In this document: one piece after another, positions 1 through 64,000 of the stretch
How the letters are laid out: every line of letters begins with the position of its first letter
Position numbering within the stretch: the stretch's first letter is position 1
DNA from: Candidatus Methylopumilus sp.
GTDB taxonomy: Bacteria > Pseudomonadota > Gammaproteobacteria > Burkholderiales > Methylophilaceae
Direction: 5' to 3'
Assembly (NCBI GenBank): GCA_024640945.1
Contig: JAHEEA010000002.1
Location: 1-64,000, forward strand
Length of the DNA: 64,000 nucleotides
Notes under the pieces: generated by a model
Databases searched by the model: none
What the model was told of the DNA's origin: nothing
The model's input: the letters and a program-made list of their open reading frames with translations, nothing else
Position numbers and translations under genes: made by a program

Positions 1-617
1 CTCACCGCAGCAATCTCTTGCGCCTGAACCAAATCAAAACGCGCTTGCGCTTCATTAAAATCGGTAATTGTTGCTGTACCTACATCAAAATTGGCTTTTG
101 CCTGCTCCAACTGTTGCTTAATCGCCAGTTGCTGAGCATGAATTAACTCGACCTTATCTTGTGCCATTAAAACATCAAAATAAACTTTGGAAGAACGCAA
201 AATGAGATTTTGTTGCGCCAGCACAAGTTGTTTATCGGCCTGATCGACTAGGCTTCTAGCTTGTGCTAATTGGACACGAATTTGTTGACGATAAAGTGGC
301 TGACTAACACTCAATCCGTAGTTGTAACCCTCAAAATTTTGGCGACCCTCAGTTTTGTAAATAGATCCCGAGCCCACATATTTAACATCTGTTTGAGAAG
401 CGCTAGCACCAGCATTAAAAGTGACTGTTGGCAGATACTGCGCCTTACTCTGCACAAGCTTTTCTTGCATGCCGCGATTCGCACTTTGAGCAGAAGCCCA
501 AACTGGATCATGCTGAAGTGCCTGCTGATAGATTTGTAGTAAATTTTGGGTGTCAGCCGCCTGAGCTTGGCCTAAGCCAAAAAAAGCTAAACTAAAAATC
601 CACAAAACTGAACGCAT
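1..617 (-). CDS. tolC: TolC family outer membrane channel, N-terminal part (cut by window edge)
   Basis: The reading frame is open from the ATG at 617 to the window edge, about 205 residues. It begins with a signal peptide (MRSVLWIFSLAFFGLGQAQA) and continues with NLLQIYQQALQHDPVWASA, the opening typical of TolC-type outer membrane efflux proteins, which form the trimeric exit duct for type I secretion and RND or MFS efflux. The later visible part is rich in Gln, Ala and Leu heptads, as expected for the helical periplasmic barrel. The second half of the protein lies outside the window. It sits 22 nt downstream of pcm on the same strand, so the two are probably co-transcribed. Family assignment is firm; the partner pump cannot be told. 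Confidence 0.88.
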   Translation of the reverse strand, partial: MRSVLWIFSLAFFGLGQAQAADTQNLLQIYQQALQHDPVWASAQSANRGMQEKLVQSKAQYLPTVTFNAGASASQTDVKYVGSGSIYKTEGRQNFEGYNYGLSVSQPLYRQQIRVQLAQARSLVDQADKQLVLAQQNLILRSSKVYFDVLMAQDKVELIHAQQLAIKQQLEQAKANFDVGTATITDFNEAQARFDLVQAQEIAAV

Positions 618-639
618 ATTTAAAGGCTTTTAAGATTCG

Positions 640-1305
640 TTAAAAAGAAAAACGTGAAGGCTGGGGAGCATTAGTTAAAGCTGGCAAGCATGTTTCAAAT
701 AAATTATCACGTCTAACAGCGTCAGCACTGACACGCGTGACCAAAACTGCTTCCATTGCTGGGGCGTCACCTACGACCACAAACATACGACCACCGATGG
801 CTAATTGACGTTCAATTTCAAGTGGATAAACAGGTAAGGAACCTGTCAGCACAATCACATCATAAGAAACATTGCTTATAGATAAACCATCAGCCACTTT
901 TAAACTAACGTTTTTAATCTTCTGTGCTGCAATCCGTTTACCAGCAGCAGCACTTAATTTATTGTTTAATTCCAAGCTATCAACATGCTTGGCTTGCAGC
1001 GCCATTAATGCTGTTAAATAACCTGCGCCAGTACCAATCTCAAGCACTTTATCCGTTTTTTTAATTGCCAAAGCTTGTAAAATGCGGCCTTCAATTTTTG
1101 GCGAAAGCATTAATTGGCCTTCGCCAAGCGGGATCTCTAAATCAGCAAATGCCAAGCCTTCATACTGAGACGGCACAAAATCTTCACGCGGTAATTTTTT
1201 CAATAAATCCAACACAACAGGATCCAACACTTCCCAAGTGCGGATTTGTTGTTCAATCATGTTGAAACGTGATTGTTCGCGATGTAATGTTTGTTGTTCA
1301 CTCAT
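640..1305 (-). CDS. pcm: Protein-L-isoaspartate O-methyltransferase
   Basis: About 221 residues. The S-adenosylmethionine-binding motif VLEIGTGAGYLTALMA is clear near residue 88, preceded by EDFVPSQYEGLAFADLEIPLGEGQLMLSP, the PCMT-family substrate region. The enzyme methylates isoaspartyl residues in damaged proteins so that they can revert to aspartate; it acts in the cytoplasm. Two in-frame ATGs lie at 1311 and 1305. The second is preferred because an AAGG stretch sits about 7 nt before it and only 1 nt before the first. It lies just upstream of the tolC-like gene. Some bacterial members of this family have diverged from true repair activity, so substrate specificity is inferred. Confidence 0.88.
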   Translation of the reverse strand: MSEQQTLHREQSRFNMIEQQIRTWEVLDPVVLDLLKKLPREDFVPSQYEGLAFADLEIPLGEGQLMLSPKIEGRILQALAIKKTDKVLEIGTGAGYLTALMALQAKHVDSLELNNKLSAAAGKRIAAQKIKNVSLKVADGLSISNVSYDVIVLTGSLPVYPLEIERQLAIGGRMFVVVGDAPAMEAVLVTRVSADAVRRDNLFETCLPALTNAPQPSRFSF

Positions 1306-1407
1306 GGTCATGCCTTATTAATTAATCTTTATTGCATCATTATAACTGAAGCCAAATCATTTTATCGCTTGCCTTTAAAGGCTTTTTCGCGTAATTTTGA
1401 GGTCATT

Positions 1408-1507
1408 GCTAGGGGTCTCCAATCAGCAAGAAGTTTGGAGTGAGATACACCCTTTGAACCTGATGCGGGTAATGCCGCCGTAGGGAAGCGAATTACAAGC
1501 TTCCCTA
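1408..1507 (+). promoter_or_regulatory. TPP riboswitch (THI element) upstream of thiC
   Basis: The conserved THI-box parts are present in order: AGGGG at 1411-1415, the TGAGA at 1441-1445, and ACCCTTTGAACCTGATGCGG followed by GTAATGCCGCCGTAGGGAAG up to 1488. This class binds thiamine pyrophosphate and represses thiamine synthesis genes. It ends about 30-50 nt before the thiC start, the expected place. The 3-prime strand of the closing helix (1481-1489) can instead form a perfect 9-bp hairpin with 1499-1507, so the aptamer and this hairpin are mutually exclusive. Confidence 0.95.
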
Positions 1508-1530
1508 CTCCTTGACATCATTTTGGAGTA
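1506..1530 (+). promoter_or_regulatory. Expression platform: ribosome-site sequestering hairpin of thiC
   Basis: TACTCC at 1506-1511 is exactly complementary to GGAGTA at 1525-1530, which contains the thiC Shine-Dalgarno GGAG. Its first two bases (1506-1507) are also the end of the competing hairpin 1481-1489/1499-1507. When TPP stabilises the aptamer, the 1506-1511 segment would be free to mask the ribosome site. There is no T-run after either hairpin, so a translational rather than a transcription-termination switch is inferred. Confidence 0.65.
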
Positions 1531-1531
1531 A

Positions 1532-3418
<1,887 letters not shown>

Positions 3419-3440
3419 TTACTCTTGTTTTAAGCATGAT

Positions 3441-3473
3441 AAAAAGGCCTGCTTTTAAGTAGGCCTTTTTTAT
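3441..3473 (+). terminator. Rho-independent terminator of thiC
   Basis: Stem GGCCTGC/GTAGGCC (one G-U pair) around a TTTTAA loop, flanked by an A-run and followed by a run of six T. Confidence 0.9.
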
Positions 3474-3568
3474 TAAAGCTCGTCTCGTTAGACCCAATCA
3501 TTGTTAACCACAAGCAGGGTATAATCACTTCATTCATTTAACCAGCGCATTAATTGCCGGACGCTATT

Positions 3569-4720
3569 TTGACCACTATAAAATTATCAAAGAAATCTGC
3601 TGATCAAGCGGCAGCAAAAACTGGGAAAGCACCTGTTCGCCGGGCCGACCCAAGCAAACGTGATCGCACTGTGGCGCCTAAGCCTTTTCTGAAACCGCCA
3701 GAAACTTCCACAAATGAGCAGAGCGAGGAAACCAACAGAACGCCTTCATCGAATACGGAACAAGTGAGTTCAAAGGCCTCTCAACGCAACCATCGCTACG
3801 ATGGAAGATTGCGTGACGAAGCACCTCGCCAACCAGCCAGACCTACTTTAGATGACACTGGTCGGGATACACCAAGACGTGGTGGCAAAATGCGCGATGG
3901 TTTTGAAGTTGGTGATTTTAATAATGACCGTGCAAGCAATCCAATGTTTACTCCCAAGCCTATGCCTAGCAATCCTGATCATCCACGTCTTTCAAAAAGA
4001 ATGGCGGAGTTGGGTTTGTGTTCACGACGTGAAGCTGATGAATGGATTGTAAATGGCTGGGTAAAAGTAAATGGCAAAGTGATGTCAGAGCTTGGCACCC
4101 GTGTTTCAAAAACAGCCGAGATCACAGTCAGCAAAGAAGCCGAACAACATCAATCCGAAGTTGTGACTATCTTGCTTCACAAGCCCATTGGTTACGTTTC
4201 CGGTCAAGCTGAAGATGGCTACCAACCTGCGATTGTACTGATACATCCAGACAATCAATGGCAAGATGATCCACTACTTCACCATGCTCAACCAAGAGAG
4301 TTTCAACGTGGATTTTTAAAAGGACTAGCGCCAGCAGGCCGCTTGGATATTGACTCTACAGGTTTGCTAGTACTTACCCAAGATGGGCGCGTAGCACGTC
4401 ATTTAATTGGTGAGGACTCAACGGTTGAAAAAGAATACTTGGTCCGTGTTGAAGGCGATTTATCCTACAACAATCTGGATTTACTCAATCATGGCCTGTC
4501 TTTGGACGGTGTAAAACTTAAGCCAGCAAAAGTGTCTTGGCAAAACGAGCATCAATTGCGTTTTGTGTTACGCGAGGGTCGCAAACGCCAAATTCGACGC
4601 ATGTGTGAATTGGTCGGGTTAAAAGTATTGGGCCTTAAACGCATTAGAATTGGTAGCGTCACTTTAGGTAAATTACCCATCGGCGAATGGCGTTACTTAC
4701 GTCCTGAAGAGCGCTTTTAA
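3569..4720 (+). CDS. 23S rRNA pseudouridine synthase, RsuA/RluB/RluF family, with long N-terminal extension
   Basis: About 383 residues. The first roughly 135 are a hydrophilic Lys/Pro/Arg/Asp-rich stretch with no recognisable fold. An S4 RNA-binding domain follows ([20 protein letters not shown]), then the catalytic domain with the signature [17 protein letters not shown], whose first Asp is the expected nucleophile, and the basic motif [12 protein letters not shown]. These enzymes isomerise uridine in large-subunit rRNA. RluB and RluF cannot be separated safely, so no symbol is given. The start is uncertain: TTG at 3569 gives a natural MTTIKLSKK opening, another TTG lies at 3554, and neither has a good ribosome site. 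A TATAAT hexamer at 3520-3525 could be the -10 box. Confidence 0.85.
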
Positions 4721-4750
4721 TATTGCTAACCAATCATTAATGGAAACAAC

Positions 4751-5551
4751 ATGGATTTAGTTTTGATTTTAAAAGCTTTGCTTCTAGGATTGGTTGAAGG
4801 GGCGACAGAGTTTTTACCTGTAAGTAGCACAGGGCATTTAATTATTGTCAGCGATTTACTCGATTTCATGAGTGTAGAAAAACGTGAGATTTTCGAAATC
4901 GTGATTCAATTGGGCTCTATATTAGCGGTTGTTTGGCTCTACCATAGACGACTCTATAAAGTTCTTCGTACAGTTAAAAGTGATATCAACGCGCAACGCT
5001 TTGTATTGCAATTGCTCATTGCATTTTTACCGCTAGCATTGATAGGTCTAGTATTTCACAAACAAATAAAAAATCTATTATTTCACCCAGCCCCCGTTGC
5101 AATTGCTTTAATTGCTGGCGGATTTTTGATTTTACTTATTGAAAAATTAGCGCTTAAAGCACGGACTCATAGCATAGAAGAGATGAATAGCTGGCAAGCG
5201 CTTAAAATTGGATTCGCGCAATCACTTGCTTTAATTCCTGGAGTTTCTCGGTCTGGTGCAACTATTCTTGGCGGCATGTCTTTTGGTTTATCTCGACAAG
5301 TCGCTACAGAGTTCTCTTTCTTTTTAGCGATTCCTGTCATGTTCGCCGCCACTGGCTACGATTTACTCAAGCATCGTGACTTATTGTCAGTGGAAGATGC
5401 CGGATTATTCTCAATTGGGTTTATAGCCGCTTTCTTTTCAGCATTAGTTGCAATTAAAACTTTGATTCGCTATGTGGCTGGACATGACTTCAAAATTTTC
5501 GCATGGTATCGAATCGCACTAGGCATCTTAGTACTTATTTACTTTTGCTAA
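4751..5551 (+). CDS. uppP: Undecaprenyl-diphosphatase (BacA type)
   Basis: 266 residues, very hydrophobic, with about eight membrane segments. Both family signatures are present: EGATEFLPVSSTGHL near residue 17 and PGVSRSGATI near residue 160, which together form the active site. It dephosphorylates undecaprenyl diphosphate at the inner membrane so that the lipid carrier can be reused for peptidoglycan and other surface polymers. It follows the pseudouridine synthase by 30 nt and precedes mutY by 15 nt, so these plus-strand genes are probably one transcript. Confidence 0.97.
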   Translation: MDLVLILKALLLGLVEGATEFLPVSSTGHLIIVSDLLDFMSVEKREIFEIVIQLGSILAVVWLYHRRLYKVLRTVKSDINAQRFVLQLLIAFLPLALIGLVFHKQIKNLLFHPAPVAIALIAGGFLILLIEKLALKARTHSIEEMNSWQALKIGFAQSLALIPGVSRSGATILGGMSFGLSRQVATEFSFFLAIPVMFAATGYDLLKHRDLLSVEDAGLFSIGFIAAFFSALVAIKTLIRYVAGHDFKIFAWYRIALGILVLIYFC

Positions 5552-5566
5552 TTAACAATTAATCCT

Positions 5567-6610
5567 ATGCGCGACACTCAATTTTCATCCCGCGTAATCA
5601 CCTGGCAAAAAGCACATGGTCGCCATGACTTACCTTGGCAAAATACACGAGACCCTTATGCAATTTGGGTTTCAGAAATCATGTTGCAGCAAACGCAAGT
5701 AACAGCGGTAATAGGCTATTACGCAAACTTCATGCGAAGCTTTCCAACAATAGAGGCACTTGCAAATGCAACACAAGAACAAGTGCTACAACATTGGAGT
5801 GGCCTAGGCTACTACTCGCGCGCCCGAAACTTACACAATGCGGCACAAACTATTGTGGATGAGCATGACGGTGTTTTTCCGCAAGATTTTGAAGTTGTTC
5901 AAACATTATCAGGTATCGGTAGATCAACAGCTGCAGCCATTGTTTCATTTGCATTCAATCAAATACAAACCATTTTAGATGGCAACGTAAAACGCGTCTT
6001 AGCACGTCATTTTTTAATTGAAGGATGGACTGGGTCGCCTAAAATCGAAAAGCATTTATGGCAGTTAGCTGAATCGCTCTTACCCGAAAAAGACATGGTG
6101 GCTTACACTCAAGGCTTGATGGATCTAGGTGCAACGATTTGCACGCGCAGCAAACCTAAATGCGACCAATGCCCACTCAATAACACTTGTTTGGCTTATG
6201 CACAAAATCGCACTAAAGATTTGCCAACTCCAAAACCTCGAAAAGCCATTCCGCAAAAATATACGACCATGTTGGTGATTCTCCAAGGCAATGAAGTCTT
6301 GTTAGAGAAACGTCCGCCAAGTGGCATCTGGGGTGGTTTATGGAGCTTGCCTGAAATCGATATGCAAGCTATTGCAACCGAGGTGGTTGCAACAAGATTC
6401 GGATTACATGCAGAAGCGGAAGAACCACTCGCATTGGTACAACATGTATTTACACACTTTAAATTAGAAATTCTGCCGCAGCCGCTAAGGCTAATCAGCA
6501 AGCCATCTCAACTCAATGATCCCAATATGGTTTGGTTGCCAGTAGAGGATGCAATTGGTGCAGCACTTCCCACACCAGTTCGAAATATTTTGCTAAACTT
6601 AAATCAATAA
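5567..6610 (+). CDS. mutY: A/G-specific adenine DNA glycosylase
   Basis: 347 residues. Glu37 (WVSEIMLQQTQ) and Asp138 (ILDGNVKR) occupy the same positions as the catalytic pair of the E. coli enzyme. A helix-hairpin-helix (LSGIGRSTAAAI) lies near 114-125. The iron-sulfur loop has the exact spacing Cys-x6-Cys-x2-Cys-x5-Cys (CTRSKPKCDQCPLNNTC). A NUDIX-like C-terminal domain that reads 8-oxoguanine starts near residue 225. It removes adenine mispaired with 8-oxoguanine. It runs in tandem with uppP upstream and the small unknown gene downstream. Confidence 0.97.
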   Translation: MRDTQFSSRVITWQKAHGRHDLPWQNTRDPYAIWVSEIMLQQTQVTAVIGYYANFMRSFPTIEALANATQEQVLQHWSGLGYYSRARNLHNAAQTIVDEHDGVFPQDFEVVQTLSGIGRSTAAAIVSFAFNQIQTILDGNVKRVLARHFLIEGWTGSPKIEKHLWQLAESLLPEKDMVAYTQGLMDLGATICTRSKPKCDQCPLNNTCLAYAQNRTKDLPTPKPRKAIPQKYTTMLVILQGNEVLLEKRPPSGIWGGLWSLPEIDMQAIATEVVATRFGLHAEAEEPLALVQHVFTHFKLEILPQPLRLISKPSQLNDPNMVWLPVEDAIGAALPTPVRNILLNLNQ

Positions 6611-6633
6611 AATTTATTTAACTGTCTCCAAAA

Positions 6634-6864
6634 ATGGCTACGCTTTATAAATCCAGAGATGAACGCATACAAGATGTGATGCTGGCTTATACCAAACTAG
6701 AAAACTCGGTAAGGTATTCGCTCACACATGGCGGCAGATACTTACCCTATGAAGCAACTGAACTCGAAATGATGCGCGAGGATAAAGCTTGGGCAATGGC
6801 GAGGCTGGCAATTGATAAAATCATGCGTTTACCTCATATTCCACTGAACAAATTCGGACAATAA
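6634..6864 (+). CDS. Small hypothetical protein
   Basis: 76 residues, not recognised. It is soluble and charged (SRDERIQDVMLAYTKLENSV near the start), with no signal peptide, membrane segment or Cys motif, and looks mainly helical. It lies 23 nt after mutY on the same strand and is followed directly by a terminator, which makes it the likely last gene of the uppP-mutY transcript. The favourable spacing and ordinary codon use support a real gene; the function is unknown. Confidence 0.65.
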   Translation: MATLYKSRDERIQDVMLAYTKLENSVRYSLTHGGRYLPYEATELEMMREDKAWAMARLAIDKIMRLPHIPLNKFGQ

Positions 6865-6889
6865 AAAAGCAGCCCTTAGGCTGCTTTTC
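6863..6889. terminator. Bidirectional terminator
   Basis: AAAGCAGCC and GGCTGCTTT around a CTTA loop, with A- and T-runs on both sides. It sits between the convergent small gene (plus) and the Fae-like gene (minus) and can serve both. Confidence 0.88.
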
Positions 6890-6912
6890 ACTAATCGCTT
6901 AAGCAAAAAGAA

Positions 6913-7464
6913 TTAAATCTCGCCCCAGCTTTCGTCCCACATACAATGTTTAATTGTTCTGCGGTTTTTAATGAGCTCATCAATACTTGGCTCGTCATTT
7001 AGTGCACGTTTAATTGCCAATTTTGTTGCATCGTAGTTATTTTTATACATATCAGCTTTGTCTAATTTACCTTCTTTAGCCAAAGCAGCACAACCTGGAT
7101 CAATCCATACTAAGCTAACGATACACAAATCGTTTACTTGATCTTTAGGGATAATGCCTTCAATCACGCAATCCAAAATAGCATCAGCAGTTGCTGCTTG
7201 CACAACACCACCGAATAATTCGATATTAATGCCATCTTTCAGAGTCACTTTTGGCACCATCATCGTTGCTGGGCGAACCAATTGGTTAATATCACGCACT
7301 GCAAACATTGCTGTATGACCTTTGCTTTGCGCCATCATGTTAGCGAAAGCTGTACCTACTGGACCATCAACAGCGCCGATTAAGATTTCTGGCATTGCAG
7401 CTGTAACGTCTTTACCTTCGGTAAAAACAGTTGCTTCACCTGCTTTAAAAATGATTTTTGACAT
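6913..7464 (-). CDS. Formaldehyde-activating enzyme (Fae) family protein, divergent paralogue
   Basis: 183 residues. Family landmarks: GPVGTAFANMMAQSKGHT (Fae: SPAETAFCNGL..GFT), PKVTLKD, a conserved EGIIP at the centre, and NYDATKLAIKRALNDEP near residue 145 (Fae: NYEATKLSIQRAVNGEP). True Fae condenses formaldehyde with tetrahydromethanopterin. Aligning the IG-x5-P-x2-TAF block places Met24 where the catalytic His17 of the Methylorubrum enzyme should be. There are also small insertions and a C-terminal tail containing CMWDESW. It is therefore more likely one of the Fae-like paralogues of unknown function than Fae itself. It is monocistronic, with its terminator at 6863-6889. Identification is from remembered family sequences. 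Confidence 0.82.
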   Translation of the reverse strand: MSKIIFKAGEATVFTEGKDVTAAMPEILIGAVDGPVGTAFANMMAQSKGHTAMFAVRDINQLVRPATMMVPKVTLKDGINIELFGGVVQAATADAILDCVIEGIIPKDQVNDLCIVSLVWIDPGCAALAKEGKLDKADMYKNNYDATKLAIKRALNDEPSIDELIKNRRTIKHCMWDESWGEI

Positions 7465-7644
7465 GGAATAAGTTCCTAAACGTTAACAAAAGGGTACATC
7501 TAAAAAAACTGAATAATCTGAGGCGCTTATTCTACCGAAGGGCCGCTTCATCAGCAAATGAAGCAGGTATATTGAAGACAGTTATTCTCTTGGCACTAGT
7601 GCTGGGTTATACTTTGCCCACAAATCTACTTTAAGGTTAAATTC

Positions 7645-8013
7645 ATGAACAAAATTTTAAGCGTTTTAGGCCGTGTGTTTTTGGCACAACTGTTTTTATT
7701 ACAAGTTATTGCCTTAATCTACAGCTTCTTCAATAACCCAAATGGTTATTTAGATTACCAAATGGCATTAGGTCAAAATGGCTTGCCTGGCATTTTCGCA
7801 CCACTCATCATCTTAGTTCAACTAGTTGGTGGTTTAGCATTGTTATTAGGCTATAAGACTAAAAATGCTGCTATTTTAATGGCTGCTTATTCTGTATTTA
7901 TTGCTTTGGCGCTTGGACTATCACCATTCCAGTACTTAGCAATTGTTGGTGGTTTGCTTACTCTAGCTGCCAACCCAGTGACAGCGTATAGCTTAGATAG
8001 CAGAAAAAAATAA
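7645..8013 (+). CDS. DoxX family membrane protein
   Basis: 122 residues with four hydrophobic segments (about 5-27, 47-68, 72-90 and 94-112), the layout of the DoxX/SURF4-like family. The segment LPGIFAPLIILVQLVGGLAL with the following GYKTKNAAILMAAY is typical. The molecular role of most DoxX proteins is not established; some act with thiol-based redox proteins. It stands alone between a divergent Fae-like gene and a terminator. The 180-nt region before it contains a 10-nt palindrome at 7593-7602. Confidence 0.85.
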   Translation: MNKILSVLGRVFLAQLFLLQVIALIYSFFNNPNGYLDYQMALGQNGLPGIFAPLIILVQLVGGLALLLGYKTKNAAILMAAYSVFIALALGLSPFQYLAIVGGLLTLAANPVTAYSLDSRKK

Positions 8014-8032
8014 GATCTTTGATCTGATCAAA

Positions 8033-8060
8033 AAAAGGGCGCATTAAGCGCCCTTTTTTA
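8033..8060. terminator. Bidirectional terminator
   Basis: AAAGGGCGC and GCGCCCTTT around ATTAA, with an A-run before and a T-run after. It lies between convergent doxX-like and ispH genes. Confidence 0.9.
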
Positions 8061-8074
8061 TTGATTAATTTCAA

Positions 8075-9001
8075 TTAAGCTTGTTTCAAATTTTTAGGTA
8101 ACTGAAAAACAACATTTTCAATCACACCTTGCAATTCGGTCACTTCAGCCTGGGTTAGCGCTTGTAACTTTGCAATCACTTCTTTCACCAAAACTTCAGG
8201 TGCAGAAGCACCTGCCGACACACCAATTCTTTTCTTACCTACCACCCAAGAAGCTTCCAAGAAACTAGCGTTATCCACCATATAGGCTTCCACACCTTGA
8301 TTTTGCGCGACTTCACGTAAGCGATTAGAGTTTGAGCTATTAGGTGACCCAACAACAATCACTAAATCACAATCCTTTGCCAAGACCTTAACAGCATCTT
8401 GTCTGTTTTGGGTGGCATAACAAATAGAATCACTTTTCGGTGCAGTGATTTCAGGGAATTTTTTCTTCAATGCTGTAACAATGCTCTCTGCATCATCGAT
8501 AGACAGGGTGGTTTGAGTAACATAAGCCAATTTAGCAGGATCTTTTACATGAAGTGTTGCAACATCTTCAGGGGTTTCTACCAAATACATACCACCATCT
8601 GACTGCCCCATAGTGCCCTCAACCTCAGGATGTCCTTTATGGCCTATCATCACAATTTCTTTACCTGCAGCACGCATTTTCTCAACTTCAATATGCACCT
8701 TAGTCACTAAAGGACACGTTGCATCAAACACGCGAAGACCCATTTTTTCAGCTTCAGCTCGGACTTCCTTAGAAACACCATGCGCACTAAATATCACAGT
8801 ATTGCCTGCAGGCACATCACTGAGCTCATCAATAAAAACTGCACCTTTATTTTTAAGCTCATCCACAACAAATTTATTATGCACAACTTCATGTCGCACA
8901 TAAATTGGCGCACCAAACTTTTCTAAAGCCTGCTCCACAATAATAATTGCACGATCTACACCGGCACAAAAGCCTCGTGGATTCGCAAGTAAGATATCCA
9001 T
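8075..9001 (-). CDS. ispH: 4-hydroxy-3-methylbut-2-enyl diphosphate reductase
   Basis: 308 residues. The three cluster-binding cysteines are visible: Cys12 ([12 protein letters not shown]), the one in [11 protein letters not shown] near residue 96, and the one in [10 protein letters not shown] near 193. The last step of the methylerythritol phosphate pathway, giving isopentenyl and dimethylallyl diphosphate, is catalysed by this [4Fe-4S] enzyme. It follows the GyrI-like gene by 16 nt on the minus strand, so the two are likely co-transcribed. Confidence 0.98.
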
Positions 9002-9017
9002 ATATAAGCCTTAGCGA

Positions 9018-9599
9018 TTAAAGTGCTGAATCTGACTCTAGCGGCATTTCAACACGAAGTACGCTATGTTCAACAATTTCAACGGTAGGCAGTTTTAGCT
9101 TCATATCATGTGCTTTGCAATAATCGAGAATCGCTGAATACGTTTTACCGTATGCGAATAGAGGATGTGCTTTAACACTGGCAACCAACACTTTTTGCTT
9201 TGGCAATTTAGCGACTTGTAGCGGCGGAAGCACTTGATCGCGCTGATCAATGATAAAACCAGTTCGTGCCATCAATTCTTTATAAGAGGTATTGCGCGGA
9301 TCGCTCATTACTAGAGTAATTGCTGCACCTGACTCAAGACCTTGCTTCTTAAGCTCAAAATGTACTTCAGCTTGCTTGCTGCTTAGTTTTGAGTAAGGTC
9401 CTTGCGCCTCTAAGTATGCATATGTGTAATCTGTGGACTGCTCCACTCCAACGCTAGCGCCAGAGAACAAGCCCCACCACCACATTACAACTAAAACAGG
9501 CACAACAAAAAAAGCGACAAAATAAGGTAATTGTTTTTTCAACTGATGACTTTCTGCAGAATGAGAAATTATAAAATTGCTTGCGTTAAAAGATACCAC
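9018..9599 (-). CDS. Membrane-anchored GyrI-like (AraC effector-binding fold) protein
   Basis: Up to 193 residues. One hydrophobic segment near 27-45 (FVAFFVVPVLVVMWWWG) would anchor the protein. The C-terminal part resembles a GyrI-like small-molecule-binding domain: YLEAQGPYSKL, then SGAAITLVMSDP, then GFIIDQRDQVLPPLQVAKLP. The ligand is unknown. The start is uncertain: GTG at 9599 is the longest choice and TTG at 9542 lies just before the membrane segment; neither has a strong ribosome site. It stands directly upstream of ispH and diverges from purU. Confidence 0.65.
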   Translation of the reverse strand: MVSFNASNFIISHSAESHQLKKQLPYFVAFFVVPVLVVMWWWGLFSGASVGVEQSTDYTYAYLEAQGPYSKLSSKQAEVHFELKKQGLESGAAITLVMSDPRNTSYKELMARTGFIIDQRDQVLPPLQVAKLPKQKVLVASVKAHPLFAYGKTYSAILDYCKAHDMKLKLPTVEIVEHSVLRVEMPLESDSAL

Positions 9600-9693
9600 A
9601 ACCTTTGCACGCTTGCACTTATTCAGTCGACGCTTATATTGCTATAATGTCACTTTACTTAAATCAGGCATTCTAAAAAATGCCCTCATTTTT

Positions 9694-10557
9694 ATGACAA
9701 CGAATAAAAATACAGCCACATTGCTAGTAACGTGCCCTGACCAAAAAGGGATTGTTGCGGCTATTGCTGATTTTTTGCTTCAACATGATGCAAACATTCT
9801 TCATGCTGACCAACATCAAGATTCTGAAAACAATCTATTCCTGATGCGCGTTGAATGGGACCTCAATGGCTCAAAAATCAACGCTGAGAATTTTTCTGAG
9901 CACTTCGCGCCGATTGCGACGCGTTTCAAAATGAAATACCAACTTAAGCTTGCTCAGAAACGTCAACGCTTGGCAATTATGGTTTCTCAATATGATCATT
10001 GCTTAGCAGATTTATTACATCGCCACCAAAGTGGTGAGTTGGCTTGCGACATCGCCATGATTATCAGCAACCATTTAGATACTGCTCGCTTAGCTGAATT
10101 TTATGGCATTCCGTTCCATCACATTGCTGTCACTAAAGAAAACAAGGCTGAAGCTGAAGCAAAACAATTTGCTCTGTTTGATGCGCATGAAGTTGATTTG
10201 ATTGTGCTGGCTCGTTACATGCAAATACTGTCGCCGGAATTTGTAAAACGCTACCCACAACGTATTATCAATATTCATCACTCGTTCTTGCCAGCTTTCA
10301 TTGGCGCAAGACCCTATCACCGCGCTTTTGAACGTGGCGTTAAATTAATTGGTGCAACAAGTCATTACGTCACTGAAGTGTTAGACGAAGGCCCGATTAT
10401 TGAACAAGATATTGATCGGATTTCACACCGCGATCAGGTTGAGGATTTAATTCAAAAAGGCCGTGATTTAGAACGTATCGTTTTATCACGTGCAGTCCGT
10501 TGGCATGTTGAAAATCGTATTCTGTTATACGCAAACAAAACAGTCATCTTTGATTAA
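9694..10557 (+). CDS. purU: Formyltetrahydrofolate deformylase
   Basis: 287 residues. An N-terminal ACT domain (LLVTCPDQKGIVAAIADFLL) is followed by a formyltransferase-type catalytic domain with INIHHSFLPAF near residue 190 and ISHRDQVEDL near 250. It hydrolyses 10-formyl-tetrahydrofolate to formate and tetrahydrofolate, which balances the one-carbon folate pool. In a methylotroph this links formaldehyde oxidation, formate and purine synthesis. The ATG at 9694 is chosen because the frame upstream to 9577 adds 39 residues with no homology to the family start, which opens right before the ACT domain. It is a single-gene unit with its own terminator. Confidence 0.96.
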   Translation: MTTNKNTATLLVTCPDQKGIVAAIADFLLQHDANILHADQHQDSENNLFLMRVEWDLNGSKINAENFSEHFAPIATRFKMKYQLKLAQKRQRLAIMVSQYDHCLADLLHRHQSGELACDIAMIISNHLDTARLAEFYGIPFHHIAVTKENKAEAEAKQFALFDAHEVDLIVLARYMQILSPEFVKRYPQRIINIHHSFLPAFIGARPYHRAFERGVKLIGATSHYVTEVLDEGPIIEQDIDRISHRDQVEDLIQKGRDLERIVLSRAVRWHVENRILLYANKTVIFD

Positions 10558-10567
10558 GTTCTAATAA

Positions 10568-10601
10568 TAAAAAAGCCGCTTAATTAAGCGGCTTTTTTAT
10601 T
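10568..10601. terminator. Bidirectional terminator
   Basis: A perfect palindromic stem AAGCCGCTTAATTAAGCGGC (then TT) flanked by an A-run and a T-run, between convergent purU and lysA. Confidence 0.92.
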
Positions 10602-10613
10602 ATGCTTTGAATC

Positions 10614-11861
10614 CTATTTCGGAAGAACACTTTCTAAAGCGAATAAGTCGGCTATTTTTTCACGCTGGCGAATTTCAGAGTATTGGTCACCATCTACCAT
10701 CACTTCTGCAGCACGTGGACGCGTGTTGTAATTAGAACTCATGCTCATGCCATAAGCACCCGCAGATAATATGGCTAGCAGGTCATCTTGTTGTAAAGAT
10801 AATTGACGGTCATGTCCTAAAAAATCACCACTTTCACAGACTGGTCCAACAACTTCATAAACGTGAGCAGCATTCTGCGATGGTTTTACTGCAACAATAT
10901 CGTGATAAGCATCGTACAAAGCTGGCCGCATTAAGTCATTCATCGCAGCATCAACAATCGCAAAGTTTTTAGCTTCTGTATGTTTAAGATATTCAACCTT
11001 AGTCAGCAAAGCACCAGCATTTCCTACCAAAGCACGGCCAGGCTCGAATACCAGTTTCACTTTACGACCGGCTAATTTCTTGAGCATCGCCGCTGCATAA
11101 TCGACAAAATCAGGTGGGGTTTCATCTGAATAACAAATGCCGATACCGCCACCAGCATCAATGTGCTGAATAGGTATACCAGCTGCTTCTAATTGATCCA
11201 CCAAAACAAGTACACGATCCAAAGCATCTAAAAAAGGTGAAAGTTCTGTTAGCTGTGATCCAATATGACAATCCACACCATGAATTTCAATATTTGGCAT
11301 TTTTGCCGCACCTTGATACAAGCTCAAAGCGTCTTCGTAAGCCACGCCAAATTTATTATTTTTCAATCCTGTTGAAATATAAGGATGTGTTTTTGCATCC
11401 ACATTTGGATTAACACGCAATGAAACTGGAGCAATTTTACCCATGCTCCCAGCAACATTATTTAAGCGTTCCAGCTCAGCCGCAGACTCAACATTGAAAC
11501 AAAAAATGCCAGCTTCAAGTGCTGCCCGCATTTCGGCTTCTGTTTTGCCTACTCCAGAAAAAACCACTTTAGATGGATCACCGCCAGCGGCAATCACGCG
11601 CGCTAACTCACCACCAGAAACAATGTCAAAACCAGCGCCCAATTTAGCAAACAAATTGAGAATCGCTAAACTTGGATTAGATTTAACCGCAAAACAGACT
11701 AAGTGGTCTGTTCCAGAGAATCCAGCATCAAAGCGCTTAAAAGCAGAAGTGAGCGCTTCTTTAGAATATACATAAGTCGGCGTGCCAAATTCAGCAGCAA
11801 TTTTACTTAATGGAACATTTTCAGCGTGTAATTCGCCATTTTTAATTTGGAATGATTGCAT
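10614..11861 (-). CDS. lysA: Diaminopimelate decarboxylase
   Basis: 415 residues. The pyridoxal-phosphate lysine is in VCFAVKSNPS near residue 58. The HIGSQLTEL, DAGGGIGICY, EPGRALV and GPVCESGDFL motifs of the fold-III decarboxylases all follow in order. It converts meso-diaminopimelate to lysine. The gene follows the short lipoprotein lptM by 9 nt on the same strand. Confidence 0.98.
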   Translation of the reverse strand: MQSFQIKNGELHAENVPLSKIAAEFGTPTYVYSKEALTSAFKRFDAGFSGTDHLVCFAVKSNPSLAILNLFAKLGAGFDIVSGGELARVIAAGGDPSKVVFSGVGKTEAEMRAALEAGIFCFNVESAAELERLNNVAGSMGKIAPVSLRVNPNVDAKTHPYISTGLKNNKFGVAYEDALSLYQGAAKMPNIEIHGVDCHIGSQLTELSPFLDALDRVLVLVDQLEAAGIPIQHIDAGGGIGICYSDETPPDFVDYAAAMLKKLAGRKVKLVFEPGRALVGNAGALLTKVEYLKHTEAKNFAIVDAAMNDLMRPALYDAYHDIVAVKPSQNAAHVYEVVGPVCESGDFLGHDRQLSLQQDDLLAILSAGAYGMSMSSNYNTRPRAAEVMVDGDQYSEIRQREKIADLFALESVLPK

Positions 11862-11870
11862 TGAATAGGC

Positions 11871-12038
11871 TTAAGCAGCGTTAATAGTTAATAGATATGA
11901 AGCAACTTTGGGTTGTTGCAAACTGACATCTTGCGGATATTTTTTCTCAGGAATGTAAAGTGGTCCTTTAACGCCACATGCGGATAGCATTGTCGCTAAA
12001 AACACACTTAAACTTAAAAATTTTGTGATTCTGCGCAT
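11871..12038 (-). CDS. lptM: Short lipoprotein LptM (YifL family)
   Basis: 55 residues. A basic start (MRRITKFLSL) and hydrophobic segment run into a lipobox LSAC with lipidated Cys21, followed by GVKGPLYIPEKK; CGxKGPLYxP is the hallmark of the YifL/LptM family. In E. coli LptM promotes oxidative maturation of the LPS translocon LptD at the outer membrane. AGGAA sits about 6 nt before the ATG. Its place directly before lysA parallels the yifL-dapF neighbourhood of enterobacteria, where another diaminopimelate gene follows. It is too short for many gene finders. Confidence 0.88.
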   Translation of the reverse strand: MRRITKFLSLSVFLATMLSACGVKGPLYIPEKKYPQDVSLQQPKVASYLLTINAA

Positions 12039-12103
12039 CTTTATTTCCTGATATAGCTCATCAATATTGGGTTTATTTTAGCATAAAGCGAGAATCGCAA
12101 AGC

Positions 12104-12616
12104 TTAGTCAGCTGGCTTCGGGTAAGCCGCAAGTAGATGGCTCGTTACAATTCCATTAATTAGGCCAAACAATAAAGCAGCGGCCATGAACAAAGGCACA
12201 AGATAGGCAAGTCCAGCATGCGGAATTAACCACAATCTAACCAACATCAACTGACCAATCATATGGGCAAAAGCCGCCAAAATACTTAAGCTCACTGGGC
12301 CAAAATATGGCCTTGGTAAATATTGCGCAAGTCCCAACACACCTAAACTCATGATTGCACCACCCAAACTTAAAGCAAAAGTTGGGGACAAGAAATTTCC
12401 TAACAGTAAGCTAGTTGCGAAAACTCTTAATAAACTCACCCAAGCGGCAGTGGCAAAATCAAAACGATAAAGCACAAACAAAGTCACAATATTCGCAATA
12501 CCTGGTTTAACCCCCGGCAGTGGCGAAGGCATAATGGACTCCAACAAATGCAAGCCAATCGCTAGCGCAGCAAGTTTTGCAACGCGATGATCATCTAATG
12601 TAGTGTTAATTTGCAT
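12104..12616 (-). CDS. Gx transporter family / heptaprenyl diphosphate synthase component I-like membrane protein
   Basis: 170 residues with about five membrane segments. The motif ESIMPSPLPGVKPGIANIVTLFVLY near residue 27 is typical of the Gx_transp family. Its common database name, heptaprenyl diphosphate synthase component I, is probably misleading here, as there is no prenyltransferase motif. It ends a run apbE, NusG-II protein, this gene, with gaps of 5 and 8 nt. Members occur beside flavin-transferase genes in extracellular and membrane electron-transfer loci; a transport or electron-carrier role is only inferred. Confidence 0.78.
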   Translation of the reverse strand: MQINTTLDDHRVAKLAALAIGLHLLESIMPSPLPGVKPGIANIVTLFVLYRFDFATAAWVSLLRVFATSLLLGNFLSPTFALSLGGAIMSLGVLGLAQYLPRPYFGPVSLSILAAFAHMIGQLMLVRLWLIPHAGLAYLVPLFMAAALLFGLINGIVTSHLLAAYPKPAD

Positions 12617-12624
12617 AAGCCAGA

Positions 12625-13017
12625 TTAATAATTAAGTGAATCAAACGGTTTATCCGCGCCTAACAACTCAAGACTGATTTGATTGGGTAAACATATTGCT
12701 ACTTGACCGCTATGTCTCAACCATCCTTGATGGACGCAATATTGATTGCGACAGGGAGAACTTACAAATCTCACTTGGCCGTTTTGAATTGAAATCTTAG
12801 TATCTCCAAGCGGTCCATGAATTAACAATGTACGCGATTGGTTAAGACTTAAGGTTGAATAAATTTTATCGCCTTGGCGTATTTGCAATTTAGTTGCAGA
12901 CTCAACATGCCAATACGTTTTAAATAAAAAAATGACTAGCAATAATGCGGCAAAAAATAGAATCCAATCGCCGATTAAAATACGAGAAAATTTAAGATGA
13001 TTGAATAAGGCCTTCAT
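12625..13017 (-). CDS. NusG domain II-containing membrane-anchored protein
   Basis: 130 residues. One N-terminal membrane segment (about 16-33, ILIGDWILFFAALLLVIFLF) is followed by a NusG-II-like beta domain on the far side: GDKIYSTLSL, IQNGQVRFVSSPCRNQYCV and AICLPNQISLEL. Three conserved cysteines are present (PC, YC, IC). It is unrelated in role to the transcription factor NusG. No flavin attachment motif of the Asp-x-x-Ser/Thr-Gly-Ala-Ser/Thr type is visible. It sits between apbE and the Gx family gene, with gaps of 5 and 8 nt, which indicates one transcript. Confidence 0.82.
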   Translation of the reverse strand: MKALFNHLKFSRILIGDWILFFAALLLVIFLFKTYWHVESATKLQIRQGDKIYSTLSLNQSRTLLIHGPLGDTKISIQNGQVRFVSSPCRNQYCVHQGWLRHSGQVAICLPNQISLELLGADKPFDSLNY

Positions 13018-13022
13018 CGATA

Positions 13023-14057
13023 TTAGTCCGGCAAAACCTTAACGTCTGGATTCTTAATCAACCAATTTAAACGCTTACTCATTCCCTCACTTGCCGTTAA
13101 TTTTCCTTGTGCACTCACGATCAAATAGAACGCGACATTCATTTTCTTAGCTGCCTCGGCCTTAGCATTTTCGCCCGAGATAAAAATAGGTTTTGATGCA
13201 ACATCAGACATTACTCCCGCATTTTTACCTGGTGGAATCAGCACAGTCACCGCCTGTGTACCTTGTGCAGGATAGCCAGCGTGAGGATCTAATATGTGAC
13301 AATAACGCCGACCATTTAACTCAAAATAGCGCTGATAATCCCCTGAAGTCCCTACTGCCCATCCATCTAACAACTCAAGCGTAGCCATTGGTTTAGCAAG
13401 CCGCGGATGATGAATACCAACGCGCCATGGTTTATCGCCATGCTTTCCTACAGCGATAATATTTCCGCCTATATTCACCAGCGCATTTTTAATATCTTGA
13501 TCACGAAGTATTTTAGCGGCTTGATCTAATGCATACCCTTTTGCATATCCACCTAAATCTAATTTCACTGCAGGATTCCTGCTATAAACCATCTCATTTT
13601 TAATGACGATATCTGACATGACTGGCTGGGCTTTCACCCATTTTTGAATATCAGCATCATTGATTTCAACGGGCGTAAATTCATCCCTCTGAAAACCCCA
13701 AGCATTAATCAAATGTCCCAGTGCAGGATTAAATAATCCATCTGACTGACGCGATAGCTCACTGGCTTCTATCAGCATCTTGGATAATTCAGGAGTCACT
13801 TTTACTGGTGTATTCCCCACAGCAAAAGATTGATTAAGCTGACTCAGCTCACTGTCAGGTTTCCAAGCATGTAACTGATGATGTAATTGTTGAAAGTTTT
13901 CTAATACATGATTGATGGCTTGATGTGCTTTGGCGTCCGACTCACCATAAATACTGATATCTACTAGCGTGCCAAACACATAAGACTGGGTTTGGACTAA
14001 AGGCTCACGTCCACAACTCATTAACAAAATGGCAAGCATGCATGCAAAAATTCGCAT
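13023..14057 (-). CDS. apbE: FAD:protein FMN transferase (lipoprotein)
   Basis: 344 residues. The N-terminus is a lipoprotein signal (MRIFACMLAILLMSCGREP, Cys15). Family motifs: DLGGYAKGYALD near 165, VNIGGNIIAVG, TSGDYQRYFE and HILDPHAGYPAQ. The enzyme attaches FMN to Ser or Thr of periplasmic targets such as NqrB/C or RnfG-type proteins. No obvious target motif is seen in the two genes downstream of it, so the substrate is probably elsewhere. It starts immediately after gshB stops (adjacent bases 14058/14057). Confidence 0.95.
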   Translation of the reverse strand: MRIFACMLAILLMSCGREPLVQTQSYVFGTLVDISIYGESDAKAHQAINHVLENFQQLHHQLHAWKPDSELSQLNQSFAVGNTPVKVTPELSKMLIEASELSRQSDGLFNPALGHLINAWGFQRDEFTPVEINDADIQKWVKAQPVMSDIVIKNEMVYSRNPAVKLDLGGYAKGYALDQAAKILRDQDIKNALVNIGGNIIAVGKHGDKPWRVGIHHPRLAKPMATLELLDGWAVGTSGDYQRYFELNGRRYCHILDPHAGYPAQGTQAVTVLIPPGKNAGVMSDVASKPIFISGENAKAEAAKKMNVAFYLIVSAQGKLTASEGMSKRLNWLIKNPDVKVLPD

Positions 14058-14990
14058 CTATTTTGCTTCTAAGGCATCCATGAAAATAGCAGCAGGATTG
14101 CAAGATGTTTGCGCTGCAATTTCCACCATTCCAGTTGGGCTTGTCACATTAATCTCAGTCAAGTGATCGCCAATCACATCTAGTCCAACCAAAAACAAAC
14201 CTTTTTGCTTAAGCACTTTACCAACCGTGGTTGCGATTTCCAAATCTCTTGGGGTGAGTGGCTGAGCAACGCCTGTGCCGCCAGCTGCTAAATTACCCCG
14301 CGTTTCACCCGCCATCGGAATGCGTGCCAAACTATAAGGCAGGGGCTCACCATCAATCACAATAATGCGTTTGTCACCTGCTGCAATCTCAGGCAAATAA
14401 CGCTGTGCCATGATGGTACGTTTTCCGAAATCAGTAATGGTTTCTAAAATCACACTGATATTAGGATCTTGCTGAGTCAGTCTAAAAATACTACTGCCTC
14501 CCATACCGTCTAAAGGCTTCACAACGATATCGCCGTGCGCTCTCAGAAACTCACGGATTAAGGCATTGTCACGTGACACTAAAAACTCAGGCGCAAATTG
14601 AGGAAAATTCGCAACCGCTAGTTTCTCATTCCAATCACGTACTGAAGCAGGATGATTTAATACGCGAGCACCTTGCTTTTCTGCAAGATCTAACAAGTAC
14701 GTGCTATATAAAAACTCGTTATCGAAAGGGGGATCTTTACGCATTAAAACGACATCAAAATCATTAGGCGACTGTTCTGAATATTCCCCTAGCGCGTACC
14801 AGTGATGCCCCCCTGTAAACTGGAAAGAAAGTGCATTCAATCTCACTTGATCATGTTTGAGAAATAAATCCCCTTGCATAGACACAAACAACTCATGTCC
14901 ACGCTTAGCAGCCTCTCGCATGACAGCTAAACTAGTGTCTTTATAAGGCTTCAAACTAGCCAAAGGATCTAAGATAAGAGCAATACGCAT
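14058..14990 (-). CDS. gshB: Glutathione synthetase
   Basis: 310 residues, normal for the bacterial ATP-grasp enzyme. VMRKDPPFDNEFLYSTYLL near residue 82, VKPLDGMGGSSIF near 157 and INVTSPTGMVE near 285 mark the substrate and ATP sites. It joins gamma-glutamylcysteine and glycine. It follows gshA by a single base and is followed without gap by apbE. Confidence 0.97.
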   Translation of the reverse strand: MRIALILDPLASLKPYKDTSLAVMREAAKRGHELFVSMQGDLFLKHDQVRLNALSFQFTGGHHWYALGEYSEQSPNDFDVVLMRKDPPFDNEFLYSTYLLDLAEKQGARVLNHPASVRDWNEKLAVANFPQFAPEFLVSRDNALIREFLRAHGDIVVKPLDGMGGSSIFRLTQQDPNISVILETITDFGKRTIMAQRYLPEIAAGDKRIIVIDGEPLPYSLARIPMAGETRGNLAAGGTGVAQPLTPRDLEIATTVGKVLKQKGLFLVGLDVIGDHLTEINVTSPTGMVEIAAQTSCNPAAIFMDALEAK

Positions 14991-14991
14991 T

Positions 14992-16269
14992 TTATAAATC
15001 CGGATCCGTTTCTTCCAATTCGATTGCTGCAGCTAATAAAGCCAATCTAGCCACAACACTGTAAGCATAAAAACGATTCTTCGCCGAATCAGGCGCATCA
15101 GCACAATCTGGTGTCGAACAGGGTGTATCAAAAGCTAATGGCACAAAATGCATTCCAGGCGCATTCAAATTTTCATCCACCGCACGGCCTGTATGTACGC
15201 GATAAAATCCACCCACTACAAAATGGTCCATCATATAAACCACTGGCTCAGCCACTGCATCATTGATATTCTCAAAGGTATACACACCTTCTTGAATAAT
15301 GACTTCATTCACTTCCAAGCCTTCTTTTACCACTGACATCTTATTGCGTTGCTTACGATTCAAATCGCGTACGTCGTCAGCACTTTTTACGGTCATGATG
15401 CCCATACCATAAGTACCCGCATCCGCTTTTACAATCAAAAATGGTTCTTGGTCGACGCCGTATTCTTGATACTTTAATTTAATCTTTGCAAGCAAAGCTT
15501 CCACTTTGCTTGCCATTTCATCTTCACCAACACGGGCATGAAAATCAATACCACTAGCAGTTTCAAAATACGGATTAATAAGCCATTCATCGATGCCCAA
15601 GAATTCAGCAAATGATTTTGCAACTTGGTTGTATGCAGAAAAGTGATTAGATTTACGACGATTAAACCAGCCAGCATGCAATGGTGGAATAAGGTTCTGT
15701 TCTATGCCTTTAAGAATATCAGGAACGCCACCTGATAAATCATTATTAAGCAACACCGCGCAGCTATCAAAACCATCCAACACCAAACGGTTTTTAACGC
15801 GCTTCACTGGCTCTAATAAGATACTCTGACCACCATCAATTTCTATTGTAGTTGGCTCTGTAATTTCTGGATTAATACTGCCAATCCTGACATCCAAACC
15901 AGCTTGTCTTAAGATATTAGTCAGTGCTGCCACATTACGTAAATAAAAAGTATTGCGCGTATGATTTTCAGGAATTAATAGTAAGCGATGTGCTTCAGGG
16001 CATACCTTCTCAACGGCTACTGTTGCCGCTTGAACACATAGAGACATAAAACTAGGATTTAAATTATTAAATCCGCCAGGGAATAAATTTGTATCAACTG
16101 GTGCTAACTTAAATCCCGCATTTCGCAAATCCACTGATGCGTAGAATGGCGCTCCATGCTCCAACCATTGGCTACGAAACCAATGCTCAATCTTAGCCAT
16201 GTTATCAAGTATGTTTTTCTCTAGCGCTAATAAAGGGCCATTTAACGCGGTGGTGAGATGTGGAACCAT
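14992..16269 (-). CDS. gshA: Glutamate-cysteine ligase, proteobacterial type
   Basis: 425 residues. The sequence VDLRNAGFKLAPVDTNLFPG near residue 46 and the segment KADAGTYGMGIMTV near 280 are typical of the GshA family of betaproteobacteria, which is unlike the E. coli enzyme. It makes gamma-glutamylcysteine, the first step of glutathione synthesis. Together with gshB it forms a complete pathway. Glutathione may also serve formaldehyde detoxification in a methylotroph, which is inference. Confidence 0.9.
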   Translation of the reverse strand: MVPHLTTALNGPLLALEKNILDNMAKIEHWFRSQWLEHGAPFYASVDLRNAGFKLAPVDTNLFPGGFNNLNPSFMSLCVQAATVAVEKVCPEAHRLLLIPENHTRNTFYLRNVAALTNILRQAGLDVRIGSINPEITEPTTIEIDGGQSILLEPVKRVKNRLVLDGFDSCAVLLNNDLSGGVPDILKGIEQNLIPPLHAGWFNRRKSNHFSAYNQVAKSFAEFLGIDEWLINPYFETASGIDFHARVGEDEMASKVEALLAKIKLKYQEYGVDQEPFLIVKADAGTYGMGIMTVKSADDVRDLNRKQRNKMSVVKEGLEVNEVIIQEGVYTFENINDAVAEPVVYMMDHFVVGGFYRVHTGRAVDENLNAPGMHFVPLAFDTPCSTPDCADAPDSAKNRFYAYSVVARLALLAAAIELEETDPDL

Positions 16270-16365
16270 ATTAATTATTTACTCTTACAATACTAGTTAC
16301 TTTAATTTTAGCTTAGTTAGACTGCAAACGTAGATTTATAAGTTGTTTGGCTGATGATTTAGACG

Positions 16366-16396
16366 TAAAAAAAGCGGACATTGCTGTCCGCTTTTT
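16366..16396 (-). terminator. Terminator of the porin-glnK-amtB unit
   Basis: AAGCGGACA and TGTCCGCTT around TTGC form a perfect 9-bp stem with A and T runs on both sides, 24 nt after the amtB stop codon. Confidence 0.9.
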
Positions 16397-16419
16397 AATC
16401 ACTACAAATACCGAACTAA

Positions 16420-17919
16420 TTAGATATGGTAAGCACGTTCGCCGTGTTCAGCAGTATCTAAACCTTCACGTTCAACCTCTTCACTTACACGTAGACCAAC
16501 TAATACATCTACAATTTTGTAAGCAATGAAGGCAACAACTGATGACCAAACGATGGTTAATCCTACACCCCATGCTTGGCTAGTCACTTGAGCAGCCATA
16601 TCGTAGCTTCCAACAGCATTAGCAACGTAATCGTAAACACCTGTACCACCTAAAGCTGGGTTTACTACTACACCTGTACCAATCGCACCGATAATGCCAC
16701 CAACGCCGTGCACACCAAATACATCAAGTGAATCGTCATAACCAAACCAGCTTTTCACTTTTGATACAAAAATGAAGCACACTGGAGAAACGATTAAACC
16801 TAAAACGATGGCGCCCATAGGGCCAGCAAAACCACACGCTGGAGTAATTGCAACCAAACCTGCAACTGCACCTGACACTGCACCCAACATTGACGGTTTA
16901 CCTTTAAAGAACCACTCAACCAATGTCCAAGAAAGCGTCGCTGCACAGGTTGCTAACAATGTATTTGCAAATACAAGTCCTGCAAAACCAGTTGCTTCTA
17001 GATTTGAACCTACGTTGAAACCAAACCAACCGATCCAAAGTAAAGATGCACCAATCATTGTCATCGTTAAGCTATGAGGAGTCATTGCTTCACGACCAAG
17101 ACCAAGACGTTTGCCTAACATCAGCGCACCAATCAAACCAGCAATACCGGCATTGATATGAACAACTGTACCGCCTGCAAAATCAAGCGCACCTTTTTGG
17201 AACAAGAAGCCAGCACCTGCTGTTGCTGCCGCACCTGCATCTGCGGTTGTATAAGCATCAGGACCCGCCCAGAACCAAACCATGTGAGCGATTGGTAAGT
17301 ATGAGAATGTGAACCATAAAATAACGAATAAAAGTACCGCTGAGAACTTCATACGTTCAGCAAAAGCACCCACGATCAATGCTGGTGTAATAGCAGCAAA
17401 AGTCATTTGGAATGCAATATAGATGTACTCAGGAATCACCACACCCTTACTAAAAGTACCAACGACTGAGTCTGGTGTAACGCCTTTTAGGAAAACTTTA
17501 GACAAGCCTCCAAAAAAAGCATTTCCATCTGTAAATGCAACGCTGTAACCATACAAAGCCCATAAAACACCAATGAGCGAGAAGATTACGAAAGTTTGCA
17601 TTAACACTGAAAGCATGTTTTTGCTACGTACTAAACCACCGTAGAACAAACCCAAGCCTGGAATCACCATTAATGTTACTAAGATAGTCGCAACAATCAT
17701 CCAAGCAATGTCACCTTTATTAGCTACAGGTGCTGGAGCTGCTGCTTCAGTTGCCGCGGCCGCTTCAGCAGGCGCAGCGGCGTCAGCTGCTGGTGTTGCA
17801 TCTGCAACGACTGTTGCAACAACTGCTTTTGTATCATCCGCAAAACTAGGACTTGATAAACCAAAAACGCCTAATCCTAATGCACTGACTAAAGCCAGTG
17901 TAGAAAGTAATTTTTTCAT
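16420..17919 (-). CDS. amtB: Ammonium transporter
   Basis: 499 residues. A signal peptide is followed by an unusual Ala/Pro-rich stretch (about residues 30-67), then eleven predicted membrane helices. The twin histidines of the pore are visible in GGTVVHINAG and VFGVHGVGG. It takes up ammonium across the inner membrane and is gated by binding of GlnK. It lies 14 nt after glnK, with AAGGAG before its ATG, and ends the sigma-54-dependent unit that begins with the porin. Confidence 0.97.
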   Translation of the reverse strand: MKKLLSTLALVSALGLGVFGLSSPSFADDTKAVVATVVADATPAADAAAPAEAAAATEAAAPAPVANKGDIAWMIVATILVTLMVIPGLGLFYGGLVRSKNMLSVLMQTFVIFSLIGVLWALYGYSVAFTDGNAFFGGLSKVFLKGVTPDSVVGTFSKGVVIPEYIYIAFQMTFAAITPALIVGAFAERMKFSAVLLFVILWFTFSYLPIAHMVWFWAGPDAYTTADAGAAATAGAGFLFQKGALDFAGGTVVHINAGIAGLIGALMLGKRLGLGREAMTPHSLTMTMIGASLLWIGWFGFNVGSNLEATGFAGLVFANTLLATCAATLSWTLVEWFFKGKPSMLGAVSGAVAGLVAITPACGFAGPMGAIVLGLIVSPVCFIFVSKVKSWFGYDDSLDVFGVHGVGGIIGAIGTGVVVNPALGGTGVYDYVANAVGSYDMAAQVTSQAWGVGLTIVWSSVVAFIAYKIVDVLVGLRVSEEVEREGLDTAEHGERAYHI

Positions 17920-17933
17920 GTTATATCTCCTTA

Positions 17934-18302
<369 letters not shown>

Positions 18303-18333
18303 TTAACGAGGCTAGAAAATCCAGCCTCGTTAA
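18303..18333 (-). repeat. Perfect 11-bp inverted repeat between porin and glnK
   Basis: TTAACGAGGCT and AGCCTCGTTAA with a 9-nt loop. On the minus-strand transcript it lies between the porin stop and the glnK start. No T-run follows, so it is not a classic terminator. It may stabilise the porin end of the mRNA, weaken read-through into glnK-amtB, or mark a processing site. Confidence 0.75.
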
Positions 18334-18359
18334 TAACTTTTCTGCTCGTTAAAGCAATA

Positions 18360-19163
18360 TTAGAAAGTTTTTTGAACAAAAGCAGTTAGGTAATCTTTAC
18401 CAATATTTAAGCCATCGTTACCAGCTTTATATAGAGCTGAGTCTGTGTTTGTGCCAGTGTAGTAACCACCAACACTTACGCCATTAGACCAAGCCTTTGT
18501 TAAACCAAGTTTATAGTCGGTATAGCTATAGTCATCATTCTTAACACCCATCGTTTTACCTGAAAACTCTTGACGACCGACATGACCCACTACTGTTAAA
18601 CCAGTTTCACCAATTGGATAATTAGCATTCAATTCAGCATAGTATGTACCGTCTGCATTGTCATAACCCCAAGCACCGTTAGATGCAACTACAGAAACTT
18701 TCGCACTTAACCATTTGTAAGCCAAGCTACCGTAAACTTCTGTTGTTTCTGCGCGTTTATAACCATAAGCGTCTCTAGCAGCCTTGCTTTGTTTGCCTGG
18801 GTAGTAATACTGAAGTGCACCAACGTTATATGTGATATCACCAATAGTGTTGCTGTAACCACCATACAAATCTAATTCCAAGCTTGAGCGGTCATATGAA
18901 CTAGCGTCCTCCAACCAACTAATATTAGAACCCCAAGCGCCTGCATAAAAACCGCTTGAGTGTGTAAAATCAACGCCACCTTGTAAAGCTGGGTCTTCGC
19001 GAGTTTGTGTCAAACCACGGAAAATGTATTGGCTGAATAAGCCAACGTTGTAAGCTACAGTATATGGAGCTGTTTCAGCTGCTTTAGCAGCTTCTTCAGC
19101 CATTACCACTTGTGAAGTAGCCAAAGTACCTAGTACCGCTACCAATAATAAAGATTTACGCAT
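18360..19163 (-). CDS. TorF-type putative outer membrane porin (TIGR02001-like)
   Basis: 267 residues. The signal peptide (MRKSLLLVAVLGTLATSQVV then MAEE) is followed by a beta-rich body with the family opening YNVGLFSQYIFRGLTQTREDPALQGG and a C-terminus ending in Phe (LTAFVQKTF), as in outer membrane barrels. The ATG at 19163 is chosen over a frame extending to 19232 because the predicted sigma-54 transcript starts at about 19205 and the signal peptide begins here. GGAAGAG precedes the ATG. Co-transcription with glnK-amtB suggests a pore for ammonium or another small nitrogen source; this is inference. Confidence 0.82.
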   Translation of the reverse strand: MRKSLLLVAVLGTLATSQVVMAEEAAKAAETAPYTVAYNVGLFSQYIFRGLTQTREDPALQGGVDFTHSSGFYAGAWGSNISWLEDASSYDRSSLELDLYGGYSNTIGDITYNVGALQYYYPGKQSKAARDAYGYKRAETTEVYGSLAYKWLSAKVSVVASNGAWGYDNADGTYYAELNANYPIGETGLTVVGHVGRQEFSGKTMGVKNDDYSYTDYKLGLTKAWSNGVSVGGYYTGTNTDSALYKAGNDGLNIGKDYLTAFVQKTF

Positions 19164-19214
19164 TGCTCTTCCTTTACAAAAATGAAAACAAAAAATAAAA
19201 CTACGGGCAAACAT

Positions 19215-19232
19215 AAGCAATACCCGTGCCAA
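19215..19232 (-). promoter_or_regulatory. Sigma-54 promoter of porin-glnK-amtB
   Basis: On the minus strand the sequence reads TTGGCACGGGTATTGCTT, with GG (-24) and GC (-12) 10 nt apart, matching the RpoN consensus at nearly every base. The predicted start is about 19205, giving a 42-nt leader before the porin ATG. Confidence 0.9.
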
Positions 19233-19402
19233 TCATTTATAAATTATTTATATCATAAAGTTAGCAACTATCATGCCGTCAATAAAATTGATTGCAGCAG
19301 CCTTCCGAAAAAGATGTATCCAATTGATTTTAAATATAATATTAAGAATTCCAAGATAATCACTAAACCTGATAGAATCAGAAAAAAGCGTGGAGAAATA
19401 AT

Positions 19403-19636
19403 TTGAAAAACTTAGATTTCATTGAGAACCTGTCTTCAAGACTCAAAGAAGCGGTAGAAAAATCACCCGTTGGCGATTTAGAACGCAACATTAATGCACT
19501 ATTACAGAGCACATTCACCAAAATGATGCTTGTTTCTAGAGAAGAGTTTGATGTGCAAACAGAAGTTTTAAGTAGGACACGACAGAAATTAGAAGCGCTA
19601 GAAAAAAAACTATCTGAGCTAGAAAGTAAAAAATAG
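19403..19636 (+). CDS. ubiK: Ubiquinone biosynthesis accessory factor UbiK (YqiC family)
   Basis: 77 residues. The N-terminal part (FIENLSSRLKEAVEKSP) and the coiled-coil C-terminal part (SREEFDVQTEVLSRTRQKLE) match the UbiK/BMFP family, a trimeric coiled-coil protein that helps the ubiquinone synthesis complex, mainly aerobically. TTG at 19403 is used as start, with GGAG 7 nt before it. It diverges from the porin unit. Confidence 0.9.
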   Translation: MKNLDFIENLSSRLKEAVEKSPVGDLERNINALLQSTFTKMMLVSREEFDVQTEVLSRTRQKLEALEKKLSELESKK

Positions 19637-19649
19637 TCCAAGTAAAAAT

Positions 19650-19686
19650 ATTTTGGTGCATAAATTTTTTAATTACGCACCAAAAT
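19650..19686. repeat. Inverted repeat with two NtrC-like half-sites
   Basis: ATTTTGGTGC (19650-19659) and GCACCAAAAT (19677-19686) are exact reverse complements separated by 17 nt. Each arm equals one half of the NtrC site before glnA (TGCACCAAAATAGTGCA), but the halves face the opposite way from a normal NtrC dyad. It lies 13 nt after the ubiK stop and could instead be a weak terminator, as GTTTGTTTTT follows. Confidence 0.5.
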
Positions 19687-19706
19687 AGCGTTTGTTTTTA
19701 ATCAAA

Positions 19707-20756
19707 ATGGTGGCATTCATGCACGCAAAAAATAGCTGGTTAGAAGAAAAACAATCTGCATATCTATATAGAGTAGTTGCTGATGCGGAGCCGGTAGAAT
19801 CAAGAAAAAAACTATTCAACCAACTTGCCAATGAAGCTGAAAGTCAAGCTAAGCATTGGGCGAAAGAAGCTAAAAAAGCAGGCTGCCCAACCCGTAATGA
19901 ATATGCCCCAACAAAACGCGTTAAATTAATTGTTTTTTTAATTCGCACGCTTGGGCCTCAAAGAATTAAACCTGTTTTAGCAGCAGTCAAAATTCGCGGC
20001 CTCTCCGTTTATAGTAAAGCGCGCGAGCCAGGCCATCCTATTCATACCAGTGTTGATGAAGTCGGATCTAGCCACCGTAATGCTGGCAATAATGGAGGGC
20101 TTCGTGCTGCCGTATTTGGAATTAATGACGGACTAGTATCAATTGCATGCCTGGTCCTTGGTGTTGCAGGTGCCGAAAGTTCCACAAGCACAATACTGCT
20201 AACAGGCATTGCCGGACTTCTCGCCGGCGCATTCTCAATGGCTTCTGGCGAATACATTTCAATGCGATCTCAAAGAGAGATGTTTGAATATCAAATTGGA
20301 CTTGAACGAGATGAGCTTGCCGAATACCCAGAAGAAGAAGCGGGAGAACTGGCACTTATTTATATGGCGCGAGGCATGCCAGAAAAAGAAGCGCACGCCT
20401 TAGGAAAACGAATGATTGCAGACCTTGAGGTTGGCTTGGACACTCTGGCACGAGAAGAGCTAGGCCTAAATCCAGACGAACTTGGCTCCCCATGGATCGC
20501 TGCAATATCTTCTTTTATTGCTTTTATTTCAGGCGGCGCAATTCCGCTCATCCCGTATCTTTTAGAAATCAAAACAAACACGCTTGAAATCTCAATCGCA
20601 ATCACGGCCCTTTCTTTATTTGCCGTTGGTGCATTATTGTCTTTATTTACGGGTCGCGGTGCTTTTTGGGGCGGTCTGCGCATGTTATTAATTGGTGGCG
20701 GCGCTGGATTGCTGACTTATGGGATTGGTCATTTAATGGGTGCAAATATTAGTTAA
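19707..20756 (+). CDS. VIT1/CCC1 family transporter with N-terminal ferritin-like domain
   Basis: About 349 residues. The first roughly 110 residues are helical and carry Glu/His pairs (LNE-type: LANEAESQAKHWAKEAKK), resembling the ferritin-like domain of erythrin-vacuolar iron transporters. The rest is the membrane VIT1/CCC1 domain: FGINDGLVSIACLVLGVAGA, SMASGEYISMRSQREM, and a C-terminal bundle. Such proteins export Fe2+ or Mn2+ from the cytoplasm. The start could be ATG 19707 or ATG 19719, and the ribosome site is weak for both. A single-gene unit between ubiK and metH. Confidence 0.85.
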   Translation: MVAFMHAKNSWLEEKQSAYLYRVVADAEPVESRKKLFNQLANEAESQAKHWAKEAKKAGCPTRNEYAPTKRVKLIVFLIRTLGPQRIKPVLAAVKIRGLSVYSKAREPGHPIHTSVDEVGSSHRNAGNNGGLRAAVFGINDGLVSIACLVLGVAGAESSTSTILLTGIAGLLAGAFSMASGEYISMRSQREMFEYQIGLERDELAEYPEEEAGELALIYMARGMPEKEAHALGKRMIADLEVGLDTLAREELGLNPDELGSPWIAAISSFIAFISGGAIPLIPYLLEIKTNTLEISIAITALSLFAVGALLSLFTGRGAFWGGLRMLLIGGGAGLLTYGIGHLMGANIS

Positions 20757-20838
20757 GCTTAAGACTTAGTGAATTGCCCAGCCTGCTTTATAATATGAGG
20801 CTTAATCAAGGTAGCGCTAAGCATTTAAGACTTTTTAC

Positions 20839-23800
20839 ATGACACTCATTTCGCCGACAGAACAAATTTTGCGTGATTTACTCACGCGCCGTATCTTAAT
20901 TTTAGATGGCGCGATGGGCACAATGATTCAGCAATACAAACTCACGGAATCAGATTATCGCGGTGGCGAAAATGGGCGCTTTAAAGATTTCACTGGGCCT
21001 GCAGGTGTCAAATACTGTAATAAAGGCAATGCTTGTGCATGCGGTGCAATTCACGAACCAACCCCTGAAAATGCTTCAACACGTGAATTGTTCGTCAAAG
21101 GCAACAATGAATTACTCAGCCTGACTCAACCTAAAATCATTCAAGAAATTCACGAACAATATCTAGCGTCAGGTGCAGATATTATCGAAACGAATACATT
21201 TGGTGCGACCAGTGTTGCGCAAGATGATTACCACATGGCCCATTTGGTTTACGAAATGAATGTGGAGTCAGCAAAGCTAGCCCGTGCTGCTTGCGATAAA
21301 TATTCCACGATAGATAAACCTCGCTTTGTCGCAGGCGCATTAGGGCCAACCCCAAAAACTGCATCTATTTCACCTGATGTTAACGACCCTGCTGCACGTA
21401 ATGTCAATTTTGACCAATTAGTCACAGCATACCTCGAACAAACACGCGCACTCGTTGAAGGCGGCGTAGACATCTTAATGGTCGAAACAATTTTCGACAC
21501 CCTAAATTGTAAAGCTGCGCTATTCGCTATTGATGCTTTCTTTGAAGAAAGCGGCAAGCGCTTACCACTAATGATTTCCGGCACAGTCACCGATGCCTCA
21601 GGACGGATTCTATCTGGACAAACCGTACCTGCATTTTGGCATTCTGTTCGTCATGCAAAACCACTTACGATTGGCCTTAACTGTGCACTTGGTGCAGCGC
21701 TTATGCGCCCTTATGCTGAAGAACTATCAAAGATTGCTGACACCTTTGTTTGTATTTATCCGAACGCTGGTTTACCAAATCCAATGTCTGACACAGGGTT
21801 TGATGAAAAACCTGCAGACACCTCAGCGCTTGTAAAAGAGTTTGCTGAAAGTGGTTTTATTAACATTGCTGGCGGTTGCTGTGGAACGACGCCTCCGCAT
21901 ATCAAAGCAATTGCGGACGCACTAAAAGATGTTAAACCCCGTCAAATTCCTAGCGTTGAAATAAGCACCAAACTCTCTGGACTTGAGCCATTCATCATTG
22001 ATGACCAATCATTATTTGTAAACGTCGGCGAACGTACCAATGTGACGGGCTCAAAAGCTTTTGCGCGCATGATTTTAAATGAACAATATGAAGAAGCCTT
22101 ACATGTTGCCCGTCAACAAGTAGAAAACGGTGCTCAAATTATTGATATCAACATGGATGAAGGCATGCTGGATGCCATCAAGGCCATGTCACATTTCTTG
22201 AATTTAGTTGCGTCAGAACCAGACATCGCCCGCGTGCCTATTATGATTGATTCATCCAAATGGGACGTCATTGAAGCAGGCTTAAAATGCGTACAAGGCA
22301 AAGCCATCGTCAACTCAATTTCGATGAAAGAAGGCGAAGCAGAATTCTTACGTCAGGCAAAACTGTGCATGCGCTATGGCGCTGCCATCATCGTGATGGC
22401 TTTCGATGAAAAAGGCCAAGCAGATACTTTCGAACGCAAGATTGAAATCTGTAAACGCGCTTACGATTTGCTGACTCAAAAAGTGGGATTCCCTGCGGAA
22501 GATATTATTTTTGATCCCAATATTTTTGCGATCGCCACAGGTATTGAAGAGCACAATAATTACGCAGTCGATTTCATTAATGCCACTCGCTGGATTAAAG
22601 AAAACTTACCGCACGCCAAAATTTCTGGCGGGGTATCTAATGTAAGCTTTAGTTTCCGTGGTAACGAGCCAGCACGCGAAGCGATTCATACCGTGTTTCT
22701 ATACCATGCAATTAAAGCTGGTATGACAATGGGCATTGTGAACGCCGGCATGATTGGCATCTATGATGACCTATCATGTGAGCTTCGTGAATGTGTTGAA
22801 GATGTTGTCTTAAATCGTCGCCCCGACGCGACTGAACGCATGATTGAAATGGCTGGCACCTTAACAGCCAACGGTAAAAAAGAAGCGCCAACTTTAGAGT
22901 GGCGTGGCACAGCAGAGAATCCAGTGAGCGTTCAAAAGCGTTTGGCGCACGCACTTGTCCATGGCATCACAGAATTCATTAATGAAGACACCGAGGAAGC
23001 TCGCGTAGAGGCTTTAAAAAATGGTGGCCGCCCAATTCATGTGATTGAAGGTCCACTCATGGACGGCATGAATATCGTCGGTGATTTATTCGGTCAAGGC
23101 AAAATGTTTTTACCGCAAGTTGTTAAATCTGCCCGCGTTATGAAACAAGCTGTTGCACATTTAATTCCGTATATCGAAGAAGAGAAATTACTGGAAGAAA
23201 AACGTACTGGCATTGCAGCAAAACCTAAAGGGAAAATGGTCATCGCAACGGTTAAAGGCGATGTGCACGATATCGGCAAAAACATCGTTTCTGTTGTACT
23301 GCAATGTAACAATTTCGAAGTAGTCAACATGGGCGTAATGGTGCCTGCCGCTGAAATTCTCGCGATGGCCAAAGCTGAAAATGCAGACATTATTGGCTTG
23401 TCAGGTTTGATTACACCGTCTCTTGAAGAGATGGCGCATATCGCCCGTGAAATGCAACGCGATCCATATTTCAGAGACTTGAAAATGCCATTGCTCATTG
23501 GTGGTGCAACCACATCACGCGCGCATACCGCAGTCAAAATTGCACCTCATTATGATGGCCCAGTGATTTACGTTCCTGATGCATCTCGTTCTGTTGCTGT
23601 CATGCAATCACTGCTTACACCGGAGCAACGAGATACTTACTTAGCTGAACTTAATGCTGATTACGAACGTGCACGCACGCAACACGCCAACAAAAAAGGT
23701 GTGCCAATGCTAACCATCGCAGATGCCCGAAAGAATAAAGTTAAACTCAGCTTCACTGAAAAAAATGCACCTCTTAAACCAAAATTTATTGGCCGTCGTG

Positions 23801-24693
23801 TATTAGAAAATATCGATTTAGCGACGATTGCCCAATATATTGATTGGGGTCCTTTTTTCCAAACTTGGGATTTAGCTGGTACTTATCCAGCCATTTTAAA
23901 AGATCCTGTCGTTGGCGAAACCGCAACAAAATTATTCGCCGATGGCCAGGCTTTGTTGAAAAAAATCATTGAAGGCCGTTGGTTGACTGCGAACGGTGTT
24001 GTTTCATTACTACCAGCAAACAGTGTAAATGATGATGACATCGAAATTTATACAGATGACACCCGTCAAAAAGTTGCCTTCACTTATTACGGCATGCGTC
24101 AGCAAACAGAGAAACCTGTGATTGATGAGGTTGCAAGACCTAACCAATGCTTAGCTGATTTTATTGCCCCTAAAGATTCTGGCGTACCAGACTATATTGG
24201 CATGTTTGCTGTTACTGCAGGTTTAGGAATAGAAAAAAATCTCAAACGTTTTGAAGAAACGCATGATGACTTTAATAGCATCATGTTGAAATCTCTTGCA
24301 GACAGATTAGCAGAAGCCTTTGCTGAATATTTACACGAACGTGTACGTACAGATTTTTGGGCTTATGCAACTAACGAAAAACTAAGCAACGAAGAAATGA
24401 TTGCAGAGAAATACCAAGGCATTCGTCCAGCTCCTGGCTACCCAGCATGCCCTGATCATACTGTTAAAGCAGATATGTTCAATATCATGCAGGCAACCGA
24501 AATTGGCATGGAGCTCACCGATTCTTTTGCCATGAATCCTGCTGCTGCGGTCTCTGGTTTTTACTTTGCTCATCCTGAAGCAAAATACTTCAGCGTTGAT
24601 AAAATTGGTGAAGATCAACTCACGGAAATGTCTGCACGTCGCGGCATGAACAAAGAAGAATTAGCGCGTTGGTTAGCGCCTAATTTAGGATAA
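20839..24693 (+). CDS. metH: Cobalamin-dependent methionine synthase
   Basis: 1284 residues, slightly longer than the E. coli enzyme. Domains in order: homocysteine-binding barrel with zinc ligands (NCALG and the [11 protein letters not shown] pair), folate-binding barrel ([13 protein letters not shown]), the cobalamin cap and B12 domain with the lower-ligand motif DVHDIG near residue 811, and the reactivation domain ([13 protein letters not shown] near 1198). It transfers a methyl group from methyl-tetrahydrofolate to homocysteine. No cobalamin riboswitch is visible in the 82 nt before it. Confidence 0.98.
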
Positions 24694-24696
24694 AAA

Positions 24697-26085
24697 ATGC
24701 ATATTCATATTCTTGGAATTTGCGGCACCTTTATGGGTGGTATAGCAGTTTTGGCAAAAGAAGCTGGCCATCGCGTAACAGGTTGTGACGCTAATGTTTA
24801 TCCACCGATGAGCACACAACTTGAAGCCCAAGGCATAGAGTTGATTGAGGGATTTGACCCATCGCAAACCAAACTAAATCCTGACGTTTATGTGATTGGC
24901 AATGTGGTTTCACGTGGCAATCCGCTGATGGAAGAAATCTTAAACCAAGGATTGCCTTTCATTTCCGGCCCTCAATGGTTAGCAGAAAATATTCTTCACC
25001 CACAGGGCGAACAAGCTAAGTGGGTACTTGCAGTTGCAGGCACACATGGCAAAACAACGACCAGTTCAATGTTGGCGTGGATTTTAGAATATGCTGGATT
25101 AGCGCCAGGCTTCTTAATTGGTGGCGTTCCACAAAACTTTTCAGTTTCTGCGCGCTTACCTCAAACACCCAAACAAGATAGCAAAAGTACATCGCCTTTC
25201 TTTGTGATTGAGGCAGACGAATATGACACTGCATTTTTCGATAAGCGATCAAAATTTGTTCACTACGGTCCACGCACTGCAGTGCTCAATAACCTAGAGT
25301 TTGATCACGCAGATATATTTGCAGACTTACATGCCATCGAAACCCAATTTCATCATTTAGTACGCACAGTTCCTCAACAAGGTTTAGTTGTTGCCAATGG
25401 CAAGGAAGAAAGTTTACAGCGCGTTATTGACCGAGGATGTTGGACACCAGTAGAACATTTCGGCAGCGACAAAGATTGGCAAGCAGGTGAAGCCGATACT
25501 GATGGTGGTTTTGATGTACTATTTAAAGGCGAGAAACTAGGTCACGTTAATTGGCAATTATTAGGTGAACACAATCGCATGAATGCGCTTGCGGCATTAG
25601 CAGCTGCTCGTCATGTTGGCGTATCTTTAGACGTAGGAATTGCCGCTTTAGGTTTATTCCAAAATGTAAAACGTCGCATGGAATTGCGTGGCATCGTCAA
25701 CGACATTAGTGTCTATGATGACTTTGCTCACCACCCAACAGCTATCACTACAACCGTCGCTGGCTTACGTGCAAAAGTAGGTAAAGCACGCATCTTGGCA
25801 GTATTGGAGCCGCGCTCCAATACAATGAAACTAGGTGTCATGAAACAAGCATTACTAGCAAGCTTGGTCGAAGCGGATTTAGTATTTTGCTATGGTGCAA
25901 ATTTGGGATGGGATGCAAAAGAAGCGCTATCGCCAATTAGCGAGAAATCCAAGGTATATGACGACATCGATACTTTAGTGAATGATCTAGTAAAAATAGC
26001 AAAAGCTGGCGATCAAATATTGGTGATGAGCAATGGTGGTTTTGGTGGTATCCATCAAAAACTACTGACTCAACTTGCATCCTAG
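24697..26085 (+). CDS. mpl: UDP-N-acetylmuramate:L-alanyl-gamma-D-glutamyl-meso-diaminopimelate ligase
   Basis: 462 residues. Start MHIHILGICGTFMGGIAVLA, ATP-binding loop AGTHGKTTTSSMLA near residue 111, and Mur-ligase motifs EADEYDTAFFDKRSKF and LGEHNRMNALAALAA. Mpl reattaches the recovered murein tripeptide to UDP-MurNAc in peptidoglycan recycling. It begins 3 nt after metH stops. Confidence 0.96.
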   Translation: MHIHILGICGTFMGGIAVLAKEAGHRVTGCDANVYPPMSTQLEAQGIELIEGFDPSQTKLNPDVYVIGNVVSRGNPLMEEILNQGLPFISGPQWLAENILHPQGEQAKWVLAVAGTHGKTTTSSMLAWILEYAGLAPGFLIGGVPQNFSVSARLPQTPKQDSKSTSPFFVIEADEYDTAFFDKRSKFVHYGPRTAVLNNLEFDHADIFADLHAIETQFHHLVRTVPQQGLVVANGKEESLQRVIDRGCWTPVEHFGSDKDWQAGEADTDGGFDVLFKGEKLGHVNWQLLGEHNRMNALAALAAARHVGVSLDVGIAALGLFQNVKRRMELRGIVNDISVYDDFAHHPTAITTTVAGLRAKVGKARILAVLEPRSNTMKLGVMKQALLASLVEADLVFCYGANLGWDAKEALSPISEKSKVYDDIDTLVNDLVKIAKAGDQILVMSNGGFGGIHQKLLTQLAS

Positions 26086-26100
26086 TTCTACTAAAAAAAC

Positions 26101-27066
26101 ATGGGTATTCCTTTGAAATTTTCAATTTTCAAACAGTCGCCATTTTTTTATTTTGCATTAATTTTTTCTGCGGTTTTGCATTTACTGCTCATCATCGGAT
26201 TGCAGTTCGATATCCATCCATCCAAATTATTTGAAGACAATACGCCATCCTTAGATGTCGTTTTAGTTAACAGCAAAACAAAAACAGCACCCACTCAATC
26301 TGAAATATTGGCGCAAACCAACCTCGATCGAGGTGGCAATACCGAAGCAGACAAACAAATGGCATCGGCGCTACCAAATGAAAACAACAAACCGAATCAA
26401 CAAACGGATATTGCACTTAAAAAACTATCAAGAGTTGCTGCAAAAATCCAAGCGGAAGCAGCGAATAAGCAACATCAAGTTAAAGCACTAGAAAAAGAAG
26501 CGCAGTCGCTTATGAAGCAAGTGCAATCAAACCACGCCATTGAATCAGGTCAAAATACTACTGCAAAGTCCCATACGGAAAACACACCGCCACCAAATCA
26601 GAAACCACATTTAAATCTAGCGGATCTGTTGGATAGCAGTGCAGAAATTGCAAAGTCAGAAGCTCAAATTGCTAAGCAGCAAGAAGACTATCAAAAGCGT
26701 CCAAAACGTAAATCGATTGGCATCCGAACACAAGAATATAAGTTCGCAACTTACATGGAAGCTTGGCGATTAAAAGTAGAGAAAATTGGCAATCTTAATT
26801 ATCCAGAAGCAGCCAAAGAACAGAAACTATATGGTCAATTACAAATGGCTGTTTACATTAAAGCAGATGGCAGTTTAGAAAAGATAGAAATAAAACGCAG
26901 CTCCGGCTATCCAGTTTTAGATGCGGCAGCAAAGCGAATTGTTGAAATGGCAGCGCCTTATGCAGCTTTTCCAGAAGATATCCGCAAGGACGTAGATATT
27001 ATCGACATTACAAGAACTTGGACTTTCACTAAAGATGATAGCCTCACCACAAAAGGCTCGGAGTAA
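26101..27066 (+). CDS. TonB-like energy transducer protein
   Basis: 321 residues. A single N-terminal membrane segment (about 13-33) is followed by a long Gln/Lys/Ala-rich periplasmic spacer with coiled-coil character (95-205), and a C-terminal TonB domain (NYPEAAKEQKLYGQLQMAVY, then GYPVLDAAAKRIVEMAAPYA). TonB transmits proton-motive energy to outer membrane receptors. No exbB/exbD genes are adjacent. It starts 15 nt after mpl and stops 2 nt before the ferredoxin gene. Confidence 0.85.
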   Translation: MGIPLKFSIFKQSPFFYFALIFSAVLHLLLIIGLQFDIHPSKLFEDNTPSLDVVLVNSKTKTAPTQSEILAQTNLDRGGNTEADKQMASALPNENNKPNQQTDIALKKLSRVAAKIQAEAANKQHQVKALEKEAQSLMKQVQSNHAIESGQNTTAKSHTENTPPPNQKPHLNLADLLDSSAEIAKSEAQIAKQQEDYQKRPKRKSIGIRTQEYKFATYMEAWRLKVEKIGNLNYPEAAKEQKLYGQLQMAVYIKADGSLEKIEIKRSSGYPVLDAAAKRIVEMAAPYAAFPEDIRKDVDIIDITRTWTFTKDDSLTTKGSE

Positions 27067-27068
27067 AC

Positions 27069-27386
27069 ATGGAAAACAACTACTACCAACATCATGTATT
27101 TTTCTGCCTGAATCAACGTGAAGATGGAGCCCAGTGTTGCACTGACTTCGGTGCCGAAGCAGCGTTTGACCACATGAAATCATCTGTTAAAAAACTTAAC
27201 TTGAATGGTAAAAATAAAGTACGGATTAATCGTGCTGGATGCTTAGATCGATGCGGTGAAGGTCCCTTAATGGTGGTTTATCCCGAAGCCATTTGGTATA
27301 CGTTTGTCGACAACGACGATATCGATGAGATTATTAGTTCACACATACAGCAAGGAAAAGTGGTCGAACGCCTACAAATTAAATAA
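27069..27386 (+). CDS. Thioredoxin-like [2Fe-2S] ferredoxin
   Basis: 105 residues. The cysteine pattern (FFCLNQREDGAQCC and NRAGCLDRCGEGP) fits the thioredoxin-like [2Fe-2S] ferredoxins, also seen in the NuoE fold. The VYPEAIWYTFVDNDDIDEII part is typical of (2Fe-2S) ferredoxins encoded near tonB or mpl in betaproteobacteria. Its redox partner is not known. It is the last gene of the metH-mpl-tonB-like run and faces the HIT gene with only a 2-nt gap. Confidence 0.88.
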   Translation: MENNYYQHHVFFCLNQREDGAQCCTDFGAEAAFDHMKSSVKKLNLNGKNKVRINRAGCLDRCGEGPLMVVYPEAIWYTFVDNDDIDEIISSHIQQGKVVERLQIK

Positions 27387-27388
27387 GC

Positions 27389-27811
27389 CTAATTTGTAGT
27401 AATCGCTTTAGCAACTTTTGTGATGAGCAACTCTTTCAGACTCTCAATTTTTGCAGGATTAGATGCTCTTTGAACTTCACTCCAAATCGTTTCCGGAAAG
27501 TGAACATCTGTTTTGAATCGCGGAATAACATGCCAATGGATGTGTGGTGTTTTATTGCCCAAGCTCGCCAAATTAATCTTTTCAGGCTGTAACACGTCAC
27601 GTAAAACACGCTCAACGATGAACGTCACATCCATTAATCGTGCACGCGCTTCAGCGCTTAAATCCGTCATTTCTTTAACATGCTTATTAAGAATTACACG
27701 ACAAAATCCAATGTAATTTTTATCGTCGACTAACACAACACGACAAAAATCATCTTCCCAAATAACTTCACCGCCGGGTGAATGACAAAAAACACAATCT
27801 TCCTGAGCCAT
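27389..27811 (-). CDS. HIT family hydrolase
   Basis: 140 residues. The histidine triad HIHWHVIPRF is near residue 93. A CxxC pair (CVFCHSPGG) lies at the N-terminus. HIT proteins hydrolyse or transfer nucleotidyl groups; the substrate is unknown. Its start overlaps the last base of the upstream oxidoreductase gene, so the two are probably translated in tandem. Confidence 0.92.
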   Translation of the reverse strand: MAQEDCVFCHSPGGEVIWEDDFCRVVLVDDKNYIGFCRVILNKHVKEMTDLSAEARARLMDVTFIVERVLRDVLQPEKINLASLGNKTPHIHWHVIPRFKTDVHFPETIWSEVQRASNPAKIESLKELLITKVAKAITTN

Positions 27812-28818
27812 TAGATTTTCACCGTTTTTCCTGTTGCTGCAGATTCAAGTGTAGCAACAATTGCTCTACAGTTTTTCTTAGCATCATCAAAACTAAGCAG
27901 TGGTAATTTGTCATTAAGCACACAATCACTAAAATGTTCAATTTCAAGATTGAAGTGATTGCTTGCAGGATAAGTCTCTTCTGCTTTACGGCCATCTTCT
28001 GACCACCAGCTAATCATTGGCACATCATTAGTCCCTGGCAACTGCCAGACTGTGTGACATTTCAAACCGCCCTTAGTCCCAATCAAAGTATATTCAGACT
28101 GACGGCTACATTCAAAACTGGTATCAAAATGGCCACGCTTGCCATCCCCAAAATCAATCACACCACTGGTAGTGATATCAGCGCCAGTGTCTGCATATTT
28201 TGCAATGGCAGTTACACTAATCGGATCAACATCAAAACAATGACGCAGGGTGTGAATCGCATAAGGACCAATATCCCACATTGCGCCACCACCCAAATCA
28301 GTGTCATTAGCCAAACGATACATACGCGCTGGCCGCATCATGAACGAATAACTCGCCTTAGCAAAACGCACCTCACCAATCACACCCGAGGCGATAATTT
28401 CTTTTACGCGTTGATGTTGCGGATGGAATCGATACATAAATCCTTCCATCACTTTGACCTGATGTTTCTTTGCAGCAATCTCAATTGCTTCAACATCAGA
28501 AACTGCAATCGCCATTGGCTTTTCTATCAATACATGTTTACCAGCAGCAATCGCTTTCAATGCCCACTTCGCATGCTCATGGTTAGCAAGCGGAATATAA
28601 ACCGCCTGTACATCAGCATCCACCAGCAAATCTTCTAGCGCATCATAGGTTTTCACCCCTGAAATTTTTGGGGCATATTTGGCGAGTGTTTCAGCAGCGG
28701 CACCTGGACGACGGCTAGCAATCGCAACCAATTCAGAATTGGACGCCTCAACGATTGCTGGTAATAAACGCTCGTTGACACGTGCAGCACCTAAAATTCC
28801 CCAACGTAATTTACTCAT
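27811..28818 (-). CDS. Gfo/Idh/MocA family oxidoreductase
   Basis: 335 residues. N-terminal Rossmann start (LRWGILGAARVNERLLPAI), the family EKP motif (HVLIEKPMAIA near residue 95) and the C-terminal substrate domain with GGGAMWDIGPYAIHTLRH. NAD(P)-dependent dehydrogenase of sugar- or polyol-like compounds; substrate unknown. ATG at 28818 is chosen since a GGGGGG stretch precedes it and the longer frame (to 28893) overlaps the end of lipA with unrelated residues. Confidence 0.9.
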   Translation of the reverse strand: MSKLRWGILGAARVNERLLPAIVEASNSELVAIASRRPGAAAETLAKYAPKISGVKTYDALEDLLVDADVQAVYIPLANHEHAKWALKAIAAGKHVLIEKPMAIAVSDVEAIEIAAKKHQVKVMEGFMYRFHPQHQRVKEIIASGVIGEVRFAKASYSFMMRPARMYRLANDTDLGGGAMWDIGPYAIHTLRHCFDVDPISVTAIAKYADTGADITTSGVIDFGDGKRGHFDTSFECSRQSEYTLIGTKGGLKCHTVWQLPGTNDVPMISWWSEDGRKAEETYPASNHFNLEIEHFSDCVLNDKLPLLSFDDAKKNCRAIVATLESAATGKTVKI

Positions 28819-28829
28819 GACCCCCCCAT

Positions 28830-29807
28830 TTAAACACCAGCAGCATGTGCTTGAGTATCTGCATGATAAGAACTGCGCACCATAGGCCCACATGCTGCAT
28901 GAGTAAAGCCTATTGCCAAAGCCTCTTGTTCAAACTGAACGAAACGTTCAGGTGTCACAAAGCGCATAACAGGCAAATGATGCTGACTCGGCTGTAAATA
29001 CTGCCCCAAGGTCAGCATAGTCACTCCATGTGCACGCAAATCACGCATCACGTCTAAAATCTCTTCATCCGTTTCTCCTAGACCCAACATCAAACCTGAT
29101 TTAGTTGGGACTTCAGGATGCAACTGACCGAATACTTTAAGTAAATCTAATGATTTTTGATAATCAGCGCCTGGACGTGCTTGCTTATATAAACGCGGCA
29201 CGGTTTCCAAATTATGATTCATCACATCAGGTGGTGAAACTTTTAAAATCTCAACTGCTGTTTCTAAACGTCCACGAAAATCTGGCACTAAAACTTCAAT
29301 TTTAATTTCAGGAGATAAAGCTCTTGTTTCACGAATGCAATCTACAAAATGCTGAGCGCCACCGTCCATCAAGTCATCACGATCAACGCTGGTAATGACG
29401 ACGTAACGCAAGCGCATTTGCGCAATTGTAGAAGCTAGATTTTTTGGCTCGTCAACATCAGGCGGTAAAGGCTTACCATGTGAAACATCACAGAATGGGC
29501 AGCGACGCGTACAAATATCACCCAAAATCATAAAGGTTGCTGTGCCACCACTAAAACATTCCCCAATATTTGGACAAGAGGCTTCTTCGCAAACCGTATG
29601 CAATTTATTTTCGCGTAGCACTTGTTTAATTTCTTGGAAACGGGCGCTATCAGGGACCTTCATTCTTATCCACTCTGGCTTACGCATTGCTGGCTGAGGA
29701 ATAATTTTAATAGGAATACGTGCCGTCTTTTCCTGGCTTGTTTCCTTCACGCCCGCCACTTTAGCTGGCCGTCTATTTTCAATTGGCTTAGTCACTTGTT
29801 CCGTCAT
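28830..29807 (-). CDS. lipA: Lipoyl synthase
   Basis: 325 residues. Both iron-sulfur sites are visible: [12 protein letters not shown] for the auxiliary cluster and CTRRCPFCD for the radical SAM cluster. It inserts two sulfur atoms into octanoyl groups on lipoyl domains. It follows lipB by 4 nt. Confidence 0.98.
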
Positions 29808-29811
29808 CTGC

Positions 29812-30426
29812 TTAATAGTTTAACGATTTTGTCAGGTATTTTAGCAGCTTTGACTCGATTTCAGTTTGTGGCAATTTCATACCCAAATCTTTTAATTGTG
29901 TTACTTCCAATCCTTTATATCCGCAAGGATCAATGGCATTAAATGGACTTAAATCCATATTCATATTGAGCGAGAGGCCGTGATAACAACATTGATTTTT
30001 CAATCGCAAACCGACCGAGGCGATTTTTTTATCTTGCACATAAACCCCTGGTGCATCTGCGCGTGCAGATGAATGAATATTAAATTCGGCTAACAAACTC
30101 ACCACAGAATTTTCAAGCGCACTCACCAGCTGCCTGACATTGATACCTTTACGCTGCAAATCAATCAATACGTAAATTACTATCTGACCTGGCCCGTGAT
30201 AAGTAATCTTGCCACCCCTATCTGTATTCACAACAGGAATGTCTGCGCGCGATGGCATACGCACATCTTTACGATTTAAACCTAGCGTATAAACAGGAGG
30301 GTGTTCAGTAATCCAAAGCTGATCAGACGCTTGATGGTCACGAACACTGGTGAAATCTTGCATAGCGCGCCAAGTTATTTCAAACTCGCTGCACCCAAGA
30401 TGCTTAATAACTATTGATTGCGTCAA
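29812..30426 (-). CDS. lipB: Octanoyl transferase LipB
   Basis: 204 residues. Motifs [18 protein letters not shown] near residue 70, [20 protein letters not shown] with the catalytic Lys near 137, and the Cys in [13 protein letters not shown]. It moves octanoate from acyl carrier protein to lipoyl domains. It follows the ybeD-type gene by one base and leads into lipA. Confidence 0.97.
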
Positions 30427-30427
30427 A

Positions 30428-30703
30428 TTACAACACGTATTTTGATAATGGATGGGAAGTTAGCGCACGATAGATATCGTCCAATTGCGCTCGTGAAGTG
30501 GCATGAACAGTACACGTTAAACTAATAAAACGACTGCCAGTGCTAGCACGCATATCAACTTTTGTGGCATCAAAAGTAGGGTCAATCGCTTTAATCACTT
30601 CAACCATTGTCGCAGCAAAAGCATCGCTCGTTTCGCCCATGACTTTGATTGGAAAGTCACATGGAAACTCTAATAAATTTTCTTCTGTAATGTTCTCTGC
30701 CAT
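30428..30703 (-). CDS. ybeD: DUF493 / YbeD family protein
   Basis: 91 residues. The start LEFPCDFPIKVMGETSDAFA and the end ALTSHPLSKYVL match UPF0250 (YbeD). The fold resembles ACT-like regulatory domains; the role is not known. Between dacA and lipB, as in E. coli (dacA-ybeD-lipB), which supports the identification. Confidence 0.93.
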   Translation of the reverse strand: MAENITEENLLEFPCDFPIKVMGETSDAFAATMVEVIKAIDPTFDATKVDMRASTGSRFISLTCTVHATSRAQLDDIYRALTSHPLSKYVL

Positions 30704-30717
30704 CTTCGTCTTATTAT

Positions 30718-31860
30718 TTAGTTAAAGATTAATTTAATGCTATCAATTGCTCGACCGAAAACGCCAGCCAATGGCACTGCTTTTGCAGCGACTAATTTGC
30801 GCTCGTCAATCACTTTGCCATCTAAAGAAAATTGAATCGTGCCGAGTTCTTGGCCTGCAGCGACAGGAGCAATAACACGTTTAGCGCTAATAACTTTAGC
30901 TTTCACACGCGAATACTCACCTTTAGGCAACATCAGCGCAAGGTCGGTTAACACTGTAGCTTCCACTGTATTGTCAGTGCCTTTATAAACTTTCTGTTGG
31001 CTAATGACCTTACCTGCTTTATAAACTAAATGTGCTTCAAAAAACTGGAAGCCATAATTTAAAAGTTTTTGACTTTCCGTTGCACGAGCAGCATCTGAAG
31101 GTGCACCTAATACAACAGAAACTAAACGACCATCGCCTCGTTTTGCTGATGAGATCAAGCAATATCCAGCTGACTCAGTATGCCCAGTTTTCATGCCGTC
31201 CACTGTCGGATCTGACCACAATAAACGATTGCGATTTGGCTGTGTAATTTTGTTGTAGGTATATTCTTTTACAGAATACAAACGCTGATATTGGTCTGGA
31301 AAATCACGAATTAATGCAACCGCCAATAATGATAAATCAGCAGCTGTTGTGTAGTGCTCTGGATCAGGCAAGCCTGTCGCGTTCATGTAATGTGTATTCA
31401 CCATGCCAAGACGGGCAGCTTCTTTATTCATTTGCGCAGCGAAAGCTTCTTCAGTCACCGCAATACCCTCTGCCAAAGCAATCGATGCATCATTACCTGA
31501 TTGAATAATCATGCCATGTAATAATTCATCCACTGTCACATTCATCATGTCAGGTGAAACAAACATTTTTGAGCCTTCAACCTTCCAAGCTTTGACGCTG
31601 ATTGGCAAAGTTTGCGTCAACTGCAAATGTCCATTTTTTAACGCTTTAAAACTTAAGTAAGCCGTCATTAATTTAGTCAATGAAGCAGGCTCAACACGGC
31701 CTTGGCTATTTTGCTCAGCCAACACACGACCACCACCTGCGTCTTTAAGTAAATAAGCTTTTACAGTCAACTCAGGTGGCGGAGGCGCTACTTCAGCACC
31801 GGCTTGAGTAGCAATAAATAAACTTAAGAAAATGGCAAAACAAGAAGATAAATAAGACAT
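30718..31860 (-). CDS. dacA: D-alanyl-D-alanine carboxypeptidase (PBP5/6 family)
   Basis: About 380 residues. Signal peptide, then the three penicillin-binding motifs SLTK near residue 60, SGN (IIQSGNDASIA) near 120 and KTG (VDGMKTGHTESAG) near 223; a C-terminal beta domain ends in an amphipathic helix that would anchor the protein. It trims the terminal D-Ala of peptidoglycan. ATG at 31860 is preferred over GTG at 31866. Confidence 0.95.
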   Translation of the reverse strand: MSYLSSCFAIFLSLFIATQAGAEVAPPPPELTVKAYLLKDAGGGRVLAEQNSQGRVEPASLTKLMTAYLSFKALKNGHLQLTQTLPISVKAWKVEGSKMFVSPDMMNVTVDELLHGMIIQSGNDASIALAEGIAVTEEAFAAQMNKEAARLGMVNTHYMNATGLPDPEHYTTAADLSLLAVALIRDFPDQYQRLYSVKEYTYNKITQPNRNRLLWSDPTVDGMKTGHTESAGYCLISSAKRGDGRLVSVVLGAPSDAARATESQKLLNYGFQFFEAHLVYKAGKVISQQKVYKGTDNTVEATVLTDLALMLPKGEYSRVKAKVISAKRVIAPVAAGQELGTIQFSLDGKVIDERKLVAAKAVPLAGVFGRAIDSIKLIFN

Positions 31861-31875
31861 ATGCACTTTTTAAAA

Positions 31876-32814
31876 TTAAGGTTGAACGATAATGAAAGTA
31901 TTAAGACCTAGCGAATCTTTAATTTTCATCGCAGCACGATCTGCATCCGCACGATTGGCATAAGGGCCAATGCGCACACGATACACCCCTTGATTGTACC
32001 AGCTATTGACGGGGGCATTTTCGACCAAGTTTTGATCAAGGATTTTTTTAGACAAGCCGCCCGCATTTTCTGGGGATTTAAATGCACCGACTTGAACGAA
32101 AATACCCGATTCACTTGCTGCTGCTTTTTCTACAGCGGCATTTGCCGTCACACGATCTTGAACCAAAGGCTTAATTTCAACATCACCCGTATCTTTTGCA
32201 GCAGCCACTTTTACCTCGGCTTTATTCGCAACAAAATTTCTAGCATCTATCGCCTCAACTTCAACCAAGCCACTTCCCTTACCTACGATGGCTAATTTAT
32301 AAGCAGCGGCGTAAGACAAATCAATCAAACGATCACTATGAAATGGACCTCGATCATTAATTCTCACAATCACTGATTTTTGATTAGCAGGATTAGTCAC
32401 GCGCGCATAGCTAGGCAAAGGCAAAACGGTATGTGCACCGGTCATACCATACATATCATAAACTTCACCTGTAGATGTTTGTTGGCCGTGATAACGGCGG
32501 CCATACCAAGATGCAATCCCACTCTTTTTATACGGCGTAAATTGCGTCATAGGCGCATATCCGTTACCTAAGGCGATATAAGGCTTATTGGCACGCGCTA
32601 ATAAAGGCTCAACACGAGGCACAGCATCTGGAATAGCATAAATGTCGGCTGGGGGATGATCGCCCGGACCATCATCTAAATAATAGCCACCTGGCTTTTT
32701 AGCATTCGATTTCCCAGAAGGGGCAACTGGTGCTGATGGGCGAGTACTATATTCAGCGCAGCCAATCAAAAAACTACTGAGAGAAAATAAAACAAATAAA
32801 CGTATCAAGATCAT
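31876..32814 (-). CDS. rlpA: RlpA family septal ring lytic transglycosylase (lipoprotein)
   Basis: 312 residues. Lipobox LIGC at residues 16-19. The double-psi beta-barrel core carries GIASWYGRRYHGQQTSTGE and VRINDRGPFHSDRLIDLSYA, and a SPOR domain that binds denuded glycan lies at about 235-312. It cleaves naked peptidoglycan strands at division or elongation sites. Its ATG overlaps the rodA stop by 4 nt (ATGA). Confidence 0.93.
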   Translation of the reverse strand: MILIRLFVLFSLSSFLIGCAEYSTRPSAPVAPSGKSNAKKPGGYYLDDGPGDHPPADIYAIPDAVPRVEPLLARANKPYIALGNGYAPMTQFTPYKKSGIASWYGRRYHGQQTSTGEVYDMYGMTGAHTVLPLPSYARVTNPANQKSVIVRINDRGPFHSDRLIDLSYAAAYKLAIVGKGSGLVEVEAIDARNFVANKAEVKVAAAKDTGDVEIKPLVQDRVTANAAVEKAAASESGIFVQVGAFKSPENAGGLSKKILDQNLVENAPVNSWYNQGVYRVRIGPYANRADADRAAMKIKDSLGLNTFIIVQP

Positions 32815-33908
32815 GATGAAGCTATTAATGCCTTGTGTGTACTAATACTCATAAGAATACCCAAACCTAATAAAACCGTCACCAATGAAGTACCACCATA
32901 ACTGATGAATGGAAGCGGCACTCCGACTACCGGCAGAATGCCACTTACCATACCAATATTGACAAAAACATAAGTAAAGAAAGTCAGTGTAATACTCCCT
33001 GCCAATAGTCGACAAAACGTATTATGTGCTCGAGAAGCAATCACAAAACCACGGAAAATAATCAGTGAAAATAATGCCAAGAGCAAGATGTTGCCGAGTA
33101 AACCAAACTCTTCTCCAAAAACGGCAAAAATAAAATCGGTCGTTCGTTCAGGCAAGAAATCTAATTGGGACTGGGTTCCATTCAACCACCCCTTACCAAT
33201 AAAGCCGCCAGAACCAAGTGCGATACTAGCTTGTATGGTGTGATAGCCAGCACCTAACGGATCTTGTGAAGGGTCAAATAAAATCTCAATTCTTTTGCGC
33301 TGATAATCATGCAATAAAGACCAAAAAATGGGGGTCATTACAGCGATCAAGCCTGCCCCGCCAGCTAAAATTTTCCAGCTAAGTCCAGCCAAATAAATCA
33401 CGTAAAAACCAGAAGCTAAAATAATTAATGAAGTACCTAGATCCGGCTGCTTCATTACCAAACCAACTGGCACAACCAACATTAATGCGGCGATTGCATA
33501 ATCAGCTGAACGTAAATTTGCCTCACGTCTAGCAAAATACCAGGCCAACATCATCGGCATGCCAACCTTCATTAGTTCAGAAGGCTGAATACGTGCGAAA
33601 CCAAGATTTAACCAGCGGCGCGCCCCATGACTAATTTCACCAAACAAAGCAACCCCTAACAGCAACAACAATCCAACAACAAACAATGGCAAGGCCATCC
33701 GTTCTAACCAATGTGGAGTGATATTCGCAACTGCCCACATTAAGGTTAAAGCGACCATCATATTAATAAATTGAGGCAGCACACGAGACCAATCTTGACC
33801 AGATGCGCTATAAATAACAAACAAACCAATAATGCAGGCAAAGAAGATGCAGCCCATTAGAAATGAATCAATACGCTTAGAAAGATTGGCAACGAAATCA
33901 CTAATCAT
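32811..33908 (-). CDS. rodA: Rod-shape peptidoglycan glycosyltransferase RodA
   Basis: 365 residues with about ten membrane helices. SEDS-family motifs are present: RWLNLGFARIQPSELMKVGM near residue 118, FLPERTTDFIFAVFGEEFG near 257 and GVPLPFISYGGTSL near 330. It polymerises lipid II during elongation with PBP2. ATG at 33908 overlaps the end of mrdA by 8 nt; the longer frame to 33959 would overlap mrdA by 59 nt and is not needed. Confidence 0.97.
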   Translation of the reverse strand: MISDFVANLSKRIDSFLMGCIFFACIIGLFVIYSASGQDWSRVLPQFINMMVALTLMWAVANITPHWLERMALPLFVVGLLLLLGVALFGEISHGARRWLNLGFARIQPSELMKVGMPMMLAWYFARREANLRSADYAIAALMLVVPVGLVMKQPDLGTSLIILASGFYVIYLAGLSWKILAGGAGLIAVMTPIFWSLLHDYQRKRIEILFDPSQDPLGAGYHTIQASIALGSGGFIGKGWLNGTQSQLDFLPERTTDFIFAVFGEEFGLLGNILLLALFSLIIFRGFVIASRAHNTFCRLLAGSITLTFFTYVFVNIGMVSGILPVVGVPLPFISYGGTSLVTVLLGLGILMSISTHKALIASS

Positions 33909-35823
33909 GTAATTCTTCCTCAACCAATGCTGCAGGTTTTTTAGTACTTGCCTCAACAATATCAGCCGGCAATTTTCCTAACAAATAATAATCCATCACC
34001 TTGCGAGCAATTGGACCAGCAGCGGAACCGCCATGGCCTCCATTTTCAACAATTACCGCAAGCGCAATCGTTGGGTTCTCTGCTGGTGCATAGGCAATAA
34101 ATAATGCGTGATCTCGATGACGCTCATCTATCGCTCCTGCATTATATTTAGCACCTTGCTTAATCCCTACCACCTGAGCAGTTCCTGTTTTCGCAGCGAT
34201 ATCATATCCAGCGCCAGCACCTACGCTTGCAGCAGTGCCGCCCGGTCTAGTTACATCGACCATACCTGCTCTAACTAAGGCAACATTAGCAGGGTCCAAG
34301 CTAATCTCATCTTGTTTCATCGGCGGTATATTAAATGTTCCACCGTTACCATTGTTTTTCTGAATTGCAGAAACCAAATGGGGACGCATCGCCACGCCAT
34401 TATTTGCAATCACCGCAGTCGCTTGCGCCAACTGCATAGGGGTCACTAAAGTATAGCCTTGACCAATACCGACAATCACGGTTTCGCCTGGATACCATTT
34501 CTGTTTCCAACGTCGATACTTCCACTCAGGTGTCGGTAACAAACCACCAATTTCGCCAGTTAAGTCGATGCCCGTTTTTTTACCAAAGCCAAAGTGACTG
34601 ACAAAACCAGTCAATTTTTCAATGCCTAAATCTAAAGCTAAGCCATAGAAAAAAGTATCGCACGAAACTGTAATCGCCCGCTGAATGTCAACTTGACCAT
34701 GACCATCTGGCTTCCAATCACGATAGCGGTGTGCACTACCTGAAAGGGTATAAAAACCAGGATCACTCAAACTAAATGGCGGATGACGCTTGCCATCTTC
34801 CAAGCCAGCCATTGCCACGAAAGGTTTAAACGTTGAACCTGGAGGATAAATACCTCGAATAGGGCGATTAATTAAAGGTCGATCCAAAGAACCATTTAGC
34901 GATTTCCAAGTTTCAGCATCAATGCCATCAACAAATAAATTAGGGTCAAAAGTAGGCATACTGACATAAGCCAAAACCTCGCCATTTTTAGGATTAATTG
35001 CTACCAGCGCGCCACGACGATTCCCGAAAGCTTTCTCAGCAATCTCTTGGATTTTTGAATCTACCGACAGAACTAAATTATCGCCAGGAATAGGTGCTGT
35101 ACTCGACAAGACCCGAACAGCTTGACCGTCAGCATCTACTTCGACTTGCTGAAATCCAGTTTGTCCATGCAAAACTGGCTCATAAAATTGTTCGATACCG
35201 CCTTTACCAATATGATCAGAACCTTTGTAATTACCTAAATCACCAGACGCATCTAAATTTTTAATATCATTCTCATTGATGCGGCCAATGTAGCCAATCA
35301 TGTGAGAGCCCAAATTATTTTGGGGGTAACTTCTAAACAAACGCGACCTAATTTCCACACCGGGGAATTGGTAACGATTTACCGCAAATTTAGCTGCTTC
35401 CTCTTCCGTTAAATGGGTGCGAATTGGAGCGCTTTCAAAATTATGCGTTTGTGCTCTGAGCTTTTTAAATTGCTTACGATCTTCATTGCTCACTTCCATC
35501 ATTTGGCTGATACGATTAATCGTATCTTCAACATTACCTGCTTTTGACGGCGTGATTTCCAAGGTATATACAAAGAAATTATGTGCGAGGACAACACCAT
35601 TACGATCTAGAATTAGCCCGCGATTTGGAACAGTTGGAACGAGAGAAATTCGATTGTTTTCCGCCAAAGTTTGGAAGTAATCGTATTTGCCAATCTGCAA
35701 AAAGAAAAATCGAAATAGCAGAACTGCAAAGCAAAATAAAACAATAGAACCAGCAACACTTAAGCGCAACTGGAAGTGATGATGTTCTAGGGAATGGTTT
35801 CTAAGTTCACGTTGCAATGACAT
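33901..35823 (-). CDS. mrdA: Penicillin-binding protein 2
   Basis: 640 residues. One N-terminal membrane helix, a dimerisation or pedestal domain, and a transpeptidase domain with GSTFKPFVAMAG (SxxK near residue 332), SCD and KTGTAQVVG. It cross-links new lateral-wall peptidoglycan with RodA. Part of the mreBCD-mrdA-rodA run. Confidence 0.98.
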   Translation of the reverse strand: MSLQRELRNHSLEHHHFQLRLSVAGSIVLFCFAVLLFRFFFLQIGKYDYFQTLAENNRISLVPTVPNRGLILDRNGVVLAHNFFVYTLEITPSKAGNVEDTINRISQMMEVSNEDRKQFKKLRAQTHNFESAPIRTHLTEEEAAKFAVNRYQFPGVEIRSRLFRSYPQNNLGSHMIGYIGRINENDIKNLDASGDLGNYKGSDHIGKGGIEQFYEPVLHGQTGFQQVEVDADGQAVRVLSSTAPIPGDNLVLSVDSKIQEIAEKAFGNRRGALVAINPKNGEVLAYVSMPTFDPNLFVDGIDAETWKSLNGSLDRPLINRPIRGIYPPGSTFKPFVAMAGLEDGKRHPPFSLSDPGFYTLSGSAHRYRDWKPDGHGQVDIQRAITVSCDTFFYGLALDLGIEKLTGFVSHFGFGKKTGIDLTGEIGGLLPTPEWKYRRWKQKWYPGETVIVGIGQGYTLVTPMQLAQATAVIANNGVAMRPHLVSAIQKNNGNGGTFNIPPMKQDEISLDPANVALVRAGMVDVTRPGGTAASVGAGAGYDIAAKTGTAQVVGIKQGAKYNAGAIDERHRDHALFIAYAPAENPTIALAVIVENGGHGGSAAGPIARKVMDYYLLGKLPADIVEASTKKPAALVEEELHD

Positions 35824-35831
35824 AGTAAAAG

Positions 35832-36302
35832 TTAATGTCTACCACGAGGTGAAAATAATTTAACGATGACAAAATGCCAAAGCAAAATACTAATAATACA
35901 TGATAGGAAGTAATAGTAGCCAGGACTCTCTGCACCAGCGAAAAGCTTCAATAAAAACAGTGTGAACTGATTAATAAGGAGCAATAAAAACACATAACTG
36001 GTTTGCTGCAAATCTGTAAATAAAATCAATCGGCGCTGATACACAACTGCAAAGAATGCAGTAATCGCGTAGGCCAATGCATTCTGCCCAAATAAACTTC
36101 CACTAGCCAAATCGATTGCCAAACCTGCGAACCATGCAAGCCCGATATTGCAATGCTGCGGCGCGCGCAACATCCAAAAAAGCAAGGCCAACAAAACAAA
36201 ATCTGGACGCAAATACAAACCCCAGCCAGACCATGGAAAAAGCTGTAGAACTAAAGCCATCAATAAAGAGGCATAGATCATTCTGCGTTTAATGACCTGC
36301 AT
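35832..36302 (-). CDS. mreD: Rod shape-determining protein MreD
   Basis: 156 residues with five or six hydrophobic segments; LRPDFVLLALLFWMLRAPQH near residue 31 and GLAIDLASGSLFGQNALAYA near 60 are typical of MreD. It overlaps the end of mreC by 14 nt and is followed by mrdA after 8 nt. Confidence 0.93.
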   Translation of the reverse strand: MQVIKRRMIYASLLMALVLQLFPWSGWGLYLRPDFVLLALLFWMLRAPQHCNIGLAWFAGLAIDLASGSLFGQNALAYAITAFFAVVYQRRLILFTDLQQTSYVFLLLLINQFTLFLLKLFAGAESPGYYYFLSCIISILLWHFVIVKLFSPRGRH

Positions 36303-37233
36303 TTTTCTTCACGCTTTTATTATTGTTATTACCTTTAGAAATCTTACTTAGCTGCTCTTCTTCGCGAACTTTTGAGACCTCTTCATTCACTGCTGTTTTG
36401 TGATCTAAATCCAACAAAAGTACCTGACGGAAATTCTGTGCACCCGCAATCGGGAGTGCAACAATAGTCGCAAAAGGTGACCCCGCTGACACTTTAACGC
36501 TGGTGACTTTTGCAACACCTAAGCCCTTGGGATAAACACCATCAATACCAGAAGTCACTAAACGATCACCTACTTTAATATCAACGTTAGCCGGCAAGTA
36601 CGGTAGGTTCACGCCATAATCTCGACCACTACCAAAGGCGATTGCACGCAAACCACTTCGTTCTACTTGCACTGGTATTGATAAATCATGATCCGTTAAT
36701 AAAGTAACTTCACTAGTGTGGGGATAAACTCTTGTGACTTGTCCTAAAACACCAGCAGCATCAACCACAGCCTGACCTGCCTGCACATCCTTATCAGCAC
36801 CAATATTCACAATCACCTTATGGGTGAAGGGATCTGATCCTAAATGCATAATTTCCGCCATCTTAGTTGGACGAATGGTAGTTTTTGAAGCATCGAATAA
36901 AGAACGTAAATGTTCATTCTCAGCCTGCAATGTTTTCAATTGCTGCAATGCAGCGCCATGAACTAAAGCTTGTGAACTTAAACGTTTTACTTCGGCGCGC
37001 AAATTAGCTTGTGAAGTAAAGAAATCAGAGAGATCGTTATACAAAACAACTGGGTAATTTGCCAGCCATTGGAAAGGAGAGAGAAGACTAACGGCACTTT
37101 GACGCACTTCACTTAGGTAACTAAAGCGCGCATCAGAAGCGATTAACAATAATGAGAGCGTAGCAAACATAATCAGCCTAGCAAAAGCACTAGGGCCGCG
37201 AACAAAAAACTTTGGCGACTGCTGATATTCCAT
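36289..37233 (-). CDS. mreC: Cell shape-determining protein MreC
   Basis: 314 residues. One membrane helix near 17-35, a coiled coil at 70-115 and two beta-barrel domains containing DPFTHKVIVNIGADKDVQAGQAV and VGDRLVTSGIDGVYPKGLGV, typical of MreC. A Lys/Asn-rich tail ends the protein. It scaffolds PBP2 in the elongasome. Confidence 0.96.
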   Translation of the reverse strand: MEYQQSPKFFVRGPSAFARLIMFATLSLLLIASDARFSYLSEVRQSAVSLLSPFQWLANYPVVLYNDLSDFFTSQANLRAEVKRLSSQALVHGAALQQLKTLQAENEHLRSLFDASKTTIRPTKMAEIMHLGSDPFTHKVIVNIGADKDVQAGQAVVDAAGVLGQVTRVYPHTSEVTLLTDHDLSIPVQVERSGLRAIAFGSGRDYGVNLPYLPANVDIKVGDRLVTSGIDGVYPKGLGVAKVTSVKVSAGSPFATIVALPIAGAQNFRQVLLLDLDHKTAVNEEVSKVREEEQLSKISKGNNNNKSVKKNAGH

Positions 37234-37272
37234 TACGCCCTGTTCTGTTTACCTTATTAGAAACGAATTAAT

Positions 37273-37310
37273 TAAAAAATTGCCGGCCTGAAATTTCAAA
37301 GGCCAGCAAT
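37273..37310 (-). terminator. Intrinsic terminator or attenuator between mreB and mreC
   Basis: On the minus strand ATTGCTGGCC pairs with GGCCGGCAAT (10 bp, one G-U) and is followed by TTTTTTAATT. It lies after the mreB stop and 40 nt before the mreC start, so it may reduce mreCD-mrdA-rodA transcription relative to mreB. Confidence 0.85.
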
Positions 37311-37337
37311 CATGAGATACAAAAGCTGCTTTAAAAA

Positions 37338-38432
<1,095 letters not shown>

Positions 38433-38500
38433 TTAGATGTCGCATAAAATCAAGTTATAATACCTGATATCCAAACAAATTTTAAGATTTGAGAAGAGAA

Positions 38501-38788
38501 ATGTCACTTAACAGTGCAGATATTAAACGTATTGCCCATTTGGCACGCATTGAAGTCAGCGATGCCGAAGCGGATGCAACACTTACTAAGCTCACAGGTA
38601 TTCTTGGCCTCATCGAACAAATGCAAGCGGTAGACACCACCGGCATTGTTCCCATGTCGCATTCACAAGACGTAACACAACGTCTGCGTGATGACGTCGT
38701 CACAGAAACCAACCAACGTGAACTGTTCCAATCAATCGCTCCAGCGGTTGAAGATGGTTTGTACCTCGTTCCTAAAGTCATCGAATAG
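38501..38788 (+). CDS. gatC: Asp-tRNA(Asn)/Glu-tRNA(Gln) amidotransferase subunit C
   Basis: 95 residues. Start [20 protein letters not shown] and end LRDDVVTE, then [17 protein letters not shown], are standard for GatC. ATG at 38501 is preceded by AGAAGAGA. First gene of gatCAB; the complex converts misacylated Glu-tRNA(Gln) and/or Asp-tRNA(Asn), and GatC stabilises GatA. Confidence 0.97.
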
Positions 38789-38795
38789 TAATCAA

Positions 38796-40265
38796 ATGAT
38801 TAATAAAAGCTTAAAACAACTTGGTGCGATGCTCCAAGCCAAAGAAATTTCTAGCGTTGAACTCACGCAAGAGTACTTGAATCGTATTGACAGGCTTAAT
38901 CCTGAAATTAATGCCTTCATTACGCTAGATAAAGACAAAACTCTTGCCCAAGCAAAAAATGCGGATGCCATGTTAGCGGCAGGCAAAGCCTCAGCAATGA
39001 CCGGCCTACCAATTGCTCAAAAAGATATTTTTGTAGCGAAAGGCTGGCGCACGACTTGCGGCTCAAAAATGCTCGAGACTTTTATTGGACCTTACGATGC
39101 AGACATTATTGAACGCTTTGATAGCGTAGGCGCTGTCAATTTAGGAAAAACCAATATGGATGAATTCGCGATGGGTTCATCTAACGAGACCAGCTATTTT
39201 GGAAAAGTACAAAATCCATGGGATAGAAGTCGCGTCCCCGGCGGCAGTTCGGGTGGTAGCGCAGCTGCAGTTGCAGCGCGATTGTGTGCAGCAGCAACAG
39301 GCACTGACACTGGCGGCTCAATTCGCCAACCCGCTTCTTTATGCGGGCTTTCAGGTCTTAAGCCAACTTACGGTCTTGCTTCACGTTTTGGCATGATTGC
39401 CTTTGCATCATCACTAGACCAATCAGGTCCAATGGCTAAATCTTGCGAAGATATGGCGCTAATGATGAACGTCATTACCGGTTTTGATAAACGTGATTCC
39501 ACTAGCTTGAACCGTGAAAAAGAAGATTACACAAGGGATTTGAATAAGCCACTAGCCGGATTAAAAGTGGGCTTACCAAAAGAATATTTCGCTGAAGGGT
39601 TAGGTGCAGACGTTGCCACAGTGGTACAAGAAGCGATTGCAGAGTATAAAAAATTAGGCGCTGAAATTGTTGATATCAGCTTACCAAATACGATGCTTTC
39701 TATTCCAGTTTATTACGTCCTTGCTCCAGCTGAAGCATCAAGTAACTTATCTCGCTTTGATGGTGTACGTTATGGTCATCGCGCTAAAGAGTATGGCGAT
39801 TTAATGGATATGTACTGCAAGAGCCGTGCTGAGGGTTTTGGTGCAGAAGTTAAACGTCGGATTCTGATTGGGACTTATGTATTGAGTGCTGGTTACTATG
39901 ATGCTTACTATTTAAAAGCACAACAGATCCGCCGCCTAATAGCCCAAGATTTCGAAAATGCATTTAAAAAATGTGACATCATCATGGGACCTACTGCACC
40001 ATCGACTGCATTTAAAGCCGGTGAAAAAGCAGATGACCCCGTTTCAATGTATCTACAAGACATCTATACCATTGCGGTCAACTTAGCAGGCTTGCCAGGC
40101 ATGAGCATTCCAGCTGGATTCGCGCAAAGTGCTGATGGCAAGAAACTACCCGTTGGTTTACAAATTATCGGTAATTATTTTGATGAAGCACGCATGCTTA
40201 ATGCAGGACATGCTTATCAACAAGTCACAGATTGGCACATACAAATGCCAGAGGGAATTGAATAA
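38796..40265 (+). CDS. gatA: Amidotransferase subunit A
   Basis: 489 residues. The Ser-cisSer-Lys catalytic triad of amidase-signature enzymes is visible: Lys in [13 protein letters not shown], Ser in [13 protein letters not shown] and Ser in [12 protein letters not shown]. It releases ammonia from glutamine. ATG at 38796 is used; the frame running to 38688 only overlaps gatC. The stop overlaps the gatB ATG by one base. Confidence 0.98.
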
Positions 40266-41707
40266 TGGAATGGGAAGTCGTCATTGGGCTGGAAACACAT
40301 ACCCAGCTACAAACCAAAACTAAAATTTTTAGCGGTGCTTCGACTGAATTCGGTTCAGAGCCTAATACACAAGCCTGTGTAGTGAGCTTGGCTTTGCCTG
40401 GCGTGCTCCCTGTTTTGAATAGAGAAGCAGTGAAATGTGCGATTAAATTCGGCTTAGCAGTAAACGCTGAGATTGCAGCACGCTCAGTATTCGCACGTAA
40501 GAATTACTTCTATCCTGACTTACCTAAAGGCTATCAAATCAGTCAATACGAACTACCAGTCGTCGGCAAAGGTAGCATGAAGATTCAAGTTGGCACTGGT
40601 GACAAGGCTTACGAAAAAGTCATCAACATTACCCGCGCTCACTTAGAAGAAGATGCGGGCAAGTCTGTACACGGCGCGCAAGAAGGCATGTCAGGCATCG
40701 ACTTAAACCGTGCGGGCACACCACTTCTTGAAATCGTGACCGAACCAGATATGCGCTCAGCGGCTGAAGCTGTCGCTTACGCTAAAAAATTACATGATTT
40801 AGTTCAATGGATAGGCATTTGCGATGGCAACATGCAAGAAGGTAGCTTCCGCTGTGACGTGAACGTTTCAGTCCGCCCAAAAGGCTCTGACAAACTTGGC
40901 ACGCGCCGCGAAATTAAAAACTTAAACTCATTTAAGTTCATGCAACAAGCGATTGAGTACGAAACACAATGGCAAATCGAAACGCTGGAAGATGGCGGTA
41001 CGATTCAACAAGCCACTGTACTATTTAACCCAGATAGTGGCGAAACACGTGCCATGCGCAGCAAAGAAGAAGCAAATGATTACCGCTACTTCCCAGATCC
41101 TGACTTATTGCCACTCGCCATTTCAGAAAACGACATTAACACAGTAAAAACTGAAATGCCTGAGTTGCCTGAAGCCATGAAAGCACGTTTTGAAGCGCAA
41201 TATGGTTTAGCACATTACGATGCAAACGCACTCACTAGCTCACGCGCAACTGCAGACTATTTCGTAGCGACTGTTGATACTGATTGCGATGCAAAACTGG
41301 CAGCCAACTGGGTCATGGGTAGCGTTTCAGCAAAACTCAATGCTGACGACAAAGAAATTTCTGAATCGCCCATTTCGCCAAGCGCATTAGCAAGTCTGAT
41401 TAAACGCATTCAGGACGGCACGATTTCTAACAATGCCGCTAAACAAGTATTTGAAGCCATGTGGGCTGGCGAAGGTGATGCCGACAGCATTATCGAAAGC
41501 AAAGGCCTAAAACAAGTTTCAGATACTGGCGCGATTGAAGCGATTGTAGATGAAGTGCTTGCAGCGAACGCTGCCATGGTTGAAGAGTTCAAAGCAGGCA
41601 AAGAAAAGGCGTTTAACGCTTTAGTTGGTCAAGCGATGAAAGCTTCAAAAGGCAAAGCCAACCCAGCGCAAGTGAACGAGATTCTGAAGAAGAAACTTGG
41701 GGCTTAA
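40265..41707 (+). CDS. gatB: Amidotransferase subunit B
   Basis: 480 residues. [21 protein letters not shown] start, [18 protein letters not shown] near residue 78 and [10 protein letters not shown] match GatB; the YqeY-like tail (about 330-480) binds tRNA. It carries the kinase and transamidase site. Last gene of gatCAB and followed by a terminator. Confidence 0.98.
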
Positions 41708-41720
41708 TCTAGATACTTAG

Positions 41721-41755
41721 AAATAAAAAGGGCGCTTAATGGGCCTTTTTATTTC
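41721..41755. terminator. Bidirectional terminator
   Basis: AAATAAAAAGG and CCTTTTTATTT form a perfect stem with an inner GC part, between convergent gatB and pyrE. Confidence 0.85.
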
Positions 41756-41765
41756 TCTAATTCCA

Positions 41766-42413
41766 CTAAATGCCGTATGTCTCACGATAGGCCTGCACCG
41801 CTGGCTTGAATTCAGCCAAGTCGGCCGCACCATCTAAGAACTGAATTAAATCAGCCAAAGTTGCGATTTTAATGACAGGCATGCCACTATCTTTCTCAAC
41901 TTCTTGCACGGCGGATAAGGCGCCTAAGCCCCGCTCTTGGCGGTCAATCGCAATCGCCACACCTGCTGGTATCGCACCTGCAGCTTTAATCATTTCAACA
42001 GATTCACGTACCGAAGTACCCGCAGAAATCACGTCATCCACAATCAACACTCTACCTTGTAACGGCGCGCCAACAATCGTGCCGCCTTCACCATGATCTT
42101 TCGCTTCCTTACGGTTGTAAGCATATGGGAAGTTATGTCCTTGTCGTGCCAAAGCAATTGAAATACTCGCGGCTAATGTAATCCCTTTGTAGGCAGGGCC
42201 AAACAACATATCGAACTTTACACCTGACTTTAAAATAGCAGCCGCGTAAAATTCGCCTAATTTCATCAGGCTCTCACCATCATTAAATAAACCTGCATTA
42301 AAAAAATAAGGGCTTAAGCGGCCGGCTTTTGTTTTAAACTCACCAAAGCGCAACACCTGTTTTTTAATGGCAAAATCGATAAACTGCGCGGTAAAATCTG
42401 TCTGTGTTGTCAT
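41766..42413 (-). CDS. pyrE: Orotate phosphoribosyltransferase
   Basis: 215 residues. PRPP-binding motif [18 protein letters not shown] near residue 120, and the [14 protein letters not shown] segment near 66. Makes orotidine monophosphate in pyrimidine synthesis. Its start faces xthA, 32 nt away. Confidence 0.97.
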
Positions 42414-42445
42414 CTAGAATCTTCTAAAAACTTTAAGGAATTATC

Positions 42446-43234
42446 TTGCTTAGAATTATATCCGCAAATCTCAATGGCATCCGCTCCGCAGTGAATAAAG
42501 GTTTCTTACCCTGGATGCAAAAGCAAAATGCTGACTTCATTTGCCTGCAAGAACTTAAAGCACAAGAAGCTGATATGACGCCAGAAATGCACGCCCCCAA
42601 TGGATACCAAGGCTACTTTCACTACGCCGAAAAAAAAGGTTACAGTGGCGTAGGTATCTATACCAAACACAAACCAGACAATGTAATTATTGGATTAGGC
42701 CATCCCGACATTGACGCTGAAGGACGTTATATCGAATTGCAATTTGAAAATATAAACGGTAAAAAACTCAGTGTTATTTCACTCTATTTACCGTCCGGCT
42801 CAAGCGGCGAAGAGAGACAGCAAGTAAAGTTAAGTGTTATGGAAAGATTCTACCCTCACCTTGAAGCACTCAAAGCCAGCGGTCGCGAAGTCGTGGTCTG
42901 TGGTGACTGGAACATCGCTCACCAAGAAGCAGATCTTAAAAACTGGAAAGGCAATAAAAAGAATTCTGGATTCCTACCTGAAGAACGCGCTTGGATGACA
43001 GACATATTCAGCAAACTCGGCTGGGTCGATGCCTATCGAACAGTCCATCCAGATACGACTGATGAGTGTTACACATGGTGGAGCAATCGCGGCGCAGCTT
43101 GGGATAAAAACGTAGGGTGGCGAATTGATTACCAAGTCACCACACCAGCGATGGGGAAGTCAGCAAAACAATGTGCCATTTATAAAGAAGAACGCTTCAG
43201 CGACCATGCGCCTCTGATAATTGATTACGAATAA
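42446..43234 (+). CDS. xthA: Exodeoxyribonuclease III
   Basis: 262 residues. Motifs ANLNGIRSAVNKGF, CLQELKAQEAD, GDWNIAHQEADLKN and RFSDHAPLIIDY of the AP-endonuclease/EEP family are in order. It cuts abasic sites and has 3-prime exonuclease activity. TTG at 42446 is the start, with AAGGA 8 nt before; no ATG is nearer. Confidence 0.95.
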   Translation: MLRIISANLNGIRSAVNKGFLPWMQKQNADFICLQELKAQEADMTPEMHAPNGYQGYFHYAEKKGYSGVGIYTKHKPDNVIIGLGHPDIDAEGRYIELQFENINGKKLSVISLYLPSGSSGEERQQVKLSVMERFYPHLEALKASGREVVVCGDWNIAHQEADLKNWKGNKKNSGFLPEERAWMTDIFSKLGWVDAYRTVHPDTTDECYTWWSNRGAAWDKNVGWRIDYQVTTPAMGKSAKQCAIYKEERFSDHAPLIIDYE

Positions 43235-43240
43235 AAACAA

Positions 43241-43266
43241 AAAAGCCCGCTGATGCGGGCTTTTTC
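43241..43266. terminator. Bidirectional terminator
   Basis: AAAGCCCGC and GCGGGCTTT around TGAT, between convergent xthA and ssb. Confidence 0.9.
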
Positions 43267-43284
43267 TTAATTCAATTCCAACGC

Positions 43285-43773
43285 TTAAAACGGAATGTCA
43301 TCCTCAAATGCATCAAAATCACCACCGCTAGCAGGCGCTGAAGCTGGTGCTGATTGTGCAGGACGCGCAGCTCTTTGCTGTGGACGTGACTGCATGCTTT
43401 GATCTTCATCCATCACTTCATAAGTATTGCTACCGCCACCATCACGGCCACCCAACATTTGCATTTGGTCAGCAATAATTTCTGTTGTGTAACGATCTTG
43501 ACCTTCTTTAGTTTGCCATTTGCGTGTTTGCAAACGACCCTCTACATAAACAGGACGACCTTTTTTAAGATATTCACCAGCAATTTCGGCGAGCTTACGA
43601 TACATCACAATATTGTGCCATTCAGTACGCTCTTGTTTTTGACCACTTTTGTCTTTCCAGCTATCTGTTGTTGCGATACTGAAATTACAAACTGCTTCAC
43701 CATTAGGCATATAGCGCATTTCTGGGTCGCGGCCTAGATTACCTACTAAAATCACTTTATTCACTGATGCCAT
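43285..43773 (-). CDS. ssb: Single-stranded DNA-binding protein
   Basis: 162 residues. OB-fold start [20 protein letters not shown], a disordered Gln/Pro/Ser/Ala-rich middle and the acidic protein-docking tip FEDDIPF at the end. It lies 4 nt after the MFS gene and near divergent uvrA, a grouping also seen in other betaproteobacteria. Confidence 0.98.
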
Positions 43774-43777
43774 TTTT

Positions 43778-45178
43778 TTACTCTCCTATTAATTTCAGCA
43801 CGGCAGCTTCGTCCCAATCTTGCTGCATATCCACTTTTAAAATCGCCACGCCTTCTTCGGCCAATACGACTGTTTCGCGGACACCTTTTAAACCACTCAA
43901 TGCGACTGCTAATTTTTTAGCTTGGTCAGCACTGATTTTTTTAAGATGATACATTTTACTCTTAACTGCGGGTGGCTTTTTCATACTCAATGCAAATATT
44001 AACCATAAGGCCATTAATACACTGCAAAAAACAAACACCACTGAATTGCCATAGTGATGTGCCAAATAACCGCCTGCGGTACCACCCACAAAAACACCGA
44101 GTGATTGCGTAGTGTTATAAACACCAATTGCAGTCCCTTTAGATGCTGCCGGTGCAATTTTGCTAATGATAGAAGGAAGTGTCGCTTCTAAAATATTAAA
44201 GGCAATGAAATAAGCACCCAATGAAAATACGATGCCCCAGAAATGAGCGATTGAAAACGCGAACAATAATTGCGCGCCCAACATCAAAGCAATCGCACCA
44301 ACAAACACTTGTTTTAATTTTGCACGTTTTTCACCAATTATAATGGCAGGAACCATCAGCACAAAAGAAAGCAAAAGCACTGGAAGATAAATTAGCCAAT
44401 GTTGATTGGTGGTTAAATTGCTTGATTGATTAATGGCAAAAGGCACAACAACAAACATGGCCATTTGCGCTGCATGCAAAGCAAAAATCCCAAAATTCAA
44501 ACGTAATAACTGCTTATCTCTCAACACTTCTTTTAATTTACCTGTTTGCGCTTGCGCATCAGAATGAAAATGACTGCTAACAGGATCAGGCACCACATAC
44601 TTCACCACAAAAATTGCAGCCGTTGCCAACACACCTGTCAGCAAGAAAATACCTGGCACACCTATCCATTGATTCAACACTGGGCCAAGAATAAGCGACA
44701 AGGCAAAAGTAATCCCAATCGTTGTGCCTATCATGGCCATGGCCTTAGTGCGATGCTCTTCACGGGTTAAGTCTGCGGCTAGTGCTGTCACAGCAGCAGA
44801 AACCGCACCTGCACCTTGAATGCTGCGACCTAAAATAATTGTGCTTAAATCGTGTGCAAAACCAGCAACTAGACTGCCAATTGCAAATAAAACCAAGCCA
44901 ACATAAATAACGCGCTTACGCCCAAAGCGATCGGAAGCCATGCCAAAAGGTAACTGAAAAATTGCTTGTGTAAGGCCATAAGCACCCAATGCCAAACCAA
45001 TCATTAATTGGCTATCACCACCTGGCAACGTTGATGCATAAATAGCAAAGATAGGTAGGATTAGAAACATGCCCAACATCCGCAAACCATAAATAGACGC
45101 AAGACTTGCACTTGCACGCAACTCGGTTGCTGTCATTTTTTCTAAGTTGGTTTTTGATTGCTTTGGTGTTGATGACAT
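43778..45178 (-). CDS. MFS transporter with C-terminal ferredoxin-like domain (YajR-like)
   Basis: 466 residues: twelve predicted membrane helices, the MFS motif [18 protein letters not shown] near residue 77, and a soluble tail of about 70 residues (from [14 protein letters not shown]) that resembles the YAM/HMA-type alpha-beta domain of YajR. Substrate unknown; a drug or metabolite efflux role is the usual guess. Co-transcribed with ssb. Confidence 0.85.
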
Positions 45179-45321
45179 GAAATAGGTTAACTTAAAGCCG
45201 TAAATTGCGTATATTAACAGGTTGCCCGGCTTTCATGCGGGGCGTGTAAAAAGACTTCTGAAGCGATACCTAATAAGGTGATGTTTTAAATAAGTTAATT
45301 AATTTAGGTTCAAAAATCTCA

Positions 45322-48135
45322 ATGGAATACATACGCATTCGTGGTGCTCGTACGCACAATCTAAAAAACGTTTCTTTGGATTTACCAAGAAACAAAATGA
45401 TTGTGATTACAGGGCTTTCTGGCTCAGGCAAATCTTCATTAGCGTTTGATACGCTTTATGCCGAAGGTCAACGCAGATATGTGGAATCACTTTCAGCTTA
45501 CGCTCGCCAATTTTTGGCGCGTATGGATAAACCTGATGTTGATTTAATCGAAGGCTTATCTCCAGCGATTTCTATTGAGCAAAAATCCACTTCTCACAAT
45601 CCACGTTCAACAGTGGGCACCGTGACCGAAATTCACGATTACTTACGTTTACTTTACGCACGTGCCGGCGACCCCGAGTGTCCTGAACATGGCAATAAAC
45701 TGGAAGCGCAAACTGTTTCACAAATGGTAGATACTGTTCTTGCTCTCCCTGAAGAAACCAAGCTGATGATTTTGGCGCCTGTCGTGCGCGAACGCAAAGG
45801 CGAACAAGTCGATTTATTTGAAGAGTTAAAAGCACAAGGATTTGTACGCGTTCGTGTTGATGGCGAAACTTATGAATTAGAGTCACCGCCAACACTCACA
45901 AAGAATACGAAACATTCAGTTGATGTTGTGGTGGATAGATTAAAAGTCCGCGCGGATATGAAACAGCGTATTGCTGAATCGTTTGAAACTGCATTACGTT
46001 TGGCTGAAGGCAAAGCCGTTGCTGTAGAAATGGACTCTAACAAAGAACATTTATTTTCAGCAAAATTTTCATGCCCTGTATGTGATTATTCATTAGCAGA
46101 ATTAGAACCGAGACTATTCTCATTCAACAACCCAATGGGCGCTTGTCCAAAATGTGACGGCTTAGGGCAAATGAGCTTTTTTGACCCTAAACGTGTCGTT
46201 GCTTTTCCGCATCTTTCACTCGCTGCGGGTGCGATTAAGGGTTGGGATAAACGTAACCAATTTTACTTCCAATTACTTTCAAGTTTGGCAGAGCATTACG
46301 GCTTCGATTTAGAGACAACTTTTGAAGAGCTGCCTGCGCATATTCAAGATATTTTATTAAACGGCAGCGGCAAAGAAGAAATCGCATTTAAATATTTAAA
46401 TGAACGTGGATCTTTCTTCCAAAAGAAACATAGCTTCGAAGGGATTTTAAATAATCTACAACGTCGTTATCACGAAACTGACTCAAGCACAGTACGTGAA
46501 GAACTCGCAAAATACTTAAACTCTCAAACTTGCCCTTCATGCGCCGGTACGCGTTTACGTACTGAAGCGCGCCACGTAAAAGTTGGCGGTAAGAACATTC
46601 ACGAAGTATGTGAAGTGCCTTTGAAGCAAGCACTAACATTCTTTGAAACCATTGAACTGCATGGGCAGAAGCTTGCTATCGCCGACAAGATTGTGAAAGA
46701 AATTAGTAACCGTCTAAAATTCCTCACCAATGTTGGTTTAGAGTACTTATCACTTTCCCGTTCAGCAGAAACATTGTCTGGAGGTGAGGCGCAACGTATT
46801 CGATTGGCATCACAAATTGGCTCTGGCTTAACTGGCGTGATGTATGTATTAGATGAACCATCCATTGGGTTACATCAACGCGATAATGATCGATTACTCG
46901 AAACTTTGATGCGCCTACGCGACATTGGAAACAGCGTGATTGTGGTTGAGCATGATCAAGATGCCATCATGGCGGCAGATTATGTGGTCGATATTGGACC
47001 AGGCGCTGGTGAGCATGGCGGTAATATTGTGGCGGCTGGCACACCGAAAGAAATTCAAGAAAACACCAACTCAGTTACCGGCCAATACTTAAGTGGCAAA
47101 AAACAGATTACCTATAATAAGAAACGTCATGCACCAGATCCTGCACGTTGGCTTTCTTTATTCCACGCAACTGGTAACAATTTAAAAGACGTGAAATTAG
47201 AATTACCCGTAGGCTTATTAACTTGTGTTACAGGCGTTTCTGGCTCAGGAAAATCAACCCTCATTAATGACACGCTATACCGTGTCGTGTCTCAACATTT
47301 ATACGGCAGCTCAACTGAACCTGCGCCTTTTGATGGCATTGAAGGCTTAGAGTTTTTCGATAAAGTCGTCGATGTAGACCAAAGCCCAATTGGTAGAACA
47401 CCACGTTCAAACCCTGCTACTTACACAGGTTTATTTACGCCGATTCGTGATTTATTTGCTGGGGTGCCAGAAAGTCGTGCACGTGGTTATGGTCCAGGTC
47501 GTTACTCATTCAACGTCAAAGGTGGACGCTGTGAAGCTTGCCAAGGCGATGGTGTATTGCGTGTTGAAATGCACTTCTTACCTGACGTGTATGTGCCTTG
47601 TGATGTATGTAAAGGTCAGCGCTACAGCCGCGAAACTTTAGAGATTCATTACAAAGGTAAAAACATCCGTGAAATTTTAGAGATGACGGTTGAGCAAGCA
47701 CATGAGTTTTTTAATGCGGTGCCTGTGGTTCAACGAAAACTCAAAACATTATTAGAAGTTGGCTTAGGCTATATTACGCTTGGACAATCTGCGACGACAC
47801 TTTCTGGCGGTGAAGCACAACGCGTGAAATTAGCACTCGAGCTTTCAAAACGAGATACCGGACGCACGCTTTATATCCTAGATGAACCGACGACTGGTTT
47901 GCACTTTGCTGATATTCAGTTACTACTTGATGTCATTCATAGACTTCGTGATGCAGGCAATACTGTTGTCATTATTGAGCACAATCTAGACGTGATTAAA
48001 ACAGCAGATTGGCTGATTGATATGGGGCCAGAAGGTGGCGATGGTGGTGGTACCGTGCTCGTACAAGGCACACCTGAGACAGTTGCAAACTGCCCTGAAA
48101 GTTACACGGGGAAATATCTAAAAGCGATGCTTTAA
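45322..48135 (+). CDS. uvrA: Excinuclease ABC subunit A
   Basis: 937 residues. Two ABC ATPase modules with Walker [15 protein letters not shown] near 31-44 and [14 protein letters not shown] near 640, two LSGGEAQR signatures, and zinc sites CPVCDYS..CPKCDG and [16 protein letters not shown]. It finds helix-distorting damage in nucleotide excision repair. No LexA-like box is seen in the 143 nt before it. Its last 4 nt overlap the mtgA end. Confidence 0.99.
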
Positions 48136-48824
48136 GGAATGGCGGCGCTATTCATCCGATGGAGAATAATGCCGGTTTTTCTATTAAGACCTTGGGCGCT
48201 TTGGTGCTTATCGTAGTACCTAGGATTTGGCACCATCGCAGCTAATTTGGCCGCTTGTTCTGATGATAAATTTTTGGCGCTTGTTCCAAAATAATGTCGC
48301 GCAGCGGCTTCCGCTCCAAAGATGCCATTACCCCATTCTATGACGTTGAGATAAATTTCAAAAATACGACGTTTACTCATTGTGCTTTCAAGCATGACGG
48401 TAATCATCGCTTCTTCTAATTTGCGCCACGGCGTGCGCTTAGTAGACAAGAATAAATTCTTAGCGAGCTGCTGGCTAATCGTTGAACCACCTGCAACTAC
48501 TTTTCCTTTTCTAAGATTTTTTTCGTAGGCTTTTTCTATGCCTTCCCAATCAAAACCTTCATGATCTACAAACTTCGCATCTTCTGCAGCAATCAATGCA
48601 CGTTTGAGATTCGGTGAGATATTTTTATAAGGAACCCATCGATGTTTTAACTCGGCATGAGGGTTTTTTTCCTGAAGAACTTCCAATCGATCTTCCATGA
48701 ATGCACTGGTTGAAGGATTGAAATTAATCCACCAGCAAATATGAATAAAAATCCAAAGTTGATAAACGATTAAAAGGAGTAAAAACCACTTCAGGCCACG
48801 CCATAAATATTGCTTAGTGGTCAT
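48132..48824 (-). CDS. mtgA: Monofunctional biosynthetic peptidoglycan transglycosylase
   Basis: 230 residues. One N-terminal membrane helix (about 12-32) and the GT51 motifs [16 protein letters not shown] near residue 82, [16 protein letters not shown] near 112 and [19 protein letters not shown]. It polymerises glycan strands from lipid II. Its ATG overlaps the aroE stop by 4 nt. Confidence 0.97.
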
Positions 48825-49657
48825 GTGCTAGGCTGAGCCTGTTTAAACATTTCAATCACTGGCGACGTGTCTGGACGGACACCTCGCCAGATATAAAAAG
48901 CTTCCGCCGCTTGCTCAATCAACATGCCCAAACCATCAAACACAGTTGCCCCATGTTGCCGAGCAAATGCCATAAACGGCGTAATACGCCCATACATCAT
49001 GTCGTAAGCCAAAGCATTAGGTGCAAAAATGGTACTTGGTAGTGGCAATTGGCTGTCTGTTAAACCGGCTGAAGTGGCATTAATCACAATATCGAATTGC
49101 TGGTCTTGTAAGTCATCAAAGGCATGCGCCTGTACAGAAACGTAAACCATTTCATCTCGAGCCTCGACGCGCTTCACCATATTGAGCGCTTTATCTAAGG
49201 TGCGATTGGTAATAATCAACATTGCTGGCTGTGCAGCCAAAATAGGATGCAATACGCCTTCTGAAGCGCCGCCTGCACCAATCAACAGAACACGCTTACC
49301 TTTAAGAGAGACGCCAATATTCTCAGTGATATCACGCACCAAGCCAACACCGTCAGTGTTATCTCCAATAATGCCTTGTGGGGTAAAAATCAACGTGTTC
49401 ACAGCACCTGCATCTTGGGCACGCTCAGTCAGTTGGCTTGCTATTTCAAAAGCCTCTAGCTTAAATGGGACCGTTACATTTGCACCTTTAAAGCCTTGTG
49501 CCATTAGACTGCCTACTGTTTCAGCGAATCCATCTAAGGGAGCCATTACACGTTCGTACTGAATATCCTGACGTGTTAAATCAGCAAACGCATGATGAAT
49601 GATTGGCGATTTACTATGGGCAATTGGATTGCCAATTACGGCGTAAAAATCTGTCAT
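48821..49657 (-). CDS. aroE: Shikimate dehydrogenase
   Basis: 278 residues. VIGNPIAHSKSPIIHHAFAD at the start and GANVTVPFKLEAF near 62 form the shikimate site; the NADP loop is VLLIGAGGASEGVL near 128. It reduces 3-dehydroshikimate. ATG at 49657 starts right before the conserved N-terminus; the longer frame to 49762 overlaps the rhodanese gene. Confidence 0.97.
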   Translation of the reverse strand: MTDFYAVIGNPIAHSKSPIIHHAFADLTRQDIQYERVMAPLDGFAETVGSLMAQGFKGANVTVPFKLEAFEIASQLTERAQDAGAVNTLIFTPQGIIGDNTDGVGLVRDITENIGVSLKGKRVLLIGAGGASEGVLHPILAAQPAMLIITNRTLDKALNMVKRVEARDEMVYVSVQAHAFDDLQDQQFDIVINATSAGLTDSQLPLPSTIFAPNALAYDMMYGRITPFMAFARQHGATVFDGLGMLIEQAAEAFYIWRGVRPDTSPVIEMFKQAQPST

Positions 49658-49676
49658 TAAATCTTTCGCTTTAAAA

Positions 49677-50132
49677 CTAAGCGTTAGTCCACGGTAAATC
49701 AGCAGCTTTCCAACCATTGATCTTACAGCGCTGTTTTCTATCAGGTGTTGATTCACCCTCAAAACCTTCGAGCATATTGTAGGCTTCAGTGAAGCCTAAT
49801 TGCGCTGCCAAAACTGCTGCATTGTGTGATCGACCGCCAGTTCTGCACATAAAAATCACTAAGGATTCTGAATCTAATTGTGTTTTGATTTGTGCGGCAA
49901 AATCTGGATTGGCGACCATGCCTGGATAAAACGCCCATTCAATGTGCATTGCCTGTGGTACACGCCCCACTAATTCCAATTCTGCACGCGTTCTCACATC
50001 AACCAACTTAGCATTTTTTGTATGCTCCAACACAGTTAAAGTCTCTGTGGGAGTGAGCGCCCCAGCGTATGGAAGGTTTAATTCAACTGCGCGTTGTTTA
50101 GCTTTTTCTAAAATTTGAGAAAGAGTTTCCAT
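49677..50132 (-). CDS. Rhodanese-like sulfurtransferase
   Basis: 151 residues. The rhodanese core has KLVDVRTRAELELVGRVPQA and the active-site loop FMCRTGGRSH with Cys near 109. It probably moves sulfane sulfur; partner unknown. ATG at 50132 has AGGTGA before it. The long-frame start at 50195 would lie close to the glnA control region and is not needed. It heads the aroE-mtgA run. Confidence 0.9.
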   Translation of the reverse strand: METLSQILEKAKQRAVELNLPYAGALTPTETLTVLEHTKNAKLVDVRTRAELELVGRVPQAMHIEWAFYPGMVANPDFAAQIKTQLDSESLVIFMCRTGGRSHNAAVLAAQLGFTEAYNMLEGFEGESTPDRKQRCKINGWKAADLPWTNA

Positions 50133-50214
50133 GACTTCACCTTTTATCAGTGTGTTTTTGGATATAATCCAAGATGTTTGAAAGTATAGCGACATTTAGA
50201 AGCAATCGCATAAT

Positions 50215-50231
50215 TGCACCAAAATAGTGCA
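50215..50231. promoter_or_regulatory. NtrC-binding site 1 of glnA
   Basis: TGCACCAAAATAGTGCA is a 17-bp dyad nearly identical to the NtrC consensus (TGCAC-x7-GTGCA). Its centre is 127 bp before the predicted glnA start and 30 bp, about three helical turns, from site 2. Confidence 0.85.
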
Positions 50232-50244
50232 CATGTGGCGCATG

Positions 50245-50261
50245 AGCACACTTTTGGTGCG
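50245..50261. promoter_or_regulatory. NtrC-binding site 2 of glnA
   Basis: AGCACACTTTTGGTGCG; its complement keeps CGCACCAAAA of site 1 but the second half is weaker. Centre at about -97 relative to the predicted start. Confidence 0.75.
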
Positions 50262-50323
50262 CTTTGTTTTGTTTTTCTTTTGTAACTATCTGTGTGAAAA
50301 TAAGAAAATCCGAATTTTATAGC

Positions 50324-50340
50324 TGGCATAGTTCCTGCTA
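50324..50340 (+). promoter_or_regulatory. Sigma-54 promoter of glnA
   Basis: TGGCATAGTTCCTGCTA has GG at 50325-50326 and GC at 50337-50338, exactly 10 nt apart as RpoN requires. The predicted start is about 50350, giving a 46-nt leader to the glnA ATG. Confidence 0.82.
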
Positions 50341-50395
50341 ATAAAAATGGCTTAGTTTTAAATTGTTAATTTCTAATTGTAATTAGGAGACTCAA

Positions 50396-51805
50396 ATGGC
50401 AATCGCCGACGTAATGAAGATGGTGAAGGACAACGACATTAAGTTCGTTGATTTCCGTTTCACTGATACTCGTGGTAAAGAACAACACGTTACAGTGCCT
50501 GTTTCAGCATTTAACGAAGAAAAATTCACTGAAGGCCATGCATTTGACGGCTCTTCAATCTCTGGTTGGAAAGGTATTCAAGCATCTGATATGCAATTGA
50601 TGCCAGATCCAGATACAGCAAACATCGATCCATTCATGGACGAACCAACATTGATTTTAACTTGTGACGTTGTTGACCCTACAGATGGTAAAGGTTACGA
50701 CCGTTGCCCACGTAGCTTGGCAAAACGCGCTGAAGCTTACTTAAAATCAAGCGGTATCGGTGATACAGCTTACTTTGGCCCAGAGCCAGAATTCTTCATT
50801 TTTGATTCAATCCAATGGGATGTAAGCATGAGCGGTAGCTCAGTGCGTATCAATTCTGAAGAAGGTGCTTGGGCTTCAAACGACAAATTCGAAGGTGGTA
50901 ACACTGGTCACCGTCCTGGCGTTAAAGGTGGTTATTTCCCAGTACCTCCAGTCGATTCATTGCAAGACGTACGTTCTGCAATGTGTATCGCACTTGAAGA
51001 GATGGGCGTGCCTGTTGAAGTGCATCACCATGAAGTTGCAACTGCTGGTCAATGTGAAATCGGTACTAAATTCAGCACATTGACAGAACGCGCTGACTGG
51101 ACACAAATTACTAAGTACGTTGTGTTGAATACAGCTCACGCTTACGGTAAAACAGCGACATTCATGCCTAAACCTTTCGCTGGCGATAACGGTTCTGGTA
51201 TGCACGTTCACCAATCAATCTGGAAAGATGGCAAAAACTTGTTCGCTGGTAACGGCTATGCGGGTTTGAGCGATTTCGCGCTTTACTACATCGGCGGCAT
51301 TATCAAGCACGCTAAAGCATTAAACGCGATTACTAACCCAGGTACTAACTCATACAAACGTTTGGTTCCACACTTTGAAGCACCAGTTAAATTAGCTTAC
51401 TCAGCTAAAAACCGTTCTGCTTCAATCCGTATCCCATTCGTTCACTCTGACAAAGCACGTCGTGTTGAGGCTCGTTTCCCAGATCCAATCGCTAACCCAT
51501 ACTTGGCATTCAGCGCATTGATGATGGCAGGTCTTGATGGCGTTCAAAACAAGATTCACCCAGGTGAGCCAGCAACAAAAGACTTGTACCATCTTCCACC
51601 AGAAGAAGACGCATTGATCCCAACAGTTTGTGCTTCATTAGAAGAAGCATTAGCAAACTTGGACAAAGACCGTGAGTTCTTAACTCGTGGCGGTGTGTTC
51701 TCTGATGACTGGATCGATGCTTACATTGCATTGAAAATGGAAGAAGTTAACAAGCTACGTATGACACCACACCCAGCTGAGTTTGGTTTGTACTATAGCT
51801 GCTAA
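50396..51805 (+). CDS. glnA: Glutamine synthetase type I
   Basis: 469 residues, the usual length of the beta-type dodecameric enzyme. [13 protein letters not shown] near residue 50, [13 protein letters not shown] near 126, and [17 protein letters not shown] near 258 form the active site. The adenylylation loop tyrosine is in [12 protein letters not shown] near 398, so the enzyme is probably switched off by GlnE. AGGAG lies 6 nt before the ATG. NtrC sites and a sigma-54 promoter precede it and a strong terminator follows. Confidence 0.99.
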
Positions 51806-51828
51806 TTAGCTTTTCATTAGCAAGTCAG

Positions 51829-51856
51829 AAAAAGGCGGGGCAACCCGCCTTTTTTA
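51829..51856 (+). terminator. Terminator of glnA
   Basis: AAGGCGGG and CCCGCCTT around GCAA, followed by a T-run. Confidence 0.92.
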
Positions 51857-51940
51857 CGTCCATCGTTTAACAATCCTTAATTTGCCAGGCACTTTTATTG
51901 CACATAGACTGGAATAGATTTCATTTTTAGTAGCCATCTC

Positions 51941-52183
51941 ATGAAGAAATTTATTCTCTACTTTGCAACACTTGCCAGCTTCAATTGCCTCTACGCGCAT
52001 GCAGAGATTTACAAGTGCAAAGAAAAGTCTGGCGAAATTGTGTTTATGGATGGCAACAGCAAACAAATACTCATGAGTGAGTTAGAGCTAGAACAAAAAG
52101 CACTCGCTACAGCAAAGACTCAACGACCTTCAGGCGTTTTACTTCACGAAAAAAATATAGAACTTCTTAAAAAAAGAAATTAA
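51941..52183 (+). CDS. DUF4124-type small exported protein
   Basis: 80 residues. Signal peptide MKKFILYFATLASFNCLYAHA, then EIYKCKEKSGEIVFMDGNSK, the DUF4124-like motif, and a charged helical tail. Function unknown. It lies between glnA and ntrB, as is common in betaproteobacteria. Its stop codon ends at the base before an NtrC site. Confidence 0.75.
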   Translation: MKKFILYFATLASFNCLYAHAEIYKCKEKSGEIVFMDGNSKQILMSELELEQKALATAKTQRPSGVLLHEKNIELLKKRN

Positions 52184-52200
52184 TGCACTAAAGTAGTGCA
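52184..52200. promoter_or_regulatory. NtrC-binding site of ntrBC
   Basis: TGCACTAAAGTAGTGCA, a near-perfect NtrC dyad starting immediately after the stop codon of the DUF4124-type gene. Its centre (52192) is 98 bp before the predicted start, almost the same distance as glnA site 2. Confidence 0.87.
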
Positions 52201-52263
52201 CATCACACCTAATAAGTAGTAAGGTACGTCTTATATCAACAATACCTTGTGAAGCTACGTGCT

Positions 52264-52280
52264 TGGCACGCCGGTTGCTT
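52264..52280 (+). promoter_or_regulatory. Sigma-54 promoter of ntrBC
   Basis: TTGGCACGCCGGTTGCTT (52263-52280) matches the RpoN consensus, with GG at 52265-52266 and GC at 52277-52278. The predicted start, about 52290, is next to the ATG at 52291. Confidence 0.9.
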
Positions 52281-52290
52281 ATTAGAAAAC

Positions 52291-53409
52291 ATGAATCAAA
52301 ATACGCCTTCTTCTTTTGCCGGACTTGAACATCTTGCAACGGCGATCATTCTTTTAGATGACCACCTTAAAGTCACTTATGCCAATCCAGGGGCAGAGGT
52401 GCTTTTTGCACTGAGCGCAAAACAAATTGTCGGACAATCAATCTCACAGGTTTTTCCTGGCTGCGATATCTTATGTTCTGCTGTAGAAAACTCATTAAGA
52501 ACCAACAGCCCATTCCGAGAGCACGAGTTTTCAATTACTACACCAAGGCAAGCTTCTCTAGCAGTTACCTGCACAGTGACGCCGGTTGACCAGCCTCCAG
52601 CATCACTGGTGCTTGAGTTCCAGCAAATGGATCAACAGCTTCGTATTGCTCGTGAAGAAAGAATGTTAATTCATCAACAAGCCAATACTGAATTACTAAG
52701 AAATCTTGCTCACGAAATTCGCAATCCATTAGGTGGACTCAGAGGTGCGGCGCAACTACTTGAACATGAACTGCCAGACCCAAGCTTGCGTGAATATACT
52801 CAGGTCATCATTAAAGAAGCTGACCGATTACAACTTTTAATGGATCGATTATTGGTACCACATCGTGTACCAAAATATGAACCGACTAATATTCACGAAG
52901 TCCTCGAGCGCGTAAGAAGTTTGTTGCTGGCAGAGTCACCACAAAATGCTTCTAAAGATCATCCAAAAGCGATTACTGTAAAACGCGATTATGACACCAG
53001 CCTACCTGACATTATTGGCGATAGAGAAAAACTGATTCAAGCTGTACTCAATATTGCCCGCAATGCAGCTCAAGCAATGCAAGCAAGCGGTCAACAAAAT
53101 GGTGAAATCACCCTAAGAACCCGTGCTGAACGTCAAGTGACTTTAGCCAAGAAGCGCTATCGCGTCGCCATCAAATTACAAATTATTGATAATGGCCCAG
53201 GCATCCCCGCTGAAATTCGCGATCGGATTTTCTATCCCCTTGTTTCTGGCCGTGAAGGCGGATCTGGGCTCGGGCTAACATTAGCGCAAACATTTATCAC
53301 ACAACATCACGGGATGATTGAGTGTGAAAGCGAACCTGGTCGCACATGCTTTACGATTTTATTGCCAATCGAAAGCACGGCCATGAAAACAATCTCAAGT
53401 AAGCAATAA
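52291..53409 (+). CDS. glnL: Nitrogen regulation sensor kinase NtrB
   Basis: 372 residues. An N-terminal PAS domain (about 10-110), the phosphorylated His141 in LAHEIRNPLGGLRGAA, and an ATP domain with NIARNAAQAM and DNGPGIP near 305. No membrane segment: a cytoplasmic kinase controlled by PII. It phosphorylates NtrC when nitrogen is short. ATG at 52291 is chosen because the PAS domain follows directly; the frame to 52249 would start upstream of the sigma-54 promoter. No Shine-Dalgarno is visible before it. Confidence 0.95.
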   Translation: MNQNTPSSFAGLEHLATAIILLDDHLKVTYANPGAEVLFALSAKQIVGQSISQVFPGCDILCSAVENSLRTNSPFREHEFSITTPRQASLAVTCTVTPVDQPPASLVLEFQQMDQQLRIAREERMLIHQQANTELLRNLAHEIRNPLGGLRGAAQLLEHELPDPSLREYTQVIIKEADRLQLLMDRLLVPHRVPKYEPTNIHEVLERVRSLLLAESPQNASKDHPKAITVKRDYDTSLPDIIGDREKLIQAVLNIARNAAQAMQASGQQNGEITLRTRAERQVTLAKKRYRVAIKLQIIDNGPGIPAEIRDRIFYPLVSGREGGSGLGLTLAQTFITQHHGMIECESEPGRTCFTILLPIESTAMKTISSKQ

Positions 53410-53433
53410 ACAATTTTATCGGACAGGCACATA

Positions 53434-54822
53434 ATGAAACCAATTTGGATTATTGACGACGACAAATCAATACGCTGGGTATTTGAAAAAGCGCTCGCTC
53501 GCACAGAACTAGAGTTCAAAACTTTTTCTTCTGTACCGGAAGCCATGGCAGCCCTTACAAAAGAAGAACCACAAGTCATTGTCAGCGACATTCGCATGCC
53601 TAACGGATCTGGTTTAGATTTCTTACAAGACATTAAACAAAAACTTCCAGACACCCCCGTCATCATCATGACGGCCTATTCAGACTTAGAGAGTGCGGTT
53701 GCTGCTTTTCAAGGTGGCGCGTTTGAATACTTAGCAAAACCATTTGATGTTGATCAGGCAATCGACGTGATTCGCCGCGCAGTAGACGAAAGTCAGCGCC
53801 AAACACAGGAAACGGAAGCGCCTGAAGAAACACCAGAAATCATTGGCCAAGCGCCCGCAATGCAAGAAGTGTTTCGCGCTATTGGCCGTCTGAGTCGCTC
53901 ACATGCAACCGTGCTTATTAATGGCGAATCAGGTACTGGCAAAGAACTTGTTGCTAGCGCATTACATCGCCATAGCCCACGTGCAGAGAAACCTTTTATC
54001 GCGATTAATACAGCGGCCATTCCAAAAGATTTATTAGAGTCTGAGTTATTTGGGCATGAACGCGGTGCGTTTACAGGTGCTCAAGCTGCGCGCCGTGGAC
54101 GCTTTGAACAAGCAGATGGCGGCACACTATTCTTAGACGAAATTGGCGATATGCCAGCCGACTTACAAACACGTTTACTACGTGTACTTTGTGATGGTCA
54201 GTTTTATAGGATTGGCGGACATCAGCCAGTTAAAGTGAACGTTCGTATTATCGCAGCAACACATCAGGATTTAGAAGATCGCGTAAAACAAGGTCTATTC
54301 CGTGAAGACTTATTCCATCGCTTGAACGTGATTCGTCTTCGCTTGCCTGCACTCCGTGAACGACCTGAAGATATTCCATTGCTAGTAAAACACTTCCTCC
54401 AACATAGTGCACAAGAACTCGGGGTAGAAGCAAAACAACCAACATCAGCTGCACTACGATACCTCGCCACCATGAGCTGGAGCGGCAACGTACGCCAATT
54501 AGAAAATGTGTGTCACTGGCTAACAGTGATGGCGCCAGGCCAAAATATTGATGTTGCAGATTTGCCGCCAGAGTTAAAAGATGACTCAACGAAACCTTCA
54601 AGTGCGACTTCATGGCAAGAAGCATTAGCAGCAGAAGTATTTAATGCACTAGCACGTGGCGAACAAAATGTACTTGATCCCCGCACACGAGAATTTGAAA
54701 AAATCTTAATTACGCAAGCTTTGCAACACACGAATGGAAGACGTATTGAAGCAGCAACACAGCTTGGAATGGGTAGAAATACACTGACTAGAAAGATCCA
54801 AGAACTGGGCATTGAAGATTAA
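53434..54822 (+). CDS. glnG: Nitrogen regulation response regulator NtrC
   Basis: 462 residues: receiver domain with Asp52 ([13 protein letters not shown]), AAA+ sigma-54 activator domain with [11 protein letters not shown] near 170 and the sigma-54 contact loop GAFTGA near 219, and a Fis-type helix-turn-helix at the end ([20 protein letters not shown]). Phosphorylated NtrC activates sigma-54 promoters. It follows ntrB by 24 nt. The three sigma-54 promoters of this window are likely targets. Confidence 0.98.
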
Positions 54823-54950
54823 ACATCTAATGAAAATCATTAGGTATCTTTAATGACTACGGGTAGTGCTAAGTTTTTGGAAGTGCGTAATATACATACA
54901 CGCGCAATGTCATCAGACAAAGCGAAACAATAATACTTAGGAGAATTACT

Positions 54951-55022
54951 ATGTGGACTAAACCAGCTGCTACTGAAATGCGTTTTGGCTTTGAAGTTAC
55001 TATGTACGTAATGAACAAGTAA
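54951..55022 (+). CDS. pqqA: Coenzyme PQQ precursor peptide PqqA (orphan)
   Basis: 23 residues beginning [20 protein letters not shown] and ending in Lys. The Glu and Tyr that are joined to make pyrroloquinoline quinone are in the motif EVTMY (Glu15, Tyr19), with the family [10 protein letters not shown] context. AGGAG lies 7 nt before the ATG and a terminator follows. No pqqB, C, D or E is adjacent: mltA follows on the other strand. PQQ is the cofactor of methanol dehydrogenases. Confidence 0.95.
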
Positions 55023-55035
55023 TTTTAAAGATTTG

Positions 55036-55064
55036 AAAAAAGGAGCCTAAGGCTCCTTTTTTAT
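55036..55064. terminator. Terminator of pqqA, shared with mltA
   Basis: AAAAAGGAGCC and GGCTCCTTTTT around TAA, with A and T runs. It touches the mltA stop codon on the minus strand and can act both ways. Confidence 0.9.
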
Positions 55065-56308
55065 TGCCCGTTATTTAAAGCAGGCTTAGGAAGCTGAAAA
55101 CCTTTAGGTAGCAAGACCCAGATTTTTCCGCTTTGCTTCATCGCACCAGCTTGCTTGCCTGCATCATTGCCAGCACCCCAGAAAAAGTCAGCTCTCACAC
55201 CGCCCTTAATTGCACCGCCCGTATCTTGAGCCATCATTAAGCGTTGAAGCGGTTTATTAGTAAACGGCAAATTGGTAGATAAAAATATCGGCGCACCTAG
55301 TGGAACAAATTTTGGATCGACTGCAACAACACGCTCAGCCAAGATTGGCGCACCTATAGCACCAAGCGGGCCAGGTAACCCAGCAGGTAGCTCTCTAAAG
55401 AAAACATAACTTGGATTTGCATTAAGCAATTCACGCAATTTAGTCGGATTCTTTTTTGCCCAATCTTTAATCCCTTGCATAGAAGCTTTATCAGCGGTCA
55501 ATTCGCCCTTCTCAATTAACAAACGACCAATCGATTGATACGACTGTCCGTTTTGGTCGGCATAGCCAACGTGCATTTTTTCTCCGTTATCTAGATGCAC
55601 CATGCCAGACCCTTGAATCTGAAGGAAGAACAAATCAATCTGGTCATCAACCCAAACAAACTCACGGCCCTGAAGAGGTGAATTGTCTGTTTCAATTTCC
55701 CCTCGGTTGTAATAAGGAATTAACTTAGTCCCGACCACACGACCACGAACGCGCTTATTAGCTAACTCAGGAAAAAGACTCGCCAACTCGACAGTAATTA
55801 AATCATCAGGGCGGGCATATAGTGGGAAACGATATTGATCATTTTTACTTCGACTGCCTTTAATCACTGGTTCGTAATATCCCGTGATCAAACCTGACTC
55901 GGTCCCGTCGACATTCGTCGCACGATAAACAGAAAAATTCTTTTTAAAATACTCAGTAATTTTTGACTTGCTTGGATTTTTTAATTGGTCAGCTTCATTA
56001 CACACAGCCTGCCATGCCGGCTTTGCTTTTAGGGCAGAACAACCTAACACCCACGCTGGCCAAGCCTTGGTTACATCATCTTTTGCTATGCCATCTAAAT
56101 CACTCCACTGAGCAGGCTTAAGCAAACTATAATCAGGTATTTTAAGTGCCTCGGCTTTTGCTGCTTCTGGGCATTTACAAACTGGAGCAGCTGCCAAAGG
56201 AGGTGGCGGCGCTGAAACTGTCTCGGCCGGAGTGCTTGGCTGCGTTTGCCAAAAACTACATGCATTTAAAAATAAAACGAGAAGAACAAAAGAAAATTGA
56301 ATGTTCAT
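55061..56308 (-). CDS. mltA: Membrane-bound lytic murein transglycosylase A
   Basis: 415 residues. Lipobox LNAC at residues 14-17, a Pro/Ala-rich linker, then the MltA domain (TGYYEPVIKGSRSKN near 145) and the 3D domain with catalytic Asp in MMAQDTGGAIKGGVRADFFWG near 370. It cleaves glycan strands in the outer membrane-facing periplasm. It is last of the thiS-thiG-apaG-mltA run. Confidence 0.95.
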   Translation of the reverse strand: MNIQFSFVLLVLFLNACSFWQTQPSTPAETVSAPPPPLAAAPVCKCPEAAKAEALKIPDYSLLKPAQWSDLDGIAKDDVTKAWPAWVLGCSALKAKPAWQAVCNEADQLKNPSKSKITEYFKKNFSVYRATNVDGTESGLITGYYEPVIKGSRSKNDQYRFPLYARPDDLITVELASLFPELANKRVRGRVVGTKLIPYYNRGEIETDNSPLQGREFVWVDDQIDLFFLQIQGSGMVHLDNGEKMHVGYADQNGQSYQSIGRLLIEKGELTADKASMQGIKDWAKKNPTKLRELLNANPSYVFFRELPAGLPGPLGAIGAPILAERVVAVDPKFVPLGAPIFLSTNLPFTNKPLQRLMMAQDTGGAIKGGVRADFFWGAGNDAGKQAGAMKQSGKIWVLLPKGFQLPKPALNNGQ

Positions 56309-56316
56309 TGCCGGAC

Positions 56317-56700
56317 CTAATGCAACACTCTAGGCATTGCTAATGTAAAAGGAGAAATAGGCACATCAAATTGCGTGCCATCTACTGCGGTAAATTGATA
56401 ACTACCCTGCATCGTACCAACAGGCGTATTCAGCATGGTGCCACTTGTGTATTCAAAGGATGCACCAGGTTCTAACAAAGGCTGCTCACCCACAACCCCC
56501 AAGCCACGGACTTCTTGAATTTTGTTATTGGAATCAGTAATGACCCAATGACGACTAATTAACTGTGCAGCAACATTACCAGTATTGGTAATGTTAATGG
56601 TGTATGAAAAAACATGCTGACTGTTATCAATATCAGATTGGTCAGCTAAGTAAGTTGTTCTTATCGTCACCAAACAATCATATTTTTTATCAGCTGTCAT
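56317..56700 (-). CDS. apaG: ApaG family protein
   Basis: 127 residues. The immunoglobulin-like ApaG domain shows SRHWVITDSNNKIQEVRGLG near 51 and MQGSYQF near 97. The name is linked to cobalt and magnesium phenotypes in Salmonella; the molecular role is unclear. ATG at 56700, 7 nt after the thiG stop. Confidence 0.95.
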   Translation of the reverse strand: MTADKKYDCLVTIRTTYLADQSDIDNSQHVFSYTINITNTGNVAAQLISRHWVITDSNNKIQEVRGLGVVGEQPLLEPGASFEYTSGTMLNTPVGTMQGSYQFTAVDGTQFDVPISPFTLAMPRVLH

Positions 56701-56707
56701 CGAATGC

Positions 56708-57493
56708 CTAAGCAATTAAACCCGTAGTTGGTGAACTTGGTGTTGCCGAATAAAGTTTCTTGGCCATACGTCCAGCAAGAAACGCCTCACGACCAGCCTC
56801 AACAGCCTTCTTCATTGCGGAAGCCATTAAAATAGGATTATTGGCACCCGCAATCGCTGTGTTCATCAAAATGCCAGCACACCCCAGCTCCATCGCAATC
56901 GCTGCATCCGAAGCAGTACCCACACCAGCATCCACCAGCACAGGCACTTGAGCATTTTCAATAATAATTTGTAGATTCCATGGATTTAAAATCCCCATGC
57001 CAGACCCAATCAATGAGGCTAAAGGCATCACCGCACAACAACCAATTTCTTCTAATTGCTTGCAGATAATCGGATCATCAGACGTGTACACCATTACATC
57101 AAAACCATCTTTAACCAAAATCTCAGCGGCTTTAATCGTCTCAATCACATTCGGATATAAAGTATTAGGATCACCTAACACTTCCAACTTCACCAGCTTA
57201 TGGCCATCCAATAATTCACGTGCTAAACGTAAAGTACGCACCGCATCATCTGCTGAATAACAACCTGCCGTATTCGGCAAATAAGTAAATTCTTCTGGTG
57301 GCAAATAATCGAGCAACGAAGGCTCGCCTGAATTCTGGCCGATATTTGTACGACGAATAGCAACCGTCACAATTTCCGCACCGGAAGCATCAATCGCCGC
57401 GCGCGTTTCTGTGAAGTCTTTATATTTACCCGTACCCACTAACAAACGTGAGTTGTAAGATTTACCCGCAATATTTAATGTGTTTGTGCTCAT
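56708..57493 (-). CDS. thiG: Thiazole synthase
   Basis: 261 residues. ATVAI-type strand [10 protein letters not shown] near 40, [19 protein letters not shown] near 77, and the phosphate loop [18 protein letters not shown] near 187. It builds the thiazole phosphate of thiamine with ThiS-thiocarboxylate. The Lys in [10 protein letters not shown] near residue 103 is the likely Schiff-base residue. Follows thiS by 31 nt. Confidence 0.97.
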
Positions 57494-57524
57494 CTTGATT
57501 ATCTGTCCTTAACTGCCCTGCTTT

Positions 57525-57731
57525 TTATCCTCCACCAACCGCGCCTACAATCTCCAATTTATCCCCATTTTGCAATGGAACTTCTGCAAAAGTACTTTTA
57601 GGCACAATCTCACCATTGCGCTCAATGGCTAAACGTTTACCGGTCAAGCCAAGCTTCTCAACTAAATCAGCCAATGTAGAAATAGTCGCTTCGAACTCTC
57701 TTGCTTTGCCATTGATGGTGATTTGAATCAA
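57525..57731 (-). CDS. thiS: Sulfur carrier protein ThiS
   Basis: 68 residues. Ubiquitin-like fold with start IQITINGKAREFE and end KLEIVGAVGGG; the C-terminal GG carries the thiocarboxylate used for the thiazole. TTG at 57731 is chosen by homology; TTG at 57746 would add five residues. Neither has a clear ribosome site. No TPP riboswitch is seen in the 193 nt upstream. Confidence 0.9.
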   Translation of the reverse strand: MIQITINGKAREFEATISTLADLVEKLGLTGKRLAIERNGEIVPKSTFAEVPLQNGDKLEIVGAVGGG

Positions 57732-57854
57732 TTGAATTTTTACCAAAATAGTCAGTGAAAAATAATGAATAACAACAAATGCTACTGTTGCCCTATTTTC
57801 TTAGATTTAAGGTTCTTTAGCAAACGCTATCACAGCATTTCGTTCATTAACTGT

Positions 57855-57884
57855 TTGCCATGCCGACGCCCTCATGCGTAGAAT
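57855..57884 (+). promoter_or_regulatory. Putative sigma-70 promoter of the tRNA-Gly gene
   Basis: TTGCCA (57855-57860) and TAGAAT (57879-57884), spaced 18 nt, followed by a GC-rich discriminator, end about 40 nt before the tRNA. Confidence 0.45.
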
Positions 57885-57924
57885 GCACAGCTTGCGCGCA
57901 ATCGCAGAAATACCACACCAAAAT

Positions 57925-57998
57925 GCGGATGTAGTTCAATGGTAGAACGCTAGCTTCCCAAGCTCGATACGCGGGTTCGATTCCCGTCATCCGCTCCA
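57925..57998 (+). tRNA. glyU: tRNA-Gly(CCC)
   Basis: 74 nt with encoded CCA. Acceptor arms GCGGATG and CATCCGC pair fully, the D arm is GTTC/GAAC, the anticodon loop is TTCCCAA (anticodon CCC) and the T arm is GCGGG/CCCGT with TTCGATT. It resembles the E. coli tRNA-Gly(CCC). The anticodon stem CTAGC/GCTCG has one T28-C42 mismatch. Confidence 0.95.
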
Positions 57999-58089
57999 AA
58001 TATCTCCTAATAGACATCAGCTTTTGCGCTAGAATGTAAGCTTTAAATCGCTACATTTTCATCACTAAAACTAGCAAACAAATATACCT

Positions 58090-58917
58090 ATGACAAATCT
58101 TATGCCTCCATCAGTGATGACCTTTGCAGCCACCGATCCTAGCAGCGGTGCTGGCTTGCAAGCTGACATTTTGACCTTTGCTAGCATTGGCTGCCATCCA
58201 CTTTCAGTGGTGACGGGGGTTACTGTGCAAGACACCGTAGGCGTTGAAAATATTATGGTATTTGATGCGGATTGGGTGAATGAACAAGCGCGTACTATTT
58301 TAGAAGATATGCAAGTCATGGCTTTTAAAATTGGTATGCTGGGTAGCGTAGAGAATGTGGCCGTGATTGCCGAAATTATGGCGGATTATCCAGATACGCC
58401 GTTGCTCATTGACCCAGTGCTTTCATCAGGACGTGGTGATGAACTTGCGACCGATGATATACAAGCCGCGATGATTGATTTGCTTTTCCCGCAAGCCACA
58501 ATGCTCACCCCAAACAGCATCGAAGCACGTCGCTTAGCTTATTACAATGATGATTCAGACGAAGCAGAAAATGCATCGCTCGATGAAAGTGCACAGCGCT
58601 TATTGGATATGGGTGCTGAATATGTACTCATCACCGGTACGCACGAACGCTCTAATGATGTTGTGAATACTTTATATGGTGAAGGTGGCTTAATTAAGGC
58701 TTACAACTGGGAACGATTACCGGGTAGTTATCATGGCTCCGGCTGCACACTCACTTCAGCAATTGCCGCATGTATTGCACACGGCCTCACCATGGAAGAA
58801 GCTGTTTTAGAAGCACAAGAATATACCTGGCAAACATTGAAAGCTGGCTTCCGTCCTGGTATGGGGCAATATATTCCCGACCGTATGTTTTGGGCGCGCG
58901 AAGAAGAAAGTGAATAG
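58090..58917 (+). CDS. thiD: Hydroxymethylpyrimidine (phosphate) kinase
   Basis: 275 residues. DPSSGAGLQADILTFASIG near residue 16, PLLIDPVLSSGRGDEL near 104 and the C-terminal anion-hole motif PGSYHGSGCTLTSAIAA near 217 mark a ThiD of the ribokinase fold. It phosphorylates HMP and HMP phosphate. The start could also be the ATG at 58102. It precedes thiE by 8 nt. Confidence 0.95.
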   Translation: MTNLMPPSVMTFAATDPSSGAGLQADILTFASIGCHPLSVVTGVTVQDTVGVENIMVFDADWVNEQARTILEDMQVMAFKIGMLGSVENVAVIAEIMADYPDTPLLIDPVLSSGRGDELATDDIQAAMIDLLFPQATMLTPNSIEARRLAYYNDDSDEAENASLDESAQRLLDMGAEYVLITGTHERSNDVVNTLYGEGGLIKAYNWERLPGSYHGSGCTLTSAIAACIAHGLTMEEAVLEAQEYTWQTLKAGFRPGMGQYIPDRMFWAREEESE

Positions 58918-58925
58918 CGCGTAAC

Positions 58926-59564
58926 ATGACAGCAAGCAATCGCCGTCGATTTAATATTGCAGGTCTCTACGCCATTACTCCTGATTTAGCGGATACCGAG
59001 TTACTTTGCCAAATGGTTGAAGCGAGCATCTTGGGTGGTGCACGGGTAGTGCAATACCGTAACAAAGTTGCTGACCAAAAATTACGTATTAAGCAATCGC
59101 TAGCCTTGCTAGAAGTATGTAGAAAACACGAAATTCCATTCATCATCAACGATCATGTTGAGTTATGTTTATCTATTGATGCAGATGGGGTACATATCGG
59201 CGGAGATGATGGCAATATCGCTGCAATTAAAAACATGATTGGAGAAGATAAGATACTTGGCGTCTCATGTTATGGCGAATTTGCTAGAGCAGAAGCGGCA
59301 GAAAAAGCCGGGGCAGATTACGTAGCCTTTGGCGCATGCTTTCCATCAAGCACAAAACCAAATGCACCACGCGCGGAACTGGATTTATTTACACAAGCAA
59401 AAAAACTTAATCTTCCTAGTGTTGCCATAGGAGGCATTACACTAGAAAATGCCGCATCCGTTGCAGAAGCAGGTGCTGACGCTATTGCGGTAATTGGCGA
59501 ATTATTTAAGCAAGAGCACGATAAAATTCGGTCTACTGCACAACAATTTTCATCTATTTTTTAA
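58926..59564 (+). CDS. thiE: Thiamine-phosphate synthase
   Basis: 212 residues. Start YAITPDLADTELL, QYRNKVADQKL near residue 43, INDHVELCLSIDADGVHIGG near 79 and VAIGGITLENA near 172. It couples the pyrimidine and thiazole halves to thiamine phosphate. It follows thiD and is followed by hemL after 20 nt. Confidence 0.97.
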   Translation: MTASNRRRFNIAGLYAITPDLADTELLCQMVEASILGGARVVQYRNKVADQKLRIKQSLALLEVCRKHEIPFIINDHVELCLSIDADGVHIGGDDGNIAAIKNMIGEDKILGVSCYGEFARAEAAEKAGADYVAFGACFPSSTKPNAPRAELDLFTQAKKLNLPSVAIGGITLENAASVAEAGADAIAVIGELFKQEHDKIRSTAQQFSSIF

Positions 59565-59584
59565 GCTTTTAAGAGCACATAACC

Positions 59585-60871
59585 ATGACTTCAAGAAATC
59601 AAAGCCTTTTCGAAAAATCTCAAAAACTTATCCCTGGTGGCGTTAATTCACCAGTGCGCGCTTTTCGCTCTGTAGGTGGAACACCAGTGTTTTTTAAACG
59701 CGGCCTAGGTTCTAAATTATGGGATGAAGATGACAAGCAATATATTGACTACATTGGCTCATGGGGGCCAATGATTTTAGGCCACGCGCATCCAGAAGTG
59801 ATTAACACCGTGCGCGAAGTCGCTGGTAATAGTTTATCTTTTGGCGCACCAACTGCACGTGAATTAGACATGGCAGAAATGATCCAAAAACTGGTACCAA
59901 GCATGGAACAAGTTCGTCTTGTAAGCTCGGGCACCGAAGCGACGATGAGCGCGATTCGCGTAGCGCGTGGTTTTACAGGCCGAAGCAAGATCGTGAAATT
60001 TGAAGGTTGTTACCACGGCCACGCTGATGCACTTTTAGTGAAGGCAGGCTCAGGCTTACTCACATTTGGCACACCAAGCTCAGCTGGCGTACCACCAGAA
60101 GTTGCAGCCCACACGCTCACTCTGAATTACAACGATATCGAAGGTGTTAAAACTTTATTCAATGAAATTGGCGATGAAATTGCCTGCATTATTGTTGAAG
60201 CGGTGGCTGGCAATATGAACCTCGTCACGCCGATTAAAGGATTCTTGGAAACCTTACGTGAAGAATGTACTAAGCATGGTGCAATATTAATTTTTGATGA
60301 GGTCATGACAGGCTTCCGCGTTGCTCTAGGTGGTGCTCAAGCGCTTTACAATGTAAAACCTGACATGACGACCTTAGGCAAAGTAATCGGTGGTGGCTTG
60401 CCAGTAGGTGCATTTGGCGGCCGTGCTGACATCATGCAATGCTTAGCACCAGTTGGGCCGGTATACCAAGCGGGCACATTGTCAGGCAATCCAGTGGCGG
60501 TTGCTGCTGGCATGAAAACATTAGAACTGATTCAAGCGCCTAGCTTTCATGACAAATTAAGCGCAAGCACTCACAAACTAATGCAAGGCTTAAGCGATGC
60601 CGCCAAAGAGGCTGGCATTGATTTTTGCACGCAATCAGTGGGTGGCATGTTTGGTCTTTATTTCAGCAAAACCGTACCAACGAGCTTTGATGAGATTATG
60701 AAGACAGATAAAGAGGCGTTTAATCACTTCTTCCACTTCATGTTAGACGAAGGCATTTACCTTGCCCCATCAGCGTTTGAAGCTGGATTTGTGTCTGCGG
60801 CACATACTGAAGAAGACATTGCAGCGACGATTGCAGCTGCCAAAAAGAGCTTTGCAAAACTAAAAGCCTAA
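59585..60871 (+). CDS. hemL: Glutamate-1-semialdehyde 2,1-aminomutase
   Basis: 428 residues. [18 protein letters not shown] at the start, [15 protein letters not shown] near 57, and the pyridoxal-phosphate lysine in [17 protein letters not shown] near 265. Makes 5-aminolevulinate for haem and cobalamin synthesis. It follows thiDE. Confidence 0.98.
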
Positions 60872-60948
60872 ATCACTAAAATCTGGCGCATATATTGCTC
60901 ACTAAAAATAGCGATAGATTTAAGCGCAAAGCTTGAAGCTAAAGGCTA

Positions 60949-61023
60949 ATGAAAGTAGAATTACAAGGTTTCACCGCAAAATATGTCGATATTTTTCAAT
61001 TGATTTACCAAGAATTGAAATGA
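60949..61023 (+). CDS. Possible small ORF upstream of the gltB leader
   Basis: A 24-codon frame starting MKVELQGFTAKYVDIFQLIY and ending in QELK, just before the structured gltB leader. AAAGG lies only 3 nt before the ATG, closer than ideal. It could be a leader peptide or a chance frame; there is no run of Glu or Gln codons of the classical attenuation type. Confidence 0.2.
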   Translation: MKVELQGFTAKYVDIFQLIYQELK

Positions 61024-61054
61024 CTTATTAATTTAGCGGCTTAATTTACATCTT

Positions 61055-61084
61055 CCCGTGCGCTTGAAAGCAAGTGTAGACGGG
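61055..61084 (+). promoter_or_regulatory. Leader hairpin 1 upstream of gltB
   Basis: CCCGT/ACGGG closes an extended hairpin whose inner stem is CGCTTG/CAAGTG around an AAAG loop. The 3-prime arm continues into GGGTT (61083-61087), which is complementary to AACCC (61100-61104) at the top of the next hairpin, so the two structures can compete. Confidence 0.6.
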
Positions 61085-61089
61085 GTTAG

Positions 61090-61125
61090 CGGACACCAAA
61101 ACCCTCGATTTGGTGTCCGTTTTTA
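61090..61125 (+). terminator. Intrinsic terminator in the gltB leader, loop complementary to the gltB ribosome site
   Basis: CGGACACCAAA and TTTGGTGTCCG form a perfect 11-bp stem with loop ACCCTCGA, followed by TTTTTA. It ends 22 nt before the gltB ATG. CCCTCG in the loop is the exact complement of CGAGGG at 61135-61140, which contains the likely gltB Shine-Dalgarno (GAGGG, 6 nt before ATG). It may act as attenuator, translation blocker, or the 3-prime end of a small RNA. Confidence 0.85.
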
Positions 61126-61146
61126 TCAGTATGACGAGGGATAGGA

Positions 61147-64000
61147 ATGGGCAGCGGAATGCCAGAGCAACAAGGTTTATATAGTCCTTCTAACGAGCGT
61201 GATGCCTGTGGTTTAGGTTTTGTTGCCCACATTAAAGGCAACAAGAGCCACAAGATTGTGCAACAAGGCTTGCAGATTCTTGCAAACCTAACGCATCGTG
61301 GCGCAACTGGCTATGACCCAAAACTGGGTGATGGCGCAGGTATTTTGATTCAAATGCCTGATGCCTTCATGCGCAAAGAAGCGACGAAACTTGGTATTAA
61401 GCTACCAGCGCTAGGCGAATACGCTTGCGGTACCGCATTCTTACCCCAAACTAAAAACGGCCGTGAAGCTTGTGAGTCTATTGTTGCTCGCATCATTCAC
61501 GAAGAAGGCCAAAACTTACTCGGTTGGCGCGATGTTCCTCGCGACAACAGCAATATCGCTCAAGCAGCTAAAGATGTTGAACCAGAAATGCGCCAAGTAT
61601 TTATTGGTCGCAATGAAAAGCTAGCAGATCAAAATGCTTTCGAGCGTAAATTATTTGTGATTCGTAAACGTATCGAACATGAAGTTCGTGCGCTTAAATT
61701 AGACGACTCAGCACAATTCTATTTCCCTTCATTGTCTTCAAAAACCATCATTTACAAAGGCATGTTGCTTGCCAATGAAGTCGGTGTTTATTACAAAGAC
61801 TTGCAAGATGAAGACATGGTTTCTGCACTTGCACTGGTGCATCAACGCTTCTCCACCAACACTTTCCCTGCTTGGGATTTGGCACATCCATTCCGCATGA
61901 TTGCGCACAACGGTGAAATCAATACCGTGCAAGGCAATATCAACTGGATGGCGGCACGCCACGAATCAATGCGTTCAGCGTTAATGGGTGAAGACCTAGA
62001 AAAATTATGGCCATTGATTGTTGAAGGTCAGTCTGACTCTGCAGCATTTGATAATGCACTTGAGTTGCTTGTCGCTGGTGGATATTCATTACCACACGCA
62101 ATGATGATGCTAATTCCAGAAGCATGGTCTAACGAAAGTGCTAGCAAACTCATGGATGACGATAGACGTGCATTCTATGAATATCATGCAGCATTAATGG
62201 AACCATGGGATGGCCCAGCTGCGGTTGCATTTACAGACGGTACAACGATTGGCGCAACATTAGACCGTAACGGTTTGCGTCCAGCGCGCTATTTAGTGAC
62301 TGACGATGACCATGTGATGATGGCTTCGGAAATGGGCGTGCTTACTTTCCCTGAAGAAAAAATCGTTAAAAAATGGCGTCTACAGCCAGGCAAAATGTTG
62401 CTCATTAACCTAGAGCAAGGTCGCATTATTGATGATGCCGAAGTTAAACAAGAATTAGCAAAGGCGAAGCCTTACCAAGAATGGTTGAAAAAGTCTCGCT
62501 ACCACTTAAGCGATTTGCCTACTGTTGACGCAAAAGTTGAAATGGCTGCTAGCTTGTTAGACACACAACAAGCATTTGGCTACACACAAGAAGACATTAA
62601 GTTCGTCATGCAGCCAATGATTGCGAATGGCGAAGAAGCATCTGGCTCTATGGGTAATGATGCAGCGCTTTCAGTGTTATCAAACAAACCAAAAGTTTTA
62701 TACCACTACTTCAAACAATTATTTGCTCAAGTGACTAACCCACCAATCGATCCAATTCGTGAAGAATTAGTGATGTCATTGGTGACATTTATTGGTCCAA
62801 AACCTAATTTACTTGGTATTGATGAAACCAATCCTCCAATGCGTTTAGAGGCAAGTCAGCCTGTATTAACGCTAGAAGAATTGGAACAAATTAAATCGAT
62901 TAGCGCATTTACACAAAACCAATATCGAACTCTAACACTAGACATTACTTACCCTACTGAGCAAGGTAAACGCGGCATGGAAGCGGCAGTAGAAGCCGTA
63001 TGCACTGCAGCGAATAAAGCCGTTCATGATGGCTTCAATGTTTTAGTGTTATCTGATCGCAACGTTAGCAAAGATCGCTTGGCGATTCCTGCATTGCTTG
63101 CTACTTCAGCAACCCATCAATCATTAGTGCGTGCTGGTCTTCGCACTAGCACTGGCTTAGTGATTGATACAGGTTCTGCACGCGAAGTACATCATTTCGC
63201 GTTGCTTGCAGGTTATGGTGCAGAAGCGGTTTGTCCTTGGTTAGCGTTCCAAACTATTGCTGATTTAGTGGGTAATGATACTTACGAAAGCAACAAGAAA
63301 TTTGTTAAAGCAATCGGCAAAGGCCTGCATAAAGTTATGTCTAAGATGGGTATTTCAACTTACCAATCTTACTGTGGCGCACAAATCTTTGAAGCGATTG
63401 GCCTCAACACAGCATTTATTGAAAAATACTTCACAGGCACTGCAACGCACATTGAAGGTATTGGCTTAAGCGAAGTGGCTCAAGAAGCCTTGAATATGCA
63501 CAACAATGCTTTTGGTGAAGATCCAGTGTTGGTAAATGCACTTGAAGCTGGCGGTGAATATGCTTTCCGTGTACGCGGTGAAGAACACATGTGGACACCA
63601 GAATCTATTGCTAAGTTACAACATGCAACACGTACGGGCGAAGCAAGTACTTACAAAGAATATGCAAAACTCATCAACGACCAGAGCCGTCGCCATATGA
63701 CTTTACGTAGCTTGTTCGAAATTAAATCTGCTGGCGCGCCTGTGCCTTTAGATGAAGTTGAACCAGCAAAAGAGATTGTTAAACGTTTCGCAACAGGTGC
63801 GATGTCTTTAGGTTCTATTTCAACTGAAGCGCATGCCACATTAGCGATTGCGATGAACCGGATTGGTGGTAAATCAAATACTGGCGAAGGCGGCGAAGAT
63901 CCTAAACGTTTCATCCCTGTTGCTAAAGCAAGTTCAATGGCTGAAGTGATTGGCGCCAGCTTAATCGAGAAAGACATTGCGCTTAAAGCTGGCGATTCAA
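61147..64000 (+). CDS. gltB: Glutamate synthase (NADPH) large subunit, N-terminal part (cut by window edge)
   Basis: 951 residues are visible of an enzyme of about 1500. After a short propeptide comes ERDACGLGFVAH, whose Cys becomes the N-terminal nucleophile of the glutamine amidotransferase domain. HRGATGYDPKLGDGAGI near 48, VHQRFSTNTFPAWDLAHPFR near 234 and the start of the FMN synthase domain (SISTEAHATLAIAMNRIGGK) follow. With GltD it makes two glutamates from glutamine and 2-oxoglutarate, which completes the GS-GOGAT cycle with glnA. ATG 61147 is chosen with GAGGG 6 nt before; ATG 61159 is an alternative. Confidence 0.98.
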   Translation, partial: MGSGMPEQQGLYSPSNERDACGLGFVAHIKGNKSHKIVQQGLQILANLTHRGATGYDPKLGDGAGILIQMPDAFMRKEATKLGIKLPALGEYACGTAFLPQTKNGREACESIVARIIHEEGQNLLGWRDVPRDNSNIAQAAKDVEPEMRQVFIGRNEKLADQNAFERKLFVIRKRIEHEVRALKLDDSAQFYFPSLSSKTIIYKGMLLANEVGVYYKDLQDEDMVSALALVHQRFSTNTFPAWDLAHPFRMIAHNGEINTVQGNINWMAARHESMRSALMGEDLEKLWPLIVEGQSDSAAFDNALELLVAGGYSLPHAMMMLIPEAWSNESASKLMDDDRRAFYEYHAALMEPWDGPAAVAFTDGTTIGATLDRNGLRPARYLVTDDDHVMMASEMGVLTFPEEKIVKKWRLQPGKMLLINLEQGRIIDDAEVKQELAKAKPYQEWLKKSRYHLSDLPTVDAKVEMAASLLDTQQAFGYTQEDIKFVMQPMIANGEEASGSMGNDAALSVLSNKPKVLYHYFKQLFAQVTNPPIDPIREELVMSLVTFIGPKPNLLGIDETNPPMRLEASQPVLTLEELEQIKSISAFTQNQYRTLTLDITYPTEQGKRGMEAAVEAVCTAANKAVHDGFNVLVLSDRNVSKDRLAIPALLATSATHQSLVRAGLRTSTGLVIDTGSAREVHHFALLAGYGAEAVCPWLAFQTIADLVGNDTYESNKKFVKAIGKGLHKVMSKMGISTYQSYCGAQIFEAIGLNTAFIEKYFTGTATHIEGIGLSEVAQEALNMHNNAFGEDPVLVNALEAGGEYAFRVRGEEHMWTPESIAKLQHATRTGEASTYKEYAKLINDQSRRHMTLRSLFEIKSAGAPVPLDEVEPAKEIVKRFATGAMSLGSISTEAHATLAIAMNRIGGKSNTGEGGEDPKRFIPVAKASSMAEVIGASLIEKDIALKAGDS

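Follow-up and report, generated by a model that had tools for sequence, protein, structure and literature searches.

The window, the whole stretch of 64,000 nucleotides that was analysed, belongs to a genome of 1.55 Mb whose nearest named relatives, as judged by NtrB, are Methylophilaceae. It contains, in this order, glnA, an 80-aa open reading frame, ntrB and ntrC (Table 1). The ntrB and ntrC genes are adjacent, and both of their products score over the curated cut-offs of their families (371 bits against 240 for NF008293, the NCBIfam family NR(II), and 707.8 bits against 558.6 for TIGR01818). The match of NtrB to its family begins at residue 4 and its PAS fold at residue 11. By eye, the 80-aa reading frame has a signal-peptide-like start.

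Table 1. Features of the window considered in the text; positions are counted from the first nucleotide of the window.
Feature	Position	Strand	Remarks
TorF-family putative porin (Gcw_chp)	18363-19231	minus	perfect sigma-54 site upstream
NtrC-type palindrome of glnA	50215-50231		own site upstream of glnA
Sigma-54 site of glnA	50324-50339		weaker, 2 mismatches
glnA	50396-51805	+	leader 46 nt, SD TAGGAG
Terminator-like hairpin	51837-51851	+	behind glnA, before ntrB
80-aa open reading frame	51941-52183		lies between glnA and ntrB; matches neither Pfam nor NCBIfam
NtrC-type palindrome TGCACTAAAGTAGTGCA	52184-52200		centre 98 nt before predicted +1
In-frame GTG	52249-52251	+	upstream of the ATG and of the promoter; rejected as start
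Sigma-54 promoter TGGCACgccggTTGCT	52264-52279	+	-24 TGGCAC, -12 TTGCT, perfect consensus
Predicted transcription start zone	52288-52292	+	52290 by -12 numbering
ntrB (glnL)	52291-53409	+	372 aa, ATG start at 52291; NF008293, PAS/HisKA/HATPase_c
ntrC	53434-54822	+	462 aa, downstream partner of ntrB; TIGR01818, 707.8 bits

Sigma-54 promoters follow the consensus TGGCAC-N5-TTGCW, in which GG and GC stand at an invariant spacing. Exact sites of this kind occur five times in the genome, the one before ntrB included, and the reversed pattern does not occur at all. The transcription start of such promoters is placed by numbering from the -12 element; because the C at -12 is nucleotide 52278, the predicted +1 is 52290, and the predicted leader of ntrB is then a single nucleotide. 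Note that the start sites of sigma-54 promoters can move by a few bases. No Shine-Dalgarno (SD) sequence lies ahead of the ATG, and bases of the promoter occupy the place where it would be. These results confirm the starting point of the earlier note, which had placed a sigma-54 start near 52290, directly before the only fitting ATG of ntrB, and had remarked on the missing SD. When the eight loci of the genus are aligned, four conspicuous blocks can be made out in the stretch that leads up to and includes the start. These are the NtrC palindrome, which is missing in one of the eight, the motif TATAGAAT, which most of the eight contain, the sigma-54 element, which is kept in all eight loci (window included), and the ATG.

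A potential concern with this arrangement is whether the start codon is correctly placed. The next methionine is residue 113, so that a later ATG start would delete the PAS domain. Upstream, the sole in-frame non-ATG start is a GTG 42 nt before the ATG, and the frame between the two is open. This GTG was rejected as the start of ntrB, as it is missing from all seven other loci of the genus. Translation could nevertheless begin there on a basal transcript, or ntrB could be read from upstream transcripts only, the sigma-54 site being fortuitous or vestigial. The open frame would permit the first of these, but the absence of the GTG from the rest of the genus speaks against it, as does the frequency of the promoter motif: a sigma-54 site (score of 9 or more) was present at 207 of 295 ntrB loci of the order and absent from 88, whereas the reversed motif was found at 2, its complement at 7, and versions with the spacer altered by 1-2 bp at 3-10, indicating that the sigma-54 motif at ntrB is far above chance. 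In addition, sigma-70 promoter matches upstream of ntrB were not above chance (1 match vs 1.4 expected). We therefore regard a start at the GTG or a vestigial promoter as very improbable. The same scan bears on the proposal of the earlier note that basal transcripts from an upstream promoter would carry a leader. This proposal is still a guess: the scan gave no excess over chance, and the one candidate sigma-70 -10 sequence, TATAGAAT, which lies beside the NtrC site in most loci of the genus, is absent from the window. GGTATAGAATG or a near form of it is conserved in the genus (L007, L008, L010, L011, L012 and L013), downstream of the NtrC palindrome by about 20 bp; it has the look of a sigma-70 -10 element whose -35 would lie under the NtrC site, and it is absent from the window.

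We then compared the promoter-to-ATG spacing within Methylophilaceae. An ntrB match was obtained in 168 of 187 genomes, and 147 loci were read; left out were G033, which begins or ends 13 bases short of the edge of its contig, the partial loci G032 and G093, and lower-scoring matches including G101, which belongs to the genus of the window. Counting sites that score at least 8, the predicted leader measured 0-4 nt at 36 loci, 14-18 nt at 9 and at least 27 nt at 94, and 8 loci had no site. The 36 short-leader loci all start with ATG and represent 15 of the 24 genera, among them Methylobacillus, Methylovorus, Pseudomethylobacillus and Novimethylophilus; each locus read in those 15 genera is of the short type. 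The spacing comparison suggested by the earlier note thus favors a start of transcription at or close to the ATG in 15 genera and also reveals a split, the relatives of Methylotenera and Methylophilus having predicted ntrB leaders of at least 27 nt. In a tree of 109 NtrB proteins, to which genera g2 and g16 (leaders of 14-18 or about 32 nt) do not belong, the long-leader Methylophilaceae form one clade (56 rows, SH-aLRT 95), and every scored Methylophilaceae row outside that clade is short, so that the short leader is likely the ancestral state among the Methylophilaceae sampled.

The short-leader loci also allowed an examination of the spacer itself. Its length after TTGCT is 10-14 nt throughout. 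Identity between genera is above chance in its first three bases (63%) and its last three (45%), and stands at 29% for positions 4-7 vs 26% expected. In 22 of the 36 loci an open frame of at least 60 codons comes to its end no more than 43 bp from the promoter, which makes read-through possible. Two further observations concern the leader-bearing loci. An inverted repeat, AGCAAT-N5-8-ATTGCT, was often seen by eye soon after the -12 TTGCT in leaders of the long-leader clade (L170, L173, L197, L199 and other Methylotenera and Methylophilus loci), and could act as an operator or form a stem-loop at the 5' end. The idea that the leader-bearing loci, too, have a leaderless transcript, made from a sigma-70 -10 box adjoining the ATG, was rejected as a general rule, such a box being found at 21 of 94 loci vs 24.8 (sd 4.2) expected from shuffled sequences; such boxes are frequent in genera g7 (5/6) and g19 (9/14) alone.

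To extend the comparison, we sampled 120 genomes of the order, including 4 from Methylophilaceae. An ntrB gene was found in 106 and 86 loci were read, 11 of which had no usable match in a short stretch; 4 duplicates were dropped before the count. Families f24, f20, f46 and f14 were added because a short leader had turned up there, the loci of f24 and f20 being the best 30 places. Among the 207 loci with a sigma-54 site, 164 have one clear ATG or GTG start, 39 are ambiguous and 4 lack a start within 120 nt; TTG starts were ignored throughout the 295 loci. The 164 clear-start loci fall into two groups, 75 with a leader of 0-6 nt and 89 with one of at least 12 nt (12-17 nt, 9; 18-25 nt, 18; 26-40 nt, 48; more than 40 nt, 14), and none has a leader of 7-11 nt or an ATG or GTG at -2 to -1. 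This distribution fits a requirement that the leader be either missing altogether or of a length that permits ordinary initiation. Possible starts inside the gap do occur: in the ambiguous set, a GTG at 11 nt in L256 and L372, each of which has an ATG as well, at 5 or 2 nt, and, among the ignored codons, a TTG at 7 nt in L132, L244 and L254, each with an ATG further on. Leaders measured 1-2 nt in all 23 unambiguous loci of f24 (from the best 30 places) and 4 nt in the three loci of f46 (two genomes), whereas f20 (again from the best 30 places) and f14 are mixed. The prediction of the earlier note that a sigma-54-driven mRNA would begin at the ATG or one base from it is thereby strongly supported, the spacing being kept in 15 genera of Methylophilaceae and in loci of four other families of the order. 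The start codon is ATG in 75/75 of the short-leader loci vs 80/89 of the others, with 9 GTG (Fisher p 0.004, raw); we dropped this avoidance of GTG as an independent proof, as it is not significant once phylogeny is taken into account (5 independent pairs). Note that the loci are not independent, because leader state changed seldom (5 changes on one tree and at least 7 on the other, wider one).

The upstream palindrome was fitted to an NtrC pattern that we take to be that of E. coli. The pattern matches exactly at three sites in the genome, namely before ntrB, before glnA and before the ammonium transporter gene, and the backwards pattern at two; with one mismatch, 5 places were found in the window vs 3.9 expected. 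Since the backwards pattern is found twice, the count alone is not above chance, and the weight of the palindrome before ntrB comes from its position and its conservation in the genus. Its position at -98 agrees with the distance of activator sites (about 80-150 bp upstream), as would befit a predicted NtrC site. A palindrome with 8/10 bases or better is present in 7 of the 8 loci of the genus, window included, and in these seven it lies between 98 and 149 bp from +1. It is likewise present in 13/13 scored loci of g2 and g16, in 2/28 loci of the other leaderless genera, and in 3/87 loci of the long-leader genera g7, g9, g15, g18 and g19. Its rarity in the last two groups makes NtrC control there an assumption. 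For the link to autoregulation drawn in the earlier note, a good putative site is thus at hand in the genus of the window and in few loci of the other leaderless genera.

The scarcity of palindromes also raises the question of whether the sigma-54 site acts in another way, with a closed sigma-54 holoenzyme parked over the start of ntrB so as to stop read-through or basal transcription, and with the leaderless mRNA a minor product. The holoenzyme is described as inactive on promoter DNA without an activator (PMC4591121), 26 of the 28 loci of the other leaderless genera have no near NtrC palindrome, and in many loci an open frame ends so close before the site that read-through may need blocking. 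A roadblock, however, does not require a distance of 0-6 nt to the ATG and leaves the empty 7-11 nt zone unexplained, and in the window and six other loci of its genus a palindrome is located where an enhancer usually is (-98 to -149). We give such a role little credence.

We also examined the ntrB loci for SD sequences. For the short-leader loci of Methylophilaceae, the anti-SD energy was no better than that of shuffled sequences (-0.86 vs -1.05 kcal/mol). With a short SD motif, a 4-nt match was present in 3 of the 36 loci, and the mean anti-SD energy was stronger in short-leader loci (-1.85) than in long-leader loci (-0.48). With a longer SD motif, 16 of the 36 loci had a 4-nt match vs 5.1 expected, most of the matching bases falling before the predicted +1. 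In Methylophilaceae whose ntrB leader exceeds 20 nt, no SD above chance was found; for long-leader loci outside Methylophilaceae the values were 10/33 vs 7.7 expected, with an energy of -3.30 vs -2.23. We consequently rejected the missing SD as evidence by itself: leader-bearing Methylophilaceae ntrB genes also lack an SD, so that its absence alone proves nothing, ntrB evidently tolerates a leader, and the translation of ntrB in these relatives needs explaining too. A loose search of the 187 genomes and of the window's own genome (11 places) for a sigma-54-like site followed by an ATG within 6-15 nt was not used, as it gave matches in every genome and was thus too loose.

That leader-bearing relatives do without an SD lends some weight to the view that a leader of 0-4 nt is fortuitous, the outcome of intergenic compactness passed on by descent, and that ribosomes initiate in the ordinary way, without an SD, because the start is unstructured and A/U-rich, the spacing being under no selection. 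The 5' 40 nt of the predicted ntrB mRNA are almost without structure (-0.8 kcal/mol), the open frames that end just before the site in 22 of the 36 short-leader loci attest to compactness, and the few state changes mean that the short leaders are not independent cases. Yet the length of the spacer is held while identity in its middle is near chance, the distance from the NtrC site to +1 varies by some tens of base pairs in the same intergenic region of the genus (98 to 149 bp), and unambiguous ATG or GTG leaders of 7-11 nt are lacking. On balance we consider inheritance of an unselected spacing unlikely.

Other sigma-54 genes of the genome provide a comparison for the arrangement at ntrB. The ammonium transporter gene (amtB, PF00909; L036, C7:32462-35478) has a leader of 70 nt with the SD GAGGAG, and upstream of it lie two NtrC-type palindromes, one of them exact and the other similar, together with a sigma-54 site. 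The TorF-family porin gene has a leader of 42 nt with the SD AAGGAAG. The sigma-54 sites of glnA and of the ammonium transporter gene are weaker matches. An SD match of 4-5 nt precedes glnA in 67/67 named loci scored. Because glnA, amtB and the porin gene combine sigma-54 sites with leaders of 42-70 nt and SD sequences, the close spacing is a property of ntrB and not of sigma-54 genes generally.

One of the closest known systems is glnALG of E. coli, in which glnAp2 is a sigma-54 promoter and glnLp a sigma-70 promoter repressed by NtrC. The window resembles it in the NtrB and NtrC proteins, in the NtrC palindromes upstream of glnA, and in the predicted control by NtrC of its own operon. It differs in that E. 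coli has the sigma-54 promoter before glnA and a sigma-70 promoter next to ntrB, whereas ntrB of the window has a sigma-54 promoter of its own that touches the start codon. The leaderless bacterial genes known to us use sigma-70-type promoters. What is new here is a predicted sigma-54-driven leaderless ntrB with conserved spacing, of which no description was found in the open-licence literature searched; sigma-54 promoters of ntrB had been predicted before, and leaderless genes were known, including those of Cupriavidus metallidurans and Burkholderia cenocepacia, two species that we assign to the GTDB order of the window. A computed regulon gives predicted sigma-54 promoters for ntrB-class kinases (COG3852) in beta- and gamma-proteobacteria (PMC12316311), in which respect the window is alike; the words "leaderless" and "start codon" are absent from the main text of that paper, and its available part does not discuss how far the promoter is from the ATG. 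In C. metallidurans, 4.67% of primary transcription start sites (TSSs) are reported as leaderless, with under 5 nt (PMC7563307), and in B. cenocepacia the TSS lies at the start codon in 72 genes and within 10 nt in 42 more, 24 of these being tRNAs (PMC4603805). Both papers report that transcription regulators are over-represented among the leaderless genes (PMC7563307, PMC4603805). As described for these two species and for Deinococcus-Thermus (PMC12340547), leaderless genes likewise have a transcription signal in the place of the SD, this signal being TA-rich in B. cenocepacia (PMC4603805) and a -10 element in Deinococcus-Thermus (PMC12340547), whereas here it is a -24/-12 promoter, an element that the available parts of those papers do not mention at this distance. 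The TSS map of Sinorhizobium meliloti contains 171 leaderless TSSs, all with AUG, and 112 sigma-54 TSSs (PMC3616915); both classes are thus present, and the available part of that paper describes no overlap between them and no ntrB case. Leaderless mRNAs are reported to be bound mostly by 70S ribosomes, at an initiation codon that coincides with the 5' end or lies very close to it, and GUG on such mRNAs to be much less efficient in E. coli (PMC9031893).

Taken together, the data make it likely that ntrBC has its own sigma-54 promoter with +1 at or a few bases before the AUG, that its mRNA is leaderless, and that the spacing is selected. The sigma-54 promoter is probably the switch for ntrB in nitrogen shortage: NtrC-P would bind the palindrome, about 98 bp further upstream, and from there open the sigma-54 polymerase, so that the ntrBC mRNA made would start 5'-(0-4 nt)-AUG. 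Being leaderless, this mRNA would have to be read by recognition of the 5'-terminal AUG in place of an SD. Selection would keep the spacing because with a promoter any closer the AUG would be lost from the transcript, and leaders of about 7-11 nt may be avoided as too long for the leaderless mode and too short for ordinary initiation. That many relatives keep the close spacing suggests that it matters.

The case of ntrB touches on the general question of why particular bacterial genes are leaderless. Here the gene of a central regulator has its sigma-54 promoter fused to the AUG in many genera, and the sister lineages with leaders of at least 27 nt provide a natural control, so that the same gene, promoter class and regulator could be compared with and without a leader in nitrogen shortage. 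The empty 7-11 nt zone yields a sharp prediction as to the leader lengths that ribosomes tolerate, and the results suggest that start-site annotation based on the SD would do badly for ntrB here. More tentatively, and with rather more doubt than confidence, we propose that sigma-54-driven leaderless ntrB under nitrogen shortage extends through much of the order, with promoter and AUG fused (0-6 nt, not 7-11 nt) and NtrBC tied to the translational state. Leaderless mRNAs respond to the levels of initiation factors and of initiator tRNA; being read mostly by intact 70S ribosomes and responsive in this way, such an mRNA would make the induction of NtrBC follow the translational state of the cell. 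If this is true, NtrBC induction would be hard-wired to the translational state of starved cells as a transcription-translation feed-forward switch, and the long-leader Methylotenera and Methylophilus lineages would have left that switch.
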